Shown one piece after another: positions 1-64,000 of a DNA stretch of 64,000 nucleotides. Each line of letters begins with the position of its first letter. Position 1 is the first letter of the stretch. The stretch comes from Rhizobium etli 8C-3 (GTDB taxonomy: Bacteria; Pseudomonadota; Alphaproteobacteria; Rhizobiales; Rhizobiaceae): positions 313,001 through 377,000 of the forward strand of contig NZ_CP017241.1 in assembly GCF_001908375.1 (NCBI RefSeq). Reading direction: 5' to 3'. Under the pieces are notes generated by a model. It worked only from the letters and a program-made list of their open reading frames with translations, had not been told where the DNA came from and ran no database searches. The position numbers and the translations under genes were made by a program.

Positions 1-692
1 TGAATTTTTCGTTCTTCTGGGCAATGCTTTTCGTTTCGGCCTACCGGCTTCCAGGCGGCGTCGCCGCGACGGTCGGGGCTATTCAGCCGCTGATCGTTAT
101 CGCGCTGTCGCGCCTCCTTCTTGGCAAACCGATCAAGCTTCTTGCCGTCGTTGCCGGTCTGGCCGGAATGGCTGGCGTCGCCCTGTTGGTGTTGACACCC
201 AAGGCTGCGCTCGATCCGATTGGCATTGCCGCCGGTCTTGCAGGCGCCGTATCAATGGCTTTCGGCACGGTGCTGACGCGCCGGTGGACGCCGCCGGTAT
301 CGAACTTGACCTTCACCGCATGGCAACTGACGGCGGGTGGGCTCTTGCTCGTGCCAGTTGCGCTGATTTTCGAGCCGGCTCTTCCTGTACCGACAACGGC
401 CAATGTGCTGGGCATGGCCTATCTCGGACTGATCGGCGCGGCCTTCACCTATGTCCTATGGCTGCGCGGCCTGTCGAAGATCGAGCCAGCGGCGGCGGCC
501 TCGCTCGGTTTCTTGAGCCCGCTTGTGGCGACGTGTCTCGGTTGGCTTGCGCTTGGCCAAAGCTTGACGCCCGTGCAGCTCTTCGGTTTCCTGCTCGTAC
601 TGGCGAGCGTGTGGATCAGCCAGCGAGCGATGGCGCCCGTCAGGCCCATTCTCCCTGCCGCATCACCGCAACCCGCGAACCGTCCGGCTTGA
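1..692 (+). CDS. EamA/DMT-family exporter, 5' end outside the window
   Basis: The reading frame is open back to the window edge: residues Asn-Phe-Ser-Phe-Phe-Trp-Ala precede the first internal Met at 24. This is therefore the C-terminal part of a longer inner-membrane protein. The visible part has alternating hydrophobic helices and glycine-rich segments (GLAGMAGVALLVL, then LAGAVSMAFGTVLTRRW) typical of the second EamA repeat of drug/metabolite exporters. EamA proteins usually have ten helices and about 290 residues, so roughly a quarter is missing. The 3' end overlaps the tail of the convergent aminopeptidase gene by 53 bp. The substrate cannot be inferred. Confidence 0.88.
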   Translation, partial: NFSFFWAMLFVSAYRLPGGVAATVGAIQPLIVIALSRLLLGKPIKLLAVVAGLAGMAGVALLVLTPKAALDPIGIAAGLAGAVSMAFGTVLTRRWTPPVSNLTFTAWQLTAGGLLLVPVALIFEPALPVPTTANVLGMAYLGLIGAAFTYVLWLRGLSKIEPAAAASLGFLSPLVATCLGWLALGQSLTPVQLFGFLLVLASVWISQRAMAPVRPILPAASPQPANRPA

Positions 693-1893
693 TGCCATCG
701 ATATCGACTTTGTCGGAACCGATCATCCAGTCGATATGGATAAGGCTGCTATTTCCGCCCTGGGCCTTGATCTGGTCCTGGCTGAGCTTTGCGCCGTCGA
801 GGAAGCACTTCGAGTAGCATTGTCCGAGCGCGATATGGCACGAGGCGTTTTCGTCAAAAAGCGTATTGTAGAAAAGGATGCCGCTTGCCGAGATCGGTGA
901 TGAGTGCGGCACGAGCGCAACTTCGCCGAGGCGGCGCGCGCCGTCGTCGGTGTCGAGCACCTTGTTCAATACCTCTGCGCCGCGCGAAGCCTTGGCCTCG
1001 ACGATCCGGCCCTCTTCGAAACGAACCTGGATGTTGTCTATCAGTGTGCCCTGGTGCGACAGCGGCTTGGTGCTTGAGACATGGCCTTCCACGCGCAGCG
1101 CGTGCGGTGTCGTGAACACCTCCTCCGTTGGGATATTCGGGTTGCAGGTCACGCCGTTCTTGGCGACGGAGGCACCGCCATGCCACTCATGACCGTCGGC
1201 AAGCCCAACGGTCAGGTCGGTGCCTGGACCCTGGAAATGCAGTGCTGCGAAGCGCTGACCGTTCAGCCAGGATGAGCGGGCGGCAAGGTTCGTATTGTGC
1301 TCGATCCAGGCTGCGACCGGATCGTCGAGATCGACGCGAGAGGCGGCAAAGATCGCCTTTGCCAGTTTCGCGACCGCGATTGGCTCTGGATCGTCTGGAA
1401 ACACGACCTTCGCCCAAGACGGATTGGGATAGGCAACGATGTTCCAGTTGATGTCGAAGTTCGAGATCTTTTCAAGCGCTGGTTTGTAGGCAGCGGAGTT
1501 CGCCCGGTTTGCGCGGCTGACCTTGCCGGAATCCTGTTCGGAAAGGAGCATTGGATTGTCGCCGGCAATTGCAAGACGTGCCGCACCGTTTTGAAATGCC
1601 TTTGCCATGCCTTCGTAGAGCCAGCCTGAGGCTCTGTCGAAGCTTTCGTCGCTGCCGTATTGATAGCGGGCAAGCGTGGTCTCTTCATCGGAGTAGAAAG
1701 TCGTAACAAGCCCGGCGCCCGCCATGTAGGCGTGATTGGTGATCAATCGTACCAGCGGCATTGCGACAATCGGCGCGGTCATCACCAGATCCTGACCCCT
1801 TTGTAGCTGCAGGCCGACCCTGACGGCGACCTCGGCGAGCTTTTCCAGCTTGATCGGATCGACGGAATTCTGACTCTGGGGCATGAACGTCAT
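640..1893 (-). CDS. M29-family aminopeptidase (AmpS-like)
   Basis: This is a 417-residue metallo-aminopeptidase of the thermophilic M29 family, about the usual length. It should remove N-terminal residues from peptides in the cytoplasm using two metal ions. Family landmarks seen are the early KLAEVAVRVGLQLQRGQ segment, YSDEETTLARY, GDNPMLLS, the central TDLTVGLADGHEWHGG metal-site region and the C-terminal IHIDWMIGS. The ATG at 1893 is preceded by AGAGG at suitable spacing. A second in-frame Met lies three codons in. It is convergent with, and overlaps, the EamA gene. Confidence 0.9.
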   Translation of the reverse strand: MTFMPQSQNSVDPIKLEKLAEVAVRVGLQLQRGQDLVMTAPIVAMPLVRLITNHAYMAGAGLVTTFYSDEETTLARYQYGSDESFDRASGWLYEGMAKAFQNGAARLAIAGDNPMLLSEQDSGKVSRANRANSAAYKPALEKISNFDINWNIVAYPNPSWAKVVFPDDPEPIAVAKLAKAIFAASRVDLDDPVAAWIEHNTNLAARSSWLNGQRFAALHFQGPGTDLTVGLADGHEWHGGASVAKNGVTCNPNIPTEEVFTTPHALRVEGHVSSTKPLSHQGTLIDNIQVRFEEGRIVEAKASRGAEVLNKVLDTDDGARRLGEVALVPHSSPISASGILFYNTLFDENASCHIALGQCYSKCFLDGAKLSQDQIKAQGGNSSLIHIDWMIGSDKVDIDGIKPDGSRVAVMRQGEWA

Positions 1894-2005
1894 GGCCGGC
1901 TACCTCTTGAAATCTGCTCTCTGAAGATGCCAGACTTAGACCCCTTTACGGCGAAAATGAAGCTCGCCGGCGTGAAATTGCAAAGCGGCAATACAACGCA
2001 CGATC

Positions 2006-2707
2006 TTAGGCAGCCGCCTGTTCAAGCAATGCTGAGCGATGTTTCTCAAGGAACGCGATGAGACGCTCGTGATAATCGGTAGCGGCGGCTTGCCTGACAC
2101 TTCGCCGCTGGGCAAGCGTGCTTCTCCAGCGCTGCACCTTTTCCAGGCCATCGAAGATGCGGCTGTCGCTGATTGTGTCGAAGACATCGAAATATCGGAA
2201 GATCGGTGCAAATACGGCATCCACGAGGCTGAAGCTCGTGCCGCCGAAATGTGGTCCGCCGGAAAGTTCGGTTTCGATGACAAGGAATTTCGATGCAAGG
2301 ACCGTTCGTTTGGTCGCCAGCACCCGCGGGTCGCTAGTCGTTTCGTATATCCACAGATCGGCCAGGATGGACGAGCCGAACTCCATCCATCCGCGATGGC
2401 GGGCCCGTGTCAGGGCATCTTGCGGATGAAGCCTCGGCCCGGGTTGCGTTTCGTCGATGTATTCGCATATTGCCGCGCTCTCGAAGAGGTTGATCTGCCG
2501 CCCGTCTGCCTCGATCAGCAGAAGCGGAACCTTGCCGAGCGGAGAAATCTTCAAAAACCAGTCAGGCTTGTCATCGAGATCGATGAAAATGCGCTCGTAG
2601 GGCACGCCCTTCTCACCAAGGGCAATCGCAGCGCGCTGAACATAAGGGCACAGGTGGTGCGAGATGAGGGAAAGCTTCTGCTTGGACCTGGATTGATCGG
2701 TGTTCAT
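2006..2707 (-). CDS. Glutathione S-transferase family protein (omega-like CPYV motif)
   Basis: The protein has 233 residues, with a thioredoxin-like N-terminal domain followed by an all-helical domain. The N-terminal HHLCPYVQRA has Cys20 where omega-class and related bacterial GSTs carry a catalytic cysteine rather than Tyr or Ser. Conserved SPLGKVPLL and the ESAAICEYIDE glutathione-contact segment follow. It is probably a cytosolic glutathione-dependent thiol transferase or reductase with unknown substrate. It is divergent from a MarR regulator, and the shared 80-bp gap carries two operator-like palindromes, so control by that regulator is likely. Confidence 0.9.
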   Translation of the reverse strand: MNTDQSRSKQKLSLISHHLCPYVQRAAIALGEKGVPYERIFIDLDDKPDWFLKISPLGKVPLLLIEADGRQINLFESAAICEYIDETQPGPRLHPQDALTRARHRGWMEFGSSILADLWIYETTSDPRVLATKRTVLASKFLVIETELSGGPHFGGTSFSLVDAVFAPIFRYFDVFDTISDSRIFDGLEKVQRWRSTLAQRRSVRQAAATDYHERLIAFLEKHRSALLEQAAA

Positions 2708-2726
2708 GTGCGTGAGTCTCCAATGG

Positions 2727-2744
2727 TATATGTAATTGCATATA
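2727..2744. promoter_or_regulatory. Operator-like palindrome 1 (GST/MarR intergenic)
   Basis: The 18-bp sequence TATATGTAATTGCATATA is a near-perfect palindrome with one mismatched pair. It lies between the divergent GST and MarR genes. Its core ATGTAATTGCAT recurs exactly 42 bp downstream. The length and AT-rich symmetry are typical of MarR-family operators. Binding by the adjacent regulator is inferred. Confidence 0.65.
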
Positions 2745-2771
2745 ATTTTCCTTGCTCGTTCGTCAAGGTAA

Positions 2772-2783
2772 ATGTAATTGCAT
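2772..2783. promoter_or_regulatory. Operator-like palindrome 2 (GST/MarR intergenic)
   Basis: This is an exact second copy of the 12-bp core ATGTAATTGCAT. It is centred 42 bp (about four helical turns) from the first copy and ends 4 bp before the MarR ATG at 2788. Occupancy would cover the regulator's translation start region and fits autorepression. Confidence 0.6.
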
Positions 2784-2787
2784 CTAT

Positions 2788-3228
2788 ATGGGCCATAAAC
2801 CTCGAACCGAGACAGTCACGCAAGCGTGGATCGCCATCATGCACGCTCAGCAGCGCTTGCTGCGGGCCATCGAGAGCGATCTCAAGAAGGCCGGCCTGCC
2901 GCCGCTTGGATGGTATGATGTACTCTGGGAGTTGGCGCGCGCGGAGGAAGGCAGACTGCGCCCCTTCGAAATCGAAGAGCGGACGCTGCTGGCACAATAC
3001 AATCTCTCGCGATTGATCGACCGGCTCGAGCGCGAGGAGCTCGTCAGCCGCGAGACGCTTGCCGAAGACGGGCGCGGCCGATGGGTTGTCATTACCCAGG
3101 CCGGCCGGGCGCTTCGCGAACGCATGTGGACGGTCTATTCCAGGGCGATCGAGACCCACGTCGGCTCGAAGCTTGACGAACCATCCGCCACGGCGCTCGT
3201 CAATCTACTGGCGCGATTTTCCGCCTAA
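2788..3228 (+). CDS. MarR-family transcriptional regulator
   Basis: This is a 146-residue winged-helix repressor from the ATG at 2788. An upstream in-frame TTG at 2752 would place the start inside the operator region and has no better ribosome site. The DNA-binding part reads LLAQYNLSRLIDRLEREELVSRETLAEDGRGRWVVITQAGR, the usual recognition helix plus beta-wing. It is divergent from the CPYV-type GST, which is its most likely target together with itself. Its ligand is unknown, perhaps a phenolic or electrophilic compound as in other MarR/GST pairs. The 3' end overlaps ybaK by 4 bp. Confidence 0.9.
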   Translation: MGHKPRTETVTQAWIAIMHAQQRLLRAIESDLKKAGLPPLGWYDVLWELARAEEGRLRPFEIEERTLLAQYNLSRLIDRLEREELVSRETLAEDGRGRWVVITQAGRALRERMWTVYSRAIETHVGSKLDEPSATALVNLLARFSA

Positions 3229-3698
3229 GCGATGAGCGAGGCGGCTTTGGCATTCAGCATCTTGAGCGCCTCCTTCGGCGCAAGGCGCACCTGCAGGCCG
3301 CGTTGACCGCCGTTCATGTAAACCAGAGGCTCACTGAGCGTGGCCTCCTCCAGCGCCGTCGGAACCGGCTTTTTCTGACCGAACGGGCTGATGCCCCCGA
3401 CATGATATCCGGTCAGTCGCTCTGCATCTGCAGGCTTCATCATGTTTGCCGATTTTCCGCCGAAAGCGCTGGCAAGTTTTTTCATGCTGACTTCTCGATC
3501 GGAGGGCACGACGACACAGACTGGCTTACCGTCCACTTCCGCCATCAGCGTTTTCAGCACGCGATGCGGCTCCTCGCCGAGCGCTTCGGCAGCTTGGAGA
3601 CCGACACGTTCGGCATTCGGATCATAGTCGTAGCCATGCACCGTGAAACGGACACCGGATTTGGCAAGAACCTGCGTGGCGCGCGTCGACTTGGACAT
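3225..3698 (-). CDS. ybaK: Cys-tRNA(Pro) deacylase, YbaK/EbsC family
   Basis: A 157-residue stand-alone editing-domain protein that hydrolyses Cys mischarged onto tRNA(Pro). Seen are the N-terminal VHGYDYDP, LGEEPHRVLKTLMAEVDGKPVCVVVPSDREV (including the region with the catalytic lysine) and GYHVGGISPFGQKKPVPT, which is diagnostic of YbaK. Length is normal. It sits directly upstream (2 bp from its neighbour's stop) in the minus-strand run that includes the ArsC-like and aspartoacylase-like genes. It converges on MarR with a 4-bp overlap. Confidence 0.94.
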   Translation of the reverse strand: MSKSTRATQVLAKSGVRFTVHGYDYDPNAERVGLQAAEALGEEPHRVLKTLMAEVDGKPVCVVVPSDREVSMKKLASAFGGKSANMMKPADAERLTGYHVGGISPFGQKKPVPTALEEATLSEPLVYMNGGQRGLQVRLAPKEALKMLNAKAASLIA

Positions 3699-3699
3699 C

Positions 3700-4050
3700 T
3701 TATCTTTCGAATTCCGCCGCGTAGCTCTCAGGCTTGAAGCCGACCAGCAGCTTGCCGCCTGCTTCCAGAACCGGCCGCTTGATCATCGACGGCTGATCGA
3801 GCATCAGGGCGATGGCCTTTTCCCGCGTGAGGTTTTGGCGGCTGGAGTCGGGTAGTTTGCGGAAGGTCGTTCCGGCGCGGTTGAGCACCGTTTCCCATCC
3901 GGCTCGGTCAACCCATTGCTCCAGATGAGCGCGATCGATACCCACGGCCTTGTAGTCGTGGAAATCATAGGCAACGCCATGCTCTTTCAACCAGGCGCGC
4001 GCCTTCTTCATCGTGTCGCAGTTCTTGATACCGTAAATGATGGCAGTCAT
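3700..4050 (-). CDS. ArsC/Spx-family reductase (YffB type)
   Basis: A 116-residue thioredoxin-fold protein starting at the ATG at 4050, preferred over a TTG two codons upstream. The N-terminal IYGIKNCDTMKKARAWL contains the single cysteine (Cys11) of the YffB subgroup, and the C-terminal RPVLE...LLVGFKPE is the ArsC-family signature. These proteins resemble glutaredoxin-dependent arsenate reductases, but most YffB members have no proven arsenate role. The gene begins 2 bp after the stop of the aspartoacylase-like gene, so the two are probably co-transcribed. Confidence 0.9.
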   Translation of the reverse strand: MTAIIYGIKNCDTMKKARAWLKEHGVAYDFHDYKAVGIDRAHLEQWVDRAGWETVLNRAGTTFRKLPDSSRQNLTREKAIALMLDQPSMIKRPVLEAGGKLLVGFKPESYAAEFER

Positions 4051-4052
4051 TC

Positions 4053-5123
4053 TCAATCCTCGAGGGTTCCGGCTTTGCGCGCCACGCTGCTGGGCTGGCT
4101 GCAGGCGATCTTCATCAGGGTCGCGCGCCGGCGTACCAGTCGGTCGGAAACGCGGGTCAGCACGAGGCCGGCTTGCGGCGCGCGAATTTGCATGCTGCCG
4201 TCCGCCAGGCCGGGACGCGTGAGGATCGTGGCCAGCAGATCGCCTTCAGCTACCACTTCACCGATGCTTCGATGAAAGAGGACCGTGCCGGACGCCGGCG
4301 AACGGATCATCTCGACATTGTCGAGCGGCACGGCCGGACCGGCGAACTTGCCTGGCAAGACACCCTCGGCTTTGATGATCTCGCGTGCAGTGAGGAAGCG
4401 CCACAGCCCTTCTGCATCCGCTTTGGCCATATCCGGATAGACATCGCGTATGCCGCGAAGTTCCAAGGTGACGGAAAGCTTGCCGGGCAGACGGGTGCGC
4501 TTTTCGCCAGGCACTTCATATTTCCAGGCAAAGCTGATCGCCTCCTCGAAAGCCGTGCTTTCGCCATCGGAAAGGAGCACTGCGTCCATCGCCAAGGCGG
4601 CGGCAAGGTCGCTCGCATCCGGCCAGTAGGCCTCATCGATATAGGCGTATTGGAGGGATTCGTCGTCGCAATGCAGATCGAGCACGAGATCGGCGCCAAG
4701 CGCCATATGCATCAACTGCCGCTTCAGCCGGTCGATTGCCGGATAACGATCGAGATCGTCGGTCAGGTTGTCGCGGTCGCGCAGCGAAATCAGCGGAAAG
4801 TCCCGATTGAAATTTATCCGCGAACCGAGATCGAAACGGCCCTGAAGTGCGCCGAAATGCGACTGTGCCGCACCAATCGGATTGGCCTGGGGTACGATCG
4901 TGATGTCGCCCGCAATCTTGTCGGCAGTTTCTGCATCGCGCAGCATCCTGCAGAGAAAATGCAGAAGTGCTGTGCCCGGAAGTTCGTCGGCATGGAGTGC
5001 CGCCTGGATATAAACCTTAGGTGCGGCCGGGTCGTTGCCCTTGAACCGAAAAACCGGCAGACGCCACTCGATGCCGGGTGTGTCGCCCGGAATGATGATC
5101 TCGGAAATATCCACGCTGCGCAC
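4053..5123 (-). CDS. Succinylglutamate desuccinylase/aspartoacylase-family zinc deacylase
   Basis: A 356-residue protein of the M14-like AstE/ASPA family. Zinc ligands are visible as AALHADELPG (His44, Glu47) and LDLHCDD (His151), with the substrate-binding NFNRDFP at about 105-110. The C-terminal part (SPASGTVLFHR...GEVVAEGDLLATI) is the biotinyl-like beta domain found in this family. The substrate, an N-acyl amino acid, is unknown. The first possible start is GTG at 5123. A second GTG three codons later (5114) has GGGAG eight bases upstream and may be the true start. Confidence 0.88.
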   Translation of the reverse strand: MRSVDISEIIIPGDTPGIEWRLPVFRFKGNDPAAPKVYIQAALHADELPGTALLHFLCRMLRDAETADKIAGDITIVPQANPIGAAQSHFGALQGRFDLGSRINFNRDFPLISLRDRDNLTDDLDRYPAIDRLKRQLMHMALGADLVLDLHCDDESLQYAYIDEAYWPDASDLAAALAMDAVLLSDGESTAFEEAISFAWKYEVPGEKRTRLPGKLSVTLELRGIRDVYPDMAKADAEGLWRFLTAREIIKAEGVLPGKFAGPAVPLDNVEMIRSPASGTVLFHRSIGEVVAEGDLLATILTRPGLADGSMQIRAPQAGLVLTRVSDRLVRRRATLMKIACSQPSSVARKAGTLED

Positions 5124-5515
5124 TCCCGAAAATTTTGCTTGAAAGAGCTTTATGCGAACCCGGCGGGCATGTGCAAGGCGTCAGCTAGTGCTCTTCGTTT
5201 GAAGCAAGTACACCGCCCTTACTCCGCCATCCCATCGGTGACGCTCGCCGATATGCTTCGCTCTCGCCGGCTCCCGAATGGGCGAAGGAAGTTCGAATTG
5301 TTCGGTGCTGGCATGACCATTCGCAGGCATCGCAGTCGCCTCCATTTTCTCATGCAGTTCCAGATCCACCGAAGGTGCTAAAGCGCACGAACAAAATTAG
5401 AACATTTAACCTTGGCCAAGGCCCGTGCGAAATGGTTAAACTGTTGCAAGAAACGGGTTGAACTCATCGTCCGGCCGAACGATTTTAGGGGCGAGTGAAG
5501 CACAGAGGCGATGTC
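5124..5515. other. Intergenic region with one doubtful small ORF
   Basis: This 392-bp stretch separates the aspartoacylase-like gene from the alkyltransferase gene. Besides the doubtful 49-codon frame it contains a perfect 12-bp palindrome CCTTGGCCAAGG at 5410-5421 in an AT-richer segment that should hold the divergent promoters. No RNA gene or repeat was recognised. Confidence 0.4.
5181..5330 (-). CDS. Possible small protein, 49 residues
   Basis: This short frame lies upstream of and parallel to the aspartoacylase-like gene. The ATG at 5330 has a strong GGAGG eight bases upstream, which is the main reason to list it. The peptide begins MPANGHASTEQFELPSP, is basic toward its end and has no membrane segment or recognised motif. 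The frame is also open upstream to 5369, but without a ribosome site. It could be chance. No function can be assigned. Confidence 0.3.
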   Translation of the reverse strand: MPANGHASTEQFELPSPIREPARAKHIGERHRWDGGVRAVYLLQTKSTS

Positions 5516-6076
5516 ATGGCTGAGAAAGCGCATCAATATCTAATCTTCGAGACGGCTGGCGGTTTTTGCGGAATTGCCTGGAACGAGATCGGCATTGCAC
5601 GTTTTCAACTGCCGACAAGTGCCGCGGATGCGACGGAGCGGCTTCTGTTGCGTCGCCTTCCGGCAGCCGAACCAGGTACACCGACGGCTGAGGTTGCAGA
5701 GGCGGTCGCTGCGGTAAAGCGTTACTTCGACGGCAAAGAAACAGATTTTTCAGACGTAACGCTCGACCTTGAGGGTCAGGATGCATTCTTCAAGTGCATC
5801 TATGCCGCTGCCCGCCGCGTCGGCTGGGGCCGAACGACCACCTATGGCGCGTTGGCGAGGGAACTTGGCGCAGGCCCGGAAGCGGCGAGGGACGTGGGTC
5901 AGGCGATGGCAAAGAACCCGGTTGCCCTCATTATCCCGTGCCATCGCGTACTTGCCGCAGGTGGCAGGATTGGCGGATTTTCGGCGCCGGGCGGATCGAA
6001 TTCCAAACTCAGGATGCTGGAGCTGGAAGGCGTCCGACTTGAGCCGCAGCCGGCGCAGCAATCCCTGGAATTTTAG
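5516..6076 (+). CDS. ogt: Methylated-DNA--[protein]-cysteine S-methyltransferase
   Basis: A 186-residue O6-alkylguanine repair protein that transfers the alkyl group irreversibly to its own cysteine. The hallmark IIPCHRV places the acceptor at Cys142. Upstream are RTTTYGALARELG (DNA-binding helix with the conserved Tyr) and downstream GGFSAPGGSNSK. The start chosen is the ATG at 5516, preceded by AGAGGCG. A GTG at 5495 after AGGGG is an alternative that adds seven residues. It stands alone, transcribed away from the aspartoacylase cluster. Ogt and Ada-C-type members cannot be separated by sequence alone. Confidence 0.94.
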   Translation: MAEKAHQYLIFETAGGFCGIAWNEIGIARFQLPTSAADATERLLLRRLPAAEPGTPTAEVAEAVAAVKRYFDGKETDFSDVTLDLEGQDAFFKCIYAAARRVGWGRTTTYGALARELGAGPEAARDVGQAMAKNPVALIIPCHRVLAAGGRIGGFSAPGGSNSKLRMLELEGVRLEPQPAQQSLEF

Positions 6077-6164
6077 TCTGCGGGATGAAAACCCGCGTGA
6101 TCGTTCAATGAAACGTATAACGACAACGGCTTTTGGCACCGTACAAACTTCGGCAACCTGGCCA

Positions 6165-6626
6165 TCAAAAAGTTTCTCGTCCGGACGTTATTGCGAGCTT
6201 ACGACGCCGTGCCCGAAATAGACTTCGGGCTGTTTCGATGATCGTTTTTTCCGGAGCGCGAGGATGCCACCCCAGTATTCGCCTGGACTTCTCGCCGGAA
6301 CTTCTACGAACAATCAAACTCCGCACGTCTTCTACCCGCGATGTTTGCACTTTCGCAGCGAATTCGCCGAGGTTCTTTTTAAGATATTGGCTATATCGAA
6401 CAGCATTACGACACCGCCGCTCACGCACATCGACCACCACCTGAGCACCGGCGAGGGCTTCCGAGAGCCCTTCGCCGGTGAAGGGGTTGACGCCAGTGCT
6501 GGGCGAGGCGGCGACCACTTCGTGACCCGCTTCGCACAGGAGAGTGACGGGGCGCGACCCAATCAGTCCGCTGCCGCCGATAACGACGATTTTCAGGAAC
6601 GTGCCTCCATTTGGAACGAGGGCCAT
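6165..6626 (-). pseudogene. Mosaic remnant of two NAD(P)-binding (SDR-like) genes
   Basis: About 57 residues (roughly 6426-6596) match the start of an atypical SDR/NmrA-like protein: KIVVIGGSGLIGS nucleotide-binding loop, then AGHEVVAASPSTGVNPFTGEG. Homology stops abruptly after AQVVVDV, and 30 nonsense residues follow. At about 6216-6335 the frame reads SSGEKSRRILGWHPRAPEKT, which resembles the extreme C-terminus of a different extended SDR/epimerase. A full protein of either type needs 250-300 residues. The N-terminal part has CTG where ATG is expected, after a good GGAGG. Decay plus deletion is the simplest reading. Confidence 0.7.
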
Positions 6627-6659
6627 GAGCCGGCGCTGGGGATGCCGGCTTCTGGTGAG

Positions 6660-7496
6660 TCAGCCCTTCACGAACGCGAGGAGATCCGGGTTCACCACAT
6701 CGGCATGTGTGGTGCACATGCCGTGCGGGAACTTCTCGTAGACCTTCAGCGTGCTGTTCTTCAGCAGCTTCGCCGACAGGGGCGCGGAATCCGCGATCGG
6801 TACGATCTGGTCGTCGTCGCCATGCATGACCAATGTCGGCACCGTGATGATCTTCAGGTCTTCCGTGAAATCGGTCTCGGAAAATGCCTTGATGCCATCA
6901 TAATGGGCCTTGGCGCCGCCCATCATGCCCTGTCGCCACCAATTGTCGATAACGGCCTGAATCGGCTGCGCGCCGGGCCGGTTGAAGCTGTAGAAGGGAC
7001 CTGACGGTAAATCGACGTAGAATTTGGAACGGTTGTCGGCGAGCGCCTTGCGCAGCCCGTCGAACACCTCGATCGGCAGGCCGCCCGGGTTGGACGCTGT
7101 CTTCACCATGATCGGCGGAACCGCACCAATGATAATCAGCTTGGCGACGCGACTTTGCGGCTGTCCATGCTTTGCAACGTAGTGTGTCGCCTCGCCGCCG
7201 CCGGTAGAATGGCCGATATGCACGACGTTCCTGAGGTCGAGATGCTCAACCACCGCCGCTGCGTCAGCGGCATAATGGTCCATGTCATGACCCTCGCTCA
7301 CCTGTGCCGAGCGCCCGTGCCCGCGGCGGTCGTGGGCAACGACGCGATAGCCGTTCTGGAGGAAGAACAGCATCTGCGTGTCCCAATCGTCCGAGCACAG
7401 CGGCCAGCCATGGTGGAACATGATGGGCTGGGCGGTTTTCGGACCCCAGTCCTTGTAAAAAATCTCGACGCCGTCCTGTGTGGTGATCGTGGCCAT
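6660..7496 (-). CDS. Alpha/beta-fold hydrolase (non-haem chloroperoxidase/esterase-like)
   Basis: A 278-residue alpha/beta hydrolase of normal length. The nucleophile elbow GHSTGG gives Ser97, the acid is in [10 protein letters not shown] and the histidine in EKFPHGM. The N-terminal [15 protein letters not shown] and the HHGWPL oxyanion segment are typical of the cofactor-free haloperoxidase/esterase group. The physiological substrate is probably an ester or lactone; haloperoxidase activity is a side reaction in many members. No signal peptide is visible, so it should be cytosolic. It is followed by the SDR-remnant pseudogene and preceded by a gene-poor kilobase. Confidence 0.92.
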
Positions 7497-8521
7497 GGTC
7501 TGGTTCCTTTCGGAGGTTGGGCCTTGGGCTGTGGTTGATTGGGCTGTGGTTGATTAGACTGTGGCTGGCCAGCTTGGGAGCATCGCTGTCGCGCCAAGGC
7601 CGAATGCCAGTATCTCGCGACGGCCAGGATCGTCCGGTTCAAGTGGTTTTATGTCTGTCATCAATCGTCCCCTTTTCCGCTCGTGGCAGAATTACTGTTC
7701 TCTATTCGACTTGCTTTTCCGGGTGGAAGTGATCGTCTCACTCACCCTTGAGCGCGCGCAGGATCTGGTGATCAGTGATGATGCATCGCCGGCAATGCCC
7801 CGCAACATTGTAGCAAGAGCTTAAGTAACTAATGGAACAGAATGTATTCATTTCGACCAAACCCGGGAAGTAGTCGAGTTTTTATATAGTAACATTCAAG
7901 AACATTGCCGCCCCGGTGCGTTGACCTGTATCCTTGAGTATTTTCTGCAAAGCAGCAAGTAGGATGGATTTTGTGACCTGGTCTGAAGAATCAGAACATC
8001 GTATGTAGATCACCCGCGGCCGTCGCCAAGCCCTCATCCAGAGGAGCTGGGTTCGCTTGGATTGATACCTGCCATTGGACACCGCCACCGTTGAGGTGTT
8101 GCAGAGCCATCCATGCCATCTGTGTTGAGATCCGCCAGAAACGTTCGGCAAGCTCGTGCGGCTCAAGGATTTGACACTCCGCCGGCCTTGCGTCGCCGGT
8201 GTGGGGGGGAGACGTCGCAATCCTGACAATAGACTCCACCGATGCCGTTGAGTAGCGGACTTGTGGCACACCAGAACACATGTCACGGCTTTGCAGACCC
8301 GTCTTCATCCCTCGTGATGGCTCGAGAGCCGACGCCCCTCGCTGTCAAAGGCATCCAAACCGGCGGCCCTCTTCGAGCTCAGATGGAGCGCAAAATCGGC
8401 CAGAGATTGGCCAGGATGAAGTCAAAGCGCACCAGCGCGTTGACGGTCTTCGACTGGCAAAGGGGAGTGATTGGAGTTCGACGTCATTTGATCGTTACCG
8501 GCCCAACTTGCGAGACGGTCG
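7497..8521. other. Gene-poor kilobase
   Basis: Between the alpha/beta hydrolase start and the AI-2E permease stop, no open frame resembles a known protein. The longest candidates are a 105-codon minus-strand frame (7991-8308) and a 110-codon plus-strand frame (8242-8574). Both have erratic composition and lack convincing ribosome sites. Apart from the 15-bp tandem repeat and the presumed hydrolase promoter nothing was recognised. It may be decayed coding sequence. Confidence 0.5.
7526..7570. repeat. Short tandem repeat, 15-bp unit
   Basis: Two exact copies of GGGCTGTGGTTGATT (7526-7540 and 7541-7555) are followed by a degenerate third (AGACTGTGGCTGGCC, 7556-7570). It lies just upstream of the alpha/beta hydrolase start on the minus strand. 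On that strand it would encode a Gln/Pro/Asn repeat, but no convincing gene covers it. Confidence 0.75.
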
Positions 8522-9631
8522 TCAGCTTTGATCTCCATCTATGTTGCCGCCCCGGTAATTTCGTTCGCCCGTAACGGCGGGAAACACCGACCACGCTGCC
8601 AGAAACAGCGCCGCGATCACAGGGCCGGCTACTAAGCCGTCAGGCCCGAAGGTGGCGATGCCACCCAGCGTCGAGATCAGGACCAGATAATCCGGAATTC
8701 TGGTTTCCTTTCCTATAAGGATTGGCCGCAGCAGGTTGTCCACGAGCCCAATCACGAGGATTCCGAAGGCGAGCAGCACCGTGCCCTTCCAAATAGCCCC
8801 TGATACCAGCAGGAAGATGGCGATGGGTCCCCACACGAGAGCGGTGCCCACAACCGGCAGCAGCGCGAAGAAGGCCATCACCGCCCCCCAAAGCACTGGC
8901 GTCCGAATATCAAGCATCCAGAGAACTAGCGCACCCAGCGTTCCCTGCACGAGCGCCACGACGACGCTGCCCTTGACGATTGCATTAATGGTCAGTGCGA
9001 ATCGGCTGAACAGCGCCTGGCGCAACTCGCCACTGAGCGGCATAGCCTCGCCGATCAGTCGCGCCAATTCGCGCCCGTCACGCAGCAAGAAGAACAGTAG
9101 GTAAAGCATCACGGAAACGCTTACCACGAGATGGAAGGTTGACTGCCCGATGTTGATCGCCTGCCCCGCCAAGAACTGCCCGCTCTCTGCGAGCGCGTTC
9201 AGCAGCCGTTCGCGCAGCAAAGCAGCATCCGGCAGCTCGATACTGTCGAGCAGGCTATTTAACCAGCCTGGCAGCATGCCGCGCAGGGTTTGTATGTCAA
9301 TGGCGGGAGCGAACTGGCCCGCCGCGATGCTCTTGTAAACCGAGGCCGCCTCGCGAAAGACGAGGTTTGCAATGAGCAGAAACGGCAAGATCACCATCAT
9401 GAGAATGATGACCAATGTGAAAAGCGCTGCAAGATTGCGCCGGCCCGGGATGCTCCTAAGAATCCCGCGGTTGACGGGGGCAAATAGCACAGCGAGCACC
9501 GTCGCCCATAGGATCGCGCCAGAAAACGGCCACAGCATCCATGCGAAAGCCAGCGATACGGCGGCCGTCAGCCAGATGAAGGTCTTTTCCTTAATTTGCC
9601 GCACGGTCAGCTTTTCCGGTTGCGCCCGCAC
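8522..9631 (-). CDS. AI-2E-family (PerM/YdiK-like) transporter
   Basis: A 369-residue integral membrane protein with about eight hydrophobic helices. Helices at about 20-40, 60-85 and 160-180 flank a soluble loop (residues 100-155). The family signature is in the second half: ALLPVVGTALVWGPIAIFLL, then GLVDNLLRPILIGKETRIPDYLVLISTLGG. Members export small molecules or sodium/proton-coupled solutes, and the autoinducer-2 link holds only for TqsA. The start is GTG at 9631, and no upstream ATG is available in frame. Gaps of several hundred bases lie on both sides. Confidence 0.92.
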   Translation of the reverse strand: MRAQPEKLTVRQIKEKTFIWLTAAVSLAFAWMLWPFSGAILWATVLAVLFAPVNRGILRSIPGRRNLAALFTLVIILMMVILPFLLIANLVFREAASVYKSIAAGQFAPAIDIQTLRGMLPGWLNSLLDSIELPDAALLRERLLNALAESGQFLAGQAINIGQSTFHLVVSVSVMLYLLFFLLRDGRELARLIGEAMPLSGELRQALFSRFALTINAIVKGSVVVALVQGTLGALVLWMLDIRTPVLWGAVMAFFALLPVVGTALVWGPIAIFLLVSGAIWKGTVLLAFGILVIGLVDNLLRPILIGKETRIPDYLVLISTLGGIATFGPDGLVAGPVIAALFLAAWSVFPAVTGERNYRGGNIDGDQS

Positions 9632-10031
9632 AATCGATTATTCCAAAGCCGTGTCAACCCACTTCGCGCCAAACAATGTCGGGGGCAGCAGGTGCACCTA
9701 TCCCAGCCTCCTTCGACGCCCGCTCGTTTGCGACGATCTTTTTTGATGAATAGGCGGACTTTATCGGCTCGAAAATCAGGCGACTGCATCGCCCACGCCG
9801 GAGGCGAATGCTCTGTCGGACACGAAAAACACCGTCAAAAGTACCGTCAGAGTGATCTGCTACAAGCTGCGAGCCTGCGCCAGGCGCTCCGATAAACTTA
9901 ACGATTTCAACGAGTTGATAGAGTTGTCAAGTCCATTGATAATGTGCCCCGGCTAGCAGTCTGCCCTGCCCGCAAATCATTGTATTTTTTGCGAAATACT
10001 ACGCTAGAGCCGCCTACCATCACCGTTTCCC
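9632..10031. other. Intergenic region, nothing recognised
   Basis: These 400 bp lie upstream of the AI-2E permease and downstream of guaA (both minus strand). Short frames exist, but none has a recognisable product or good start. No clear terminator hairpin with a T-run was seen after guaA. The promoter of the permease gene is presumably here. Confidence 0.4.
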
Positions 10032-11594
10032 TCACTCCCACTCGATCGTTCCGGGCGGCTTCGAGGTCACGTCGTAAACCACGCGATTGATGCCGCGCAC
10101 TTCGTTAATAATGCGGGTTGCGGCGCGGCCGAGGAATTCCATGTCATAGTGATAGAAATCCGCCGTCATGCCGTCAACCGAGGTGACGGCGCGAAGCGCG
10201 CAGACGAATTCGTAGGTGCGCCCGTCGCCCATGACTCCGACGGTCTGGACCGGAAGCAGCACCGCGAAGGCCTGCCAGATCGCATCGTAGAGGCCCGCCT
10301 TACGGATTTCGTCGAGATAGATTGCATCGGCTTCGCGCAGGATGTCGAGCTTTTCGCGAGTGATGCCGCCCGGGCAGCGAATTGCGAGCCCCGGGCCTGG
10401 GAAGGGATGGCGGCCGATGAAGCTATCGGGCAGCCCGAGTTCCTTGCCGAGTGCGCGCACTTCGTCCTTGAAGAGCTCACGCAGAGGCTCGACGAGCTGC
10501 ATGTTCATGCGCTCCGGCAAACCGCCGACATTGTGATGCGACTTGATGGTAACCGACGGGCCACCGGTGAAAGATACGCTTTCGATCACATCCGGATAGA
10601 GAGTGCCCTGGCCCAGGAAATCGGCGCCGCCGAGCTTTTTGGCTTCTTCCTCAAAGGTCTCGATGAACAAGCGCCCGATGATTTTGCGCTTGGTCTCCGG
10701 ATCGCTGACGCCTTCGAGCTCGCCGATAAACCTGTTCGAGGCATCGACATGCAGCAAGTGTAAATTGTAATGCTCGCGGAACATCGCGACGACGCTCGCG
10801 GCCTCGTCTTTGCGCATCAGGCCATGATCGACGAGTATGCAGGTCAGTTGGTCGCCGACGGCTTCGTGGATTAGGAGCGCTGCGACCGAGCTGTCGACGC
10901 CGCCCGAAAGCGCACAAATGACGCGCTTGGTGCCCACCTGCTGGCGGATTTGCTCGACCGCCTTCTGGCGATAGGCCGACATTGACCAGTCGCCCTTGAT
11001 ACCGGCAATGTTGTGAATGAAATTGCCGATGAGCTTCGCGCCATCCGGGGTATGCACGACTTCCGGATGGAATTGTACGCCGTAATATTTGCGCTTTTCG
11101 TCGGCGATGAAAGCATATGGCGCATTGGAGGAGGTCGCGACGACCTCGAATCCTGCCGGCAGCACCGTGACGCGGTCGCCGTGGCTCATCCAGACTTGAT
11201 GGCGCGAACCTTTAGACCACAGTCCTTCGAACAGTGGGCAGTCCTTGTCGACGTCCAGGAAAGCGCGGCCGAATTCGCGGTGATGACCGCTCTCGACCTT
11301 GCCTCCGAGCTGCATGCACATCGTCTGCTGGCCGTAGCAGATGCCGAAGACCGGCAGGCCGCTTTCGAAGATGATCTGCGGCGCGCGGGGCGAACCTTCG
11401 TCGACCGTCGAAGCCGGGCTGCCGGACAGGATCACGGCTTTCGGCTGAAGGCGCTTGAAGCCCTCTTCGGCGGATTGGAAGGGAACGATCTCGCAGTACA
11501 CACCCGCCTCACGCACTCGGCGTGCGATCAGCTGGGTCACCTGGCTGCCGAAATCGACGATGAGAACGCTGTCGGGATGTGCTGTGTGGGTCAT
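10032..11594 (-). CDS. guaA: GMP synthase (glutamine-hydrolysing)
   Basis: A 520-residue protein of normal length that converts XMP, ATP and glutamine to GMP in purine synthesis. The N-terminal class I amidotransferase domain (1-200) has [10 protein letters not shown] with nucleophile Cys86 and the YGVQFHPEV histidine/glutamate. The ATP-pyrophosphatase domain has the PP-loop [12 protein letters not shown]. The C-terminal dimerisation domain ends [17 protein letters not shown], the invariant GuaA tail. It stands alone on the minus strand, 94 bp downstream of no obvious operon partner. Confidence 0.98.
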
Positions 11595-11688
11595 GGCGAG
11601 CCTTTAATGAAAAGCACTCGTCGTGGCAATCCAGGAAATCCGCCGACGCGGGATTTTATTGTCCTGATTGTCACCGCTTTAGAGCGCA

Positions 11689-12327
11689 TCAGAACCAGAA
11701 AACACCATCCTCGAGCGCTGCGAATAGGCTATCGACGGCATATGAGAGCTTGCGGTCGATCACGTGCAGATATTCCGTCCAGCCGGAGATATGCTGCAGT
11801 TCTTCAGCGCCGTCGGAGATTCCGCGAAGGCCGATCAGCGGCAGCCTATAGCCTTGGCAGGCGCGCAGAATCGCAAATGTTTCCATGTCCACCATGTCGG
11901 CAGCGATGTTCCTGTAGGCCGGCCCAGAGATAACGTTGCCACCGGTGGAAAGGCTGGCCTCAGGAATACCTGGAATGCGCAACGGCAAATCGATGACCGC
12001 TGGAAGATCGAGGAAGGGTGTGTGGCCCTTCTCGAAACCAAGCGGCGATGCATCCATGTCGCGATAGGAAACGGAAGAAACCTGATAGACTTCTGTCTGC
12101 TCCAGCGTCGCGGAACCTGCCGAGCCGAGAGAGACGACGAGCTGCGGCAGGTCGTCGGCCTGATCGAGCCGGGAAAGGGTCTTCGTCATCACGACCGCCG
12201 CCTCGACCGGACCGACGCCCGTCATCAGCGGTTCGAAACGGGAGCGCAAGAAGGGTCCATATTCGGCTTCCGCTGCCATGACGAAGAGAATTGACTTGCC
12301 GGCGATCGGCTTCAGTTCGAATTTCAT
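11689..12327 (-). CDS. 5'-methylthioadenosine/S-adenosylhomocysteine nucleosidase-type phosphorylase-superfamily protein
   Basis: A 212-residue member of the PNP/UDP phosphorylase fold. FVMAAEAEYGPFL and LVVSLGSAGS match MTA/SAH nucleosidase, and MVDMETFAILRAC contains the conserved Met-Glu pair that binds the ribose. Length is slightly short of the usual 230. It likely hydrolyses MTA or SAH to adenine in the methionine-salvage and SAM cycles. The related futalosine hydrolase cannot be ruled out by motif alone. Its start overlaps the thioesterase stop by 4 bp (ATGA), so the two genes are translationally coupled. Confidence 0.85.
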   Translation of the reverse strand: MKFELKPIAGKSILFVMAAEAEYGPFLRSRFEPLMTGVGPVEAAVVMTKTLSRLDQADDLPQLVVSLGSAGSATLEQTEVYQVSSVSYRDMDASPLGFEKGHTPFLDLPAVIDLPLRIPGIPEASLSTGGNVISGPAYRNIAADMVDMETFAILRACQGYRLPLIGLRGISDGAEELQHISGWTEYLHVIDRKLSYAVDSLFAALEDGVFWF

Positions 12328-12773
12328 CCCGTAATTCCTTCTCGGCCGCGAACGACCATCATCGTTCCCGTCATGGAAGCGATCAGCTTGGCCGGTCCAT
12401 CGCCGATCGCATAGCCGCGCCCGTCGGCAACGATGATATTGGAGCCTGGCTTGGTGATCTCGCCGCGAAACAGGAAGCGCTCGCCGCGCCCAGGGGACAT
12501 CAGGTTGACCTTGAATTCGATTGTCAGGATCGAGGCATCGATGTCGATGACACTGTAGGCGGCAAAGCCGCAGGCGCTGTCGAGAGCTGCCGAAATGACG
12601 CCGGCATGAAGAATGCCATGCTGTTGCGTAAGCTTGAAGTCGAAGGGGAGTTCGATCTCCACCACGCCATGCTCGACGCGCGTCAGCTCGGCGCCGATCG
12701 TTTCCATCGCCGCCTGGCGGGCAAAATTGCGACGGATCCGTTCGCGGAAGTCGCCGTTGTTCCTAACGCTCAT
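12324..12773 (-). CDS. PaaI-family hotdog thioesterase
   Basis: A 149-residue hotdog-fold acyl-CoA thioesterase. The core GILHAGVISAALDSACGFAA is the PaaI signature helix with its catalytic acid. It is preceded by VEIELPFDFKLTQQ and followed by the TIEFKVNLMSPGRGERFLFRGE strand region. The frame is open 78 codons further upstream, but the ATG at 12773 begins the homologous MSVRNNGDFRERIRRNF segment. It overlaps the nucleosidase start by 4 bp. The acyl-CoA substrate is unknown. Confidence 0.88.
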   Translation of the reverse strand: MSVRNNGDFRERIRRNFARQAAMETIGAELTRVEHGVVEIELPFDFKLTQQHGILHAGVISAALDSACGFAAYSVIDIDASILTIEFKVNLMSPGRGERFLFRGEITKPGSNIIVADGRGYAIGDGPAKLIASMTGTMMVVRGREGITG

Positions 12774-12906
12774 GCATTTATCCCCTTGCGATCGCGAAAG
12801 TGGCACGGCGCGCCGGTTTCGACAAGGATGAAAGGCAATCAGTTCCGATATGCAATCGAGCCGGAATGCCGCAAAAACGATCCGCAGCATAAGTACAGGA
12901 TGCAGA

Positions 12907-13998
12907 TCAAGTGCGCGCTCGGACAATCCTGACGATGTGCTGATCCCATGCCACATTGCTGCGCGTTGCAAGGAACTCACCGGCATAGGAAGAGATCGCA
13001 AAACCATGTCGGGCGGGCGCGATGCCGGCAGCGTCGGGGATGATGTCTTCGGCCAATACCTTGCCGGAGTTGCAGTCGAGGATTGCCGATGCGCCCTTCG
13101 GCGAGGTCACGCCGACCAGGGCGTCCTTGCGGTTGACGGCAATGGCGCCGACATAGTTGCCGAGCCGGCGGGTCGTTTCCTGTGGCAGATCGATAAAGGT
13201 CAGTTCCTCGCCTTTGGCGAAGTGACCGACGAGCGGCGGCAGGTCGTTACGGTGGCCCTCGTACTGGCATGCAAACCACACGCGACCATTTGCGTCTATA
13301 TCGACGTGACGTGTCGAGACTTGCGACCATTGCCGTGGCAGCACATGTTTTTCGACGAGCGTTCCATTTGCTGCATCGATCAGTGTCAGCGATGGCTGCA
13401 TGTTGCCGAGGTTGAGCTTCGTGCGGCCGAAATCGGGATGGGTCTCGATGCCACCATTGGCGATGACGAGAAAGCGGCCGTCATCGGAGACGGTCATATC
13501 GTGCGGGCCGACCCCATAGGTCTCGAACTCGCCGATGCGGGCGAAGCGGTTTGTCGCGTCGTAGAGACCGATCATGCCGCGATTGCCGTCAAAATCGTTC
13601 TCGCTGGCATAAAGCAACCGCCCGTCCGGCGAAAAGGTGCCGTGTCCGTAGAAGTGGCGGCCTTCGGCGGAGGTGATGACGTCCGGCTCGCTCCTATTGC
13701 TGGGTTCGAAAATCATTGCGTAGGTGCCGGGACGGCGAGCGAAGGCGACGGCCTTGCCGGTGGTCGGGCTGAAAGCCATGCCATGGGCACGTGCTGGCAG
13801 GGCGACCTGATCGATGATTTCGCCGCGTTCGGTCACGGTCGCCACCGCGAAGGAGCCGTCGGCGGCGCGGATGCCCGAGGCATAAACCGCATCCGCGCGC
13901 TCAAGTGCCAGCAGCCCGCGCGGCGGCAATGCGGCGAGAAAGCTCAGGCCCGCTGCCTTGACGAAACTGCGCCGGTCGATCGCAGCGCTCCGCCACAT
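12907..13998 (-). CDS. DUF1513 Tat-exported protein, last gene of iron-type operon
   Basis: A 363-residue beta-propeller-like protein with an N-terminal twin-arginine signal (IDRRSFVKAAGLSFLAAL) that predicts folded export to the periplasm. The body carries SPDGRLLYASENDFDGNRG, GVGPHDM and STRHVDIDANGRVWFACQ, the DUF1513 signatures. Members nearly always sit beside imelysin and DUF1111 genes, as here: it begins 4 bp after the second imelysin stop. A periplasmic role in iron or haem acquisition is inferred from that linkage. The ATG at 13998 is chosen because it starts the signal; upstream codons are open but unlikely. Confidence 0.88.
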   Translation of the reverse strand: MWRSAAIDRRSFVKAAGLSFLAALPPRGLLALERADAVYASGIRAADGSFAVATVTERGEIIDQVALPARAHGMAFSPTTGKAVAFARRPGTYAMIFEPSNRSEPDVITSAEGRHFYGHGTFSPDGRLLYASENDFDGNRGMIGLYDATNRFARIGEFETYGVGPHDMTVSDDGRFLVIANGGIETHPDFGRTKLNLGNMQPSLTLIDAANGTLVEKHVLPRQWSQVSTRHVDIDANGRVWFACQYEGHRNDLPPLVGHFAKGEELTFIDLPQETTRRLGNYVGAIAVNRKDALVGVTSPKGASAILDCNSGKVLAEDIIPDAAGIAPARHGFAISSYAGEFLATRSNVAWDQHIVRIVRART

Positions 13999-14002
13999 CG
14001 CC

Positions 14003-15097
14003 TCAGTCCCCGTCGGAGAAGGAGAAGCCGGCCGAAAGACCGATCGCGCCGCCATATTCGTCGCTGATGCGGGTGATCAATTCACGGCTCACCGCCAGAA
14101 ATGCGTCGAGCTTGGCTTTCTCCGCATCGCTGGTTGCCACGTCAATATCCGGGTTGAGCTTCGGGACAGTATCAAGCAGGGTCTTGAAGTTCGCCTCGAT
14201 TGCATCGGCAACGGGCTTCTTGTCGGCAGGCAGAAGTTCTGCCATTCCGGCCTTCTGCCAGAGCGTGCGCAGTCCCTCGAGATTTGCCGTCATCGATTTC
14301 CAGGTGTTTTTTGAGCGCCAGTAGATAGCCATCCGCGGGCGCGGTGCCGTGTCTCGACCTTTATAAAACAGCTCCAGCCGCTGATCGCGGACGGTTTCGA
14401 CGCCGTGGACAAGAATTCCGAGAAGCGCGGTCACCGCTTCCTTGTTATCGATGAAATCTTCGCTTTGGGGACCGGGTCGTTTCCAGCTTGCCTGAACGCC
14501 GTCCGGCTTTTCCCAAGCCGCAACGACTTCGCCTGCCTCGCGCTGGATGTTGCCGGCGACAGCCGCACCATATTGACAGCGGAACCCGTTCTTTTGTTTG
14601 AGGAGATCGTCTGACCCGTTGCCGTAAAGCACGTATTCGAGCGCCGTCAGACCCTGCAAGGCGACACTCTTTTCACCAATCGCATCGACCGTTGCATCCT
14701 TCGGGTCGGCCTTGGCGAGCAGTGCCTGTACCTGTCTAAGGCCGACACCCTTGCGGTCAGGAAAGAAGAGGATGTGCTCGAAGAGATTGTCGTGCATCAC
14801 CGGACCGGTTTGCACGATCTCGATAATCGACCAATAGCGGATTGTATCGTCGAAAGCAGATTTGGCCTTGTCCAAAGTCTGCTGTGTGCCCTCGTCGCAA
14901 AGGTCCTTCATCGCCGTCGTCAAGCGTGCCGTAGACTGCTGCATGTTTCGGTAGCCGGGACGGATCACCTCGTCGACGGCGCGCGCCATCACGCCCGGCA
15001 CCGCTTCCTCGTTCAGCCCCGTCGGCGTCGACGCAGTCTGCGCAGTTGCCGATGCCGCAAGCATGAACGAAAGCAGGAGAGGTTGCCAAAGGCGCAT
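14003..15097 (-). CDS. Imelysin-family protein (second copy)
   Basis: A 364-residue secreted protein with a cleavable signal peptide (LWQPLLLSFMLAASATAQ). It has the imelysin/insulin-cleaving (M75) fold, two four-helix bundles. The expected GxHxxE metal motif reads GLTALEY here, so the histidine is replaced by Thr while the Glu is kept. The other imelysin of this operon has GYHAIEF. Members are periplasmic iron-related proteins rather than proven peptidases. The start ATG overlaps the stop of the di-haem gene by one base (TAATG), showing tight coupling. Confidence 0.9.
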   Translation of the reverse strand: MRLWQPLLLSFMLAASATAQTASTPTGLNEEAVPGVMARAVDEVIRPGYRNMQQSTARLTTAMKDLCDEGTQQTLDKAKSAFDDTIRYWSIIEIVQTGPVMHDNLFEHILFFPDRKGVGLRQVQALLAKADPKDATVDAIGEKSVALQGLTALEYVLYGNGSDDLLKQKNGFRCQYGAAVAGNIQREAGEVVAAWEKPDGVQASWKRPGPQSEDFIDNKEAVTALLGILVHGVETVRDQRLELFYKGRDTAPRPRMAIYWRSKNTWKSMTANLEGLRTLWQKAGMAELLPADKKPVADAIEANFKTLLDTVPKLNPDIDVATSDAEKAKLDAFLAVSRELITRISDEYGGAIGLSAGFSFSDGD

Positions 15098-16635
15098 TAC
15101 AGGGACTCCAGGAATCTGATCAGGGCCTCTCTATCGTCTTTCGGCAGAGAGGAGAATGCATCGCGGGCTTTCTCCGCTTCGCCGCCGTGCCAGAGGATCG
15201 CTTCGGTAAGATTTCTGGCGCGGCCGTCGTGAAGGAGGAAGCTGTGTCCGCTGACAGTCCGGGTCAGTCCTATACCCCATAGCGGCGGCGTGCGCCATTC
15301 ACGTCCGCTTGCGCGGCCAACTTGCTGGCCATCGGCAAGACCTTCGCCCATATCGTGCAGCAGAAAATCCGAATAAGGCCAGACAAGCTGAAAGGACTGA
15401 GCTTTTTCGGCGGCATCCCGACGTGTGACAAACTTGGGCACGTGGCAGGACGTGCAGCCGGAACGATAGAAGAGTTCCTTGCCTCTCAGCGTGTCAGGAA
15501 AGCTTGCCTTTCGCCGCGCCGGCACGGCGAGATTTGCGGAATAGAAGGTCACTAGATCGAGGATGGGTCCAGGCGCCTCTTCATCGCCCAGTCGGTTTTG
15601 AACACCGGTCGGCATTTTTTGGCATTTTATCTCGGCCTTCGTGCAATCCCCGTGTGCGTCCGGCCGGTCGGGCGTCGATATGCCGATATCGCTGGAGAAA
15701 GCGGCAGCGCTCTGGTCGCGCACAGTTGCATTCTGCGCCTTCCATCCGAAGCGGCCAAGGGCGACTGTGCCTGTGCGATGATCACGCACGATGGCGGCCT
15801 TGCCTGAAATGCCATTACCATCTTTGTCGTCCGGATCGGCATGCCCGAGGATATCGGCTGCTGGAATGGCTTCGATGAGGCCCAACCCGATCATTGCCGG
15901 GGCGACGCGTGGCGATATCGTTGTCGCCGGATCGAGACTGCCGTAGGCAAGATCTCTCACATCGTAGGTTGGCGCTCGCAATGAGGCTGTTTCTCCGCCG
16001 GCAAGCGCCACGGTCGTTTCCGTATAGCGAATGACTATCTTGCCTTCGCCGGCGAGACCGGGCACGGCAAGGTCCTGCAGCTGATGACCATAAGTAGCGT
16101 CCGGGAAATTGACCGCGTCGGCGTTTGCGATCTCCTCTCTTTCTTCCGGTGTCGCTGCTGCTCGACCAAGGCGAAAGAACATCGATGTGGCGCTGGCGCC
16201 GCCTTCCGGTGGCCTGCCGCGTCCGTCGTTTACGTGGCAGCTCATGCAGGAGCGCGCATTGAAGAGCGGCCCGAGGCCATCCGATGCCTGTGTCGAAGAT
16301 GGTGCGGAAACCCAGAGCTTCTTGAAGAGTGCGTTGCCGAGCTTGAAGTTCTGCTCTTCTTCGAATGGGATGTTTGCCGAGATATGCGAAAAGGCATCCT
16401 GCGTAACCGGATCGACCGATGTGGCGGCACCTGCCTGCATCGCCTCGTATGGCTCGGCTTCGGAAAAATCGACGGCCGGGCGCGTTACTGCCTCGACGCG
16501 CTTCAAATCGGCGTCGGAAAGATCGGTGCGCTTCGTGGGAAGATCAAAACCGGCGGCAAGAGCCACCGGAAGGCTGACAAGCGTGGCGCAGAAAGCAGCG
16601 CAAAGAACGACGCGACAAGCCGGATTATGCGGCAT
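15097..16635 (-). CDS. Di-haem c-type cytochrome of the DUF1111 (thiol oxidoreductase-like) family
   Basis: A 512-residue periplasmic protein with a signal segment (VVLCAAFCATLVSLPVALAA). It has two CXXCH haem sites: CMSCH at residues 130-134 and CTSCH in the C-terminal third, within YRSGCTSCHVPKF. GEGLADGQQVGRASGREWRTPPLWG is characteristic of DUF1111, which is distantly related to MauG and CcpA di-haem peroxidases. The ATG at 16635 is chosen because it opens the signal; the frame continues upstream without one. It lies between two imelysin genes and may supply redox chemistry for iron uptake (inferred). Confidence 0.92.
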   Translation of the reverse strand: MPHNPACRVVLCAAFCATLVSLPVALAAGFDLPTKRTDLSDADLKRVEAVTRPAVDFSEAEPYEAMQAGAATSVDPVTQDAFSHISANIPFEEEQNFKLGNALFKKLWVSAPSSTQASDGLGPLFNARSCMSCHVNDGRGRPPEGGASATSMFFRLGRAAATPEEREEIANADAVNFPDATYGHQLQDLAVPGLAGEGKIVIRYTETTVALAGGETASLRAPTYDVRDLAYGSLDPATTISPRVAPAMIGLGLIEAIPAADILGHADPDDKDGNGISGKAAIVRDHRTGTVALGRFGWKAQNATVRDQSAAAFSSDIGISTPDRPDAHGDCTKAEIKCQKMPTGVQNRLGDEEAPGPILDLVTFYSANLAVPARRKASFPDTLRGKELFYRSGCTSCHVPKFVTRRDAAEKAQSFQLVWPYSDFLLHDMGEGLADGQQVGRASGREWRTPPLWGIGLTRTVSGHSFLLHDGRARNLTEAILWHGGEAEKARDAFSSLPKDDREALIRFLESL

Positions 16636-16681
16636 TTCAGAGTTCGGGCCGCTTGGGTTTGGAAGCGGCCCGCCTTTTTGC

Positions 16682-17953
16682 TTATTGGAAGACAGCGTCA
16701 GGCTTATCCAAGCTGTCGGAACCTTCAAGCGGAACCGTGCCAAGATCCAGCGCGGCAATAACACGCTGGATCGACTTCGTTTGGTCAACGAGGCCGTCGA
16801 CGGCGGCTTGAACGGCGGCGTTGCCGTCCTTGTTGCCTTCAGCGATCATCTGGTCGTATTTCTCGACCGTCTCGCCGCGTTTTGCCATGGCGAGCATTGC
16901 ATCAAGCGTCGTCTTCAGCTTGCCGGCGACTTCGGCATCGAGTGCCTTGTCTTTCGCGGCAACGAGATCGTGCAGCGACGGGCCGGTCAGCTTCGTTCCG
17001 TCGACGCGGGTATATTCCCCGCTGTAGGCGGCGGCGATGCCGATCGCATCGTTGAGGTGCGAGTTATAGGTGTTGTCGGAGAAGCAATCGTGCTCCTCTT
17101 CCGGATCGTGCAGCAACAAGCCGAGCTTCATCCGCTCGCCTGCGAGTTCGCCGTACGAGAGCGAGCCCATGCCGGTCAGAATCGCGACGAGGCCGGCCTT
17201 CGGATCGGCTTCGACGTTCTTTGTCGCGGCACCGTCAGCCGCCCAATGATCGGTCATTTCCTGCAGGTCGGAGACCAGCAGCGTGGATACCGACTTCAGG
17301 TATTCGGCGCGGCGATCGCAATTGCCGTTCGTGCAATTTTCGGGGTCGTAATCGGTTGCCGGGCGGCTGCCCGACCCCGGACCGGTGCCGTTCAGGTCCT
17401 GGCCCCAGAGCAGGAATTCGATGGCATGGTAGCCGGTCGCGACATTGGCTTCGACGCCACCTGCTTCCTGCAGCGTACCGGACAGGAATTCCGGCGTCAG
17501 CTTGGAAGCATCGATCTCCTTTCCGTCGATCTTGATCGTCTTGTTGGCGATGACGTTTGCAACATAGAGGGCGTTCTCGTCGCTCTCCGCTCCGTAGGAG
17601 GCATCGACATAATCGATCAGGCCTTCATCGAGCGGCCAAGCATTGACCTTGCCTTCCCAGTCATCGACGATCGGATTGTCGAAGCGGTAGACTTCCGTCT
17701 GCTGATAAGGAACACGGGCCGCAAGCCAAGCATCCTTGGCGGTCTTCAGCGTCTCGTCGTTCGGCGTCTTCAGGAAGGCGTCAATCGCCTTGTCGAGCGC
17801 TTTGGCGGTGATCAGCGAGTCCTCGTATTTGGCATGCGCCACTTCGGCGTAATGCTTCACGACGGCTGCAGCATCGGTGTCCGCGAGAGCCGGGCTGGAT
17901 AGCGGGGCTATCACAAGCGCCAATGCTGCGCAGAATTTCTTGTTGAGCTTCAT
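16682..17953 (-). CDS. Imelysin-family iron-regulated protein (first gene of operon)
   Basis: A 423-residue secreted protein beginning at the ATG at 17953, after AGGAGAGGACC, with signal KFCAALALVIAPLSSPALAD. The GxHxxE motif is intact in VATGYHAIEFLLWGQDL, followed by GSGSRPATDY, matching IrpA-type imelysins. An NCDRRAEYL segment is also present. It heads the four-gene run imelysin-DUF1111-imelysin-DUF1513. The role inferred from the family is periplasmic or surface iron binding under iron limitation. A candidate Irr box and a TTGACA lie upstream. Confidence 0.92.
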   Translation of the reverse strand: MKLNKKFCAALALVIAPLSSPALADTDAAAVVKHYAEVAHAKYEDSLITAKALDKAIDAFLKTPNDETLKTAKDAWLAARVPYQQTEVYRFDNPIVDDWEGKVNAWPLDEGLIDYVDASYGAESDENALYVANVIANKTIKIDGKEIDASKLTPEFLSGTLQEAGGVEANVATGYHAIEFLLWGQDLNGTGPGSGSRPATDYDPENCTNGNCDRRAEYLKSVSTLLVSDLQEMTDHWAADGAATKNVEADPKAGLVAILTGMGSLSYGELAGERMKLGLLLHDPEEEHDCFSDNTYNSHLNDAIGIAAAYSGEYTRVDGTKLTGPSLHDLVAAKDKALDAEVAGKLKTTLDAMLAMAKRGETVEKYDQMIAEGNKDGNAAVQAAVDGLVDQTKSIQRVIAALDLGTVPLEGSDSLDKPDAVFQ

Positions 17954-18033
17954 GGTCCTCTCCTGTGACGGATATCCGCCTGAAATCGCCCAAATCTCTT
18001 CGCCCAAAAGAAAACCAGTGTCAAATACTCTAG

Positions 18034-18050
18034 TTTGGAATGATTTTAAG
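18034..18050. promoter_or_regulatory. Candidate Irr box (iron control element) upstream of the imelysin operon
   Basis: The 17-bp sequence TTTGGAATGATTTTAAG matches 13 of 17 bases of the rhizobial iron control element TTTAGAAT-CAT-TCTAAA, keeping its symmetry. It lies about 80 bp upstream of the first imelysin ATG. On the minus strand it is immediately upstream of a TTGACA (18019-18024) that could be a -35 box. Irr sites just upstream of -35 usually activate under iron limitation. Both the motif call and its mode are predictions. Confidence 0.5.
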
Positions 18051-18438
18051 AATTGGAGATTGTTTGAAAGCGCGTGTTCAGAAGGGATTTTTACTTGCAG
18101 AAGAACACAAGATTGAGCTGTTAGTGCAATTGTTCAATTCTGGTCCGGATCTGGTGCGCGCGCGACGCTATCTGCTGCGGCGCTGATTGCTGTCTGGTTG
18201 TCTTCTTCCTTGGGTGTTGGGTCGCGGCGACCGCCATCGGTCCTGCAATTGCCGGCGTGCTTGCCGTTGCAGAGCCCGCATCCGCCGGTGGGACCGCCAG
18301 GTGCTCAGTTCGCATCTCGGCGGGCTTAGGCTCTTTGCTGGCGTTCTATCCGAACGGCGTCCGGTGGTGGTGGTCGCAGACGTAGACCACGTCATCCCGC
18401 CGCGGCATCGATATCGACTTCGCGCGCGCCAGGCGATT
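18051..18438. other. Intergenic region, nothing recognised beyond the promoter
   Basis: This stretch lies between the imelysin operon promoter and the RsmB-type gene stop. The frames that can be read on either strand are Arg/Ser- and Arg/Gln-rich, without start sites or homology, and look like out-of-frame GC-rich DNA. No tRNA or terminator was recognised. Confidence 0.4.
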
Positions 18439-19728
18439 TTAAGCCTTACGTTGCATGCGGCAGAAGAAGAAACCGTCCGTGTCAGTCGATGCCGGTGTCA
18501 GTGTAACCGTTTCACCATCAGACGACCGCGGGCGCGGGGCATCCTTGCCGAACAGCTCGTCCCAGCCAGCCAGGGCGCTTTCGATGGAGAATGCCGTATT
18601 TTCCGCGGTGAAGCGTCGTACCTGATCTTCGTTCTCCTGCGGCAGCACGGAACAGGTGACATAGATCAACTCGCCGCCGGGGCGCACGAAGGCGCTCGCC
18701 TGCTTCAAGGCATCCTGTTGCTGGCTCGTACGCTCGTCGAGGTTCTTCGCCGTCAGCCGCCATTTGGTATCGGGGCGGCGGCGCCAAGTGCCGGTGCCCG
18801 TGCAGGGGGCGTCGACCAGCACCTTGTCGCAGCGAGCGCGCAGGCTCGAAAGAGCCTTTGCATCGTCATGGACTTGAACATTGCGCGTACCGGCGCGCTT
18901 CAGGCGTTCGATGATCGGCGCAAGGCGTTTGCGGTCGGCATCATAGGCATGGATCTGGCCCTTGTTGTGCATGGCTGCCGCCATTGCTAGCGTCTTGCCG
19001 CCGCCTCCGGCGCAATAGTCGAGCACTTGCTCGCCATCCTTGGGCAGCACCAGATCGGCAACGATCTGCGATCCCTCGTCCTGAACTTCGAACCAGCCTT
19101 TTTGAAAGGAAAGCTCTGCTGTGACGTTCGGAAGCCGTGAGGCGCCTTCGCCGGCGGGAATCCGGATGCCATACCGCGCAATTTTCGCTTCATGAGCGCC
19201 GGCTCTTTCAAGCGCTTTGACCGCCTTCTGGCGGCTGGCCTTCAAAATGTTGGCGCGAAGATCGAGCGTTGGGCGGGAAGCGAGCGCCTTGGCTTCGGAA
19301 AGCCAGCTATCACCGAATGCAGTCTCGAAGGAGCTTTGCACCCACTCGGGAATATCACCCTGGACGTGGACAGGCGCGGAGGAAAGAGCCCGGTTCTGGA
19401 AGGCTGCCAGCGCTGCATCGGGCAGAGAAGGCGGCGCGAACCTGTCGTCGGAAAGTTCAGCGGCAAGCGCTTCCGGCGTGAAACCCCATTGGCGGAACAT
19501 GACGGCATAAGCGATCGCCAGTGGGCCGTCGTCGTCCATCAGGAACGCGTGTGAAAGCCGCATGCGCAGCGCATCGTAAACGATGTTGCCGATTGCGGCG
19601 CGATCGCCGGAGCCGGCGAAACGATGCGCAAGGCCCCAGTCCTTCAGCGCCTCGGCGACAGGTCTCTTGCGCTGATCGATATCAGCCAGAACCGAAATCG
19701 CCCCCTCAAGGCGGCCGCCCAAACGCAT
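18439..19728 (-). CDS. RsmB/NOP-family rRNA cytosine-C5 methyltransferase
   Basis: A 429-residue SAM-dependent methyltransferase. An N-terminal RsmB/NusB-like helical region (1-150) is followed by a Rossmann catalytic domain: DYCAGGGGKTLAMAAAM (SAM loop), VLVDAPCTGTGTWRR with the release cysteine and TCSVLPQENE with the nucleophilic cysteine. Length fits RsmB-like proteins of alphaproteobacteria. The 16S or 23S target base cannot be told. It is transcribed as a single gene on the minus strand upstream of unrelated sequence. Confidence 0.93.
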   Translation of the reverse strand: MRLGGRLEGAISVLADIDQRKRPVAEALKDWGLAHRFAGSGDRAAIGNIVYDALRMRLSHAFLMDDDGPLAIAYAVMFRQWGFTPEALAAELSDDRFAPPSLPDAALAAFQNRALSSAPVHVQGDIPEWVQSSFETAFGDSWLSEAKALASRPTLDLRANILKASRQKAVKALERAGAHEAKIARYGIRIPAGEGASRLPNVTAELSFQKGWFEVQDEGSQIVADLVLPKDGEQVLDYCAGGGGKTLAMAAAMHNKGQIHAYDADRKRLAPIIERLKRAGTRNVQVHDDAKALSSLRARCDKVLVDAPCTGTGTWRRRPDTKWRLTAKNLDERTSQQQDALKQASAFVRPGGELIYVTCSVLPQENEDQVRRFTAENTAFSIESALAGWDELFGKDAPRPRSSDGETVTLTPASTDTDGFFFCRMQRKA

Positions 19729-19850
19729 TCACGAAACTCCCGTTGCCACGGACCTGTGCGCAACCGGCAGGAAGCATGTCACAAGTCTCAACCGCGTGGT
19801 ATCCGCGATTGACGGCAAGAGCAAGCGCCGTCCGCTGCAGGTTCGGACGC

Positions 19851-20219
19851 TCAGCTGGCCGTGACGACTTCGTAGCAGACTTTGGCGGTACCGGAGCGGA
19901 CCATGCCGATGTTCTGTGCGGCAGCGCGCGAAAGGTCGAGAACACGGCCGCGGATGAACGGGCCACGGTCATTGACCCGAACGATAACGCTGCGGCCATT
20001 ATTGCGGTTGGTTACCCTAAGCTTCGTGCCGAAGCGGAGCGAACGGTGAGCGGCAGTCAAAATGGCAGGATTCATACGTTCGCCGGAAGCTGTTTTGGAA
20101 TGCAGTGCGTACCACGAAGCACCACCACATCCGGCCGCAGCAAAACCTTCGGAAGGAAGGATGAAAGAACTAGCTGCAATAGCTACGGCAGCGACTATAG
20201 AGCGGCTGATATTCTTCAA
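19851..20219 (-). CDS. RlpA-like septal ring lytic transglycosylase, short form
   Basis: A 122-residue secreted protein containing one double-psi beta-barrel. It has [54 protein letters not shown] and the C-terminal DLSRAAA. The N-terminus is a classic signal ([18 protein letters not shown] ending FAAA). The best start is a TTG at 20219 with GAGGG ten bases upstream, because it begins the signal. An open frame runs further up to 20312. No SPOR domain is present. Family members cleave naked glycan strands of peptidoglycan during daughter-cell separation. Confidence 0.88.
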
Positions 20220-20617
20220 AACGGATTGTCCCTCAACTATTGAACTTGCGCCTTTACGGGCGGCGGGGTTAAATCCGGCGAAAAGTGGCGAAAAAGTGCC
20301 GCTGTCTATCACGGAATGTTACAGCCGGTAATATTTGTGTTTCTCCCGGGCCTCGGGTTGAAAAAGCGCGATTGCCGAGAAAATGGAAAAAAGATAAGAG
20401 AATCAGGTAAAATTAGAACGATTTTTTCTGCTGCGGCGCAGCGTCATGCTTTGTTGGAAAAGTAACAAAAATAATTTTCCGAACTTGCCACAATTGATGC
20501 CTCATTTGCGCAAATTCAGAGGCCGTTAACCATAAAGCGGAGCGAAATTCGGATCGCCAAAATGCCGAAGTAGGAATTTTCTACTCATTTCGAATGTGCC
20601 GGAACCGCCCGTTCGGA
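20220..20617. other. AT-rich intergenic region
   Basis: About 400 bp between rlpA and the downstream end of the SDR gene. The segment 20370-20500 is unusually AT-rich for this genome, with runs such as GAAAAAAGATAAGAG. It probably carries the rlpA promoter and leader. A short hairpin GCTGC...GCAGC at 20433-20445 lacks a T-run on either side, so it is not called a terminator. Confidence 0.4.
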
Positions 20618-21490
20618 CTAACCGCGCCACCGTCCGCTCTGCCACAATTGTGCAAGCGACACGGGGTAATTCGGAAAGCTAAAGCTATAGCCCGCAGCTT
20701 TCAATTTGGCGTTCGAAACACGCTTGTTCTCACCATAGAAGGAACGGGCCAGCGGGGTCAGCGCCGCGGTTTCGAAGGGCTGTTCCGGAGGCGGCTCAAC
20801 ACCCATCAGCCGCGCTGCTTCGACAATGACGTCCTGCGGCGGGCCGGGCAGGTCATCGGTCACATTATATAGGCCGCCAAGGGACCGGTCCGAGAGGTAG
20901 CGCGCCGATGCGGCGATATCCTCAACGCGGATGCGATTGAAAACCTGATCCTTCTTGATCAGGCGCCGGGCTGTGCCCCGTTCTAGATTGACGAATGCAT
21001 TCCGGCCCGGGCCGTAGATGCCCGACAGGCGCAGTATGGCGGCCGGAATACCGAGATCCTTGCCGAGCGCCAGCCACGCACCCTCTGCCTCGAGCCTTTC
21101 CTTCGACCGCCCGGACACAGGAACGCAGACGGTCTCTTCGCTGACCCATTCACCCTTGTGGTCGCCGTATACGCCAACGGTGGAAAGATAGCCGATCCAC
21201 TGAAGCGCCGGCATCATCTTGCCGAGCTGGCCGCCTGCGAGATTGATCAGCGGGTCGCCTGCTTCCCGCGGCGCGATCGATTGGACGAGGTGTGTGACGC
21301 TTGCCATGGCGTCAAGCAAGGCGGCACTGATATTCTCGCCCTCGAAAATGAAGGCTTCAATACCTTGGCTGCGCAGGAGCTCAGCCTTGTCTGCCGATCT
21401 GGTGGTGCCGGAAATGCGACCGGTTCCGACTGAGAACGCCTTGGCAATCGCCGTGCCGGAATAACCGCAGCCGAAAATCATCACATGCAT
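20618..21490 (-). CDS. SDR-family NAD(P)-dependent protein (YeeZ-like)
   Basis: A 290-residue Rossmann protein with an unusual loop FGCGYSGTAIAKAF instead of the standard GxxGxxG, as in the YeeZ/atypical SDR group. WIGYLSTVGVYGDHKGEWV and RLSGIYGPGRNAF are extended-SDR landmarks. The catalytic TyrXXXLys is not evident. The ATG at 21490 overlaps the queG stop by one base (TGATG), so translation is coupled. Its activity is unknown; linkage to queG is common in rhizobia but has no established meaning. Confidence 0.88.
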   Translation of the reverse strand: MHVMIFGCGYSGTAIAKAFSVGTGRISGTTRSADKAELLRSQGIEAFIFEGENISAALLDAMASVTHLVQSIAPREAGDPLINLAGGQLGKMMPALQWIGYLSTVGVYGDHKGEWVSEETVCVPVSGRSKERLEAEGAWLALGKDLGIPAAILRLSGIYGPGRNAFVNLERGTARRLIKKDQVFNRIRVEDIAASARYLSDRSLGGLYNVTDDLPGPPQDVIVEAARLMGVEPPPEQPFETAALTPLARSFYGENKRVSNAKLKAAGYSFSFPNYPVSLAQLWQSGRWRG

Positions 21491-22647
21491 CACATCACCC
21501 CCGCCAATTGCCATTCTGCAAGTACGCCCGCATCAGTCTCATCCGGCCTTTGTGCCGCAAAGTCTCCGAATTCACCAGGCTCCATCAATCGCGAAAGCGC
21601 CCAGATTGCCATGCCGCGAACATCCGCAGACGCGTCGGTGGCGAGCCTTCGGCATTGATCGGCAAGGCTCTGATCACCGGAATTGCCGGCGGCGATCAAC
21701 ACATTGCGGATAAAGCGGTCTCTGCCGATGCGCTTGACCGGCGAACCGCTGAAGAAAGTCCGGAAAGCCGCCTCATCCAGCGTCAGGAGAAAGGAAATCG
21801 ACGGCTCTTTCAGGTCGTCACGGGCCTGCAGCTTCATTTCGGATGCCGATGCAGCAAACTTGTTCCACGGACAGGCGGCGAGGCAGTCGTCGCAACCATA
21901 GATCCGGTTGCCGATCAGCGGCCGGAATTCGACGTCGATTGGGCCTTTGTGCTCGATCGTCAGGTATGAGATGCAGCGCCGAGCGTCGATCTGATACGGC
22001 GCCGGGAATGCATTGGTCGGACAGGCATCGAGGCAGGCGCGGCACGAGCCGCAGTGATCGATCTCGGCGTCGTCAATATTGAGATCGGCCGTCGTGAACA
22101 TCGAGCCAAGGAAAAGCCAGGACCCGTGGCTGCGACTGACCAGATTGGTATGCTTGCCCTGCCAGCCGAGGCCCGCTGCCGCGGCGAGTGGCTTTTCCAT
22201 CACGGGTGCAGTGTCGACAAAGACTTTGACGTCGGCACCTGCCCGTGCTGCAAAGCGAGTGGCGATCTCCTTGAGCCGTCCCTTGATGACGTCGTGATAG
22301 TCGCGATTGCGCGCATAGACTGAGATCGCCGCCTTGTCCGGAGTTTCGAGAATATGGCGTGGGTCTTCCCCGGGGCCGTAATTGAGGCCGAAGACGACGA
22401 TGGATTTCACATCGCTCCAGAGCGTGCGAGGATCGCCGCGGCGATCGCGCGTCTCAGCCATCCATTCCATCGTGCCGTGACGTCCGGCGTCGATGAATTC
22501 GCCAAGCCGTTCCTTCGCTTCTGGTATCGAATCGGGCCGCGTGATGCGACAGAGCTCAAAGCCGAGCTTTGCCGCCTCGGCACGAACAAAGGCGGTCAAA
22601 CTGTCGCGGCGCTTGCGTTCTTTATCGTCTGCTATCCGTTCGGGCAT
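21490..22647 (-). CDS. queG: Epoxyqueuosine reductase
   Basis: A 385-residue cobalamin- and iron-sulfur-dependent enzyme that reduces epoxyqueuosine to queuosine in tRNA, the last step of Q synthesis. Two 4Fe-4S motifs are visible, CGSCRACLDACPTNAF and CDDCLAACPWN, plus KVFVDTAPVMEKPLA and GWQGKHTNLVSR, which are QueG-specific. The C-terminal 100 residues are HEAT-like. It is translationally coupled to the SDR gene downstream and lies 12 bp after a GST-family gene. Confidence 0.96.
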   Translation of the reverse strand: MPERIADDKERKRRDSLTAFVRAEAAKLGFELCRITRPDSIPEAKERLGEFIDAGRHGTMEWMAETRDRRGDPRTLWSDVKSIVVFGLNYGPGEDPRHILETPDKAAISVYARNRDYHDVIKGRLKEIATRFAARAGADVKVFVDTAPVMEKPLAAAAGLGWQGKHTNLVSRSHGSWLFLGSMFTTADLNIDDAEIDHCGSCRACLDACPTNAFPAPYQIDARRCISYLTIEHKGPIDVEFRPLIGNRIYGCDDCLAACPWNKFAASASEMKLQARDDLKEPSISFLLTLDEAAFRTFFSGSPVKRIGRDRFIRNVLIAAGNSGDQSLADQCRRLATDASADVRGMAIWALSRLMEPGEFGDFAAQRPDETDAGVLAEWQLAGVM

Positions 22648-22659
22648 CGAAAGCCCTCG

Positions 22660-23352
22660 TCAGAAATCCAGGTCTGCGTAGTGAGAGACCGGTGTGAGCC
22701 CACGCACCCGCTCCGTCAGCAGCGGGCGGAAGGACGGTCGTGATTTCATGCGCTGGTACCAATCCTTGGCGACCGGCGATTCCGTCCAGTCGATCTCGCC
22801 GAGATAGTCGAGGATCGACAGCGAAGCGGCCGCGGCGAGGTCGCCATAGCTCATGCGATCTCCTGCCAGCCACTGCCGCGAACCGGCAAGCCAGGTCAGG
22901 TATTTCATATGCTGGCGGATGTTGGCGCGTGCCGTGCGCAGGATCTTCGAATCCGGTGCTCCGCCGCCCTGATCTGCGCTCATCTGCAGCTTGTACACGC
23001 GTTCGCGCGCAAGGGGCCGTGTCACGTCCGTCTCCATCTTCTGCATGAACCATTCACCGAGGCGGCGAATTTCCGCGCGCTGGAAAGGATCCTCCGCAAG
23101 AAGCCGCCGGTCGCGCTTCAGCACGCCATGCGTTTCATCGAGATATTCCGAAATGACGGTCGCGCCGCAAAGAGCGCGCATGCTGTCGTCGACATAGACA
23201 GGCAGGGTACCGGCAGGATTGAGCGCCAGAAAGTCGCGCCGCTTTTCCCAGGGTTGCTCTTCAATGAGATCTGCCTGAAAGCCATACTCGCTCAGAATCA
23301 ACCGGACGAAGCGTGAAGCGGATGACATAGGATGATGATAAAGCGTCGGCAT
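22660..23352 (-). CDS. Glutathione S-transferase family protein
   Basis: A 230-residue two-domain GST. The N-terminal thioredoxin-like domain begins TLYHHPMSSASRFVRLILSEYGF, with Ser residues at the glutathione-thiol position. It continues with NPAGTLPVYVDDS and the glutathione-contact VISEYLDE. The C-terminal helical domain has SYGDLAAAASLSILDYLG with the conserved N-capping Asp. The substrate is unknown. It is first in the run GST-queG-SDR on the minus strand, and the 12-bp gap to queG suggests one operon. Confidence 0.9.
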   Translation of the reverse strand: MPTLYHHPMSSASRFVRLILSEYGFQADLIEEQPWEKRRDFLALNPAGTLPVYVDDSMRALCGATVISEYLDETHGVLKRDRRLLAEDPFQRAEIRRLGEWFMQKMETDVTRPLARERVYKLQMSADQGGGAPDSKILRTARANIRQHMKYLTWLAGSRQWLAGDRMSYGDLAAAASLSILDYLGEIDWTESPVAKDWYQRMKSRPSFRPLLTERVRGLTPVSHYADLDF

Positions 23353-23500
23353 CGATACCCGAAGTGTTGATTTGTCGCGGCATGCTCTGGTGCACTCATA
23401 ATCATAGCGCCCTAGTCATGACTCATTCGTTGCAGCTATAGGAGCTTGGCCCTTTCAATACAAGCAAATCGGGCCTCGCCCGCCTCACAAGGGATAAAAC

Positions 23501-24301
23501 ATGGCTGATATCTTTAGTGCGCTCGTTCTAGGCCTCATTGAAGGCCTTACTGAATTCATACCGGTTTCCTCGACCGCCCATGTCCTGCTGGCAGGACATT
23601 TCCTGGGCTTTCGCTCGCCGGGCAATACATTTGTCGTTCTCATCCAGCTCGGCGCGATCCTTGCCATTCTTCTCGTCTATTTCAAACGGCTGCTGAGCCT
23701 GGCGCTTGCGTTGCCGCGCAGCGCGCGGGCGCGGCATTTCGTCCTTGCCGTACTCTTTGGTTTTCTGCCTGCCGCCGTCATCGGCGCAATGGCGCACGAC
23801 TTCATCAAGAACGTGCTCTTCGAAACGCCGATGCTGATCTGCGTCGTCCTCATCCTTGGCGGCCTCGTCCTGCTTGCCGTCGACAAGATCCAGTTCAAGC
23901 CGAAATATCACGATGTGACGGAGTTCTCCCTGCCGATGGCGCTGAAGATAGGTTTCTTCCAATGCCTGGCAATGATCCCTGGGACATCCCGCTCCGGCGC
24001 GACGATCGTCGGCGCATTGCTGATGGGTGCCGACAAGCGCTCTGCGGCCGAATTCTCGTTCTTTCTCGCCATGCCGACGATGGTCGGCGCCTTCGCTCTG
24101 GATCTATACGAAAACCGCAATGTGCTGAGCTTCGATGACGGAATGCTCATCGTCATCGGATTCGTGGCGGCTTTCGTCTCGGCGCTATTCGTCGTGCGCG
24201 CACTGCTCGACTTCGTCTCGATCCGGGGCTATGCGCCCTTCGCCTGGTGGCGAATCTTCATTGGCGCGGCAGGCCTCGTCGGCTTGACGTTGTTCGGTTG
24301 A
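23501..24301 (+). CDS. uppP: Undecaprenyl-diphosphatase
   Basis: A 266-residue inner-membrane enzyme with about eight helices that dephosphorylates undecaprenyl pyrophosphate to recycle the lipid carrier for cell-wall synthesis. Both catalytic motifs are present: [21 protein letters not shown] near the N-terminus, and [19 protein letters not shown] in the middle. Overexpression of family members gives bacitracin resistance, hence the synonym bacA. It is monocistronic, ends 20 bp before a bidirectional hairpin, and converges on a small secreted-peptide gene. Confidence 0.97.
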
Positions 24302-24321
24302 TTTCAAGTATTTGACAAGAG

Positions 24322-24345
24322 GGGCGGCTGCGAAAGGAGCCGCCC
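24322..24345. terminator. Bidirectional terminator hairpin between uppP and the 50-residue gene
   Basis: GGGCGGCT and AGCCGCCC form an 8-bp GC-rich stem around the 8-base loop GCGAAAGG. Flanking T-runs are weak on both strands. Its position between two convergent genes makes a shared terminator the best reading. Confidence 0.65.
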
Positions 24346-24350
24346 TTGCC

Positions 24351-24503
24351 TCAGTGGTTGAGGGAGGCTGTGGAACAGGGATCGATGCCGTAAGCCGGCG
24401 CGCAGCCACCTTTCACCGCTGCGACCGAGCCGGGCGCGATGAAGGAACCTGCGAGAATAACCAGTGCCGCACACGCAAAAAGAAGCGCGATTGACTTGCC
24501 CAT
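24351..24503 (-). CDS. Small secreted or membrane-anchored protein, 50 residues
   Basis: This short frame starts at the ATG at 24503 with AAGG nine bases upstream. It encodes a hydrophobic stretch (SIALLFACAALVILAGSFIA) that looks like a signal peptide or single membrane helix. A short tail follows with two cysteines (GGCAPAYGIDPCSTASLNH). The cysteine pair could form a periplasmic disulfide. It ends six bases before the shared hairpin with uppP. Codon use and position support a real gene. No function is known to me. Confidence 0.65.
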   Translation of the reverse strand: MGKSIALLFACAALVILAGSFIAPGSVAAVKGGCAPAYGIDPCSTASLNH

Positions 24504-24725
24504 CGAATAAAGCCTTTCAAGTCGATTTAGCGCGCCGCAAATGGCGCTGAGTCCGGTTCAGGACGCGCGGGGTGTGTAGTCAGTGGAATGGCAAATAGCA
24601 ATAAAGGTTGCAGCTAAATGTGACGTTAATTTCACTAATTTTTTGATGCGTCTTTTATGCAACGCCCTTCCGGCCGGGCGCTTTGGAAGCACGCGAAACT
24701 TGGCTCCGGCTGCCTGAAATAATCG

Positions 24726-24761
24726 AAAAGAAAACGCCGTCTGTGATCGAACAGAGCGGCG
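24726..24761 (-). terminator. Rho-independent terminator of the NDUFA9-like gene
   Basis: On the minus strand, just after the stop of the NDUFA9-like gene, CGCCG and CTGT half-stems pair with ACAG and CGGCG around a 6-base loop with a small bulge. A TTTTCTTTT run follows. This is the clearest intrinsic terminator in this part of the window. Confidence 0.8.
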
Positions 24762-24782
24762 CTTGCCCGATTGATAATTTTC

Positions 24783-25763
24783 TCAGGCTGCTTTTCCCGA
24801 ACCCGTGTACTGGCCGTGCGGGCGATAATGCACCAGATACGACGGCAGTACGGAGGTCACCATTGTCGGCGTGACGCCGAGGGCCTTCAGCGTGAGGCCA
24901 TCCGCTTCGGCCTTCGTTGAAACGACATTGTCGCGCTTCAGCAGGCGGACCTGGTCGGGCGTGATCGGAGGCTTAACGAATGGGACGAGCGAAGCGATGC
25001 TGCCGATCAGCGACGCGAGACTGAAGGGGATGGAAACCAGCCGGTTCTTCCGGGCGGTGATCTTCAGCATGATCTGAAGGCACTCTCGGAAGGTGAGCAC
25101 TTCGGGACCCCCCAGTTCATAGATCGTTCCGCTCGCAGCCTTGCCCTCGACGGCGCGTGCCACGGCTTCTGCCACATCCTCCACGTAGACCGGCTGCAGC
25201 TTCGTCTTGCCGCCACCGATGAGGGGAAGCACCGGCGAAAGGCGAGCGATCTCCGCAAATTTGTTGAAGAACCCGTCTTCCGGCCCGAAAACGATGGAGG
25301 GACGGAAGATTATGGCGTCCTTCTTGATCGAAAGGATTGCCGCCTCCGCGCGGCCCTTGGTGCGGGCATAGCTGGAATCCGAATGGGCGTCGGCGCCGAT
25401 TGCAGAAATATGGATGAGCTTCGCGCCGGATGCCCGGGCGGCTTCCGCCACGGCGCGTGCACCGAATTCCTGCACTGCATCGAAGGTGTTGCGCCCCGTC
25501 TCAAAGAGCACGCCGACACAGTTGATGACGACGTCGGCACCCTCGACGGCGCGATCGACCGAATTGCGATATCGCAGGTTCGCCTGGACAAAAGAAATCT
25601 GGCCGACGTTGCCGAGCGGCTGCAGGAAGCCTGCGAGATCCGGCCGGCGCACCGCGACGCGGATGCGATAGCCGCGCTTTGCGAGGGAGCGCACAATATG
25701 CCTGCCCAGAAAGCCAGAGCCTCCGAACACGGTCACGAGCGGCGGCAGATTGGCAAGGGTCAT
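24783..25763 (-). CDS. Complex I NDUFA9-family NAD(P)-binding protein
   Basis: A 326-residue atypical SDR. The nucleotide loop is VFGGSGFLGRHIVRSL, followed by VVINCVGVLFETGRNTFDAVQ and HISAIGADAHSDSSYARTKGRAEA, with the reduced active site typical of the NDUFA9/YfhF group. In mitochondria the homologue is a complex I accessory subunit. In alphaproteobacteria it is a separate chromosomal gene whose role is not settled. The C-terminus has a hydrophobic patch (FSLASLIGSIASLVPF) that could touch the membrane. The ATG at 25763 is preferred to an upstream in-frame start. Confidence 0.9.
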   Translation of the reverse strand: MTLANLPPLVTVFGGSGFLGRHIVRSLAKRGYRIRVAVRRPDLAGFLQPLGNVGQISFVQANLRYRNSVDRAVEGADVVINCVGVLFETGRNTFDAVQEFGARAVAEAARASGAKLIHISAIGADAHSDSSYARTKGRAEAAILSIKKDAIIFRPSIVFGPEDGFFNKFAEIARLSPVLPLIGGGKTKLQPVYVEDVAEAVARAVEGKAASGTIYELGGPEVLTFRECLQIMLKITARKNRLVSIPFSLASLIGSIASLVPFVKPPITPDQVRLLKRDNVVSTKAEADGLTLKALGVTPTMVTSVLPSYLVHYRPHGQYTGSGKAA

Positions 25764-25874
25764 GGCAGGCTCCTCGAAAGGCTTGATGGATGCGTTGATC
25801 GGCACTCGTATTAGCCGAAACCCAGCGCGACGGAAAGGTCCATCTTGCCTCGCCTTCGCAGGTGCGAAGAGCGC

Positions 25875-26162
25875 TCAGATGCCTTCTACGACCATCATTT
25901 CCGCGTCGGCAGCTTGCTGGCGGATCCGGGCAGCGATCTGGTATTCCGGCGAGTTGTAGCAATCGACCGCAGCCTGCATGGATGGGAACTCGATGACGAC
26001 GTTTCGGGCTCGCGATTTACCTTCGAGTTCGGTGATTGAACCACCGCGGGCGAGGAAGTTTGCACCGTACTTTTCAAAGGCCGGCTTTGCTGCCGCGACG
26101 TAGTCCTTGTAGCGCTCGGGATCGCGAACATCGACGTGTGCAATCCAATACCCTTTTGCCAT
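25875..26162 (-). CDS. DUF1330 domain protein
   Basis: A 95-residue dimeric alpha-beta barrel protein of the ABM-like superfamily. It shows YWIAHVDVRDPERYKDYVAAAKPAFEKYGA and the signature NVVIEFPSMQAAVDCYNSPEYQ. No enzymatic function is established for the family. It is 79 bp downstream of pyrF and 111 bp upstream of the NDUFA9-like gene on the same strand, so it may be in the pmtA-phosphatase-pyrF transcript. Confidence 0.92.
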   Translation of the reverse strand: MAKGYWIAHVDVRDPERYKDYVAAAKPAFEKYGANFLARGGSITELEGKSRARNVVIEFPSMQAAVDCYNSPEYQIAARIRQQAADAEMMVVEGI

Positions 26163-26241
26163 GGTGTTTTCCTCCCTGTTGACAGTTGCCCACGTCGTTC
26201 AAATTGCTGATATGCTCAGTATCGGCTGTGTCCTTCAAGCG

Positions 26242-26934
26242 TCAGAGAACGGCTTCCATCTCGGCAAGAATGGCGCATGCCGCTTCCTTCGGATCGGGCG
26301 CCCTGACGATCGGGCGGGCGACGACGAGATGGCTCGAGCCGGCCCTCAGGGCATCGGCGGGCGTCATGACACGCTTCTGATCACCCCTTTCGCTACCAGC
26401 CGGGCGAATGCCGGGGGTAACGACGGCCATGCGAGGTCCGACGATTTTCCGGACGGCGGCGGATTCTTCGGCGGAGCAGACGACGCCGCCCATGCCAGCG
26501 AGCAACGCCTGTTCGGCACGGCGCAGCACCAGTGTATGTGGGTCGTATTCGTAACCTGCGGCCAGTAAATCCTGTTCGTCCATCGAGGTAAGGACGGTGA
26601 CCCCGAGCAGGCATAGATCGGAACCCTTTGCCGCTTCGACGGCAGCCTTCATCGCCTTGGGGTAAGCATGGAGCGTCAGCATGGACATTCCCATCGTCAC
26701 GATATTCTCGACGCCGGAGGCGACCGTGTTGTCGATATCGAGCAGCTTCATGTCGAGGAAGATCTTCTTGCCGCTTCGTGCGAGATCGCGAGCGAATTCC
26801 AGACCGCCGGCGAAGGCGAGCTGATAGCCGATCTTGAAGAAGAGAATGTCGTCGCCGAGCGTCGAGACGAGCTGTTCGGCCTCGCCAAGTGTCGGAACAT
26901 CGAGTCCGACGATCAACCGCTCGCGTGCGTTCAT
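26242..26934 (-). CDS. pyrF: Orotidine-5'-phosphate decarboxylase
   Basis: A 230-residue TIM-barrel enzyme of normal length making UMP from [25 protein letters not shown] (catalytic Lys-Asp network) and the C-terminal VVTPGIRP with phosphate-binding residues are clear. The frame is open upstream to 27384 only because it shadows the phosphatase gene. The ATG at 26934 starts the homologous [12 protein letters not shown]. It begins one base after the phosphatase stop, in a tight pmtA-phosphatase-pyrF run. Confidence 0.97.
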
Positions 26935-26935
26935 C

Positions 26936-27523
26936 TCACATCCATCCGTGCCAGTATTCCATGGGCGTCCAGTCGCATGATAAGCGCCGGTCCGCAAGGC
27001 TGAAACAATAGAGATTGCCGCCGCCGGGCGGCTGATCGCGCTCGCGTGCGATGGCGCGGCTCTCAAGATGGCATTTGAGCAGCGTGCCGACCCCGCCATG
27101 CCCGATAAAGGCGATTGCCTCGTTGGGATCGTGGTCGGCAAGAACAGCGTCGAAGGCCGAAACGATGCGCTGCTGCGCATCGGCGGCACGCTCCCAGCCT
27201 CTGAAACTATCTTGCGGATGCGCGAAGAACCGGTCGGCGGCTTTCTCGAACTCCGGAGGCGGCAGGAATCCCGTTGCAGACCGGTCGTTCTCATGCATGC
27301 CATGCCGGATTTCGACGGCCACATGAGCCGTCGCGGACAGAATTTCAGCGGTCTCGATGGCTTTCGTCTCGTCGCTAGAAACAATACGGCGCAGCTGCCT
27401 CACCCAGCTGCTTTCTGCCGCCTTGCGCGCGCGAGCCTCGCCGATCTCGGATAAACCCCATTTGGGCACCGCGAGGTTCGGATCGATTTTCACTTGCGGG
27501 TGGGTGATGTACAGCCCGTACAT
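26936..27523 (-). CDS. Histidine phosphatase superfamily protein with variant RHG motif
   Basis: A 195-residue PGAM/SixA-like protein. The normal N-terminal RHG is replaced by [11 protein letters not shown], which I recall as the usual form in an alphaproteobacterial subgroup. [14 protein letters not shown] and the second catalytic histidine in [13 protein letters not shown] are conserved. The phosphate acceptor would be the His of THPQ. The substrate is unknown. It starts one base after the pmtA stop and ends one base before the pyrF start, so all three are surely co-translated. Confidence 0.85.
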
Positions 27524-27524
27524 A

Positions 27525-28118
27525 TCAGCTGCGTCGGTAGATCCACAGTTGTGCCGGCGGAATATTGCGGACGATAAAATCGAAATGCTGGATGTGGTAG
27601 CGCTCCGGCCGTGCGATGATCGGCGAGACGGGACCATAGGAAATCTGTACGACCGGCCTTCCTGCCGGAATACGGTCGAGCAGGCTTTCGAGAAGGGCAA
27701 TTCGCGCCTGCATCGGGAAATTCAGCAGCGGCACGGCCGAAACGACGGAATCGAATGTCTGATCCTTGAGGTCGCCGAGCGTCTTGTCGAGGTTGAAGGC
27801 GTCGCCATTGATGAAGCGGACACTGGGGTAGAGGCGAACGAGATGCTCGTAGAAATCCGTCGAATATTCGATGGCGACGAGATTTTCCGGCTTCACTCCG
27901 CGCCCGAGGATCGCTTTGGTGATCGCGCCCGTGCCAGGACCGAGTTCAAGAACCGGGAGGCCAGAATTCAGGTTGACGATGCTTGCCATCTTGCGGGCGG
28001 TGATGGAGGAGGTGGGAACGATGGAGCCGACCGTTTTCGGCCCCTGCATCATGCCCTTGAAGAAACGAATTTCTTCATCGAACTTCTTGCCGAGCCGTTC
28101 TTTCAGCCGCAACGCCAT
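27525..28118 (-). CDS. pmtA: Phosphatidylethanolamine N-methyltransferase (rhizobial PmtA type)
   Basis: A 197-residue SAM-dependent methyltransferase that makes phosphatidylcholine by three methylations of phosphatidylethanolamine. The rhizobial PmtA N-terminus (ALRLKERLGKKFDEEIRFFKG) is an amphipathic membrane-binding helix. It is followed by VGSIVPTSS and the SAM loop VLELGPGTGAITKAIL, then FDSVVSAVPLLNFP. The ATG at 28118 has GGAGG five bases upstream, which decides it over a GTG four codons earlier. It is the first gene of the pmtA-phosphatase-pyrF cluster. Confidence 0.95.
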   Translation of the reverse strand: MALRLKERLGKKFDEEIRFFKGMMQGPKTVGSIVPTSSITARKMASIVNLNSGLPVLELGPGTGAITKAILGRGVKPENLVAIEYSTDFYEHLVRLYPSVRFINGDAFNLDKTLGDLKDQTFDSVVSAVPLLNFPMQARIALLESLLDRIPAGRPVVQISYGPVSPIIARPERYHIQHFDFIVRNIPPAQLWIYRRS

Positions 28119-28235
28119 GCCGTCCTCCACGAATAATTTACTAAACCGCTGGCTACCTATTTGCCATCCTCTGGCGCAAAAACAAGACCAAACGTCGCAA
28201 TCGGCAAACTTTAGCGCAGCAAATGCGACGTGCGC

Positions 28236-29354
28236 TTACACACGCATCGGCATCAGGACGTAAAGTGCATCATCGCCGGCGGTATCGCGAATGAGAGTCG
28301 GCGAGCCTGCATCCGCAAGCAGAAAAATCGCCTGATCACCGGAAAGCTGCGCAGTGATGTCGAGCAGATATTTGGCATTGAAACCGATTTCCATGGCATC
28401 CGTGTCGTAACCGACGGCGACTTCTTCCGTCGCGCTGCCGGAATCCGGATTGTTGACGGTGAGCAGAAGCTGGCCGTCCGAAAGCGCAAGCTTCACGGCG
28501 CGACCGCGCTCGGAAGAAATCGTCGAAACGCGGTCGACAGCCTGAGCGAATGTCGTGCAATCGACGCGCATTTCCTTGTCGTTGCCGGTGGGGATCACAC
28601 GCTGGTAATCCGGAAAGGTGCCATCGATGAGCTTCGAGGTCATGACGATCGACTCGATGCCGAGGCGGATCTTGGCATCTGAGACTTCGACGGTGACTAC
28701 CGCGTCGGGATTGTCGACGAGCTTCTGCAGTTCACCAACCGTCTTGCGCGGAATGATGATGCCCGGCATGCCTTCAGAGCCAGAGGGCGCCTTCACGTCG
28801 GCACGCGCGAGGCGGTGTCCGTCGGTTGCTACCGCACGCAGCTTCAGGTCGCCGTCGCTTTCGATCGTGTGGAAGAATATGCCGTTCAGATAGTAGCGCG
28901 TTTCTTCCGTCGAGATCGCAAACTGCGTGCGGTCGATCAGCATCTTGAGATCGGCCGCCCTCAGCTTGAAGGAATGCGTAAACGTGCCGGCGGTCAGATC
29001 CGGGAAATCGGATTCCGGCAGGCACTGCAGCGAGAATTTCGAGCGGCCGGACTGGACAGCCATGGATCCGCCATCCGCCGATGTTGCCAGAAGAACTTCC
29101 GAACCATCCGGCAGTTTGCGGACAATGTCGTAAAGAAGATGCGCCGGAACGGTTGTGGCGCCGCCCTGCTCGACATTGGCGGGCGTCGCTTCGGTCACTT
29201 CCAGGTCGAGGTCCGTCGCCTTCATGTCAAGGTTCTGGCCATCGGCGCGCAGCATGATATTGGACAGGATCGGGATCGTGTTGCGACGTTCGACCACGCG
29301 GTGAACGTGGTTCAGCGACTTCAAAAGGTTTGACCGCTCAATAGTTATACGCAT
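28236..29354 (-). CDS. dnaN: DNA polymerase III beta subunit (sliding clamp)
   Basis: A 372-residue three-domain clamp, normal length. It shows the N-terminal MRITIERSNLLKSLNHVHRVVERRNTIPILSN, the GIFFHTIESDGDLKLRAVATDGHRLA segment and the C-terminal VLMPMRV that lines the hydrophobic pocket for polymerase peptides. It is divergent from rsmI. It is not next to dnaA or recF here, which is usual in rhizobia where these genes are scattered. Confidence 0.98.
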   Translation of the reverse strand: MRITIERSNLLKSLNHVHRVVERRNTIPILSNIMLRADGQNLDMKATDLDLEVTEATPANVEQGGATTVPAHLLYDIVRKLPDGSEVLLATSADGGSMAVQSGRSKFSLQCLPESDFPDLTAGTFTHSFKLRAADLKMLIDRTQFAISTEETRYYLNGIFFHTIESDGDLKLRAVATDGHRLARADVKAPSGSEGMPGIIIPRKTVGELQKLVDNPDAVVTVEVSDAKIRLGIESIVMTSKLIDGTFPDYQRVIPTGNDKEMRVDCTTFAQAVDRVSTISSERGRAVKLALSDGQLLLTVNNPDSGSATEEVAVGYDTDAMEIGFNAKYLLDITAQLSGDQAIFLLADAGSPTLIRDTAGDDALYVLMPMRV

Positions 29355-29597
29355 GGGATGCTACCGCTTTCGACCGTTACTGCCCCAGCACGCAAGACGC
29401 GCCGGAAGATGCTGTCCGGCTCCGGGCCGGAGGAGTGGACAGGCAAAATGGCAGAACTTTGCTCACGAATGCAAGGGGTGCGAGACGCAGCATCGCTGCA
29501 AATGCCGTTTTCCGGGACAATGCTCACAGAAATCCGAACACTTGCTGCGGGCCAAACGCCCGCGCATAAAGGTAGAAAGCCAAAGGAGCCATCGAAA

Positions 29598-30518
29598 TTG
29601 AACAATGAGGAAACGGCAGGCGAGGGCGGCAGGCAGCGCGGCTATCGGCTGCATAATGTCGCCATCCCGGCGCGCCCGCTGGAAGCGGCACTTTATCTTG
29701 TCGCTACGCCGATCGGTAATCTGGGCGATATTACGTTGCGGGCCCTGGAAACGCTGGCAGGCGCTGATGTGCTCGCCTGCGAGGATACGCGTGTGACCCG
29801 CGTTCTGCTCGACCGATACGGCATTCACAACCGGCCCTTTGCCTATCACGAGCACAATGCCGACGAGGCCGGTCCGCGATTGCTGCAGGCCCTGGAGGCG
29901 GGCAGGTCTGTTGCACTTGTCTCCGACGCCGGGACGCCGCTTGTCTCTGACCCCGGCTATCGTCTTGCACAATCTGCGATCGAAGCAGGTTACCGTGTCG
30001 TTCCCATTCCGGGAGCATCGGCGCCGCTTGCCGCACTTGTCGGCTCGGGCCTGCCGAACGACACCTTTTTGTTTGCGGGATTCCTCCCGGCGAAGGACAA
30101 AGCGCGGCGCGACCGGCTGGCGGAATTTGTCGCCGCTCCAGCGACGCTCCTCTTCTTTGACTCGCCGCATCGGATCGGCGCGACGCTCGCTGCTGCCGCC
30201 GACGTGCTCGGGCCCACCCGTAGGGCATCCGTTTGCCGCGAATTGACGAAGACATACGAGGAGTTCCGCCGCGGCACGCTTGCAGAGCTTGCTGCGTATT
30301 ATGGCGAAAGCCACAATGTGAAGGGCGAGATCGTGCTCGTCGTCGGCCCACCGCAAGAGCAGCCGGCGGACGAATCGGATGTGGAGGCCATCCTCGCCGA
30401 CCTTGCGACTTCCATGCCGACGGCAAAGGCAGCCGCCCAAGCAGCTCGCGTCACCGGGTTGCCGCGCAAGGAACTCTACCAGCGCTTACTTGATATGAAA
30501 GCCAAGGATGGGCAGTAG
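29598..30518 (+). CDS. rsmI: 16S rRNA 2'-O-ribose C1402 methyltransferase
   Basis: A 306-residue tetrapyrrole-methylase-fold protein. LYLVATPIGNLGDITLRALETL, LACEDTRVTRVLL and LVSDAGTPLVSDPGY are the RsmI signatures. FFDSPHR and the C-terminal AAQAARVTGLPRKELYQRLL complete it. The start is set at a TTG at 29598 because AAGGAG lies nine bases upstream and homology begins shortly after. The frame is open 80 codons further upstream into the dnaN promoter. Normally yraN follows, but here a cupin gene does. Confidence 0.95.
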   Translation: MNNEETAGEGGRQRGYRLHNVAIPARPLEAALYLVATPIGNLGDITLRALETLAGADVLACEDTRVTRVLLDRYGIHNRPFAYHEHNADEAGPRLLQALEAGRSVALVSDAGTPLVSDPGYRLAQSAIEAGYRVVPIPGASAPLAALVGSGLPNDTFLFAGFLPAKDKARRDRLAEFVAAPATLLFFDSPHRIGATLAAAADVLGPTRRASVCRELTKTYEEFRRGTLAELAAYYGESHNVKGEIVLVVGPPQEQPADESDVEAILADLATSMPTAKAAAQAARVTGLPRKELYQRLLDMKAKDGQ

Positions 30519-30789
30519 TAGCTGTGCGACCATTAGCCGGCAAACAACGCATGTCCCGAGCTGTGACTTCACCATCTGATCTGCGCCTGGCAGTTTAAAA
30601 TAAAAATGCGATGTCATCGCGGCAATGGCGCTGGTGCCGGTGGTGCGCTCACGGCTCATCATCCGACAGTCGCACACGCATATCCCAAAGAGTTGAAATG
30701 GACTGCTAAAATTTTAGCGGCCGATTGAACGCCTCTGTTACGGGTTTCTGCTATTGGGGCAATGATTGGGTAGCAGATTAGGGGGATCC

Positions 30790-31293
30790 ATGGCCATGAA
30801 GCTCATGCTGGCAAGCGCAGTTGCAATGGCCGCGCGTTCGCTGCCGTATGTCGTCGCGCCAGCACGAGGCAGGAATTTCGTTGCACACTCCAGCGACCAC
30901 CTGCCGATGAAATCGACCCCGATCAATCCGGACTGGATCGTCGATGGCGACCCGCAGGCGCGCACGGCCGAACATTCCCGCGGTCATGACGACGCATCGT
31001 TCACGGCAATCTGGGACTGCACAGCTGGAGAATTTCGCTGGTTTTTCGGCTGGGACGAGACGGTGATGATCCTCGAAGGCGAAGTGCACGTCACCGCCGA
31101 AGACGGAACGGAACGCACTCTACGAGCCGGCGACGTTGCCTTCTTCGCGGGTGGTACATGGGCGAACTGGCGCGTGGACAACTACGTCCGGAAGATCGCT
31201 TTTCTTCGAAAGCCCTTTCCCAAGCCTGTGGCGATGCTCTATCGGCTTCGCAACCTGTTGCGCAGCAGCGGCCAGCAGGGTTTCGCCGCCTGA
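30790..31293 (+). CDS. Cupin domain protein (Cupin_3/DUF861 type)
   Basis: A 167-residue protein whose second half is a small beta-barrel: AIWDCTAGEFRWFFGWDETVMILEGEVHVTAEDG, then LRAGDVAFFAGGTWANWRV. This fits the DUF861/EutQ-like cupins. The usual metal-binding histidines are poorly kept, so metal binding is uncertain. An N-terminal hydrophobic stretch might be a weak membrane signal. The ATG at 30790 follows GGGGG; another ATG lies two codons on. It occupies the place between rsmI and gshB where rhizobia usually have yraN. Confidence 0.85.
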   Translation: MAMKLMLASAVAMAARSLPYVVAPARGRNFVAHSSDHLPMKSTPINPDWIVDGDPQARTAEHSRGHDDASFTAIWDCTAGEFRWFFGWDETVMILEGEVHVTAEDGTERTLRAGDVAFFAGGTWANWRVDNYVRKIAFLRKPFPKPVAMLYRLRNLLRSSGQQGFAA

Positions 31294-31388
31294 AAATCCT
31301 TGAGGCCCGCACCTGGAGGTCCTTGATTGGCCGTTGCGTTTGCTTTGCTTGCGACCTACATCTGTCCGGCACTCACTGAGGGACGGAA

Positions 31389-32336
31389 ATGGGCAAGATC
31401 AAGAACGTAGCGGTCCAGATGGACCATGTCGCGGGCATCAACATTGCAGGCGATTCCACCTTCGCCGTGTGTCTTGAGGCCCAAGCCCGAGGCTACAAGC
31501 TTTTCCATTATACGCCTGAGCGGCTCAGTCTCCGCGATGGCAAGCTTTACGCTTCCGTCGAACCGATGCTGCTGCGCGACGTGAAGGGCGATCATTTCGA
31601 GCTTGGTGCTCCCGAACGTGTCGACCTTTCGACCATGGATGTGGTGCTGCTGCGCCAGGATCCTCCCTTCGACATGGCCTATATCACCTCCACGCATCTC
31701 TTGGAGCGCGTTCACCCGAAGACGCTCGTCGTCAACGATCCGGCATGGGTTCGCAATTCGCCGGAGAAGATCTTCGTCACCGAATTCGCCGACCTGATGC
31801 CGAAGACGCTGATCACCAAGGACGCGGACGAGGTCCGCCGCTTCCGAGACGAGATGGGCGATATCATTTTGAAGCCGCTTTACGGAAACGGCGGTGCCGG
31901 CGTCTTCCACTCGACGAGGGACGACCGCAACCTGTCCTCGCTGCTCGAAATGTTCGGCCAGCTTTTCCGTGAACCCTTTATCGCCCAGCAGTATCTTCCC
32001 GATGTCCGCAAGGGCGACAAGCGCATCATCCTGGTTGACGGCGAGCCGGCAGGCGCAATCAACCGGGTTCCTGCCGACCACGACAGCCGCTCCAACATGC
32101 ATGTCGGCGGCCGCGCGGAAGCGACCGAGCTCACGGCACGTGAAAAGGAAATCTGCCAACGCATCGGCCCGGCGCTGAGGGAACGCGGCTTCCTGCTCGT
32201 CGGCATCGATGTCATCGGCGACTTTATGACCGAAATCAACGTCACGTCGCCGACCGGAATTCGCGAGGTCCGCAAGTTCGGCGGCGCTGATATCGCAAGC
32301 CTTCTCTGGGATGCGATCGAGCGCAAGCGCCCTTAG
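31389..32336 (+). CDS. gshB: Glutathione synthetase
   Basis: A 315-residue ATP-grasp enzyme joining gamma-glutamylcysteine and glycine, of normal length. It shows [65 protein letters not shown] (ATP lid) and [19 protein letters not shown] with the magnesium ligands. The ATG follows GAGGGACGGAA. It supplies glutathione for the three GSTs, the GFA protein and the ArsC-like reductase in this window, though these are not in one operon. Confidence 0.98.
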
Positions 32337-32572
32337 GGCGTTGCGGCTTTCTTTGCCTTCGTTCATGCTCTGCAACTGACTGCGGCTGAGACGTCAATCT
32401 GTAGCTTTATCGTTGTTGCGGGTCTCCCCAAGGAAGCGTGCACTTCGACCTGCCTGCGTTTGGTCGGATGACGGCCTTGGCGTCGTAGAAATGGATGCGC
32501 TTGCCGAGTTTCGTCGTGCTCGGCATGCTCCCCAGCGTTGCCGGCGAGCGGCCGACGGCGGTTTCCTGACGG

Positions 32573-32595
32573 AGAAAGGGGCGCCGAAGCGCCCC
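32573..32595 (-). terminator. Rho-independent terminator of cysK
   Basis: On the minus strand GGGGCGC and GCGCCCC form a 7-bp stem closed by the stable TTCG tetraloop, followed by TTTCT. It begins 15 bases after the cysK stop. It points away from gshB, which converges here. Confidence 0.85.
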
Positions 32596-32609
32596 GATTT
32601 ACCCGGAAA

Positions 32610-33572
32610 TTAGCTCCCGAGACCTTCGAAGAGAGCAGTCGAAAGGTAGCGCTCGGCGAAGGAAGGGATGATGACGACGATGTTCTTGCCGTTGTTTTCC
32701 TCGCGGCTGCCGATCTTGATTGCCGCCGCCAGTGCCGCGCCGGAGGAAATGCCGACCGGCACGCCTTCAAGCCTGGCGACAAGACGCGCCGTTTCCATCG
32801 CCTGCGCGCTGTTGATGGTGACGACTTCGTCATAAATCTTCGTGTCGAGTATCGCCGGGGCAAATCCGGCGCCAATGCCCTGGATCTTGTGCGGCCCCGG
32901 CTGACCGCCGGAAAGAACCGGAGATTCCTCGGGCTCGACGGCAATTACCTTGATGCCGGGTTTCTTCGACTTCAGAACCTGGCCGGCACCAGTGATCGTG
33001 CCGCCGGTGCCGATGCCGGAAACGAGGATGTCGACGGCACCCTCCGTGTCGTTCCAGATTTCCTCGGCCGTTGTCTTGCGGTGGATTTCCGGGTTCGCAG
33101 GATTCTCGAACTGTTGCGGGATGATGGCATCGGGAATTGTTGCGGCAAGTTCCTCCGCCTTGGCGATTGCGCCCTTCATCCCTCGCGCTCCCTCGGTCAA
33201 TACCAGTTCGGCGCCGAGCAGCGCCAGCATCTTGCGGCGCTCGACCGACATGGTTTCGGGCATGGTGAGAATGAGCTTGTAGCCCTTGGCGGCAGCGGCA
33301 AAGGCGAGCGCGATGCCGGTATTTCCGGAGGTCGGCTCGATGAGCGTCGTCCTGCCAGGGGCAATCTTGCCTTGCACTTCGAGGCTCTCGATCATGGCGA
33401 CGCCGATGCGGTCCTTGACCGAAGCAATCGGATTGAAGAATTCGAGCTTGGCAAGCAGATTGGCCGTCACGCCCTTTTCCCTTGCCAGCTTGTCGAGGCG
33501 CACGATAGGCGTATCGCCGATGGTATCGGTGATCGACGAGTAGATGCGGCCGCGGCCCGGTTTTCTCGACAT
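32610..33572 (-). CDS. cysK: Cysteine synthase A
   Basis: A 320-residue PLP enzyme converting O-acetylserine and sulfide to cysteine. The Schiff-base lysine is Lys53 in [11 protein letters not shown]. The substrate loop [12 protein letters not shown] and the phosphate-binding [10 protein letters not shown] are intact. It is about normal length. It is monocistronic with its own terminator. A possible physiological link is re-assimilation of sulfide released by the desulfurase of the operon at 57.5-64 kb, but nothing in the sequence shows co-regulation. Confidence 0.97.
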
Positions 33573-33705
33573 GGTGCGCTCCCTTAGTGATTGTTGCGCG
33601 AGAGAATAGGGTCAAAGGCCGAATCAGGCCAGAGGGGCTTGATCCACGGAAGTGTCATCCGGAAGAAAAAATCGTTTGGAAAGGGTGCTTTGCCGAATGA
33701 TTTTT

Positions 33706-34323
33706 TCAGGCTGCGCGTGCAGCGATAAAGGCTGCGGTACCGGCCAGGATGCTCGCCGCAACCCGATTGAGCGCTTGAAGCGCGCGCGGCTGTTTCAGCA
33801 TCGTGCGGGCGCGCGACGCAAGCAGCATGTAGGGGACCAAAACCAAAAGCAGCACCGCGAAGGTTGCGATCAGAAGTATGCCGTATTCTTGAAGACCGAC
33901 GTGGCTGATGTCGATCAGCGTTGGCACGAGGGCGATATAAAAGAGCATCGTCTTCGGATTGCCGAGGGTCACCAGAAGGCCAGACAGGAAGGACATGCCG
34001 ATGCTGCTCGATTTGCGCGCAGCAATATCGTGCGGCAAAAGCCCCGCCGTCCATAGCTTGTAGGCGATATAGCAGAGGTAAAGGACGCCGGCGAATTTGA
34101 TGACGAGGAATACCGCGGTGAAGGTCTGCGCCACGAATGCAAGGCCGAGGATCACCGCCGTCAGGTAAGTGATGTCGCCGAGAACGAGGCCGAGACCCAT
34201 GAAGAAGGTCTCGCGAAAATTCGAGCCGAGCGCGCGGGCGACGATGGCGGTGATACCGGGTCCGGGAATTATCGCAGCGATAAAAAGGGCGCCGCTATAG
34301 GCAAGCAGGGCTGCAATGGTCAT
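33706..34323 (-). CDS. LysE/RhtB-family amino-acid exporter
   Basis: A 205-residue membrane protein with six predicted helices. The family signature is IPGPGITAIVARALG near the N-terminus, followed by GLGLVLGDITYLTAVILGLA and SFLSGLLVTLGNPKTMLFYIALVP. The ATG at 34323 is chosen; the frame continues upstream only as a shadow of the isochorismatase gene. It would export an amino acid or metabolite, unspecified. It is divergent from the cysteine-hydrolase gene across about 105 bp. Confidence 0.92.
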   Translation of the reverse strand: MTIAALLAYSGALFIAAIIPGPGITAIVARALGSNFRETFFMGLGLVLGDITYLTAVILGLAFVAQTFTAVFLVIKFAGVLYLCYIAYKLWTAGLLPHDIAARKSSSIGMSFLSGLLVTLGNPKTMLFYIALVPTLIDISHVGLQEYGILLIATFAVLLLVLVPYMLLASRARTMLKQPRALQALNRVAASILAGTAAFIAARAA

Positions 34324-34428
34324 CTTTGCTCTCCTCAGGCAGCTTCTCTTACTGATGCTTAGGCCGGCTTTCAAGATGAGCTCCCACGCTCGAATCAGGT
34401 AGAAGTGGGCTGAAAGGAAAGAAAGCCG

Positions 34429-34989
34429 ATGACAACCGGACTGCTGCTGATCGATGTTCAGAAAGCCATCTTGAAAGGCCTCGGAAGCACCGAACGCCAG
34501 CCTTTGATCGACAAGGCGCTGGACGAAACCGTGGCGCGTCTTGCAGAGGTCCTTCGCAAAGCCCGCGCGGTGAACGCGCCGGTCTTCATCGTCCAGCATG
34601 ACGGACAGGCATCCCACCGTCTTGCTGAAGGCAGCGACGGCTGGCTGTTGCGCGACGAGATTGCGCCTCAAGATCGCGACATTGTCATTCACAAACGCAG
34701 CTGCGACTCGTTTTTCGAAACCGGTCTCCAAACGTGCCTGAAGGAGAACGGCATCACAAGGCTGGTGGTGGGCGGCTGCATGACCCAGTTCTGCATCGAT
34801 ACAACCGCACGTCGCGCCGTTTCGCTCGGCTACGATGTAACGCTGATGTCCGACGGGCATATGACGGCCGACATGGGCGATCTCGGCTTCCAACAGATCA
34901 TTGCCCACCACAATGCCGTGCTCGACGAGTTCGATGCCGGCAGTCACGAAATCCGGCTTGCAGAGGCAGCGGCGATCAATTTCGGCTAG
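34429..34989 (+). CDS. Isochorismatase-family cysteine hydrolase
   Basis: A 186-residue protein with the full catalytic triad of the superfamily: Asp9 in LLLIDVQKAI, Lys89 in VIHKRSCDSF and Cys122 in GCMTQFCIDTTARRA. The cis-peptide GGCMTQFC is typical of hydrolases acting on amides such as nicotinamide, carbamoylsarcosine or streptothricin. The exact substrate is unknown. It overlaps the convergent EamA gene by 14 bp and is divergent from the LysE exporter. Confidence 0.92.
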   Translation: MTTGLLLIDVQKAILKGLGSTERQPLIDKALDETVARLAEVLRKARAVNAPVFIVQHDGQASHRLAEGSDGWLLRDEIAPQDRDIVIHKRSCDSFFETGLQTCLKENGITRLVVGGCMTQFCIDTTARRAVSLGYDVTLMSDGHMTADMGDLGFQQIIAHHNAVLDEFDAGSHEIRLAEAAAINFG

Positions 34990-35872
34990 GCCGCAGCCAT
35001 TGCCAAGGCGTCCAGCCGAGATTCATGCCCGCTGCCGCGACAAGGATGATTGCTGCACCGAGGATCTGCAACGGCTGCAGTGCGCGGCCAAAAGCGAGGC
35101 CGTCCACTGCGATCGCCACGATCGGGTAAATGAAGGAAAGGGCGCCGGTAAGATGTGTCGGCAGCTTCTGGATGGCGCCGTAAAGCAGTACATACATCAG
35201 CCCGGTGTGGATGACCCCCATCGCCACGAGAATAGACCATGCTCCGGCCGTTGTGGGCAGATCCGAAAAGTCGGTCACGGGCGCCAGCATGAGAATGCCG
35301 GTCGAAACCTGGATGAGCGCGATCAGGTGCGGCGGCGTGCCCTTCAACCACTTTGCAGCAATTGCTGCCAGAGCATAGAAGAAGGCCGCTCCGAGCGCCA
35401 GCGCAATACCCAGTCCGTAGCTGCCTGAAACGACGCCCGCCTCAGGTTTGGCTTCGACAATCGCCGCCATGCCGGCAAAGGCGAACGCCAGCCAGAACAG
35501 TTTCGTCAAAGTGATCTTCTCGCCGAGGAATGCGGCGCCGAGCGTCAGCAGCATGAAGGGTTGGGTATTGTAGACGGTGGTCGCAATCGAGATCGATGCG
35601 TGCGAGTAGGAGGCGAAAAGCAGCAGCCAGTTCGCCACGATGGCGATCCCGCCAAGCACGGCGATGCCAAATGTTCTCGGCGAGAGAATGCCGGGTTTCA
35701 GGAATCCGAAAGCACCGCAGATGACGAGAAGGCTCGCAGCACCAAACAGGCAACGCCAGAAAACAACTCCGCTCACAGGCTGGCCGGACATGACGACGAA
35801 CCAGCCGATCGTCCCCGAAACCACCATTGCTGCCGTCATCTCAACTGTGCCCTTGCCTATGTCGTTGTGCAT
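34976..35872 (-). CDS. EamA/DMT-family exporter
   Basis: A 298-residue inner-membrane protein with two EamA repeats of five helices each. SGTIGWFVVMSGQPVSGVVFWRCLFGAASLL and VYNTQPFMLLTLGAAFLGEKIT are characteristic, and the second repeat is recognisable around LTGALSFIYPIVAIAVDGLAFG. It is divergent from an Lrp/AsnC regulator, a common pairing in which an amino acid induces its own exporter. The tail overlaps the isochorismatase-family gene by 14 bp. Confidence 0.93.
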   Translation of the reverse strand: MHNDIGKGTVEMTAAMVVSGTIGWFVVMSGQPVSGVVFWRCLFGAASLLVICGAFGFLKPGILSPRTFGIAVLGGIAIVANWLLLFASYSHASISIATTVYNTQPFMLLTLGAAFLGEKITLTKLFWLAFAFAGMAAIVEAKPEAGVVSGSYGLGIALALGAAFFYALAAIAAKWLKGTPPHLIALIQVSTGILMLAPVTDFSDLPTTAGAWSILVAMGVIHTGLMYVLLYGAIQKLPTHLTGALSFIYPIVAIAVDGLAFGRALQPLQILGAAIILVAAAGMNLGWTPWQWLRPSRN

Positions 35873-35984
35873 CGCGATCTCCTCTTTGTGACATTGGAGA
35901 TTATTGCGTTTGTATGCTGATCTCTATAAAGTTAAATGCGCGTAGACCGAATTTTGCCTAATAAAGAAAGGTAAGATTACATTA

Positions 35985-36446
35985 ATGGCTAACGGAGCAA
36001 CTCACTTGGACAGCATCGACCAGCGTCTCCTCGATGCGCTGGCGCAGAACGCGCGTATTTCTCTGAAAGAGCTGGCGCAAGTGGCCCACCTCTCCTCGCC
36101 AAGCGCGGCGGAACGGCTGCGCAGACTTGAAGAGCGCGGCATCGTCACGGCCTTCACGATCGATATCGATCCGGCTGCCCTCGGCTATCCGCTACAGGCA
36201 ATCGTCCGCGTCCGGCCGCTGCCGGGACAGTTGCACGTGGTTGAGCGGATCATCCAGGAAACCCCGGAATTCATCGAATGTGACAAGGTCACCGGCGACG
36301 ATTGCTTCATCGCCCGCCTCGTCGTCCGCTCGATGGGCGAACTCGACGTTATCCTGGACAAGGTGGCCGAAAGGGCAGAGACCAACACCTCGATGATCAA
36401 GGCTTCCCCGGTCAAACGTCGGCTGCCGCCGCTTTCGGGCCGCTGA
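35985..36446 (+). CDS. Lrp/AsnC-family transcriptional regulator
   Basis: A 153-residue regulator with an N-terminal helix-turn-helix (LDSIDQRLLDALAQNARISLKELAQVAHLSSPSAAERLRRLEERGIV). The C-terminal RAM ligand-binding domain includes ECDKVTGDDCFIARLVVRS. The likely ligand is an amino acid and the likely target is the divergent EamA exporter. The intergenic 112 bp is AT-rich on the regulator side, but no clear Lrp site was identified by eye. Confidence 0.94.
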   Translation: MANGATHLDSIDQRLLDALAQNARISLKELAQVAHLSSPSAAERLRRLEERGIVTAFTIDIDPAALGYPLQAIVRVRPLPGQLHVVERIIQETPEFIECDKVTGDDCFIARLVVRSMGELDVILDKVAERAETNTSMIKASPVKRRLPPLSGR

Positions 36447-36467
36447 ACGGTTGCGCGAACCGACCTG

Positions 36468-37367
36468 CTAGAAGTCCGCCATCGGTGAGAGCATTGCAGG
36501 CGACGCAGGCGCGAGATCCGTCGTCGTGCGGAGCATGAAGGCCGTACCGTTGTCGAAGGCGACAGCCTCTCCGCCCCAATCAAGCTTGTCCGGCGAAAAG
36601 AAGACGTCGACGTGTTCAGGCAATGCGCCGAGTCTTCCGAGGATGACGGCAAGCGGGGGAATTTCAGCAGCGACGACGTCGAGCAGGCTGAAGCGGCCAG
36701 CTGCTCCGGCTTTCCACGCGATGATGGCTTTCTCCTCATCGAGCCAGCTCAGACGAACCTCTGTATCGAGTTGGGTATTGACGAGGAACATCGCCGCATT
36801 GCCGGAAACGGCCAGCACGTCCGAAACGGGTGCCCGCGTCTTCAGCGCCTCCTGCAGCAAAGCAAGATCGGTCTTGTTCCATGGATCGAGCTGTCGGGCA
36901 GAATTTGTGGCGGACCTTGGCTTTGGTGCTCCCCCGCAGTAGCGGTGCATCGGCAGGATGCTGAAGCCGTAAGATTCGTAGAGCGAAGGCTTGTCGGTAT
37001 AGAGCACGATTGCCTCAAACTGCCGGCCCTCGCACCATTCAAGCGCCTTCCGCGTCAAGTCGCGGTAAAGCCCGCGTCGGCGCCATGGCGGGCGAACGGC
37101 ACCGGATTGGAAGGCGCCTGCTTCGATCTGCCGGCCATTGACGACGATTGGCATGGCAAAGGCGGTGAGATTGGCGGCGAGCGTGTCGTTGGAGGCAAAC
37201 CAGCCGAAAGGCATGCTGGTCGGGTCCGGGCCGCCCAGATGGCGCAGCGGCCCGATATCGATGCCGAATGTATCGTCGAGGAGAGAAACGAGCGCTGTCC
37301 ATGCCGCCCGATCGTCAAAATAGTCCTTTCGAAAGGTCAGCCCGGCGCTATCGAAAGACTTGCTCAT
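36468..37367 (-). CDS. GNAT-family N-acetyltransferase (Eis-like two-domain)
   Basis: A 299-residue protein. The N-terminal GNAT domain shows [47 protein letters not shown], which includes the acetyl-CoA loop (RRRGLYRDL). The C-terminal part resembles the sterol-carrier-like region of Eis-type acetyltransferases. The substrate is unknown. Its start overlaps the dut stop by 4 bp (ATGA), so it is translated with dut. Confidence 0.9.
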
Positions 37368-37834
37368 ACGCCGGTCGAGCCGAAGCCACCGGCGCCGCGA
37401 GCCGTGGTGCTGCTTTCGGTGACCTCTGCAACACGCGCCTGGGTGACCGGTGCAATCACGACTTGTGCGATGCGCATGCCGCGCGTGATTTCGAACGGCT
37501 CATTGCCGAGATTGACGAGCAGTACCTTCACTTCGCCGCGGTAATCGCTGTCGATCGTGCCGGGAGTGTTGAGGCAGGTGATGCCGTGCTTGAAAGCGAG
37601 GCCGGAACGGGGCCGAACCTGGGCTTCATAGCCATCCGGAATTTCGAAGATGAAGCCGGTCGGCACCAGAGCGCGATTGCCCGGCGCGAGCGTCATCGGT
37701 TCGTTGACGGCCACAGCCGCCCGAATGTCCATGCCCGCAGCACCGCTCGTCTCATAGGAGGGCAGGTCGAGACCTACGCCATTGGGCAAACGGACGAGGT
37801 TGAGCTGCGGACGGATGTCGTTGTGAATGGTCAT
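37364..37834 (-). CDS. dut: dUTP diphosphatase
   Basis: A 156-residue trimeric dUTPase with all five motifs: [56 protein letters not shown] and the C-terminal [10 protein letters not shown] lid. It prevents uracil incorporation and supplies dUMP. It is divergent from prfC and coupled to the downstream GNAT gene. In rhizobia dut often lies beside coaBC (from memory); here coaBC is about 15 kb away. Confidence 0.97.
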
Positions 37835-37924
37835 GGGACATTACTTTGCGCCGGGACGCCCAAGGTCAATTGCAATGGCGGGCTTTAATCGCTAGATACG
37901 CCGCAATTCCACAGGATTCACATC

Positions 37925-39508
37925 ATGGCCGAAAGTCTCGCCGAGGCGGTTTCTCGCCGCCGCACATTCGCTATTATCGCGCACCCGGACGCGGGCAAAA
38001 CCACGCTCACCGAAAAGCTGCTTCTTTTCGGAGGCGCCATTCAGCTCGCCGGTGAAGTCAAGGCGAAGAAGGATCGCATCCAGACCCGGTCGGATTGGAT
38101 GAAGATCGAGCGCGAGCGCGGTATTTCGGTGGTGACCTCCGTCATGACCTTCGAATACGATGACAACGTCTTCAACATTCTCGACACGCCCGGCCATGAA
38201 GACTTCGCCGATGATACCTATCGCACGCTGACAGCTGTCGACGCCGCCGTCATGGTGATCGACGCCGCCAAAGGCATCGAGCCGCGTACGCTGAAGCTCT
38301 TCGAAGTCTGCCGCATGCGCGATATTCCGATCATCACCTTCATCAACAAGATGGACCGCGAAAGCCGCGATCCGTTCGAAATCCTTGATGAGGTGGAGGA
38401 GAAACTGGCGCTCGACACAGCTCCGATCACCTGGCCAATCGGCCGCTCCAAGACGTTCTGTGGCTCATATCACCTGGCCACAAGCACTGTGCGCGGTTCA
38501 GATACGGAAGTGGAAGCAACGCCGGTCAACGGTCCTCGTAGCGTCGCTGACCGTTTGCCGGAAAACGAGCGGACTGCCTTCATCGACGAGACGGAGTTGG
38601 CGATGGAGGCTTGCCGTCCCTTCGATCGCAAGGCTTTTCTGGAAGGCCACATGACGCCGGTGTTCTTCGGCTCGGCGCTCCGCAATTTCGGTGTCCGCGA
38701 TCTCATCAATGCGCTCGGGGAATTCGCCCCGCCGCCGCGCGACCAGATAGCCGATACCCGCAAGGTACATGCAAGCGAAGACAAGATGACAGCCTTCGTG
38801 TTCAAGATCCAGGCCAACATGGATCCCAACCACCGCGACCGCATCGCCTTCGCCCGCATCTGCTCAGGCAAGCTGGAACGCGGCATGAAGGCACGCCTTG
38901 CGCGCACGGGCAAGCAACTGGGTCTCACAGCGCCGCAGTTCTTCTTTGCCTCGCAAAGACAGCTCGCCGATACCGCCTATGCGGGCGACGTCGTCGGTAT
39001 TCCGAACCACGGCACGCTGCGCATCGGCGATACGTTGACGGAAGGCGAAGCGCTGGTGTTCCAGGGCGTGCCCAACTTCTCGCCGGAAATTCTCCGTCGT
39101 GTCCGCCTTGAGGATGCGATGAAGGCGAAGAAGCTGAAGGAGGCCTTGCAGCAGATGGCCGAAGAAGGCGTCGTCCAGCTCTTTTCCCCCGAAGACGGTT
39201 CACCGGCGATCGTCGGCGTTGTCGGTGCCCTGCAGCTCGATGTCTTGAAGGAACGTCTGCAGGCGGAATATGGCCTGCCGGTCTCTTTCGAAATGTCGCG
39301 CTTTTCAGTCTGCCGCTGGGTGTCGGCCGAGCAGCCTGCAGAACTCGAAAAGTTCCTGACGGTCAAACGTGGCGATATCGCCCGCGATCTCGACGGCGAT
39401 CCCGTGTTCTTGGCACAGGACAGCTTCTCCCTGCGCTACGAGGCAGAACGCTATCCGGCAATCAAGATGGTCGCAATCAAGGAATATCACGTCGCTAAGG
39501 CGGCGTGA
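37925..39508 (+). CDS. prfC: Peptide chain release factor 3
   Basis: A 527-residue translational GTPase that recycles RF1/RF2. It shows G1 AHPDAGKTTLTEKLLLFGGAIQ, IERERGISVVTSVMTFEY (switch I), LDTPGHEDFADDTYRTL (G3), FINKMDRE (G4) and the RF3-specific C-terminal domain with FSPEDGSPAIVGVVGALQLDVLKERLQAEY. It is full length and monocistronic. Confidence 0.98.
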   Translation: MAESLAEAVSRRRTFAIIAHPDAGKTTLTEKLLLFGGAIQLAGEVKAKKDRIQTRSDWMKIERERGISVVTSVMTFEYDDNVFNILDTPGHEDFADDTYRTLTAVDAAVMVIDAAKGIEPRTLKLFEVCRMRDIPIITFINKMDRESRDPFEILDEVEEKLALDTAPITWPIGRSKTFCGSYHLATSTVRGSDTEVEATPVNGPRSVADRLPENERTAFIDETELAMEACRPFDRKAFLEGHMTPVFFGSALRNFGVRDLINALGEFAPPPRDQIADTRKVHASEDKMTAFVFKIQANMDPNHRDRIAFARICSGKLERGMKARLARTGKQLGLTAPQFFFASQRQLADTAYAGDVVGIPNHGTLRIGDTLTEGEALVFQGVPNFSPEILRRVRLEDAMKAKKLKEALQQMAEEGVVQLFSPEDGSPAIVGVVGALQLDVLKERLQAEYGLPVSFEMSRFSVCRWVSAEQPAELEKFLTVKRGDIARDLDGDPVFLAQDSFSLRYEAERYPAIKMVAIKEYHVAKAA

Positions 39509-39908
39509 TTTCTCATTTACGCGGCGGCAACAAACTCGATCGACCAGCCAGTCCTCCCGCAGCGTTCGAAGACCACGACTGTTGCGGGCAACCCGGCGCT
39601 CTCCGAGCTCGCCGCCACCTGCCCATTGTGGTTTGCCTTTGCCAAAAGATGCGGTCGCGCAGGTCGCGGGTCAGCTGCACGATGTTGCCCGTAGTCGTTT
39701 GTGCCCCGGCCAGAATTCGCCCGATTTGCCATGCCAGCATGGCCATCAAGGTGCGGTTTTGAAAACATCAGGCGGTCGAATGTCCCGGCCAGGTTGATTG
39801 CCCGGAAGACGTCGGCTGCACGCGCAGCCATATCGCGCGTTCCACTGATCTCGAGCGGCCGGTGCAGGCGCAAGCGAGTGCAGATCTATGCCGTTGCCGC
39901 CAAAAAAG
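39509..39908. other. Intergenic region with doubtful fragments
   Basis: Four hundred bases between the convergent prfC and threonine dehydratase genes. A 118-codon minus-strand frame (39517-39873) and another frame (39513-39749) share no homology I recognise. Their good stretches sit in different frames, for example MAARAADVFRAINLAGTFD in one and GRILAGAQTTTGNIVQLTRD in the other. That pattern hints at a frameshifted remnant. No start site supports an intact gene. Confidence 0.35.
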
Positions 39909-40847
39909 TCAGTCGAATTTCACGGCCGTCGTGTTGGCACCGCAGACCAAGACGCAGACCCGCTCATTGCGCGCCGGAACATATTTGCCGGAGAGTGCGG
40001 CTGCGAATGCCGCCGCGCCGCCGGGCTCGGCAACGACTCTGGCCCCTTCCCACAGGGCTTTCTGAGCCGTACGGATTTCGTCGTCCGTTACCAGCACCGG
40101 CGGCTGCACGAATTGCTGCGCGAGCGGAAACATCAGTTCACCGACCCGCTTCGGGGCGAGCGAATCTGCCGCAATGCCGCCTGCCGGAGCATCCACCGGT
40201 CTGCCCGCTCTGAAGGCCTCGTAAAGGGTGGGCGCTCCATCCGATTCCACGGCGACGATCTTCACCCGGCCGCCAAACCAGGCCGCGATGCCGCCGACCA
40301 ATCCGCCGCCGCCGACGGCGACCAGCAATGTGGTCATTGCCGGCATGTCCTCCTCGATCTCTTTGCCGAGCGTTGCCTGGCCGAGCAGCGTCTCCACCTG
40401 GTCATAGGCATGTACGGCAAGCGCCCCGGTTGCCCGCTCATGGGTCTCGCTCGCCGCCAGCGCATCTGAGTAACGCTCTCCTCCGATGACGAGACTGGCA
40501 CCGTAGGCGCGGATCTTCTGCGCCTTGGCAGGCGAGGTGACGGCCGGCACGAAGATGGTAGCCGGCACGCCAAGCCGCGATGCGGCATAGGCAACGGCCG
40601 CGCCGTGGTTGCCGCCGGAGGCTGCCACGATGCCGGCTGCGGGAACCTGCCGCGTAAGGAGATGGGAAAAGGCGCCGCGTGCCTTGAAGGAGCCGGAATG
40701 CTGCAGGCATTCGAGCTTGAGGTCGACTTTGAAGGGCGCTCCCCCGAAATCCTGCATGTCGACGGACATCATGGGCGTGCGACGGATATAGGGGCGGATC
40801 AGCCCTTCGATTTCGGCAATGCGTTCGGCAGAAAGGGCGTTCGGCAT
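39909..40847 (-). CDS. Threonine/serine dehydratase (PLP fold type II)
   Basis: A 312-residue PLP enzyme. The lysine is Lys55 in HSGSFKARGAF, SGGNHGAAVAYAA binds the substrate carboxylate and VGGGGLVGGIAA the phosphate. No C-terminal ACT-like regulatory domain is present, so it is of the catabolic or serine-racemase-like type rather than IlvA. It would deaminate threonine or serine to the 2-oxo acid. It is divergent from an ArsR regulator whose operator-like palindrome sits 25 bp upstream of this start. Confidence 0.92.
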   Translation of the reverse strand: MPNALSAERIAEIEGLIRPYIRRTPMMSVDMQDFGGAPFKVDLKLECLQHSGSFKARGAFSHLLTRQVPAAGIVAASGGNHGAAVAYAASRLGVPATIFVPAVTSPAKAQKIRAYGASLVIGGERYSDALAASETHERATGALAVHAYDQVETLLGQATLGKEIEEDMPAMTTLLVAVGGGGLVGGIAAWFGGRVKIVAVESDGAPTLYEAFRAGRPVDAPAGGIAADSLAPKRVGELMFPLAQQFVQPPVLVTDDEIRTAQKALWEGARVVAEPGGAAAFAAALSGKYVPARNERVCVLVCGANTTAVKFD

Positions 40848-40863
40848 GCACGCTCTCCATGGA

Positions 40864-40892
40864 TTGACAATATTTCGTTACTTGGCAAAATA
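40864..40892 (+). promoter_or_regulatory. Predicted promoter of the ArsR gene
   Basis: TTGACA (40864-40869), a 17-bp spacer and AAAATA (40887-40892) form a plausible sigma-70 type promoter. Transcription would begin at or next to the A of the ATG at 40898, giving a leaderless message. The -35 match is perfect and the -10 is moderate. Confidence 0.5.
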
Positions 40893-40899
40893 ACGAAAT
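40872..40899. promoter_or_regulatory. ArsR-type operator, perfect 9-bp inverted repeat
   Basis: ATTTCGTTA and TAACGAAAT are exact inverted repeats separated by 10 bp. The dyad overlaps the predicted spacer, -10 and start codon of the ArsR gene and lies just upstream of the divergent dehydratase. Spacing and symmetry suit an ArsR/SmtB dimer. Control of both genes from this one site is inferred. Confidence 0.75.
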
Positions 40900-41200
40900 G
40901 CAAGATGCTGGTATTCTGAAAGCCCTCGCCAATGAACGACGCCTCGTCGTTCTCGAATGGTTGAAGAAACCGCGGGAGCACTTTTCGCCTCAGGTGGATG
41001 GCGACCTGGACGATGACGGTGTCTGCGCCGTGCTCATCGCCGAAAAGCTGGGCATAACTCCGGCAACGCTCAGCGAACATATGCGCATATTGGTGCAGGC
41101 GGAGCTGGTACAGGCAAAACGAATCAAGCAATGGATCTTCTATCGGCGCAATGAAGACCGCATCGCGGCGCTGAAGCAGGGACTTTTCGCCGACCTGTGA
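40898..41200 (+). CDS. ArsR-family transcriptional regulator
   Basis: A 100-residue winged-helix protein: LKALANERRLVVLEWLKKPREHF, then the recognition region LGITPATLSEHMRILVQAELVQAKRIKQWIFYRRNE. The metal-binding ELCVCDL motif of SmtB/ArsR sensors is not present, so it probably senses something else. A cysteine sits in DDDGVCAVLIAEKL. There is no Shine-Dalgarno sequence before the ATG, and the start codon lies in the right half of a perfect operator, so translation is probably leaderless. Confidence 0.9.
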   Translation: MQDAGILKALANERRLVVLEWLKKPREHFSPQVDGDLDDDGVCAVLIAEKLGITPATLSEHMRILVQAELVQAKRIKQWIFYRRNEDRIAALKQGLFADL

Positions 41201-41209
41201 GCGGAGGGC

Positions 41210-42106
41210 TCATGGCTGCCCCAGCCGCTCGCTCAGGAAATCCAGTACGGCGCGCACTGATGGCAGTTGGCCGCGCCGATGCGGCAGGAGCGCCGTTGTC
41301 GTGATGTTTCCCGCCGTCCATTCCGGCAGGATACGGAGCAATCGCCCTTGCTCTATGGCCTCTCGGCAGACGGAAGTCGGAAGAATGGTGATTCCCATTC
41401 CCGCCGCCGCAGCTTTCAACAGGACGAACGGTTCGTCGGCCGCCATGACCGGCGCTGGCTTGACGAGCTTGTCGTCCCCTGCGGCGGACAAAAGCCGCCA
41501 GGCCGTCTCGGTGAGGCTGGGCATGACGGCAGCATGCGCTGCGAGATCTTCCGGCCTTTGTGGAACCCCGTGCCTATCGACATAGGATGGCGCGGCAACG
41601 AGAAGAAATTCATGCTCTGCCAGTTTACGCTGCACGAGGCTTGAATCGGCAAGCGGTAGCTGATGGCTGCGTACTGCGATATCGAAGCCCTCTTGTACGA
41701 TATCGACGAAGCGATCGGTGACATGCAGAAGGACTTTAAGCTTCGGGTATCGGATCGCAAGGTCCGGCAGATGCCCGGCAAGCGTGAACTGCGAAGTCGG
41801 CACCGAGGCAGTGATGCGCACGGTGCCGCTCGGCTCGCCGAGACGCGACCGGACAATGCTTTCGGCCATCTCCGCTTCGATGACTGCTGCCCGCGCGTGC
41901 TCGAAGAAATCGCGTCCCAGATCCGTGAGCGAAAAGCTGCGCGAGGTGCGCTGGATCAGTCGCACGTCCAGCTTCGCCTCGAGCTCGGCAACCCGCTTGC
42001 TCACTGTCGATTTAGGGACTCCAAGGCGCCGTCCAGCAGCCGTGAAGCTGCCGCCTTCGACTGCGTGAACGAACAGGCTGAGGTCGTTGAGGTTAAAGGA
42101 GCTCAA
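41210..42106 (-). CDS. LysR-family transcriptional regulator
   Basis: A 298-residue LTTR. The N-terminal winged helix is NDLSLFVHAVEGGSFTAAGRRLGVPKSTVSKRVAELEAKL. A periplasmic-binding-protein-like effector domain follows, ending TTALLPHRRGQLPSVRAVLDFLSERL. The start is taken as TTG at 42106 with GGAAG six bases upstream, where homology begins. The frame is open further up. It is divergent from a GST-family gene, its probable target. Confidence 0.93.
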   Translation of the reverse strand: MSSFNLNDLSLFVHAVEGGSFTAAGRRLGVPKSTVSKRVAELEAKLDVRLIQRTSRSFSLTDLGRDFFEHARAAVIEAEMAESIVRSRLGEPSGTVRITASVPTSQFTLAGHLPDLAIRYPKLKVLLHVTDRFVDIVQEGFDIAVRSHQLPLADSSLVQRKLAEHEFLLVAAPSYVDRHGVPQRPEDLAAHAAVMPSLTETAWRLLSAAGDDKLVKPAPVMAADEPFVLLKAAAAGMGITILPTSVCREAIEQGRLLRILPEWTAGNITTTALLPHRRGQLPSVRAVLDFLSERLGQP

Positions 42107-42180
42107 TCTAATCTTCCAGATTTGTAGACTTTGATGTGCATTTTGAAGGTCTGTTCGGCGATCGTCCACAAATCGATATT

Positions 42181-42196
42181 CTGATCGTGAAATCAG
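42181..42196. promoter_or_regulatory. Possible LysR box in the LysR/GST intergenic region
   Basis: CTGAT and ATCAG are inverted repeats separated by six bases. They include a T-N11-A-like core and are placed about 25 bp upstream of the GST ATG. The symmetry is short, so this is only a candidate. Confidence 0.35.
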
Positions 42197-42219
42197 TTCA
42201 ATCCTGAAAGGAACGACGA

Positions 42220-42927
42220 ATGTCTCCGATTTTATTTTACGGCGTGCCGGAAGGCTGCTCCTTTGCCTCCATCGTCGCACTCGAATGGTCAGGTGCGCCC
42301 TATCATCTTTGCCGCATCGAGATGCCAAAGGTGGTCTCGAGCAAAGACTACCGGCGGATCAACGCAATCGGCGAAACACCTTCGCTCATGCTTGGCGATG
42401 GCCGTGTCATCAGCGAGAGCATGGCAATCCTCAACCACATCGCTTCCGGCCACATCCGCAAGGGGCTCGGCTTTGCACAGGCCAGCCCCGAGTTTGATCA
42501 GCTGAACCAGATGCTCGCCTATCTGAACACCAGCTTTTTCAACGCGTTCAGCCCACTGTGGCACACGATCGAGCATGAGCTCGAACCGGACGCCAGGAAG
42601 GCGCTGACCGCCTATGGCGTTGGAAAGGTGGAAAAGGTCCATAGGGAACTCGAGCAACTTCTTGGCGGCCGCAAGTGGCTGCTTGGCAAGGGACCCAGCC
42701 TTGCCGATGCCTATTTCGCCGGCATCGCACGCTGGAACGACTTTCATGATGTCGTCGATCGCAAGCAATTCCCGGCACTGAACAGCCTCTATGAGAGGCT
42801 GCAGGAAAATCCAGCAGTGCGCTTTGCCCTGGCGATCGAACACGAAGAACCGGCTGAAAGCACAGGTGACTTTCGTGGCCATGTCACGCTGGAGGACGCG
42901 CTCGGCTATCTGAAGCATGCTGCCTGA
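42220..42927 (+). CDS. Glutathione S-transferase family protein
   Basis: A 235-residue GST. The N-terminal domain begins LFYGVPEGCSFASIVALEWSG with Cys13 and Ser15 in the active-site region. It continues with NAIGETPSLMLGDGRVISESMAILNHIA (glutathione contacts). The helical domain has GPSLADAYFAGIARWNDF. It resembles beta-class bacterial GSTs. It is divergent from a LysR gene, which likely regulates it. The physiological substrate is unknown. Confidence 0.9.
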   Translation: MSPILFYGVPEGCSFASIVALEWSGAPYHLCRIEMPKVVSSKDYRRINAIGETPSLMLGDGRVISESMAILNHIASGHIRKGLGFAQASPEFDQLNQMLAYLNTSFFNAFSPLWHTIEHELEPDARKALTAYGVGKVEKVHRELEQLLGGRKWLLGKGPSLADAYFAGIARWNDFHDVVDRKQFPALNSLYERLQENPAVRFALAIEHEEPAESTGDFRGHVTLEDALGYLKHAA

Positions 42928-42952
42928 TGCTTGCAAGCACGATCCGCGCGGG

Positions 42953-44467
42953 TCATTCCCCGCGCGGATATCGCTTGTTCTCTTCCAGGACGTTAAGGTC
43001 CATGTGGTTGCGCATATAGCGCTCGGAGGCCTTCTGCAGCGGCTGGTAGTCCCAGGGATAATAAGCGCCATTGCGCAACGCTGCATAGACGACCCAGCGG
43101 CGTGCCTGGCTTTCCCGCACGGCTTGGTCGTAATGTGCAAGGTTCCAGCGACTATTGGCCTCGTCGGTCAATGCCGTGAGCGTCGCGGCATGGGCCGGGT
43201 CCGCAGCGAGGTTCCGGAGCTCGTGCGGATCGGCGTCTAGGTCGAAGAGCATCGGTGGATCTTTTTGGCAGAGCGACAGCTTGTAGCGCCGGTCGCGCAG
43301 GCACACGAGCGGCGCGATCGAGCCCTCCGCAGCATATTCCATCGGAACCGGGCCGCGACTGCCGGTGCCCGTGGCGAGAGGGGCCAGATCCTCGCCGTCG
43401 GTCCATTTCTTGAGTGAACTTATGTCGAGGCCGGCAAGCCCCGCCAGCGTCGGCGTCACGTCCAGCGTTGAAACCGGTTGGTCGATACGCGCTGCCTTCC
43501 AGCCTGGAGCGGCAATCATCAGCGGCACCCGCGCCGAACCGTCGAAGAAGCACATCTTGAACCAAAGCCCGCGTTCGCCGAGCATGTCGCCGTGGTCGGA
43601 GACAAACAGGATGATGGTGTTTTCTGCCATCCGTCCGCGCTCGAGCACGTCGAGGATCTCGCCGATCTTCTCGTCTACATAGGAGATACTGGCGAAGTAG
43701 CCCCTTCGCGCGCGGCGGATCTGTTCGGGCGTAATGTCGAAAGCCTTGTAGTCGCAGGCCTCGAGCAGGCGCTGGGAATGCGGATCGAGCTCCTCGAACG
43801 GGATCGGTCCGACCTGAGGGTCGAGCGCCGGGCAGTCTTCGTAGAGATCGAAGAATTTCCGCCTTGCCACGTAAGGGTCGTGCGGGTGCGTAAAGCTGAC
43901 GGTCAGGCACCATGGACGCTCGTCCTGCCGGCGCGAAAGATCGTAGAGCTTGCGGGTCGCGTGGTAGGCGACCTCGTCGTCATATTCCATCTGGTTGGTG
44001 ATTTCGGCGACGCCGGCGCCGGTGACCGATCCGAGGTTGTGATACCACCAGTCGATGCGCTCGCCGGGTTTCGTGTAGTCTGGCGTCCAGCCGAAGTCGG
44101 CAGGATAGATATCGGTCGTCAGCCGCTCCTCGAAGCCATGAAGTTGATCTGGACCGACGAAATGCATCTTGCCGGATAGTGCTGTCTGATATCCGGCGGC
44201 CCGCAGATGGTGCGCGTAAGTCGGGATGTCGGAGGCAAATTCCGCGGCATTGTCATAGACGCGGGTCCGGCTGGGAAGCTGGCCCGACATGAAGGAGGCT
44301 CGCGCCGGAGCGCAGAGCGGGCTTGCCGTATAGCTGTTGGCGAAACGCACTGAACGCTGCGCCAATGCCTTCAGATGCGGAGCGTGAAGAAACTCGGCCG
44401 GCCCGTCCGGAAACAGCGTTCCGTTGAACTGGTCGACCATGAGAATGAGAATATTGGGACGTTCCAT
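42953..44467 (-). CDS. betC: Choline-sulfatase
   Basis: A 504-residue type I sulfatase that hydrolyses choline-O-sulfate to choline for glycine-betaine synthesis and sulfur supply. The sulfatase signature SPLCAPARASFMSGQ places the residue converted to formylglycine at Cys52. PNILILMVDQ gives the calcium aspartates and VSDHGDMLGERG the C-terminal metal site. The C-terminus with ALRNGAYYPWDYQP is specific to choline-sulfatase. It lacks its usual betBA neighbours and is divergent from its LysR-type regulator. Confidence 0.95.
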   Translation of the reverse strand: MERPNILILMVDQFNGTLFPDGPAEFLHAPHLKALAQRSVRFANSYTASPLCAPARASFMSGQLPSRTRVYDNAAEFASDIPTYAHHLRAAGYQTALSGKMHFVGPDQLHGFEERLTTDIYPADFGWTPDYTKPGERIDWWYHNLGSVTGAGVAEITNQMEYDDEVAYHATRKLYDLSRRQDERPWCLTVSFTHPHDPYVARRKFFDLYEDCPALDPQVGPIPFEELDPHSQRLLEACDYKAFDITPEQIRRARRGYFASISYVDEKIGEILDVLERGRMAENTIILFVSDHGDMLGERGLWFKMCFFDGSARVPLMIAAPGWKAARIDQPVSTLDVTPTLAGLAGLDISSLKKWTDGEDLAPLATGTGSRGPVPMEYAAEGSIAPLVCLRDRRYKLSLCQKDPPMLFDLDADPHELRNLAADPAHAATLTALTDEANSRWNLAHYDQAVRESQARRWVVYAALRNGAYYPWDYQPLQKASERYMRNHMDLNVLEENKRYPRGE

Positions 44468-44750
44468 GTGTAGTTTGTCCTGGAATTAGAGGCAAAGCGA
44501 GCTTTCGCCGTATCGGCAGCAGGCTTCCCGTCGAATGCGCCGCAGATTACGCATCGATGGCCTTCCATCCGCCTTCAGAAAGTGCGGGAAGCCGGACGCC
44601 GCGGAGGCAAAAGAGGAGGCTGGCCGCGAACCGGTTCATGGTCGAATTCTTTCCGTTGCAGTTTCCCTGTTATTCGAGCAATTTATTGAACATCAGGTTA
44701 GTTCCCCTTGTAAAGCTGGCATTTTTCAATGGGTGATCAAAGGATTCCTT

Positions 44751-45674
44751 ATGGCAGAGCGACCAGTTGACCTTGGATGGGTTCGTGTATTTGTCGCGGT
44801 GGGGAAAATGGGCAGTCTTTCATCTGCGGCCGGAACTCTCGGCCTGACCCAGCCTGCCGTCAGCTACCAGATCCGTCGCCTGGAAGAGCACATGGGCGTC
44901 AGCCTCCTTCAGCGACAGCACCGCGGCGTCGAACTGACCTCGGAAGGCCGCAGGCTTTTCGAAGTAACCTCTCGCACGGTTGACGATATCGACATGCTGG
45001 TGCGCAGTTTTCGCAGCCAATCCGAACGTCCGGCGATCAGGCTGAGGACGGATTATGCCTTCTCATCGCTCTGGCTGATCCCACGCATGCATACATTCCG
45101 CCTGCTCTATCCCGAAATGGACATTCAGATCGTCGCCACGCAGCGCATGGAGCAGCACGGTCCTCCGGATGGCGACATCGCTGTCGTCTTCGGAACGCGG
45201 GAGGACTTCGGCAGCAATGCCACGCTCCTTTTGCCGGAAAAGGTCGTCCCGATTTGCACCCAGGGCTTTCTGGATCGGAACGGCCCGTTCTTCGATCCGG
45301 TCGAAATTGCCGGCGCGCGTCTTCTGCATCTCGATGCGCGCGCACCGTCGCCGTGGTTCGATTGGAAGAGCTACCTGGCCGAGCTTGGCATCAATCGCGA
45401 TGCGGCCATAGGGCAGGGCGAGCTCAGCTTCAACACATATTCGCTCGTCGTGCAGGCGGCGATAGGCGAGCAGGGACTGGCGATCGGCTGGATGGGTCTG
45501 GTCGATTCGCTGCTGGCGTCAGGTATGCTGGTTACGGCCGGACCGATGTTGGAGGCCCCGGACCGAGGCTACTGGCTTTTGCCGCCGAAAGCGCAGAGCG
45601 CGCAGACTGATCGGCTTGCCGCCTGGCTGATCTCCGAGGCCGGCGCAGATGCGCTCAAGGCGCAAGATCCTTGA
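44751..45674 (+). CDS. LysR-family regulator of choline-sulfate utilisation
   Basis: A 307-residue LTTR starting at the ATG at 44751 with AAGGA seven bases upstream. The helix-turn-helix is FVAVGKMGSLSSAAGTLGLTQPAVSYQIRRLEEHMG. It matches the GcvA-like subgroup that flanks betC in many proteobacteria, and the divergent position supports betC as its target. The 283-bp intergenic region is unusually AT-rich. The 3' end overlaps otsA by 20 bp. Confidence 0.9.
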   Translation: MAERPVDLGWVRVFVAVGKMGSLSSAAGTLGLTQPAVSYQIRRLEEHMGVSLLQRQHRGVELTSEGRRLFEVTSRTVDDIDMLVRSFRSQSERPAIRLRTDYAFSSLWLIPRMHTFRLLYPEMDIQIVATQRMEQHGPPDGDIAVVFGTREDFGSNATLLLPEKVVPICTQGFLDRNGPFFDPVEIAGARLLHLDARAPSPWFDWKSYLAELGINRDAAIGQGELSFNTYSLVVQAAIGEQGLAIGWMGLVDSLLASGMLVTAGPMLEAPDRGYWLLPPKAQSAQTDRLAAWLISEAGADALKAQDP

Positions 45675-47028
45675 GAAAATCCCGGCACCAGCGCGAAACA
45701 TCGTGTTCGAGCAGATGGTCCATCATCATCTCCCAGCGCTCTTTGCGCTCTTCCAGCGGCATGCTGAGCGCCCTTGCCATCGCGTTTGCAGTACCCTCGA
45801 TGTCGTAGGGGTTGACCAAAAGGGAGCCTTTCAGCTCGCGGGCAGCTCCGGCGAAGCGTGAAAGCACGAGCACACCCGGATCGTCCGGGTTTTGTGCGGC
45901 CACGTATTCCTTCGCGACAAGGTTCATCCCGTCACGCAGCGGCGTCACCAAGCCGACCTTGCCGAGCCGGTAGAGCCCTGCGAGAACGTGGCGCCCCACG
46001 GAACGGTTGATATAGCGTATCGGCACCCAGTCGACGGCGCTGAGCGCTCCGTTCACCCTGCCGGCCTGCTCGGCCACGGTGCGTTGCATGGCTTCGTATT
46101 CGGGTACCTCGGAGCGGGACTTGGGGGTGATCTGCAGATAGGTGACGCGCCCCTGCTGTGCCGGATTGGCCAAGATGAAGCGCTCGAAAGCATCGATGCG
46201 CTGCGTGATTCCCTTGGAATAATCCAGGCGGTCGACGCCGATGATCAGGCTGCGGCCCTCGATGCTTTGACGGGCTTTTTTGACCATGCTGTTGGTTGCG
46301 GCCCTTTGGGCGAATTCGGCAAAGGCTGCAGTCTCTATGCTGATCGGATAGGCGCCGCCCTTGAAAGTCCGGCCATGGGCGCTGTAGCGGCCTTCGCCGA
46401 GCTCATCGCCGATGCCTTCCCGTCTGAGACAACCAGCGAAATTCTCAAGGTCGTGATCGGTCTGAAAGCCGACGACATCATAATGCGAGAGGCCGCGCAT
46501 GATCTGCTCGTGAACCGGCATCGTGAAGAGCACGTCCGCAGGCGGCCATGGAATATGAAGGAAGAAGCCGATGCGATTCTTCAAGCCCATTTGGCGCAGT
46601 TCCGCGGCGAGCGGGATCAGGTGGTAGTCGTGCACCCAGATGAGATCATCGGGTTCGATCAGCGGCGCCAGCCGATGGGCGAAAAAACGGTTGACGCGGA
46701 AATAGCCGGCCATCTCCTTGCGGCCGTATTCTGCGAGATCCAGACGGTAGTGGCAGATCGGCCAGAGTACACGGTTGGCAAAGCCGTGGTAGTATTCTTC
46801 CACATCGGTATCGGTCAGATCCGTCAGTGCATAGGTGATGTTGCCTTGTTGCAGCCGTGCAAGCGGCTGCGGCTCATGCTCGCCGCTCGATTTTCCCGAC
46901 CAGCCCATCCATATGCCGCCGCGCTCTTCAAGGGCGGCCTTTAGGGCGACCGCCAGACCGCCGGCGGGCGCAATGCCGCCTTTGTCGGGAACGGGCACGC
47001 GATTGGAAACAATGACGAGACGGCTCAT
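45655..47028 (-). CDS. otsA: Alpha,alpha-trehalose-phosphate synthase (UDP-forming)
   Basis: A 457-residue GT20 glycosyltransferase making trehalose-6-phosphate from UDP-glucose and glucose-6-phosphate. It shows SRLVIVSNRVPVPDKGG, IWVHDYHLIPLAAELR, LIIGVDRLDYSKGITQRIDAFE and the sugar-nucleotide loop GLVTPLRDGMNLVAKEYVAAQ. It has normal length and begins at the ATG at 47028 after GAAAGGAAC. It lies 44 bp downstream of otsB, forming an otsBA osmoprotection operon next to choline-sulfate genes. Confidence 0.97.
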   Translation of the reverse strand: MSRLVIVSNRVPVPDKGGIAPAGGLAVALKAALEERGGIWMGWSGKSSGEHEPQPLARLQQGNITYALTDLTDTDVEEYYHGFANRVLWPICHYRLDLAEYGRKEMAGYFRVNRFFAHRLAPLIEPDDLIWVHDYHLIPLAAELRQMGLKNRIGFFLHIPWPPADVLFTMPVHEQIMRGLSHYDVVGFQTDHDLENFAGCLRREGIGDELGEGRYSAHGRTFKGGAYPISIETAAFAEFAQRAATNSMVKKARQSIEGRSLIIGVDRLDYSKGITQRIDAFERFILANPAQQGRVTYLQITPKSRSEVPEYEAMQRTVAEQAGRVNGALSAVDWVPIRYINRSVGRHVLAGLYRLGKVGLVTPLRDGMNLVAKEYVAAQNPDDPGVLVLSRFAGAARELKGSLLVNPYDIEGTANAMARALSMPLEERKERWEMMMDHLLEHDVSRWCRDFLKDLAP

Positions 47029-47072
47029 GCCAGTTCCTTTCATGCAATGAAATACGTCGGGTGCTCAAATCT

Positions 47073-47870
47073 TCACGAGGCCAATGTCTCGATCATGCCG
47101 CGCAGAGCTTCTGCCGAGGGGATGGAGCCGCGCGCTTGGCTTGCAGGCGAAAGCGGCCCGACGCGGATCGATTGACCGCCAAGGCGGTTGACCGTGCGAA
47201 ACATCGCTTCGTCGGTCACGTCGTCTCCGATCGCAATGGGGCGCCTGCCGGCAAAGACTGGATGTGCGAGAAACGCTTCGACCGCACTGCCCTTGTCGGC
47301 ACTGGCCGGACGAATTTCGATAACCATCTTGCCGTGCTGGATCGTAAAGTTCGGTCCGGCTCGACCAAGCGCCTGTTCCATCAATGGTTCGAGTTCGAGC
47401 TCCCTGTCCGGCGCAAGCCGGTAATGTGCGGCAACCGCCGCTCCCTTATCCTCGATCAGAACCCCGGCCCAACCTGCAGTCTCTGCGGTGAGATCGGCCT
47501 TCAGCTGCTCGAATTGCGCTGTGACTTCGGCTTTGCTCACGCGTCCGTCCGGGTCGCGCCGCTCTGCGCCGTGAAGCCCGGCGATCGGGAAGTGGAACGG
47601 CCGGAAGAGCTGATCGGCATAGTCAAGCCCTCTTCCGGTGACGAGGGCCAGGGCACCTGCGAGCCTTTTTGCCAGGGCATCGAGACTTTCGGGCAGCGAT
47701 GGTGGAACGACGATGTCGTCCGGCGTTTCGGCCAGGTCGAGCAGGGTCCCGTCGATATCGATGAAGAGAGCCCAGTTTTCCGGCTCGGCGGAGAGAACGG
47801 CGAGAATAGAGTCTACCCCTGAAACCGCATCCGGTTCCGAGGCGCTGAGAAACTGCTTCTGGTATGACAT
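47073..47870 (-). CDS. otsB: Trehalose-6-phosphate phosphatase
   Basis: A 265-residue HAD-family phosphatase. Motif I is LFIDIDGTLLDLAETPDD, with the nucleophile aspartate. ALVTGRGLDYADQLF is motif II, and PIAIGDDVTDEAMFRTVN is motif IV. Removal of phosphate from trehalose-6-phosphate completes trehalose synthesis. It precedes otsA on the same strand, the reverse of the name order. Confidence 0.96.
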   Translation of the reverse strand: MSYQKQFLSASEPDAVSGVDSILAVLSAEPENWALFIDIDGTLLDLAETPDDIVVPPSLPESLDALAKRLAGALALVTGRGLDYADQLFRPFHFPIAGLHGAERRDPDGRVSKAEVTAQFEQLKADLTAETAGWAGVLIEDKGAAVAAHYRLAPDRELELEPLMEQALGRAGPNFTIQHGKMVIEIRPASADKGSAVEAFLAHPVFAGRRPIAIGDDVTDEAMFRTVNRLGGQSIRVGPLSPASQARGSIPSAEALRGMIETLAS

Positions 47871-47907
47871 AAGGCTCTATCTATGTCAGGGCCCACTCCA
47901 GGCAACC

Positions 47908-48309
47908 CTAGCTTTCCGTTTCGAATCGCGGCAGTGCTTCGATATTGCCGGTCCAGGGCAGGGCAGAGCGGCACCAGATCTGCTTGCGCGGCCACAGCTC
48001 GGCCCGCTGGTTGATCGTGCCGAGGCGGATGCCGACGAAGGCGTCGTCCTCTCCCATGCGATAGAGATGCGATCCGCAATTTGGACAGAAGAATTGCCGG
48101 CTGCGTGCTCCGCTTTCGCCATGCTTGACATAGGTTTTCGGTCTGCCGCGGAGAAGCCGGAAATCGGCCCGTCGCGCAACCGTGCTGACACGATAAGCCG
48201 TTCCGGTCAGCCGCTGGCAATCCGTGCAATGACAGATGCTGACGCGCTCCGGATCGATTTCGGCCTCATAGGCAATCGCGCCGCAATGGCATCCGCCGGT
48301 AACGTGCAT
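47908..48309 (-). CDS. GFA/CENP-V-family zinc protein
   Basis: A 133-residue protein with the complete zinc-binding cysteine set of the glutathione-dependent formaldehyde-activating family: GGCHCGAIAYEA, ICHCTDCQRLTG and QFFCPNCGSHLY. These members are named after Gfa but most lack proof of formaldehyde-glutathione chemistry. It sits between otsB and the S10 peptidase on the same strand with small gaps. Confidence 0.93.
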   Translation of the reverse strand: MHVTGGCHCGAIAYEAEIDPERVSICHCTDCQRLTGTAYRVSTVARRADFRLLRGRPKTYVKHGESGARSRQFFCPNCGSHLYRMGEDDAFVGIRLGTINQRAELWPRKQIWCRSALPWTGNIEALPRFETES

Positions 48310-48316
48310 CTGCTCC

Positions 48317-49813
48317 TCATTCGGCTATCTGCGCCGCCGGATGCTGACCATAAAAGGTCTTGGCATCAGCGGTAAAAGCAGCCCGCGCCTGCGCATTGGT
48401 GTAAAACATATGGCCGCCGCGATAGACGTCCAGGCTTACACGGCCCCTAGTCAGGCTTTCAGGTAGGTGGTCCACGACATAGCGGCTGACCCCATAGGGC
48501 GTGACGATATCGCTGTAGCCATGTGCGATCAGCAAATGAAAGCCCGCATTGGTGCCCAGCAATTCGCGGATGTCATCCGTTATGCTCGCCTGCAGCCGTG
48601 AGCCGGTGCCGTGTCCACCGCCCCATTCCCACTGACGGCTGACGTCGCTTTCGAGCAGCGTATAGGTCATCTCGGTCCTGAAGCCGAGTTCGTTGCGTGC
48701 GTAATCGGCAAAAGCGCCGCCATAAGCGCGGGTGAAGCCGTCGAGGACCGCGTCATCGCCACGACCGGAGTCTGATTCCGGATAAGGGTCGGGCGTTGCG
48801 AACGAGGCATCGTAGGGGCTCATCACCTCGCCCTGCTGCCTGGCAGAATTCTTGGCAAAGGCATTGCCCAGAAAGCCGCGGTTGCGGGCAACGACGTCTT
48901 CGGGAATGCCGGTCATCGTCGAGACCTTGCCATAGAATGCCTTCGCAGCCTCGCCCGCCGGTGCCGGCCCGGCCAAGGTCGTCAGATATTCACTGAGCGC
49001 GAACTTCTCCGCGTCCCGTTGCGCTTTTTCGTCGAAGGTTTTGCGGCGCTCGGCTTCAGCGGCGGCAAGGGACGGGAATTCGAGAGCAGCGCCAAGGGCA
49101 AAACGGTCTGCATTGAACATCAGCTGGCCCTCCAGCAACGGCGAGAGCATGACCGCGCCGGAGATGATGATGCCTTGGCTTTGCCGAAGGGCAGCAGCGA
49201 CCTTGGCCGCACGGAAACCGCCATAGCTTTCGCCGAGAAGATATTTTGGCGAGCCGGAGCGATTGTTGTGTGCGACATAGAGCGCGATTGCCTTTGCGAT
49301 GGCCTGCGCATCGGCGTTGACGCTGTAGTAGTGCGAAGCGTCGTCGGCCTTTGCCGTGCGGCTCCATCCTGTGCCGATCGGATCGATCAGCACGAGATCC
49401 GTGAAATCGAGCCAGCTCTGCGGATTGTCGACGAGCTTGGCATTTGCGCCGTCGCGGGCCTGCGGACCGAAATCCAATATGCGCGGCCCGACGAGCCCAA
49501 GGTGCAGAAATGCCGAAGCCGCGCCCGGACCGCCGTTGAAAGCGAAGGTAATGGGGCGGTTGGGTGTACGCTCCCTGGCGGTATAGGCAGTGTAGAATAT
49601 CGCAGCCGTGCGAGCGCCGTCCTGCCCGAAGAGATCGAGCGTGCCCGCCGTCGCCGTATAGGCCAGCCTGCGGCCGCCGACGTTCTGTTCATGCTGGGTG
49701 ACGGAATCGGACGGCAACAGCTTCAATACGCCGGGCCGCTCCTGGGCAATTGACAAAGCAGGTGTGGCGAGAACCAGCAGCGCAAACAGGATGGCAGCAA
49801 ACCTTAACGACAC
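48317..49813 (-). CDS. S10-family serine carboxypeptidase, secreted
   Basis: A 498-residue secreted alpha/beta-hydrolase peptidase. The start is GTG at 49813, decided by GGAGG five bases upstream, and it gives a clean signal peptide (RFAAILFALLVLATPALSIAQ). FAFNGGPGAASAFLH is the oxyanion/substrate segment, LLGESYGGFRAAKV has the nucleophile serine, AHGYSDIVTP the aspartate and VYRGGHMFY the histidine. It should trim C-terminal residues in the periplasm. It is 7 bp upstream of the GFA gene. Confidence 0.93.
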   Translation of the reverse strand: MSLRFAAILFALLVLATPALSIAQERPGVLKLLPSDSVTQHEQNVGGRRLAYTATAGTLDLFGQDGARTAAIFYTAYTARERTPNRPITFAFNGGPGAASAFLHLGLVGPRILDFGPQARDGANAKLVDNPQSWLDFTDLVLIDPIGTGWSRTAKADDASHYYSVNADAQAIAKAIALYVAHNNRSGSPKYLLGESYGGFRAAKVAAALRQSQGIIISGAVMLSPLLEGQLMFNADRFALGAALEFPSLAAAEAERRKTFDEKAQRDAEKFALSEYLTTLAGPAPAGEAAKAFYGKVSTMTGIPEDVVARNRGFLGNAFAKNSARQQGEVMSPYDASFATPDPYPESDSGRGDDAVLDGFTRAYGGAFADYARNELGFRTEMTYTLLESDVSRQWEWGGGHGTGSRLQASITDDIRELLGTNAGFHLLIAHGYSDIVTPYGVSRYVVDHLPESLTRGRVSLDVYRGGHMFYTNAQARAAFTADAKTFYGQHPAAQIAE

Positions 49814-49909
49814 TCTTTCCTCCTGGGCGATGAAACACGATAGATACCGTAACATCTGCCATCTCTAAGAGGTATCAAGAGATGGTGATGCGCAGGTGAG
49901 GAGAGACCT

Positions 49910-51199
49910 TTACGTCGTCTTGATCGTGCGCGCATTGACATGCAGCGCACGTCCGGCATTCCAGCCGTTGATCGCGGCTCCCAGTCCGAGCAGAACAAAG
50001 AGTGCGGCACTCCAGGCAAAGCTTCCGGTTACGCCGTGAATGAGTCCGACGATCAGGGGGCCGACGGCGGCCAGCAGATAACCGATGCATTGCGCCATGC
50101 CGGATAGGTGAGCTGCGACATGAGGATCGCGTGATCGCAGCACGATCGTTGTCATTGCCACTGCAATCAGGCCGCCTTGTCCCGTTCCCTGCAGCACTGC
50201 CCAAAGCCAGACCGTCGAAAGCGGCGCGAATAGCAGGCCAAGCAGGGCAACCACGGCAACGACGCACAGCGAAGCGTTGATCAACCGCTGGTCTTTGCCG
50301 CGTACGGCAATCTGCGGTGCCACGAGGCAGGCGGCGGCCTGGACCATGACTGATGCCGAAACGATGGCACCGGCAGCCACGCCGTCGAGGCCGCGCTCGC
50401 GCAGGATCGGCACCAGCCAGCCGAAGACGCAATAGGCGAGCGCTGATTGAAGGCCCATGAAAAGGGTGACCTGCCAGGCAAGCCGGTCTCGCCACAGGCC
50501 CTCGACCCTGAAGCCGCTTCGCCGCGCCTGAGCCGAAGCTCCAAGAACCTGCGGAAGCCAGATCATGGCGACGATGAAGGCGGGCAATGCCCAGGCGGCA
50601 AGTGCGCCCTCAAGCGATCCGTCGAGAGAGTGCTCGATCGGCAGCGTGAAACCGGCAGCGCTCGCTGCGCCGGCGCACAGCGCCATCGTATAACATCCGG
50701 TCATCAGCGCCGTGCGCTCGGCGAAGTCGCGCTTGACCAGGCCAGGAAGCAGGACGTTTCCGACGGCGATACAAGCACCAGCAAGCGCGGTTCCGAGAAA
50801 GAGAAGCGGGACCGAGGACAGCCCGCGCATGGCCGTGCCGAGTGCCAAAAGCACGAGCACGCCGAGGAGCGTTCGCTCGGCACCCAAGCGCTGTGCGAGC
50901 TTTGGCGCAAGCGGCGAAAAAGCGCCGAGGCAAACGACGGGAAGCGTGGTCAACAGGCTCGCGCCGAGGGCTGAAAGGCCAAGCCCCGCGCGAATTTCCG
51001 GCAGCAGCGCGGATGCGCTGGAGAACACGGGGCGGAGGTTGAAGGCGATAAGGACGAGGCTGACACCGAGAATGACACGGCTTGCCACCGTCGACTGTGC
51101 CGGAGCTTGCGGTGCGGGAACACTGTTTGCCTCGGCATCGATCAACGGATCGTCGATGGCCTCGAGAGCCTCGGCTGCATTAGAAATGGAGGTGGTCAC
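49910..51199 (-). CDS. MFS transporter of the CynX/NimT type
   Basis: A 429-residue protein with twelve predicted helices after a 40-residue hydrophilic N-terminus. VLIAFNLRPVFSSASALLPEIRAGLGLS is the CynX/NimT signature, followed by LAQRLGAERTLLGVLVLLALGTAMRGL (MFS motif A region). Substrates of relatives include cyanate and nitroimidazoles. It is co-transcribed with the GntR-type regulator, since the ATGA overlap is 4 bp. Confidence 0.92.
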   Translation of the reverse strand: MTTSISNAAEALEAIDDPLIDAEANSVPAPQAPAQSTVASRVILGVSLVLIAFNLRPVFSSASALLPEIRAGLGLSALGASLLTTLPVVCLGAFSPLAPKLAQRLGAERTLLGVLVLLALGTAMRGLSSVPLLFLGTALAGACIAVGNVLLPGLVKRDFAERTALMTGCYTMALCAGAASAAGFTLPIEHSLDGSLEGALAAWALPAFIVAMIWLPQVLGASAQARRSGFRVEGLWRDRLAWQVTLFMGLQSALAYCVFGWLVPILRERGLDGVAAGAIVSASVMVQAAACLVAPQIAVRGKDQRLINASLCVVAVVALLGLLFAPLSTVWLWAVLQGTGQGGLIAVAMTTIVLRSRDPHVAAHLSGMAQCIGYLLAAVGPLIVGLIHGVTGSFAWSAALFVLLGLGAAINGWNAGRALHVNARTIKTT

Positions 51200-51873
51200 G
51201 AGACGATCATCCGTTCAAGGGCGGCAATCACCGGCTTCATGAAGCGGCGCACGGCGGCATCGGCTTTCCCGGGGTGGCCGGTTTCGATGGCATCGATGAT
51301 ATCGCTGTGCGCTTTCATGTCGGGCTCGGGAAGGTCCTGCCCGAGCGTCGCTTCGATGGTTTCGGCGATCGAGGTCGAGAAGAAGTCATAGATTTCGATC
51401 ATCGCCCGGTTGCCGGAGGCTGCGATGATCGCTTTGTGAAAGGCAAGATCGCGCTCGATGAAGGCGGCCTTTTCGCCCCCTTCGTATGTGCCGCGCTTGG
51501 CCAGAAGCTCGCGCAGCACGGTGATGGTTTCCGGCGTGTGCCGCAGCGAGGCGAGGCGGGCTGCCTCGACGTCAAGGGCGCAGCGCGCTTCGAACTGGTC
51601 GCGCAGGCTTGCCCTCCGGGCCATCGTCAGGGGCCGACCGGCGTCCATCGTCGAAAGGACGTAGGTCCCGGAGCCTTGTCGCGTTTGAAGCAGGCCCTGA
51701 GAGACAAGCACGCGCACGGCCTCGCGGATCGTGCCCCGGCTGACTGCCAGCGCGGCCGAAAGAGCTGTTTCGTTCGGCAGCTTGTCGCCGATACTCCATC
51801 GCTTCGCGCAGATTTCGCCGCGGATCGCTTCAATGGCGGTTTCGGTCAGATTTGTCTTGTTGAGCGGCTGCAT
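51196..51873 (-). CDS. FadR/GntR-family (FCD) transcriptional regulator
   Basis: A 225-residue regulator. The N-terminal winged helix reads IGDKLPNETALSAALAVSRGTIREAVRVLVSQGLLQTRQGSGTYV, and the FCD effector domain contains FIERDLAFHKAIIAASGN and AHSDIIDAIETG. Conserved Asp/His residues suggest metal-assisted binding of a carboxylate ligand. It overlaps the MFS gene it probably controls. No Shine-Dalgarno is evident. Its own promoter overlaps a large dyad, consistent with autoregulation. Confidence 0.93.
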   Translation of the reverse strand: MQPLNKTNLTETAIEAIRGEICAKRWSIGDKLPNETALSAALAVSRGTIREAVRVLVSQGLLQTRQGSGTYVLSTMDAGRPLTMARRASLRDQFEARCALDVEAARLASLRHTPETITVLRELLAKRGTYEGGEKAAFIERDLAFHKAIIAASGNRAMIEIYDFFSTSIAETIEATLGQDLPEPDMKAHSDIIDAIETGHPGKADAAVRRFMKPVIAALERMIVS

Positions 51874-51877
51874 GTCA

Positions 51878-51910
51878 TATTCATAAAATCATCAGATGAC
51901 TTTATGAATA
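51878..51910. promoter_or_regulatory. Large dyad operator of the GntR-MFS operon
   Basis: The outer arms TATTCATAAA and TTTATGAATA are exact 10-bp inverted repeats. Between them an inner TCATC-A-GATGA forms a second dyad on the same axis, so 30 of 33 bases are symmetric. It covers the predicted -10 (TATTCA, 51905-51910, minus strand) and ends 4 bp before the GntR start codon. FadR-type FCD regulators bind comparable palindromes. Confidence 0.75.
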
Positions 51911-51933
51911 CGACGCGATCCGCCTGCAGTCAA
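51905..51933 (-). promoter_or_regulatory. Predicted promoter of the GntR-MFS operon
   Basis: On the minus strand TTGACT (51928-51933) and TATTCA (51905-51910) are separated by exactly 17 bp. The -10 lies inside one arm of the dyad operator, so binding would block RNA polymerase. Confidence 0.55.
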
Positions 51934-51951
51934 AGATAATCTGCAAAATAA

Positions 51952-51977
51952 AAAAGGGCCGCCTCAGCGACCCTTTT
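51952..51977 (-). terminator. Terminator of the 23-codon transcript
   Basis: On the minus strand AAAAGGGTCGC pairs with GCGGCCCTTTT around the loop TGAG. It includes one G-T pair that would be a C-A mismatch on the plus strand. A TTTTTTATTTT run follows. This orientation favours termination of minus-strand transcription coming from 52.1 kb. Confidence 0.75.
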
Positions 51978-52035
51978 CCATGAGTTTGGCCTGTAGCTGG
52001 CCTGGACCGTCAAAGCGGCCCCAGGAAGGCGGGGA

Positions 52036-52107
52036 TTAGAACGAGGGCTGCCTCGCTTTCGTCACCACTCCCATGCCCGATACGAGGTCCGAAATCTCAT
52101 TAGACAT
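52036..52107 (-). CDS. Very small ORF, 23 residues, with strong ribosome site
   Basis: The ATG at 52107 follows AGGAAGGTGATCC, one of the best ribosome sites in the window. The peptide begins MSNEISDLVSGMG and ends KARQPSF. It lies in an otherwise empty region and is followed 60 bases later by an intrinsic terminator, giving an independent transcript of about 190 nt. It could be a micro-protein, a dual-function small RNA or a leader peptide. No homologue comes to mind. Confidence 0.5.
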   Translation of the reverse strand: MSNEISDLVSGMGVVTKARQPSF

Positions 52108-52392
52108 TGGATCACCTTCCTTTCGTTCTGTTGCTGATGAATAAAAGGTAAGGAAAAATTTCGACGATGCAAGAGAAATCCTTGCGACGACCGCGGCGAG
52201 GCGGCCGAGAGGCAATGTTCACAAAAGAAGATGCGTGCTCAACGAATGTGATCGACTGAAGCGGTTGGAGCCCGCATGCTGCCTTGCAAAAAGTGCAATC
52301 GTTAAGTTTTTATTCACCATCGCGCTCGACAATCGAACGGGCATTTCAATCAGTCCCGCCGGAAGGACGGCGGGTTACGGAGTGAGAAAAGC
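52108..52392. other. Intergenic region upstream of the small ORF and the amidotransferase
   Basis: This holds presumed divergent promoters. A weak TTGCAT (52167-52172, minus strand) followed by an AT-rich TTTTAT could drive the 23-codon transcript. Nothing else was recognised. Confidence 0.35.
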
Positions 52393-53202
52393 ATGTGTCG
52401 CTGGGCAGCCTATCGCGGAGAGCCCCTCTATCTCGAGGAATTGGTTTCCTCACCTGCCCATTCGCTGATCGAGCAATCCCATTGTGCCACCCGCGCCAAG
52501 ACCGCAACGAACGGCGATGGCTTCGGTATTGCCTGGTACGGAGACCGGCCGGAGCCGGGCCGCTACCGCGATATCCTTCCCGCATGGTCCGACTGCAATC
52601 TGAAGAGCCTGGCGCGTCAAATCCGCTCGCCGCTTTTCCTGGCGCATGTGCGCGCAGCCACCGGCGGCGGCACGCGGCGCGACAATTGCCATCCCTTCAC
52701 GCATGGGAATTGGTCCTTCATGCACAACGGACAGATCGGGGGCTTCGAGCGCCTGCGCCGTTCCATGGAGGCGATGCTCGACGACGAGCTCTTCAATGTC
52801 CGCAGTGGCACGACCGATTCCGAGCTGATGTTCCTGCTCGCGCTGCAATTCGGTCTGTGCCGGGCGCCTCTTACTGCAATGGCGGAGATGGTGAGCTTTG
52901 TCGAAGGGCTTGCTGAAAACATCCTGGGCCGCGCCCATCTGCGTTTCACTGCGGCGTTTTCCGACGGAGGGTCGCTTTACGGCATTCGTTATGCGACGGA
53001 TCGAAAGGCGCCGACACTTTATGCTTCACCGATGCGCCGGGGACACTGCCTTGTTTCCGAACCATTGAATGACGACATCGACGCCTGGGCCGAGATACCG
53101 GACGGCAGCGCCGTCACGATTGGCGACAACGGCATCGAGGTCGTGGCCTTCACGCCGCAAAAGCGTATCGGCGCAGCGGCGGGTATCGCTATCCCTGCCT
53201 GA
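52393..53202 (+). CDS. Class II glutamine amidotransferase (YafJ/EgtC-like)
   Basis: A 269-residue Ntn-type amidotransferase domain alone. After Met removal Cys2 is the nucleophile (MCRWAAYRGEP). TNGDGFGIAWYGD, LAHVRAATGGG, NCHPFTHGNWSFMHNGQIGGF and SGTTDSELMFLLAL are the conserved glutamine-binding segments. Length and sequence match stand-alone YafJ-like proteins, which share the fold with EgtC. No egtB or egtD is nearby, so ergothioneine synthesis is not implied. The tail overlaps coaBC by 14 bp. Confidence 0.92.
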   Translation: MCRWAAYRGEPLYLEELVSSPAHSLIEQSHCATRAKTATNGDGFGIAWYGDRPEPGRYRDILPAWSDCNLKSLARQIRSPLFLAHVRAATGGGTRRDNCHPFTHGNWSFMHNGQIGGFERLRRSMEAMLDDELFNVRSGTTDSELMFLLALQFGLCRAPLTAMAEMVSFVEGLAENILGRAHLRFTAAFSDGGSLYGIRYATDRKAPTLYASPMRRGHCLVSEPLNDDIDAWAEIPDGSAVTIGDNGIEVVAFTPQKRIGAAAGIAIPA

Positions 53203-54400
53203 AGCGTTCTGCGATCAGGGCTGCCAGCTTCTCGGCAACCTCTTCCTTGCCGAGATCGGGCCATTGCTCGACGCCGCTTCGGCTGATCAGTTTCACGCTG
53301 TTGCGCGTGCCGCCCATGATGCCAGTCGCCGGCGAGACGTCATTCGCAACGATCAGGTCGGCGCCCTTGCGCTCGAGCTTCGCCTTGGCGTTATTTTCGA
53401 CGTCCTGCGTCTCGGCCGCAAAGCCGATCACCAGCGTCGGCCGCATCGTGTGGTGGCCGACGGCCTTCAAGATGTCAGGGTTTTCGGTCAGCGCCAGCGT
53501 CGGAATGGATTCGCCTGGATGCTTCTTGATCTTCTGATCGGCGGCAGAAGCCACGCGCCAGTCGGCCACGGCTGCCACCATGACGGCGATATCGGCCGGC
53601 AGCGCAGCGAGCACTGCATCGCGCATTTCTTCGGCGCGTTCGACATGGATGGTTTTGACGCCGACGGGATCGGCGATTGCCACCGGACCGGAGATGAGTG
53701 TGACGTCGGCGCCGAGCCTGGCAAGTGCTGCGGCAATCGCGTGTCCCTGCCTGCCGGAAGAACGATTGGCGATGTAGCGGACGGGATCGATCGGTTCGTG
53801 GGTCGGTCCCGAGGTCAAGACCGCCTTGCGTCCGGTAAGCGGCTTCGGCCCGTCGTCAAGCAGCGCTTCTGCAGCGGCAACGATCTCCAGCGGTTCAGCC
53901 ATGCGGCCGATGCCTGCCTCCTTGCTCTCCGCCATCTCGCCTGTCATCGGCCCGACAAAATGAATGCCGTCACCTTTCAGGATGTCGAAATTCCGTTTCG
54001 TCGCCGCCTTCGACCACATCTTCGGGTTCATCGCCGGCGCGGCAAGAACCGGTCTGTCCGTCGCGAGCAAAACGGTCGAGGCCAGGTCGTCGGCGAAACC
54101 GTTTGCCATCTTGGCCATCAGATCGGCCGTTGCCGGCGCGATCAGAACGAGGTCGCAGTCGCGAGCAAGCCGGATATGGCCCACATCCTGTTCGTCCTGC
54201 CGCGAAAAGAGATCGGTGAAGACGTGGTCTGCGGCAAGAGCGCCGACGGCAAGCGGCGTGACGAATTCCTGCGCGCCCTTCGTCATCACCGGACGCACCG
54301 AAGCACCGCAATCGCGCAGGCGCCGGATCAGGTCGAGGCTCTTGTAGGCCGCGATGCCGCCGGAAATGATGAGCAGGATGCGTTTGCCGCTGAGAGCCAT
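53189..54400 (-). CDS. coaBC: Bifunctional phosphopantothenoylcysteine decarboxylase / phosphopantothenate-cysteine ligase
   Basis: A 403-residue fusion making 4'-phosphopantetheine in coenzyme A synthesis. The N-terminal CoaC flavin domain has ISGGIAAYKSLDLIRRL, APATADLMAKMANGFADDL and PAMNPKMW, including the substrate-clamp motif. The C-terminal CoaB part has LTSGPTHEPIDPVRYIANRSSGRQG, AAVADWRV, KIKKHPG and IGFAAET. The ATG at 54400 starts the homologous MALSGKRILLI. It converges on the amidotransferase gene. Confidence 0.97.
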   Translation of the reverse strand: MALSGKRILLIISGGIAAYKSLDLIRRLRDCGASVRPVMTKGAQEFVTPLAVGALAADHVFTDLFSRQDEQDVGHIRLARDCDLVLIAPATADLMAKMANGFADDLASTVLLATDRPVLAAPAMNPKMWSKAATKRNFDILKGDGIHFVGPMTGEMAESKEAGIGRMAEPLEIVAAAEALLDDGPKPLTGRKAVLTSGPTHEPIDPVRYIANRSSGRQGHAIAAALARLGADVTLISGPVAIADPVGVKTIHVERAEEMRDAVLAALPADIAVMVAAVADWRVASAADQKIKKHPGESIPTLALTENPDILKAVGHHTMRPTLVIGFAAETQDVENNAKAKLERKGADLIVANDVSPATGIMGGTRNSVKLISRSGVEQWPDLGKEEVAEKLAALIAERFRQG

Positions 54401-54607
54401 GGGCCTTCTATCCGTTGCCTTTGTGACTGCTAGCGACCCTAAGCCTTTGGCGGATAACATGCAATCACCACGGCGTCCCCAAGCTCACTGACATTGGGAG
54501 TGAAGATCGCGATCGCAAGCCATGCGCCTGCAAGGGCCGTCATAATCGACCGGAGAAGGCGCTTCGGAAACGATCGAGAATTCCAGCAACCGATGCCGCC
54601 GCCGATC

Positions 54608-54724
54608 TGCATTGACGCGGACATTGCGCGGCCCGAATTCGGCGGCAAGAGCCTGCGTCAGGCCGACCAGGCCGGATTTGCTGGCGGCATAGGCGGCGAC
54701 GCCCGGGAAAGCGAAACTGAAGCC
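54608..54724 (-). pseudogene. Fragment of a short-chain dehydrogenase gene
   Basis: Thirty-nine residues read FPGVAAYAASKSGLVGLTQ, then ALAAEFGPRNVRVNA. This is the TyrXXXLys active-site helix and following strand of a classical SDR (expected about 250 residues). Both ends break off, into unrelated sequence after VRVNA and before GFSFA. It is a decayed remnant. Confidence 0.75.
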
Positions 54725-54731
54725 AGCAGGT

Positions 54732-54900
54732 CCTTCAATCCGCGAAGGCAAGCTCGTCGGGATTGATGTCGGCTCCAGCCCCGAAGCCGAGTTCATCTAC
54801 GTGGCGCATCCGCAAGGCCGCAATCCTTCCGCAAAACTCCGCGCCTTAGCCGATCACCTGAAGGAAACCCTCAGTGATCCGCCTTACTGGGATCGTGCAG
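54732..54900 (+). pseudogene. Fragment of the 3' end of a LysR-family gene
   Basis: The plus-strand frame reads IREGKLVGIDVGSSPEAEF, then IYVAHPQGRNPSAKLRALADH and ETLSDPPYWD. That is the C-terminal tail of LTTRs (arm with tyrosine, hydrophilic ARG-like motif, final PYWD). The preceding 240 residues are absent. It abuts the SDR fragment within 8 bp in the opposite orientation, marking a deletion or rearrangement junction. Confidence 0.7.
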
Positions 54901-54907
54901 GCCTGGG

Positions 54908-55780
54908 TCAAAGCAGGCTCATCAGATTTTCGGTCACCGGCGAGCGCTGCGTCTTCAGCACCGCGAGCGCCAGCCGCGCGACCGCAGGCGGTCCGTCGAT
55001 CGGCCGGTAGGCGACCCCATCGAGCCTTATCTGTGCGATCGATGCGGGAACGATCGACACTCCAAGCTCTGCCGCAACCAGATTGACGACAGAGGAAATC
55101 TGCGGTGCTTCCTGTGCGACCGTCAGTTCGAAACCCGCCTGCCGGCACGCGAGCACGACATCGTCGAAGAGGCTGAGGCCGACCAGCCGCGGAAAGAGAA
55201 TGAACGGCTCGTTTGACAGCAGTGAAAGGGCCAGCCGCTCGTATTTCGCCAGCGGGTGGTTTGCTGGCAGGGCGACCACCATCGGCTCGTCGCCGAGGCG
55301 TTTCAGGCGCACGCCCGGCGGATCGTCCAGGCTCGGCCGCATGAAGGTTGCATCCAGTTCGCCGCGATGGAGTTTCTCCATCAGGGCCAACGTGTTCAAT
55401 TCCGTCAGAGACAGCCGTACTTCCGGCCACTCTGCTCGAAACCGCCTGATCGTCGCGCTGACAACCGGATTGAACGCGGAAGAAGCCGTAAAGCCGAGCG
55501 CCAGCTTGCCCGTCTCGCCGCGATTGGCACGCTGCGCGGCAAGCCTTGCCTTCTCGGCAGAGAGAAGTGAGGCCTTGGCTTCGCCGAAAAACGCCTCGCC
55601 CGCCGCCGTCAATTCCGCGCCATGCGGCACGCGGTGAAACAAAGCCGCGCCGATTTCCTTTTCGAGATCGCGGATCTGCTGGCTGAGCGGCGGCTGGCCG
55701 ATACCGAGTTTCGCCGCGGCCCGCGTAAAATTGCCTTCTTCTGCGACCGCCAGAAAATAGCGGATATGCCGAAGCTCCAT
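54908..55780 (-). CDS. LysR-family transcriptional regulator
   Basis: A 290-residue LTTR. The helix-turn-helix is LRHIRYFLAVAEEGNFTRAAAKLGIGQPPLSQQIRDLEKEIG, the standard BenM/CatM-like opening. The effector domain has LNTLALMEKLHRGELDATFMRP. It is divergent from an MFS transporter gene 91 bp away, its probable target. The inducer is unknown, but the subgroup often responds to aromatic or small carboxylate compounds. Confidence 0.94.
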   Translation of the reverse strand: MELRHIRYFLAVAEEGNFTRAAAKLGIGQPPLSQQIRDLEKEIGAALFHRVPHGAELTAAGEAFFGEAKASLLSAEKARLAAQRANRGETGKLALGFTASSAFNPVVSATIRRFRAEWPEVRLSLTELNTLALMEKLHRGELDATFMRPSLDDPPGVRLKRLGDEPMVVALPANHPLAKYERLALSLLSNEPFILFPRLVGLSLFDDVVLACRQAGFELTVAQEAPQISSVVNLVAAELGVSIVPASIAQIRLDGVAYRPIDGPPAVARLALAVLKTQRSPVTENLMSLL

Positions 55781-55852
55781 GCGCTATCTCCAAAACATAT
55801 CGAAAACATCACTTCCATATATTGGACAGCTTATGCCCTTCTGACTAGATGA

Positions 55853-57508
<1,656 letters not shown>

Positions 57509-57526
57509 GCCGCTTGGTCCCGCGTG

Positions 57527-59188
57527 CTAGCTCAACCGGATATACGGGACATCCTTCTTTTGCACTTCGTCCAGCGCTTCCTCGTATCCGGCATCCGCAT
57601 AACGCATGACGCCCAGCGCCGTGTCGTTGGTCAGCGCATGATCGAGCCGCTCGTCGGCGGCCTCGGTGCCGTCGGCAACGACAGTCACGCCGCAGCTGGT
57701 CATGTAGCCGGCATAGCCGCCTCCGCCGGAATGGACGACGACGAGGTCGGCCATCGAGGAGCAGAGCATCATCGCATCGATCAGGGGCCAGTCGGCAATC
57801 GCATCGGAGCCATCCTTCATGCGTTCGGTCATGATGTTCGGATGCGCCATAGCGCCGGCATCGAGATGGTCGCGGGAAAAGGCGACGGGACCGTTCAGGT
57901 CTGCGCTTGCGACCAATTCGTTGACGCGACGGGCAAGGGCGGTGCGTTCGCCATGGCCCAGCCAGGCGATCCGTGCCGGCAGGCCCTCGAAAGGCACGTG
58001 CTCGCGGGCAAGCCGGATCCAGTTGGTGATGATCTTGTTATCCGGAAACATTTGAAGCAGCAGATCGTCGATCCGGGCGATATCGCTCTCTTCGCCCGAC
58101 AGCGCCATCCAGCGGAAGGGACCGATAGCGCGCGCAAAGAGCGGGCGCAGATAGGCTTCGGTGAAGATCGGAATGTCGAAGGCATCGGCAACGCCGCCTT
58201 CTCTCGCTTGCGTGCGGATCAGGTTGCCGTTGTCGAAAACCTCGGAGCCCTTCTTCTGGAACTCCAGCATCGCCGTCACATGCTGGACGATCGAGGCGCG
58301 GCTTGCCGCCATCAACTGGCCCTGGCCGTCGTCGCGAAGTGCCTTGACCTGGGCAAGGCTCATGCCCTTCGGAACATAGCCGTAGACGAGATCGTGTGCC
58401 GAGGTCTGGTCCGTCACGATATCGGGCGTAATGCCGCGCCGGGCGATCTCTGGGTAGATCTCGGCCGCATTGCCGACGAGGCCGACCGACAGTGCGCGCT
58501 TTTCCTTCACGGCCCTGTCGATCATATGCAATGCAGCATCCAGATCAGGTGCGATCTCCTGCAGATAGCCGATTTGCTGGCGCTTTTTTGCCCGCTCCGG
58601 ATCGATATCGACGCAGAGGATCGCAGCTCCCGCCATACGGCCGGCAAGCGGCTGAGCCCCTCCCATGCCGCCAAGACCGGCGGTGAGCACGAAGCGGCCG
58701 GAGAGGTCGCCGCCGAAACGCCGCTCGGCAATGCGCATGAAGATTTCGTACGTTCCCTGGATGACGCCCTGGCTGCCGATATACTGCCAGGCGCCTGCCG
58801 TCAGCCCGCCCCAGCAGATCAGCCCCTTGCGCTGCAAATCGTAGAAGACTTCAGCCTTGGCCCACTGTCCGACGATATTGCAGTTCGCCATGATGACGAG
58901 CGGTGCCTTCGTGTGAGTCTTGATGAGGCCGATCGGCTTTCCCGACTGGATCAGCAGCGTCTGGTCCTCTTCCATCTCGGTCAGCGCCTTGACGATGCCC
59001 TTGTGCGCCGCCCAGTTGCGCGCCGCCTTGCCGAGCGCGGCATAGACGACGAGATTGTCCGGATCTTCGCCGACGGCAAGCACGTTTTCGAGGAGGCGCA
59101 GCAGCGCTTCTTGCCGCCACCCCTTGGCACGCAACTGCGGCCCGCCGGGAATTGGAAATTTTGGATGACGTGGATTGGGCTTCGGCAT
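57527..59188 (-). CDS. Urocanase-family hydratase, probable (S-methyl-)thiourocanate hydratase
   Basis: A 553-residue NAD-dependent member of the HutU family. The NAD loop TAGLGGMGGAQPLAGRMAGA, VVYAALGKAARNW, QSGKPIGLIKTH, SQGVIQGTYEIF, DIVTDQTSAHD and GPFRWMALSG are conserved. It departs from HutU at the active site: PARICW becomes PARIAW (Ala408 for the essential cysteine). The usual HHGGGVGMGFSQH is VHSGGGGYAGYMTS. With the lyase, DUF917 and hydantoinase neighbours, the likely substrate is thiourocanate or S-methyl-thiourocanate, giving a thiohydantoin propionate. Automatic annotation would call it hutU. It is last in the operon. Confidence 0.85.
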   Translation of the reverse strand: MPKPNPRHPKFPIPGGPQLRAKGWRQEALLRLLENVLAVGEDPDNLVVYAALGKAARNWAAHKGIVKALTEMEEDQTLLIQSGKPIGLIKTHTKAPLVIMANCNIVGQWAKAEVFYDLQRKGLICWGGLTAGAWQYIGSQGVIQGTYEIFMRIAERRFGGDLSGRFVLTAGLGGMGGAQPLAGRMAGAAILCVDIDPERAKKRQQIGYLQEIAPDLDAALHMIDRAVKEKRALSVGLVGNAAEIYPEIARRGITPDIVTDQTSAHDLVYGYVPKGMSLAQVKALRDDGQGQLMAASRASIVQHVTAMLEFQKKGSEVFDNGNLIRTQAREGGVADAFDIPIFTEAYLRPLFARAIGPFRWMALSGEESDIARIDDLLLQMFPDNKIITNWIRLAREHVPFEGLPARIAWLGHGERTALARRVNELVASADLNGPVAFSRDHLDAGAMAHPNIMTERMKDGSDAIADWPLIDAMMLCSSMADLVVVHSGGGGYAGYMTSCGVTVVADGTEAADERLDHALTNDTALGVMRYADAGYEEALDEVQKKDVPYIRLS

Positions 59189-59216
59189 GGGATGTCCTTC
59201 CTCAAGTCCTGTCTTG

Positions 59217-59546
59217 TTATTTCACCTGCAGCGTTTGCACGTAGGCGCGGGCGGCACCGAGCAGGCGCTTGCGCAGCGCATTTTCGCCATAGGCACGGGC
59301 ATCGGCGCGAACCCAGCCCTGCATCGCCCGTCCGCCCAAGGTCATCTGGACGACCCCTGGCAGCTCCAGCGCAAAGCCGTCATTGCTTTTGCCGAGGCGA
59401 ACGAGCATGCCATCGTCTCGCGCACCACAAAGGAGGTTGCCGTTCAACAGAAAGGCCAATCCGCCAAACATTGCCTTTTCGCTGAGACCAGGCAGGCCAG
59501 CGAGCTCTTCCCTCAGCAGTTCCTCAAGGCCGGCATCTCGCGCCAT
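59217..59546 (-). CDS. TfoX N-terminal-domain protein
   Basis: A 109-residue protein with the TfoX/Sxy N-domain fold: LEELLREELAGLPGLSEKAMFGGLAFLLNGNLLCGARDDGMLVRLGK and a C-terminal helix. In Vibrio and Haemophilus the longer TfoX regulates competence. The stand-alone N-domain proteins of alphaproteobacteria have no defined role. It starts 4 bp after the DUF917 stop and ends 28 bp before the hydratase start, so it is inside the catabolic operon. The start is the ATG at 59546. Confidence 0.85.
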   Translation of the reverse strand: MARDAGLEELLREELAGLPGLSEKAMFGGLAFLLNGNLLCGARDDGMLVRLGKSNDGFALELPGVVQMTLGGRAMQGWVRADARAYGENALRKRLLGAARAYVQTLQVK

Positions 59547-59550
59547 GGCG

Positions 59551-60648
59551 TCAGGCCCTTGCCGACAAAGCGTAGCGCGCAATCTCGATACCCATCGCTT
59601 TTTCCACGGGCGGATAAACGGTCGGATCGAGCACGCTTGCCGAAAGCGGAATGATCTCCATCGGCACATGCAGGATGAAGACATGCATGCCCTGCTTGAG
59701 CTGACCGACGCTGAGCGGCTCGCCCTGCGGCGAAAGCGTCGTGATGACTGAGGGAAAAGTCGCCAGGCGCGCTCCATCGGCGTCGTCGACGGCCATGTAT
59801 TCGTTCATCACATGCATCGTCACGGCTTTGGCGCCGGAGCCGACGACGATCGTGCCGACATCGAAGGCTTCCTTGGTATAGACGACGTCCTTCCTGAAAA
59901 TCTCGCCCTCCGCGAGGATGCTGCCGCCGGTTGTCTTGCAGACAGCATCGATGACGGCCGCTCCGCCCTTCTTTTCCGCCGCAATGATCGCTTCGCCGAG
60001 GGCAAGCGCCATCGAGATGCCGCCGAGTGCGGCATGCTCACGCACGTAGGACGCCCGCACCGGATTGCGGCAGCTGGCAATGAAGCCGCCCGATTGGTCG
60101 GACGCAGCGCGCAGGATCGGCGAAATCTTGGCGGTCGCACCCTTGACCACAAGCTCGATATATCGGTTCTGCGCGCGGTTTCCGCCGACCGCCGTCTGGA
60201 TCATCTGCTCCGGTGAGCCCGCCATGCCGATCGAGCCCATGTCGCCGGTGGGATGTGCTCTTATATCTCCGACGGCATCGACAACCTTGGTACCGAGGAT
60301 TGCCGAGGGCAGCCAGCCGTTCAGCGTCGAGGATTTGCCGTTCTGCCCGATGATAAGCCCCGACAGCCTTTCGCCGAGTTCGTCCTGCAAAAGCTGCACG
60401 GCTTTCACATAATCGATGCCCTGCATTTCCCAGGGCGTCGTGGAAGCCGGCGCTCCGATTGCCGCTGCTGTCGCGATCCAGTCGTCGTTATCCAATTCAT
60501 CGATGGAAACGAGCTCCGGCTTGCCGATGCTGACCGCAGCATATCCCAGCATCCGCCCGTGATCGGCCCAACCGCCGCCACCGGCTGCATAGACCGAGCC
60601 ACCCTTGACCGCCGCCTCGACGTCGTTCTCAACGAGTATGCGTCCCAT
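59551..60648 (-). CDS. DUF917-family protein, probable thiohydantoin desulfurase
   Basis: A 365-residue protein with the DUF917 pattern: ENDVEAAVKGGSVYAAGGGGWADHGRMLGY, AAAIGAPASTTPWEMQGIDYVKAVQLLQ, DAVGDIRAHPTGDMGSIGM and SGAKAVTMHVMNEYMAVDD. The family is, as I recall, now named after S-methyl-thiohydantoin desulfurase, which removes the sulfur at C2 of the thiohydantoin ring to give hydantoin-5-propionate. The ATG at 60648 has GGGAGG six bases upstream and overlaps the M20 gene by 20 bp, showing coupling. The catalytic assignment rests on family and context. Confidence 0.8.
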   Translation of the reverse strand: MGRILVENDVEAAVKGGSVYAAGGGGWADHGRMLGYAAVSIGKPELVSIDELDNDDWIATAAAIGAPASTTPWEMQGIDYVKAVQLLQDELGERLSGLIIGQNGKSSTLNGWLPSAILGTKVVDAVGDIRAHPTGDMGSIGMAGSPEQMIQTAVGGNRAQNRYIELVVKGATAKISPILRAASDQSGGFIASCRNPVRASYVREHAALGGISMALALGEAIIAAEKKGGAAVIDAVCKTTGGSILAEGEIFRKDVVYTKEAFDVGTIVVGSGAKAVTMHVMNEYMAVDDADGARLATFPSVITTLSPQGEPLSVGQLKQGMHVFILHVPMEIIPLSASVLDPTVYPPVEKAMGIEIARYALSARA

Positions 60649-61909
60649 CCAAAGCCTCCCTATCCAGCGTCCTGTCCATCTCGCGCACAGCCTCGAAAAG
60701 CACGGCAGCGCCGAGTGCGATGTCGTCATTTTCTGCCCATTCGTCGGCCGAGTGGCTGCGTCCTTCCTTGCATGGTACGAAGATCATCGCGGCCGGCGCG
60801 ACCTTCGCGATCCAGGCCGTATCGTGTCCTGCGCCCGACGCCATGCGCCGATGTCTGGCGCCGACCGTTTCACAGGCGTTTTCGAGCGTCTTCAGCAGGC
60901 CGGGATTACCGGGCGTCGGATAGTTGTCGGAGACGCGACTGGGCGAATTGATCGTGACGCCGTGGGCGATCGCAAGCTTGACGACATGCGCATCGAGCCA
61001 TCTGCAGAAGTCTTCCATGTCGCTGCGAATTTCCGCACGCCCGTCGATGAGCAGAACCACCTTGGAAGGCACGACGTTGGCCGCATTCGGCTCGATGCGG
61101 AATTCCCCGACGGTTGCGGCGAAATGACCCGGCGTCTTCGCCCGTTCGGCTGCCGCATTGCGGATATCGAGCACCAGTTGCGAGGCTGCCACCAGCGCAT
61201 CCGCGCGGGCATCCATCGGCGTCGTACCGGCATGGTCGGCCCGACCTTCGACAGTGACCTCGATCCGGGTGATGCCCGCAATTGCCGTCACGATGCCGAT
61301 ATCCTTCTTCTCGTTCTCAAGCACCGGCCCTTGCTCGATATGCAGCTCAAGGAAGCCTTTGATGTCGGGGCGCCGCTGCGCGAGAAGCGTTGCCGGATCG
61401 CCGCCGACACAAAGGATGCCTTGTGCCAGATCGCGCTCGCCGCTCGTGCGCGAAAGCCAGGCTTCGGGAAGTTGACCGGTCATGCCGCGGCTGCCGACGC
61501 ATGAAACGCCGAAGATGCTGACCTCTTCCGCGAGGAAATCGACGATTTCCAGGTCATGCTGCAGTGTGATTGCCTGGTCCTTGAGGGCGCGCGCGACTTC
61601 CAGCGCCGCGATCACACCGGCGATACCGTCAAAGCGTCCGCCGTCCGGCACCGTATCGGAATGCGAGCCGACCATAATCGTTCCAAGACCCGGTTTCGTC
61701 CCTGCACGGCGTCCGATCAGATTGCCGGCGGCATCGATCCGCGTCTCCAGCCCGGCCATTTTCATGCGCGCTTCGATATAGGCGCGGCCTTCGAGAAAGA
61801 GCGGCGAAAAAGCCCGGCGTGTCCATGGATGACCAGGCTCGGTGACCTTCGCCAGCGCATCGATATCCTCGGCAATACGATCGACGTTGACGGGCAGATT
61901 GCGGTTCAT
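60629..61909 (-). CDS. M20-family N-carbamoyl-amino-acid hydrolase (AllC/HyuC-like)
   Basis: A 426-residue di-metal amidohydrolase. Metal ligands are His83 in VGSHSDTVPDGGRFDG, the aspartate of that motif, Glu128/Glu129 in FLAEEVSIFG, a histidine in LELHIEQGP and the C-terminal SHSADEW. HAGTTPMDAR binds the substrate carboxylate. In the proposed pathway it would hydrolyse N-carbamoyl-L-glutamate to glutamate, ammonia and CO2. Allantoate amidohydrolase or beta-ureidopropionase are alternatives by family. It starts at the ATG at 61909, overlapping the amidohydrolase stop by 4 bp. Confidence 0.9.
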   Translation of the reverse strand: MNRNLPVNVDRIAEDIDALAKVTEPGHPWTRRAFSPLFLEGRAYIEARMKMAGLETRIDAAGNLIGRRAGTKPGLGTIMVGSHSDTVPDGGRFDGIAGVIAALEVARALKDQAITLQHDLEIVDFLAEEVSIFGVSCVGSRGMTGQLPEAWLSRTSGERDLAQGILCVGGDPATLLAQRRPDIKGFLELHIEQGPVLENEKKDIGIVTAIAGITRIEVTVEGRADHAGTTPMDARADALVAASQLVLDIRNAAAERAKTPGHFAATVGEFRIEPNAANVVPSKVVLLIDGRAEIRSDMEDFCRWLDAHVVKLAIAHGVTINSPSRVSDNYPTPGNPGLLKTLENACETVGARHRRMASGAGHDTAWIAKVAPAAMIFVPCKEGRSHSADEWAENDDIALGAAVLFEAVREMDRTLDREALDGTHTR

Positions 61910-63288
61910 GCAGCTTCTCCGGAAATGATCTGACGCGGCAAGGGGCGGACGAATTTTCCGCTGCCGGGCTTTGCAAGCACCTTCGTGCCATCGGTTATCT
62001 GGCTGCCGCGCAGATATGCCGCTAAAATCGTCCATGGCAGACGGATGCCGTTATAGGGGCTCCAGCCGACGACATTGTTGCCGCTGGCGGCAGCATCATA
62101 GACGGTTTCGCGCGGCTCGAGCACGACGATGTCGGCATCCTTGCCGGGCGTCAGCGCCCCCTTGATGTGGTCGAGGCGAAAATGTTTCGCCGGATTTTCC
62201 GCCATCAGCCTCGCAGCCCAGGTGAGCGGGATGCCTCGTTCGAGCGCTCCCTTGACGAACAACGGCACCATGACCTCGAGCCCGGGCACGCCGGAGGCAT
62301 TTGCCAGCATGTCCGCATTGGTCTTGCGGTTTTCCGACCAGCTCACATGATCGGTCGAAACCAGCCAGACGTTGCCTTCCGCCACTTTCCGCCACAGCGT
62401 TTCCACCTCGGCGCGCGGCCGGACCGGTGGATTGATCTTTGCTTTGCCGCCGAGGCGCCGCACATCGTTTTCCTCGTCGAGCGTCAGGTAGTGAATGCAA
62501 CATTCGACGGTCGCATCGAACCCGTCGCGGCGATAGGCGCGGGCGATGTCGTAGCCGCGGCCGAGCGAGCAGTGCACGACATGCGCGGGGCAGCCCGTAT
62601 GGGCACCGGTCTCGAAGATCGTGTGCATGGCAAGCAGCTCTGTGATCGGCGGACGCGAGAGACCGTGGGCGCGCCAGTCCGTCACGCCGATTTTCCTGAC
62701 CTTCTCCATGTAGGTGCGCACTGCCTCGTCGTCTTCGTTGTGGACACCGGCAGTCAGCCCGGTCGGCGTGATGGCCGCGAAGCAGTCGTCGAGAAGGGCG
62801 GGGGGGATGCGCGGGAAACGCTTCGCATCGGTCCCGAAGGTCGAGAATTTGAAGGCGGCAACGCCGGCATCCGCCATTTCGCGGATCCGCGCCGCGCCTT
62901 CTTCGGGATCGACCGTGCCGTAGAGCGCGAAATCGACTCGCGCCTGAGGGCTCGCGTGATCGATCTTCTTCTTCACCGCGTCGGCCGAGCAGACGAGGTT
63001 GCCTTCGTCATAGGGCATGTCGACGATCGTCGTCACGCCGCCAGCTGCCGCCGAACGTGTCGACCAGATGAAGTCCTCCTGATCCTTCTGGGAGAGCGAA
63101 TGGACTTGCGCATCGATCGCACCGGGCAGGATCAGCGCCTTGCCGAGCAGATGCCGCTCCCTGGCCGCAGGCGGCACGCCGATGCCGACCTCTGCGATCT
63201 TGCCATTGCGGGCTGCAACATAACCCCCTTCGAGGATCCGCTCCGGGAGCACGACGGTGCCCTGCAAAACAAGGTCGAAATCAGCCAT
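61906..63288 (-). CDS. Hydantoinase/dihydropyrimidinase-like cyclic amidohydrolase
   Basis: A 460-residue TIM-barrel amidohydrolase. The first metal motif reads GAIDAQVHS, so one histidine of the usual HxH is Gln61 with His63 kept. The carbamylated lysine is Lys147 in AFKFSTFG, and further ligands are His183 (GVHNED), His239 (VVHCSLGRGYD) and Asp313 (STDHVSW). It should open a five-membered cyclic amide, here hydantoin-5-propionate to N-carbamoylglutamate. Allantoin or dihydropyrimidine are alternatives. The ATG at 63288 has GGAGG six bases upstream. It overlaps the next gene by 4 bp. Confidence 0.88.
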   Translation of the reverse strand: MADFDLVLQGTVVLPERILEGGYVAARNGKIAEVGIGVPPAARERHLLGKALILPGAIDAQVHSLSQKDQEDFIWSTRSAAAGGVTTIVDMPYDEGNLVCSADAVKKKIDHASPQARVDFALYGTVDPEEGAARIREMADAGVAAFKFSTFGTDAKRFPRIPPALLDDCFAAITPTGLTAGVHNEDDEAVRTYMEKVRKIGVTDWRAHGLSRPPITELLAMHTIFETGAHTGCPAHVVHCSLGRGYDIARAYRRDGFDATVECCIHYLTLDEENDVRRLGGKAKINPPVRPRAEVETLWRKVAEGNVWLVSTDHVSWSENRKTNADMLANASGVPGLEVMVPLFVKGALERGIPLTWAARLMAENPAKHFRLDHIKGALTPGKDADIVVLEPRETVYDAAASGNNVVGWSPYNGIRLPWTILAAYLRGSQITDGTKVLAKPGSGKFVRPLPRQIISGEAA

Positions 63289-63316
63289 GCTGTTCCTCCG
63301 TATCCGGTTCAAGAGC

Positions 63317-64000
63317 TCAGATGACGAGGGCGTCCTGCGTCAGCCTCCGTTCGATTCGCTCGAGCGAGCCGAGCGCGAAGAAGTCGTCGAATGAGGCGAT
63401 CGGCACCTGCTCGATCAGCTTCGAAGCGAATTCGTCGGATCCGAGCTCTTCTTCGATTGCTTCGACCTCGGCCGAAAGCGGCCGGTCCACGGTGTAGAAA
63501 TCGGCGTGCTTGCGCACGACATCGTAGATCATGCCCGCGACGCCTTCAGGCCGGTCACCGAGAATATCGGCCGCCTGTGCTGCCAGCAGCGCCTCGAGCG
63601 CAGCCATACGCTTCAGCGCCTGCATCTGCCGCTCGAAGCGCTCTATGACCAGCGGCAGGAAAGCGGCTTCGTCCTCGAGCCCCGCCGCAACCACCAGCGA
63701 CTGGGCCGATACCGGGTTGGACATGGAAAGCACGCGTGAAAAGATCTCGCCGGCGAGCTTGATGATCGGGCCGAAACCCGTTGCGATTCGGCCCGGCGGC
63801 ACGAGGTTGACCGGCAGGTCTCGCCGCTGCCCGTTGCCGAGCAGGACACAGCGGTTGAAGGCGTTGCGCGCTGCATGCGCCATGCACAATGCCGCCGATT
63901 CCAGCAGGATCGTCACATCGAGGGGCAGCGAACCGCCCGACGTCATCACCCGGCCCTCGACGACGACCGGGTTGTCGTCAGAGCGGCCGGTGGCAGCAAG
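63317..64000 (-). CDS. Histidine-ammonia-lyase-family lyase, C-terminal part (possible ergothionase)
   Basis: The frame is open to the window edge, and its first visible residues (ATGRSDDNPVVVEGRV) contain the SxDNP signature of the aromatic amino-acid lyase family. It continues MTSGGSLPLDVTILLESAALCMAHAARNAFNR. The last 130 residues differ clearly from HutH, ending AIEEELGSDEF. The MIO-forming Ala-Ser-Gly would lie outside the window, so the type cannot be tested. Context with a thiourocanate-type hydratase suggests an ergothionase, a trimethylamine-eliminating family member. It begins the visible operon, 28 bp before the amidohydrolase start. Confidence 0.85.
   Translation of the reverse strand, partial: LAATGRSDDNPVVVEGRVMTSGGSLPLDVTILLESAALCMAHAARNAFNRCVLLGNGQRRDLPVNLVPPGRIATGFGPIIKLAGEIFSRVLSMSNPVSAQSLVVAAGLEDEAAFLPLVIERFERQMQALKRMAALEALLAAQAADILGDRPEGVAGMIYDVVRKHADFYTVDRPLSAEVEAIEEELGSDEFASKLIEQVPIASFDDFFALGSLERIERRLTQDALVI

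Follow-up and report, generated by a model that had tools for sequence, protein, structure and literature searches.

A predicted chromosomal operon for ergothioneine catabolism in Rhizobium etli 8C-3, with an embedded TfoX_N gene and an unlinked candidate importer

Bacterial catabolism of ergothioneine, a fungal antioxidant, reportedly runs through five steps, in the description attributed to Beliaeva, Leisinger and Seebeck in 2021 (ACS Chem Biol 16:397), and the ergothionase of Treponema denticola (PDB 6s7j) is said to be the subject of work by Maurer in 2019. The chemistry of the five breakdown steps is taken here as background. The route is already known, and four of its steps are already modelled by NCBI. 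According to a 2026 paper, only a few bacterial genera possess ergothionase, a distribution taken from BLAST hits and names, with poorly annotated or divergent homologues outside the paper's coverage; the same paper already reports ergothionase for Agrobacterium radiobacter (PMC13405746). For uptake, EgtUV has been described as the ergothioneine importer of Streptococcus pneumoniae (PMC9732360).

We examined a window of 64,000 nucleotides (G000:C1:313001-377000) from the R. etli 8C-3 genome (7.3 Mb, four contigs). Lists of open reading frames for the window and a fetched flank confirmed six minus-strand reading frames from position 57527 to past the window end (Table 1), as tightly packed as the first-pass annotation had described them. 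Taking the likeliest starts, junctions range from -20 to +28 bp (lyase/hydantoinase, +28 bp; hydantoinase/M20, -4; M20/DUF917, -20; DUF917/TfoX, +4; TfoX/hydratase, +28). The lyase frame reaches the equivalent of window position 64900, and AAGGAG precedes its ATG. From the translations, ubiB ends 95 bp upstream of the lyase on the same strand; the upstream genes we take, from their translations, to be ubiB, ubiE (also on this strand), mutM, an enoyl-CoA hydratase-like gene and dnaA. A betaine-type ABC transporter, which had been proposed as something to look for upstream of the lyase, is absent directly upstream, where ubiB lies, and an importer at that place was rejected. None of hutI, hutF or hutG was seen in the frame lists of window positions 54000-64000 and L002 6000-19001, the latter covering the region immediately upstream of the lyase.

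Table 1. Genes of the ergothioneine-catabolic (ert) cluster and the importer genes of R. etli 8C-3. Plain numbers are window positions.
Feature	Coordinates	Strand	Evidence or remark
MIO-less HAL-family lyase, predicted ergothionase, first step; C-terminal part in window	63317..64000	-	lyase evidence in the text
Full lyase gene, 527 aa	G000:C1:376317-377900 = L002:6318-7901	-	900 bp beyond window
ErtD-type hydantoin-5-propionate amidohydrolase, 460 aa	61906..63288	-	NCBIfam NF058538 774 bits, cut-off 600
ErtE-type N-carbamyl-L-glutamate amidohydrolase, M20 family, 426 aa	60629..61909	-	NCBIfam NF058540 626 bits, cut-off 520
Thiohydantoin desulfurase, DUF917 / S-Me-THD-like domains, 365 aa	59551..60648	-	NCBIfam NF058529 604 bits, cut-off 440; PF06032 + PF20906
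TfoX_N-domain protein, 109 aa, accessory gene	59217..59546	-	PF04993 37.6 bits, cut-off 30.1
Thiourocanate hydratase, 553 aa	57527..59188	-	NCBIfam NF058530 1059 bits, cut-off 930; PDB 7ned 817 bits
OsmF-type ABC importer genes	L189:5660-8737 = G000:C1:497659-500736		~120 kb from ert

Judged from sequence, the cluster is very likely a chromosomal ergothioneine-catabolic (ert) operon of the unmethylated branch. Four of its proteins pass the cut-offs of NCBIfam equivalog models with scores of 604 to 1059 bits, far beyond chance, and the pathway from ergothioneine to glutamate that the first-pass annotation had proposed was supported enzyme by enzyme. The Pfam matches are in agreement at the level of families. 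In this pathway, the MIO-less lyase would eliminate trimethylamine from ergothioneine to yield thiourocanate, which the urocanase-family hydratase would convert to 2-thiohydantoin-propionate. The DUF917 enzyme would then replace the sulfur of this intermediate with oxygen, releasing sulfide, after which ErtD would open the hydantoin ring. In the last step ErtE would remove the carbamoyl group, in the form of CO2 and ammonia, and L-glutamate would remain. The TfoX_N protein would be an accessory to the operon, and the OsmF-type betaine importer is the probable uptake route. What the sequences establish is the gene content and order, the family memberships, the loss of the MIO triad and the conservation of the genes; we infer each reaction and substrate, the co-transcription of the genes and the ligand of the importer, relying on homologues of solved structure, on the curated families and on the chemistry of the route.

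The annotation had hedged between ergothioneine and its S-methyl form, and only the unmethylated half of that proposal held. An operon that degrades S-methyl-ergothioneine, with methanethiol released in place of sulfide, would use the same gene classes, and the S-methyl models do give scores clearly over background (739 bits for the hydratase; 283 bits for the desulfurase, with NF058532); yet these scores stay below the respective cut-offs of 880 and 450, while the unmethylated models were passed. The hydratase also matches the thiourocanate hydratase of Paenibacillus sp. Soil724D2 (7ned) about 250 bits ahead of the S-methylthiourocanate hydratase of Variovorax (8q9u, 568 bits), and we consider the S-methyl substrate very unlikely. 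For a different thio- or seleno-imidazole betaine as main substrate, selenoneine for example, only chemical similarity speaks; the curated families are named for sulfur compounds, and we give this idea a very small chance. Ergothioneine itself remains the most probable main substrate.

We also compared the hydratase with urocanases. It scores 695 bits with the hutU model (cut-off 375), against 1059 with the thiourocanate model, and its next best PDB match after 7ned is 1x87 (612 bits), with urocanases reaching at most 612. The motif HSGGGGYAGYMTS is common to the hydratase and 7ned, in place of the HHGGGVGMG found in the four urocanases aligned; by bit score and by this motif, the protein stands nearer to the solved thiourocanate hydratase than to the urocanases. 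The structure model of the hydratase was poor (mean pLDDT 46.7), with usable matches from the central domain (135-329) alone, and it therefore served to retrieve PDB entry titles and not as structural proof. For the desulfurase, the only PDB match was hypothetical protein 2o3i (41.5 bits). The ErtE protein scores higher on a broad model for Zn-dependent hydrolases (NF009531, 802 bits, cut-off 486) than on its equivalog. The public record of one Rhizobium leguminosarum desulfurase orthologue (P0052) calls it OsrF; we did not find where this name comes from, and the literature listed for osrA and Rhizobium concerns ECF sigma factors.

Inspection of the lyase N-terminus beyond the window, as the annotation had advised, revealed that the MIO-forming Ala-Ser-Gly is lost. 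The triad is gone and one residue is missing in all aligned ert-locus lyases (91/91, from 97 loci), and the T. denticola ergothionase 6s7j shows that same gap of one residue (SIGEGDI). By sequence, the R. etli lyase has its best PDB match in 6s7j (158 bits vs 134 for histidine ammonia-lyase, HAL), and in NCBIfam it matches HAL-type models only, all under cut-off (hutH 205, cut-off 539). A model of the Rhizobium mongolense orthologue has the HAL fold; VIA ties ergothionase and HAL, and Foldseek puts HAL first, and the structure does not tell the two apart. The ert-locus lyases are at least 44% identical to the R. etli lyase, save one at 27%; that lyase (L133:13003-14685) is MIO-less as well (GSVGEADIT). 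Eleven loci gave no lyase match with four different lyase queries within the stretch searched, among them L134, L137, L230, L231, L233 and L241. Where ert lyases are named, they carry histidine or aromatic amino acid lyase names.

The cluster might also be read as a divergent histidine utilization (hut) operon with histidine and urocanate as its substrates, for which the HAL and urocanase folds and a hydratase over the hutU cut-off would speak. Against this stand the lost MIO triad, a hutH score far short of its cut-off, the fact that no hutI/F/G was seen in L002, a desulfurase that a hut operon would leave without use, and a separate hutH/hutU pair that scores over cut-off on another contig of the genome (hutH keeps ASG; hutU, 977 bits). 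We regard the hut reading as almost certainly wrong.

We then examined how widely the cluster occurs. Genomes with a desulfurase over cut-off make up 14 of 121 in the family sample, 32 of 397 in the order sample and 6 of 398 in the phylum sample; 2 of 14 control genomes match it, with none over cut-off. For the window's genus, all genomes listed in the order sample have the desulfurase (6/6). The main locus set comprised the best 80 of 178 confirmed relatives, which by title are 65 Rhizobium, 12 'Rhizobiales bacterium', and one each of 'Rhizobiaceae bacterium', Metarhizobium album and Brucella rhizosphaerae; the nearest desulfurase among these 80 loci is that of R. mongolense (95% identical). 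The order lyase-ErtD-ErtE-desulfurase-(TfoX)-hydratase, with all five enzymes, is kept in 78 of the 80; the two exceptions, L071 and L132, lie on contigs that stop before the lyase. All five enzymes were found in 13 of 17 further loci (TfoX in 5/13) and in 11 of 20 order-level loci (TfoX in 2/11). Given the frequency in the order, the curated models for four steps and the A. radiobacter record in the 2026 paper, the earlier suggestion that presence in a rhizobial chromosome would by itself merit a report is not supported.

Beside the 3' end of the operon, window positions 54908-57508 hold a LysR-type regulator, an MFS transporter and a VOC-like gene. These flank ert in most of the 80 best loci and rarely in loci outside Rhizobium, which fits a shared chromosomal neighborhood. 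We did not adopt the three genes as pathway parts, given how rarely they flank ert outside Rhizobium.

The TfoX gene that the first-pass annotation had placed inside the cluster is real, and we examined its conservation. A TfoX_N gene lies between desulfurase and hydratase in 70 of the 78 best loci with all five enzymes. Because it is missing from 9 of the 80 best loci and from 30 of 37 further loci (the 17 and the 20 order-level loci, including L149 and L249, which are under the desulfurase cut-off), we rejected TfoX as an essential ert part. In a tree of 58 loci chosen by hand from 114 eligible ones, TfoX is patchy, occurring in most Rhizobium loci and in L135 and L138. Being conserved yet patchy, it is probably accessory. 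In the family sample, four genomes hold TfoX matches of 62-100% identity, each placed inside ert by its coordinates, and the next best match is 50%. In the order sample, matches of 69-100% occur in six genomes, all of the window's genus, and adjoin the desulfurase by coordinates; two genomes of another genus hold copies at 56-58%, on short contigs whose first 9 kb contain no ert genes. Matches in genus g73 reach merely 35-42% (23 of 61 genomes), and the R. etli genome itself encodes one more TfoX_N protein, distinct from that of the operon (97 bits).

In pairwise comparisons with 13 chosen Rhizobium loci, TfoX has a dN/dS of 0.13-0.26, the desulfurase one of 0.08-0.11 and the hydratase one of 0.04-0.08, with several of the dS values above 1 and close to saturation; by these ratios TfoX is a working gene under weaker constraint. 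The TfoX_N protein had no NCBIfam match and no PDB match. A sulfur-handling role through the conserved cysteine in LLCGAR was considered and dropped, as this cysteine is not invariant (leucine in L135).

We examined 41 other loci for the importer, of which L113, L127, L131 and L132 come from the best 80, and found it linked to ert in 12 of the 41. In 11 of them, outside the window's genus, the lyase is followed by genes for a substrate-binding protein, a permease and an ATPase; in B. rhizosphaerae the importer lies divergently upstream of the lyase; in L246 the permease and ATPase stand at the contig edge. The ert-linked proteins are 62-73% (substrate-binding protein), 48-54% (permease) and 56-61% (ATPase) identical to the R. 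etli set. In five further loci of the window's genus, the importer is not beside ert. The R. etli binding protein (G000:C1:499828-500736) passes the OsmF model (487 vs cut-off 400) and matches OsmF-type and glycine-betaine-type solved chains at 346-434 bits. From its sequence and that of its ert-linked relatives, the R. etli OsmF-type importer probably takes up ergothioneine, and the ert-linked importer of relatives is a candidate for ergothioneine uptake in Gram-negative bacteria that can be put to the test.

Two additional non-hut HAL-family lyases were found in the genome. The second lyase (L188:9569-11074 = G000:C4:1905568-1907073) is MIO-less (GSIGAADLAP) and nearer to the solved ergothionase 6s7j (270 bits) than to HAL (238). 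Its neighbors are a GntR/UTRA regulator, glycine-betaine-type ABC genes with OpuAC, and CoA-transferase, SDR, MaoC and ornithine cyclodeaminase-like genes. A relative with 90-95% identity occurs in 45 plasmid records; among the 25 plasmid matches listed, 10 are annotated hutH/histidine ammonia-lyase, 14 are in unannotated records and 1 has no annotation under the match. The one region opened, on an R. leguminosarum plasmid, has the same neighbors, and its lyase, the one plasmid relative in which the motif was read, carries GSIGAADLAP. The third lyase (L190:6438-7931 = G000:C4:784437-785930), whose aligned MIO region reads GSAG---YLTH with an alignment error possible, adjoins amino-acid ABC transporter-like genes and an FAD (DAO) oxidoreductase-like gene.

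It is possible, and we advance it tentatively, that MIO-less HAL-fold enzymes form a wider betaine (trimethylamine) lyase family of which ergothionase is one member, with Rhizobium carrying two such enzymes (the chromosomal ert lyase and the plasmid-type second one) and TfoX_N acting as a dedicated ert partner. As part of this proposal, the neighbors of the second lyase would fit trimethylamine elimination from a different amino acid betaine, perhaps of plant origin, whose side chain would then be broken down by a CoA-linked route. A search on hypaphorine lyase found no literature.

The TfoX_N gene, the split importer and the second MIO-less lyase in the same genome are the less expected features of this system. 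EgtD was not found in the R. etli genome, a weak negative, as no control genome was over its cut-off either. Searches on DUF917/thiohydantoin, ergothioneine catabolism, desulfurase and rhizobia turned up nothing on this operon among the matches listed, and no paper was found for ergothioneine with Rhizobium and trimethylamine. Together, our results suggest that Rhizobium ordinarily carries a complete ert operon and that such operons occur here and there across its order. Bacteria of soil and roots may thus act as a genuine sink for ergothioneine from fungi, and may give off trimethylamine and sulfide.

Set beside the five-step route, the R. etli operon has what are reportedly the same five enzyme classes, with a hydratase matching 7ned at 817 bits; it differs in the TfoX_N gene inside and the unlinked probable importer. 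With the T. denticola ergothionase, the lyase shares the HAL fold, the lost triad and the one-residue gap, at only ~25% identity; the lyases of ert loci are nearer to one another. All four cut-offs of the NCBIfam ErtD, ErtE, thiohydantoin desulfurase and thiourocanate hydratase equivalogs are passed, and no family-level difference from them was found. The R. etli binding protein matches the EgtUC entries of EgtUV at 107-110 bits and is nearer to OsmF- and glycine-betaine-type chains. The ert loci of B. rhizosphaerae and other order genomes have the same enzymes, mostly in the same order; an OsmF-type ABC importer adjoins ert in 12 of 41 of them, whereas that of R. etli lies ~120 kb away.
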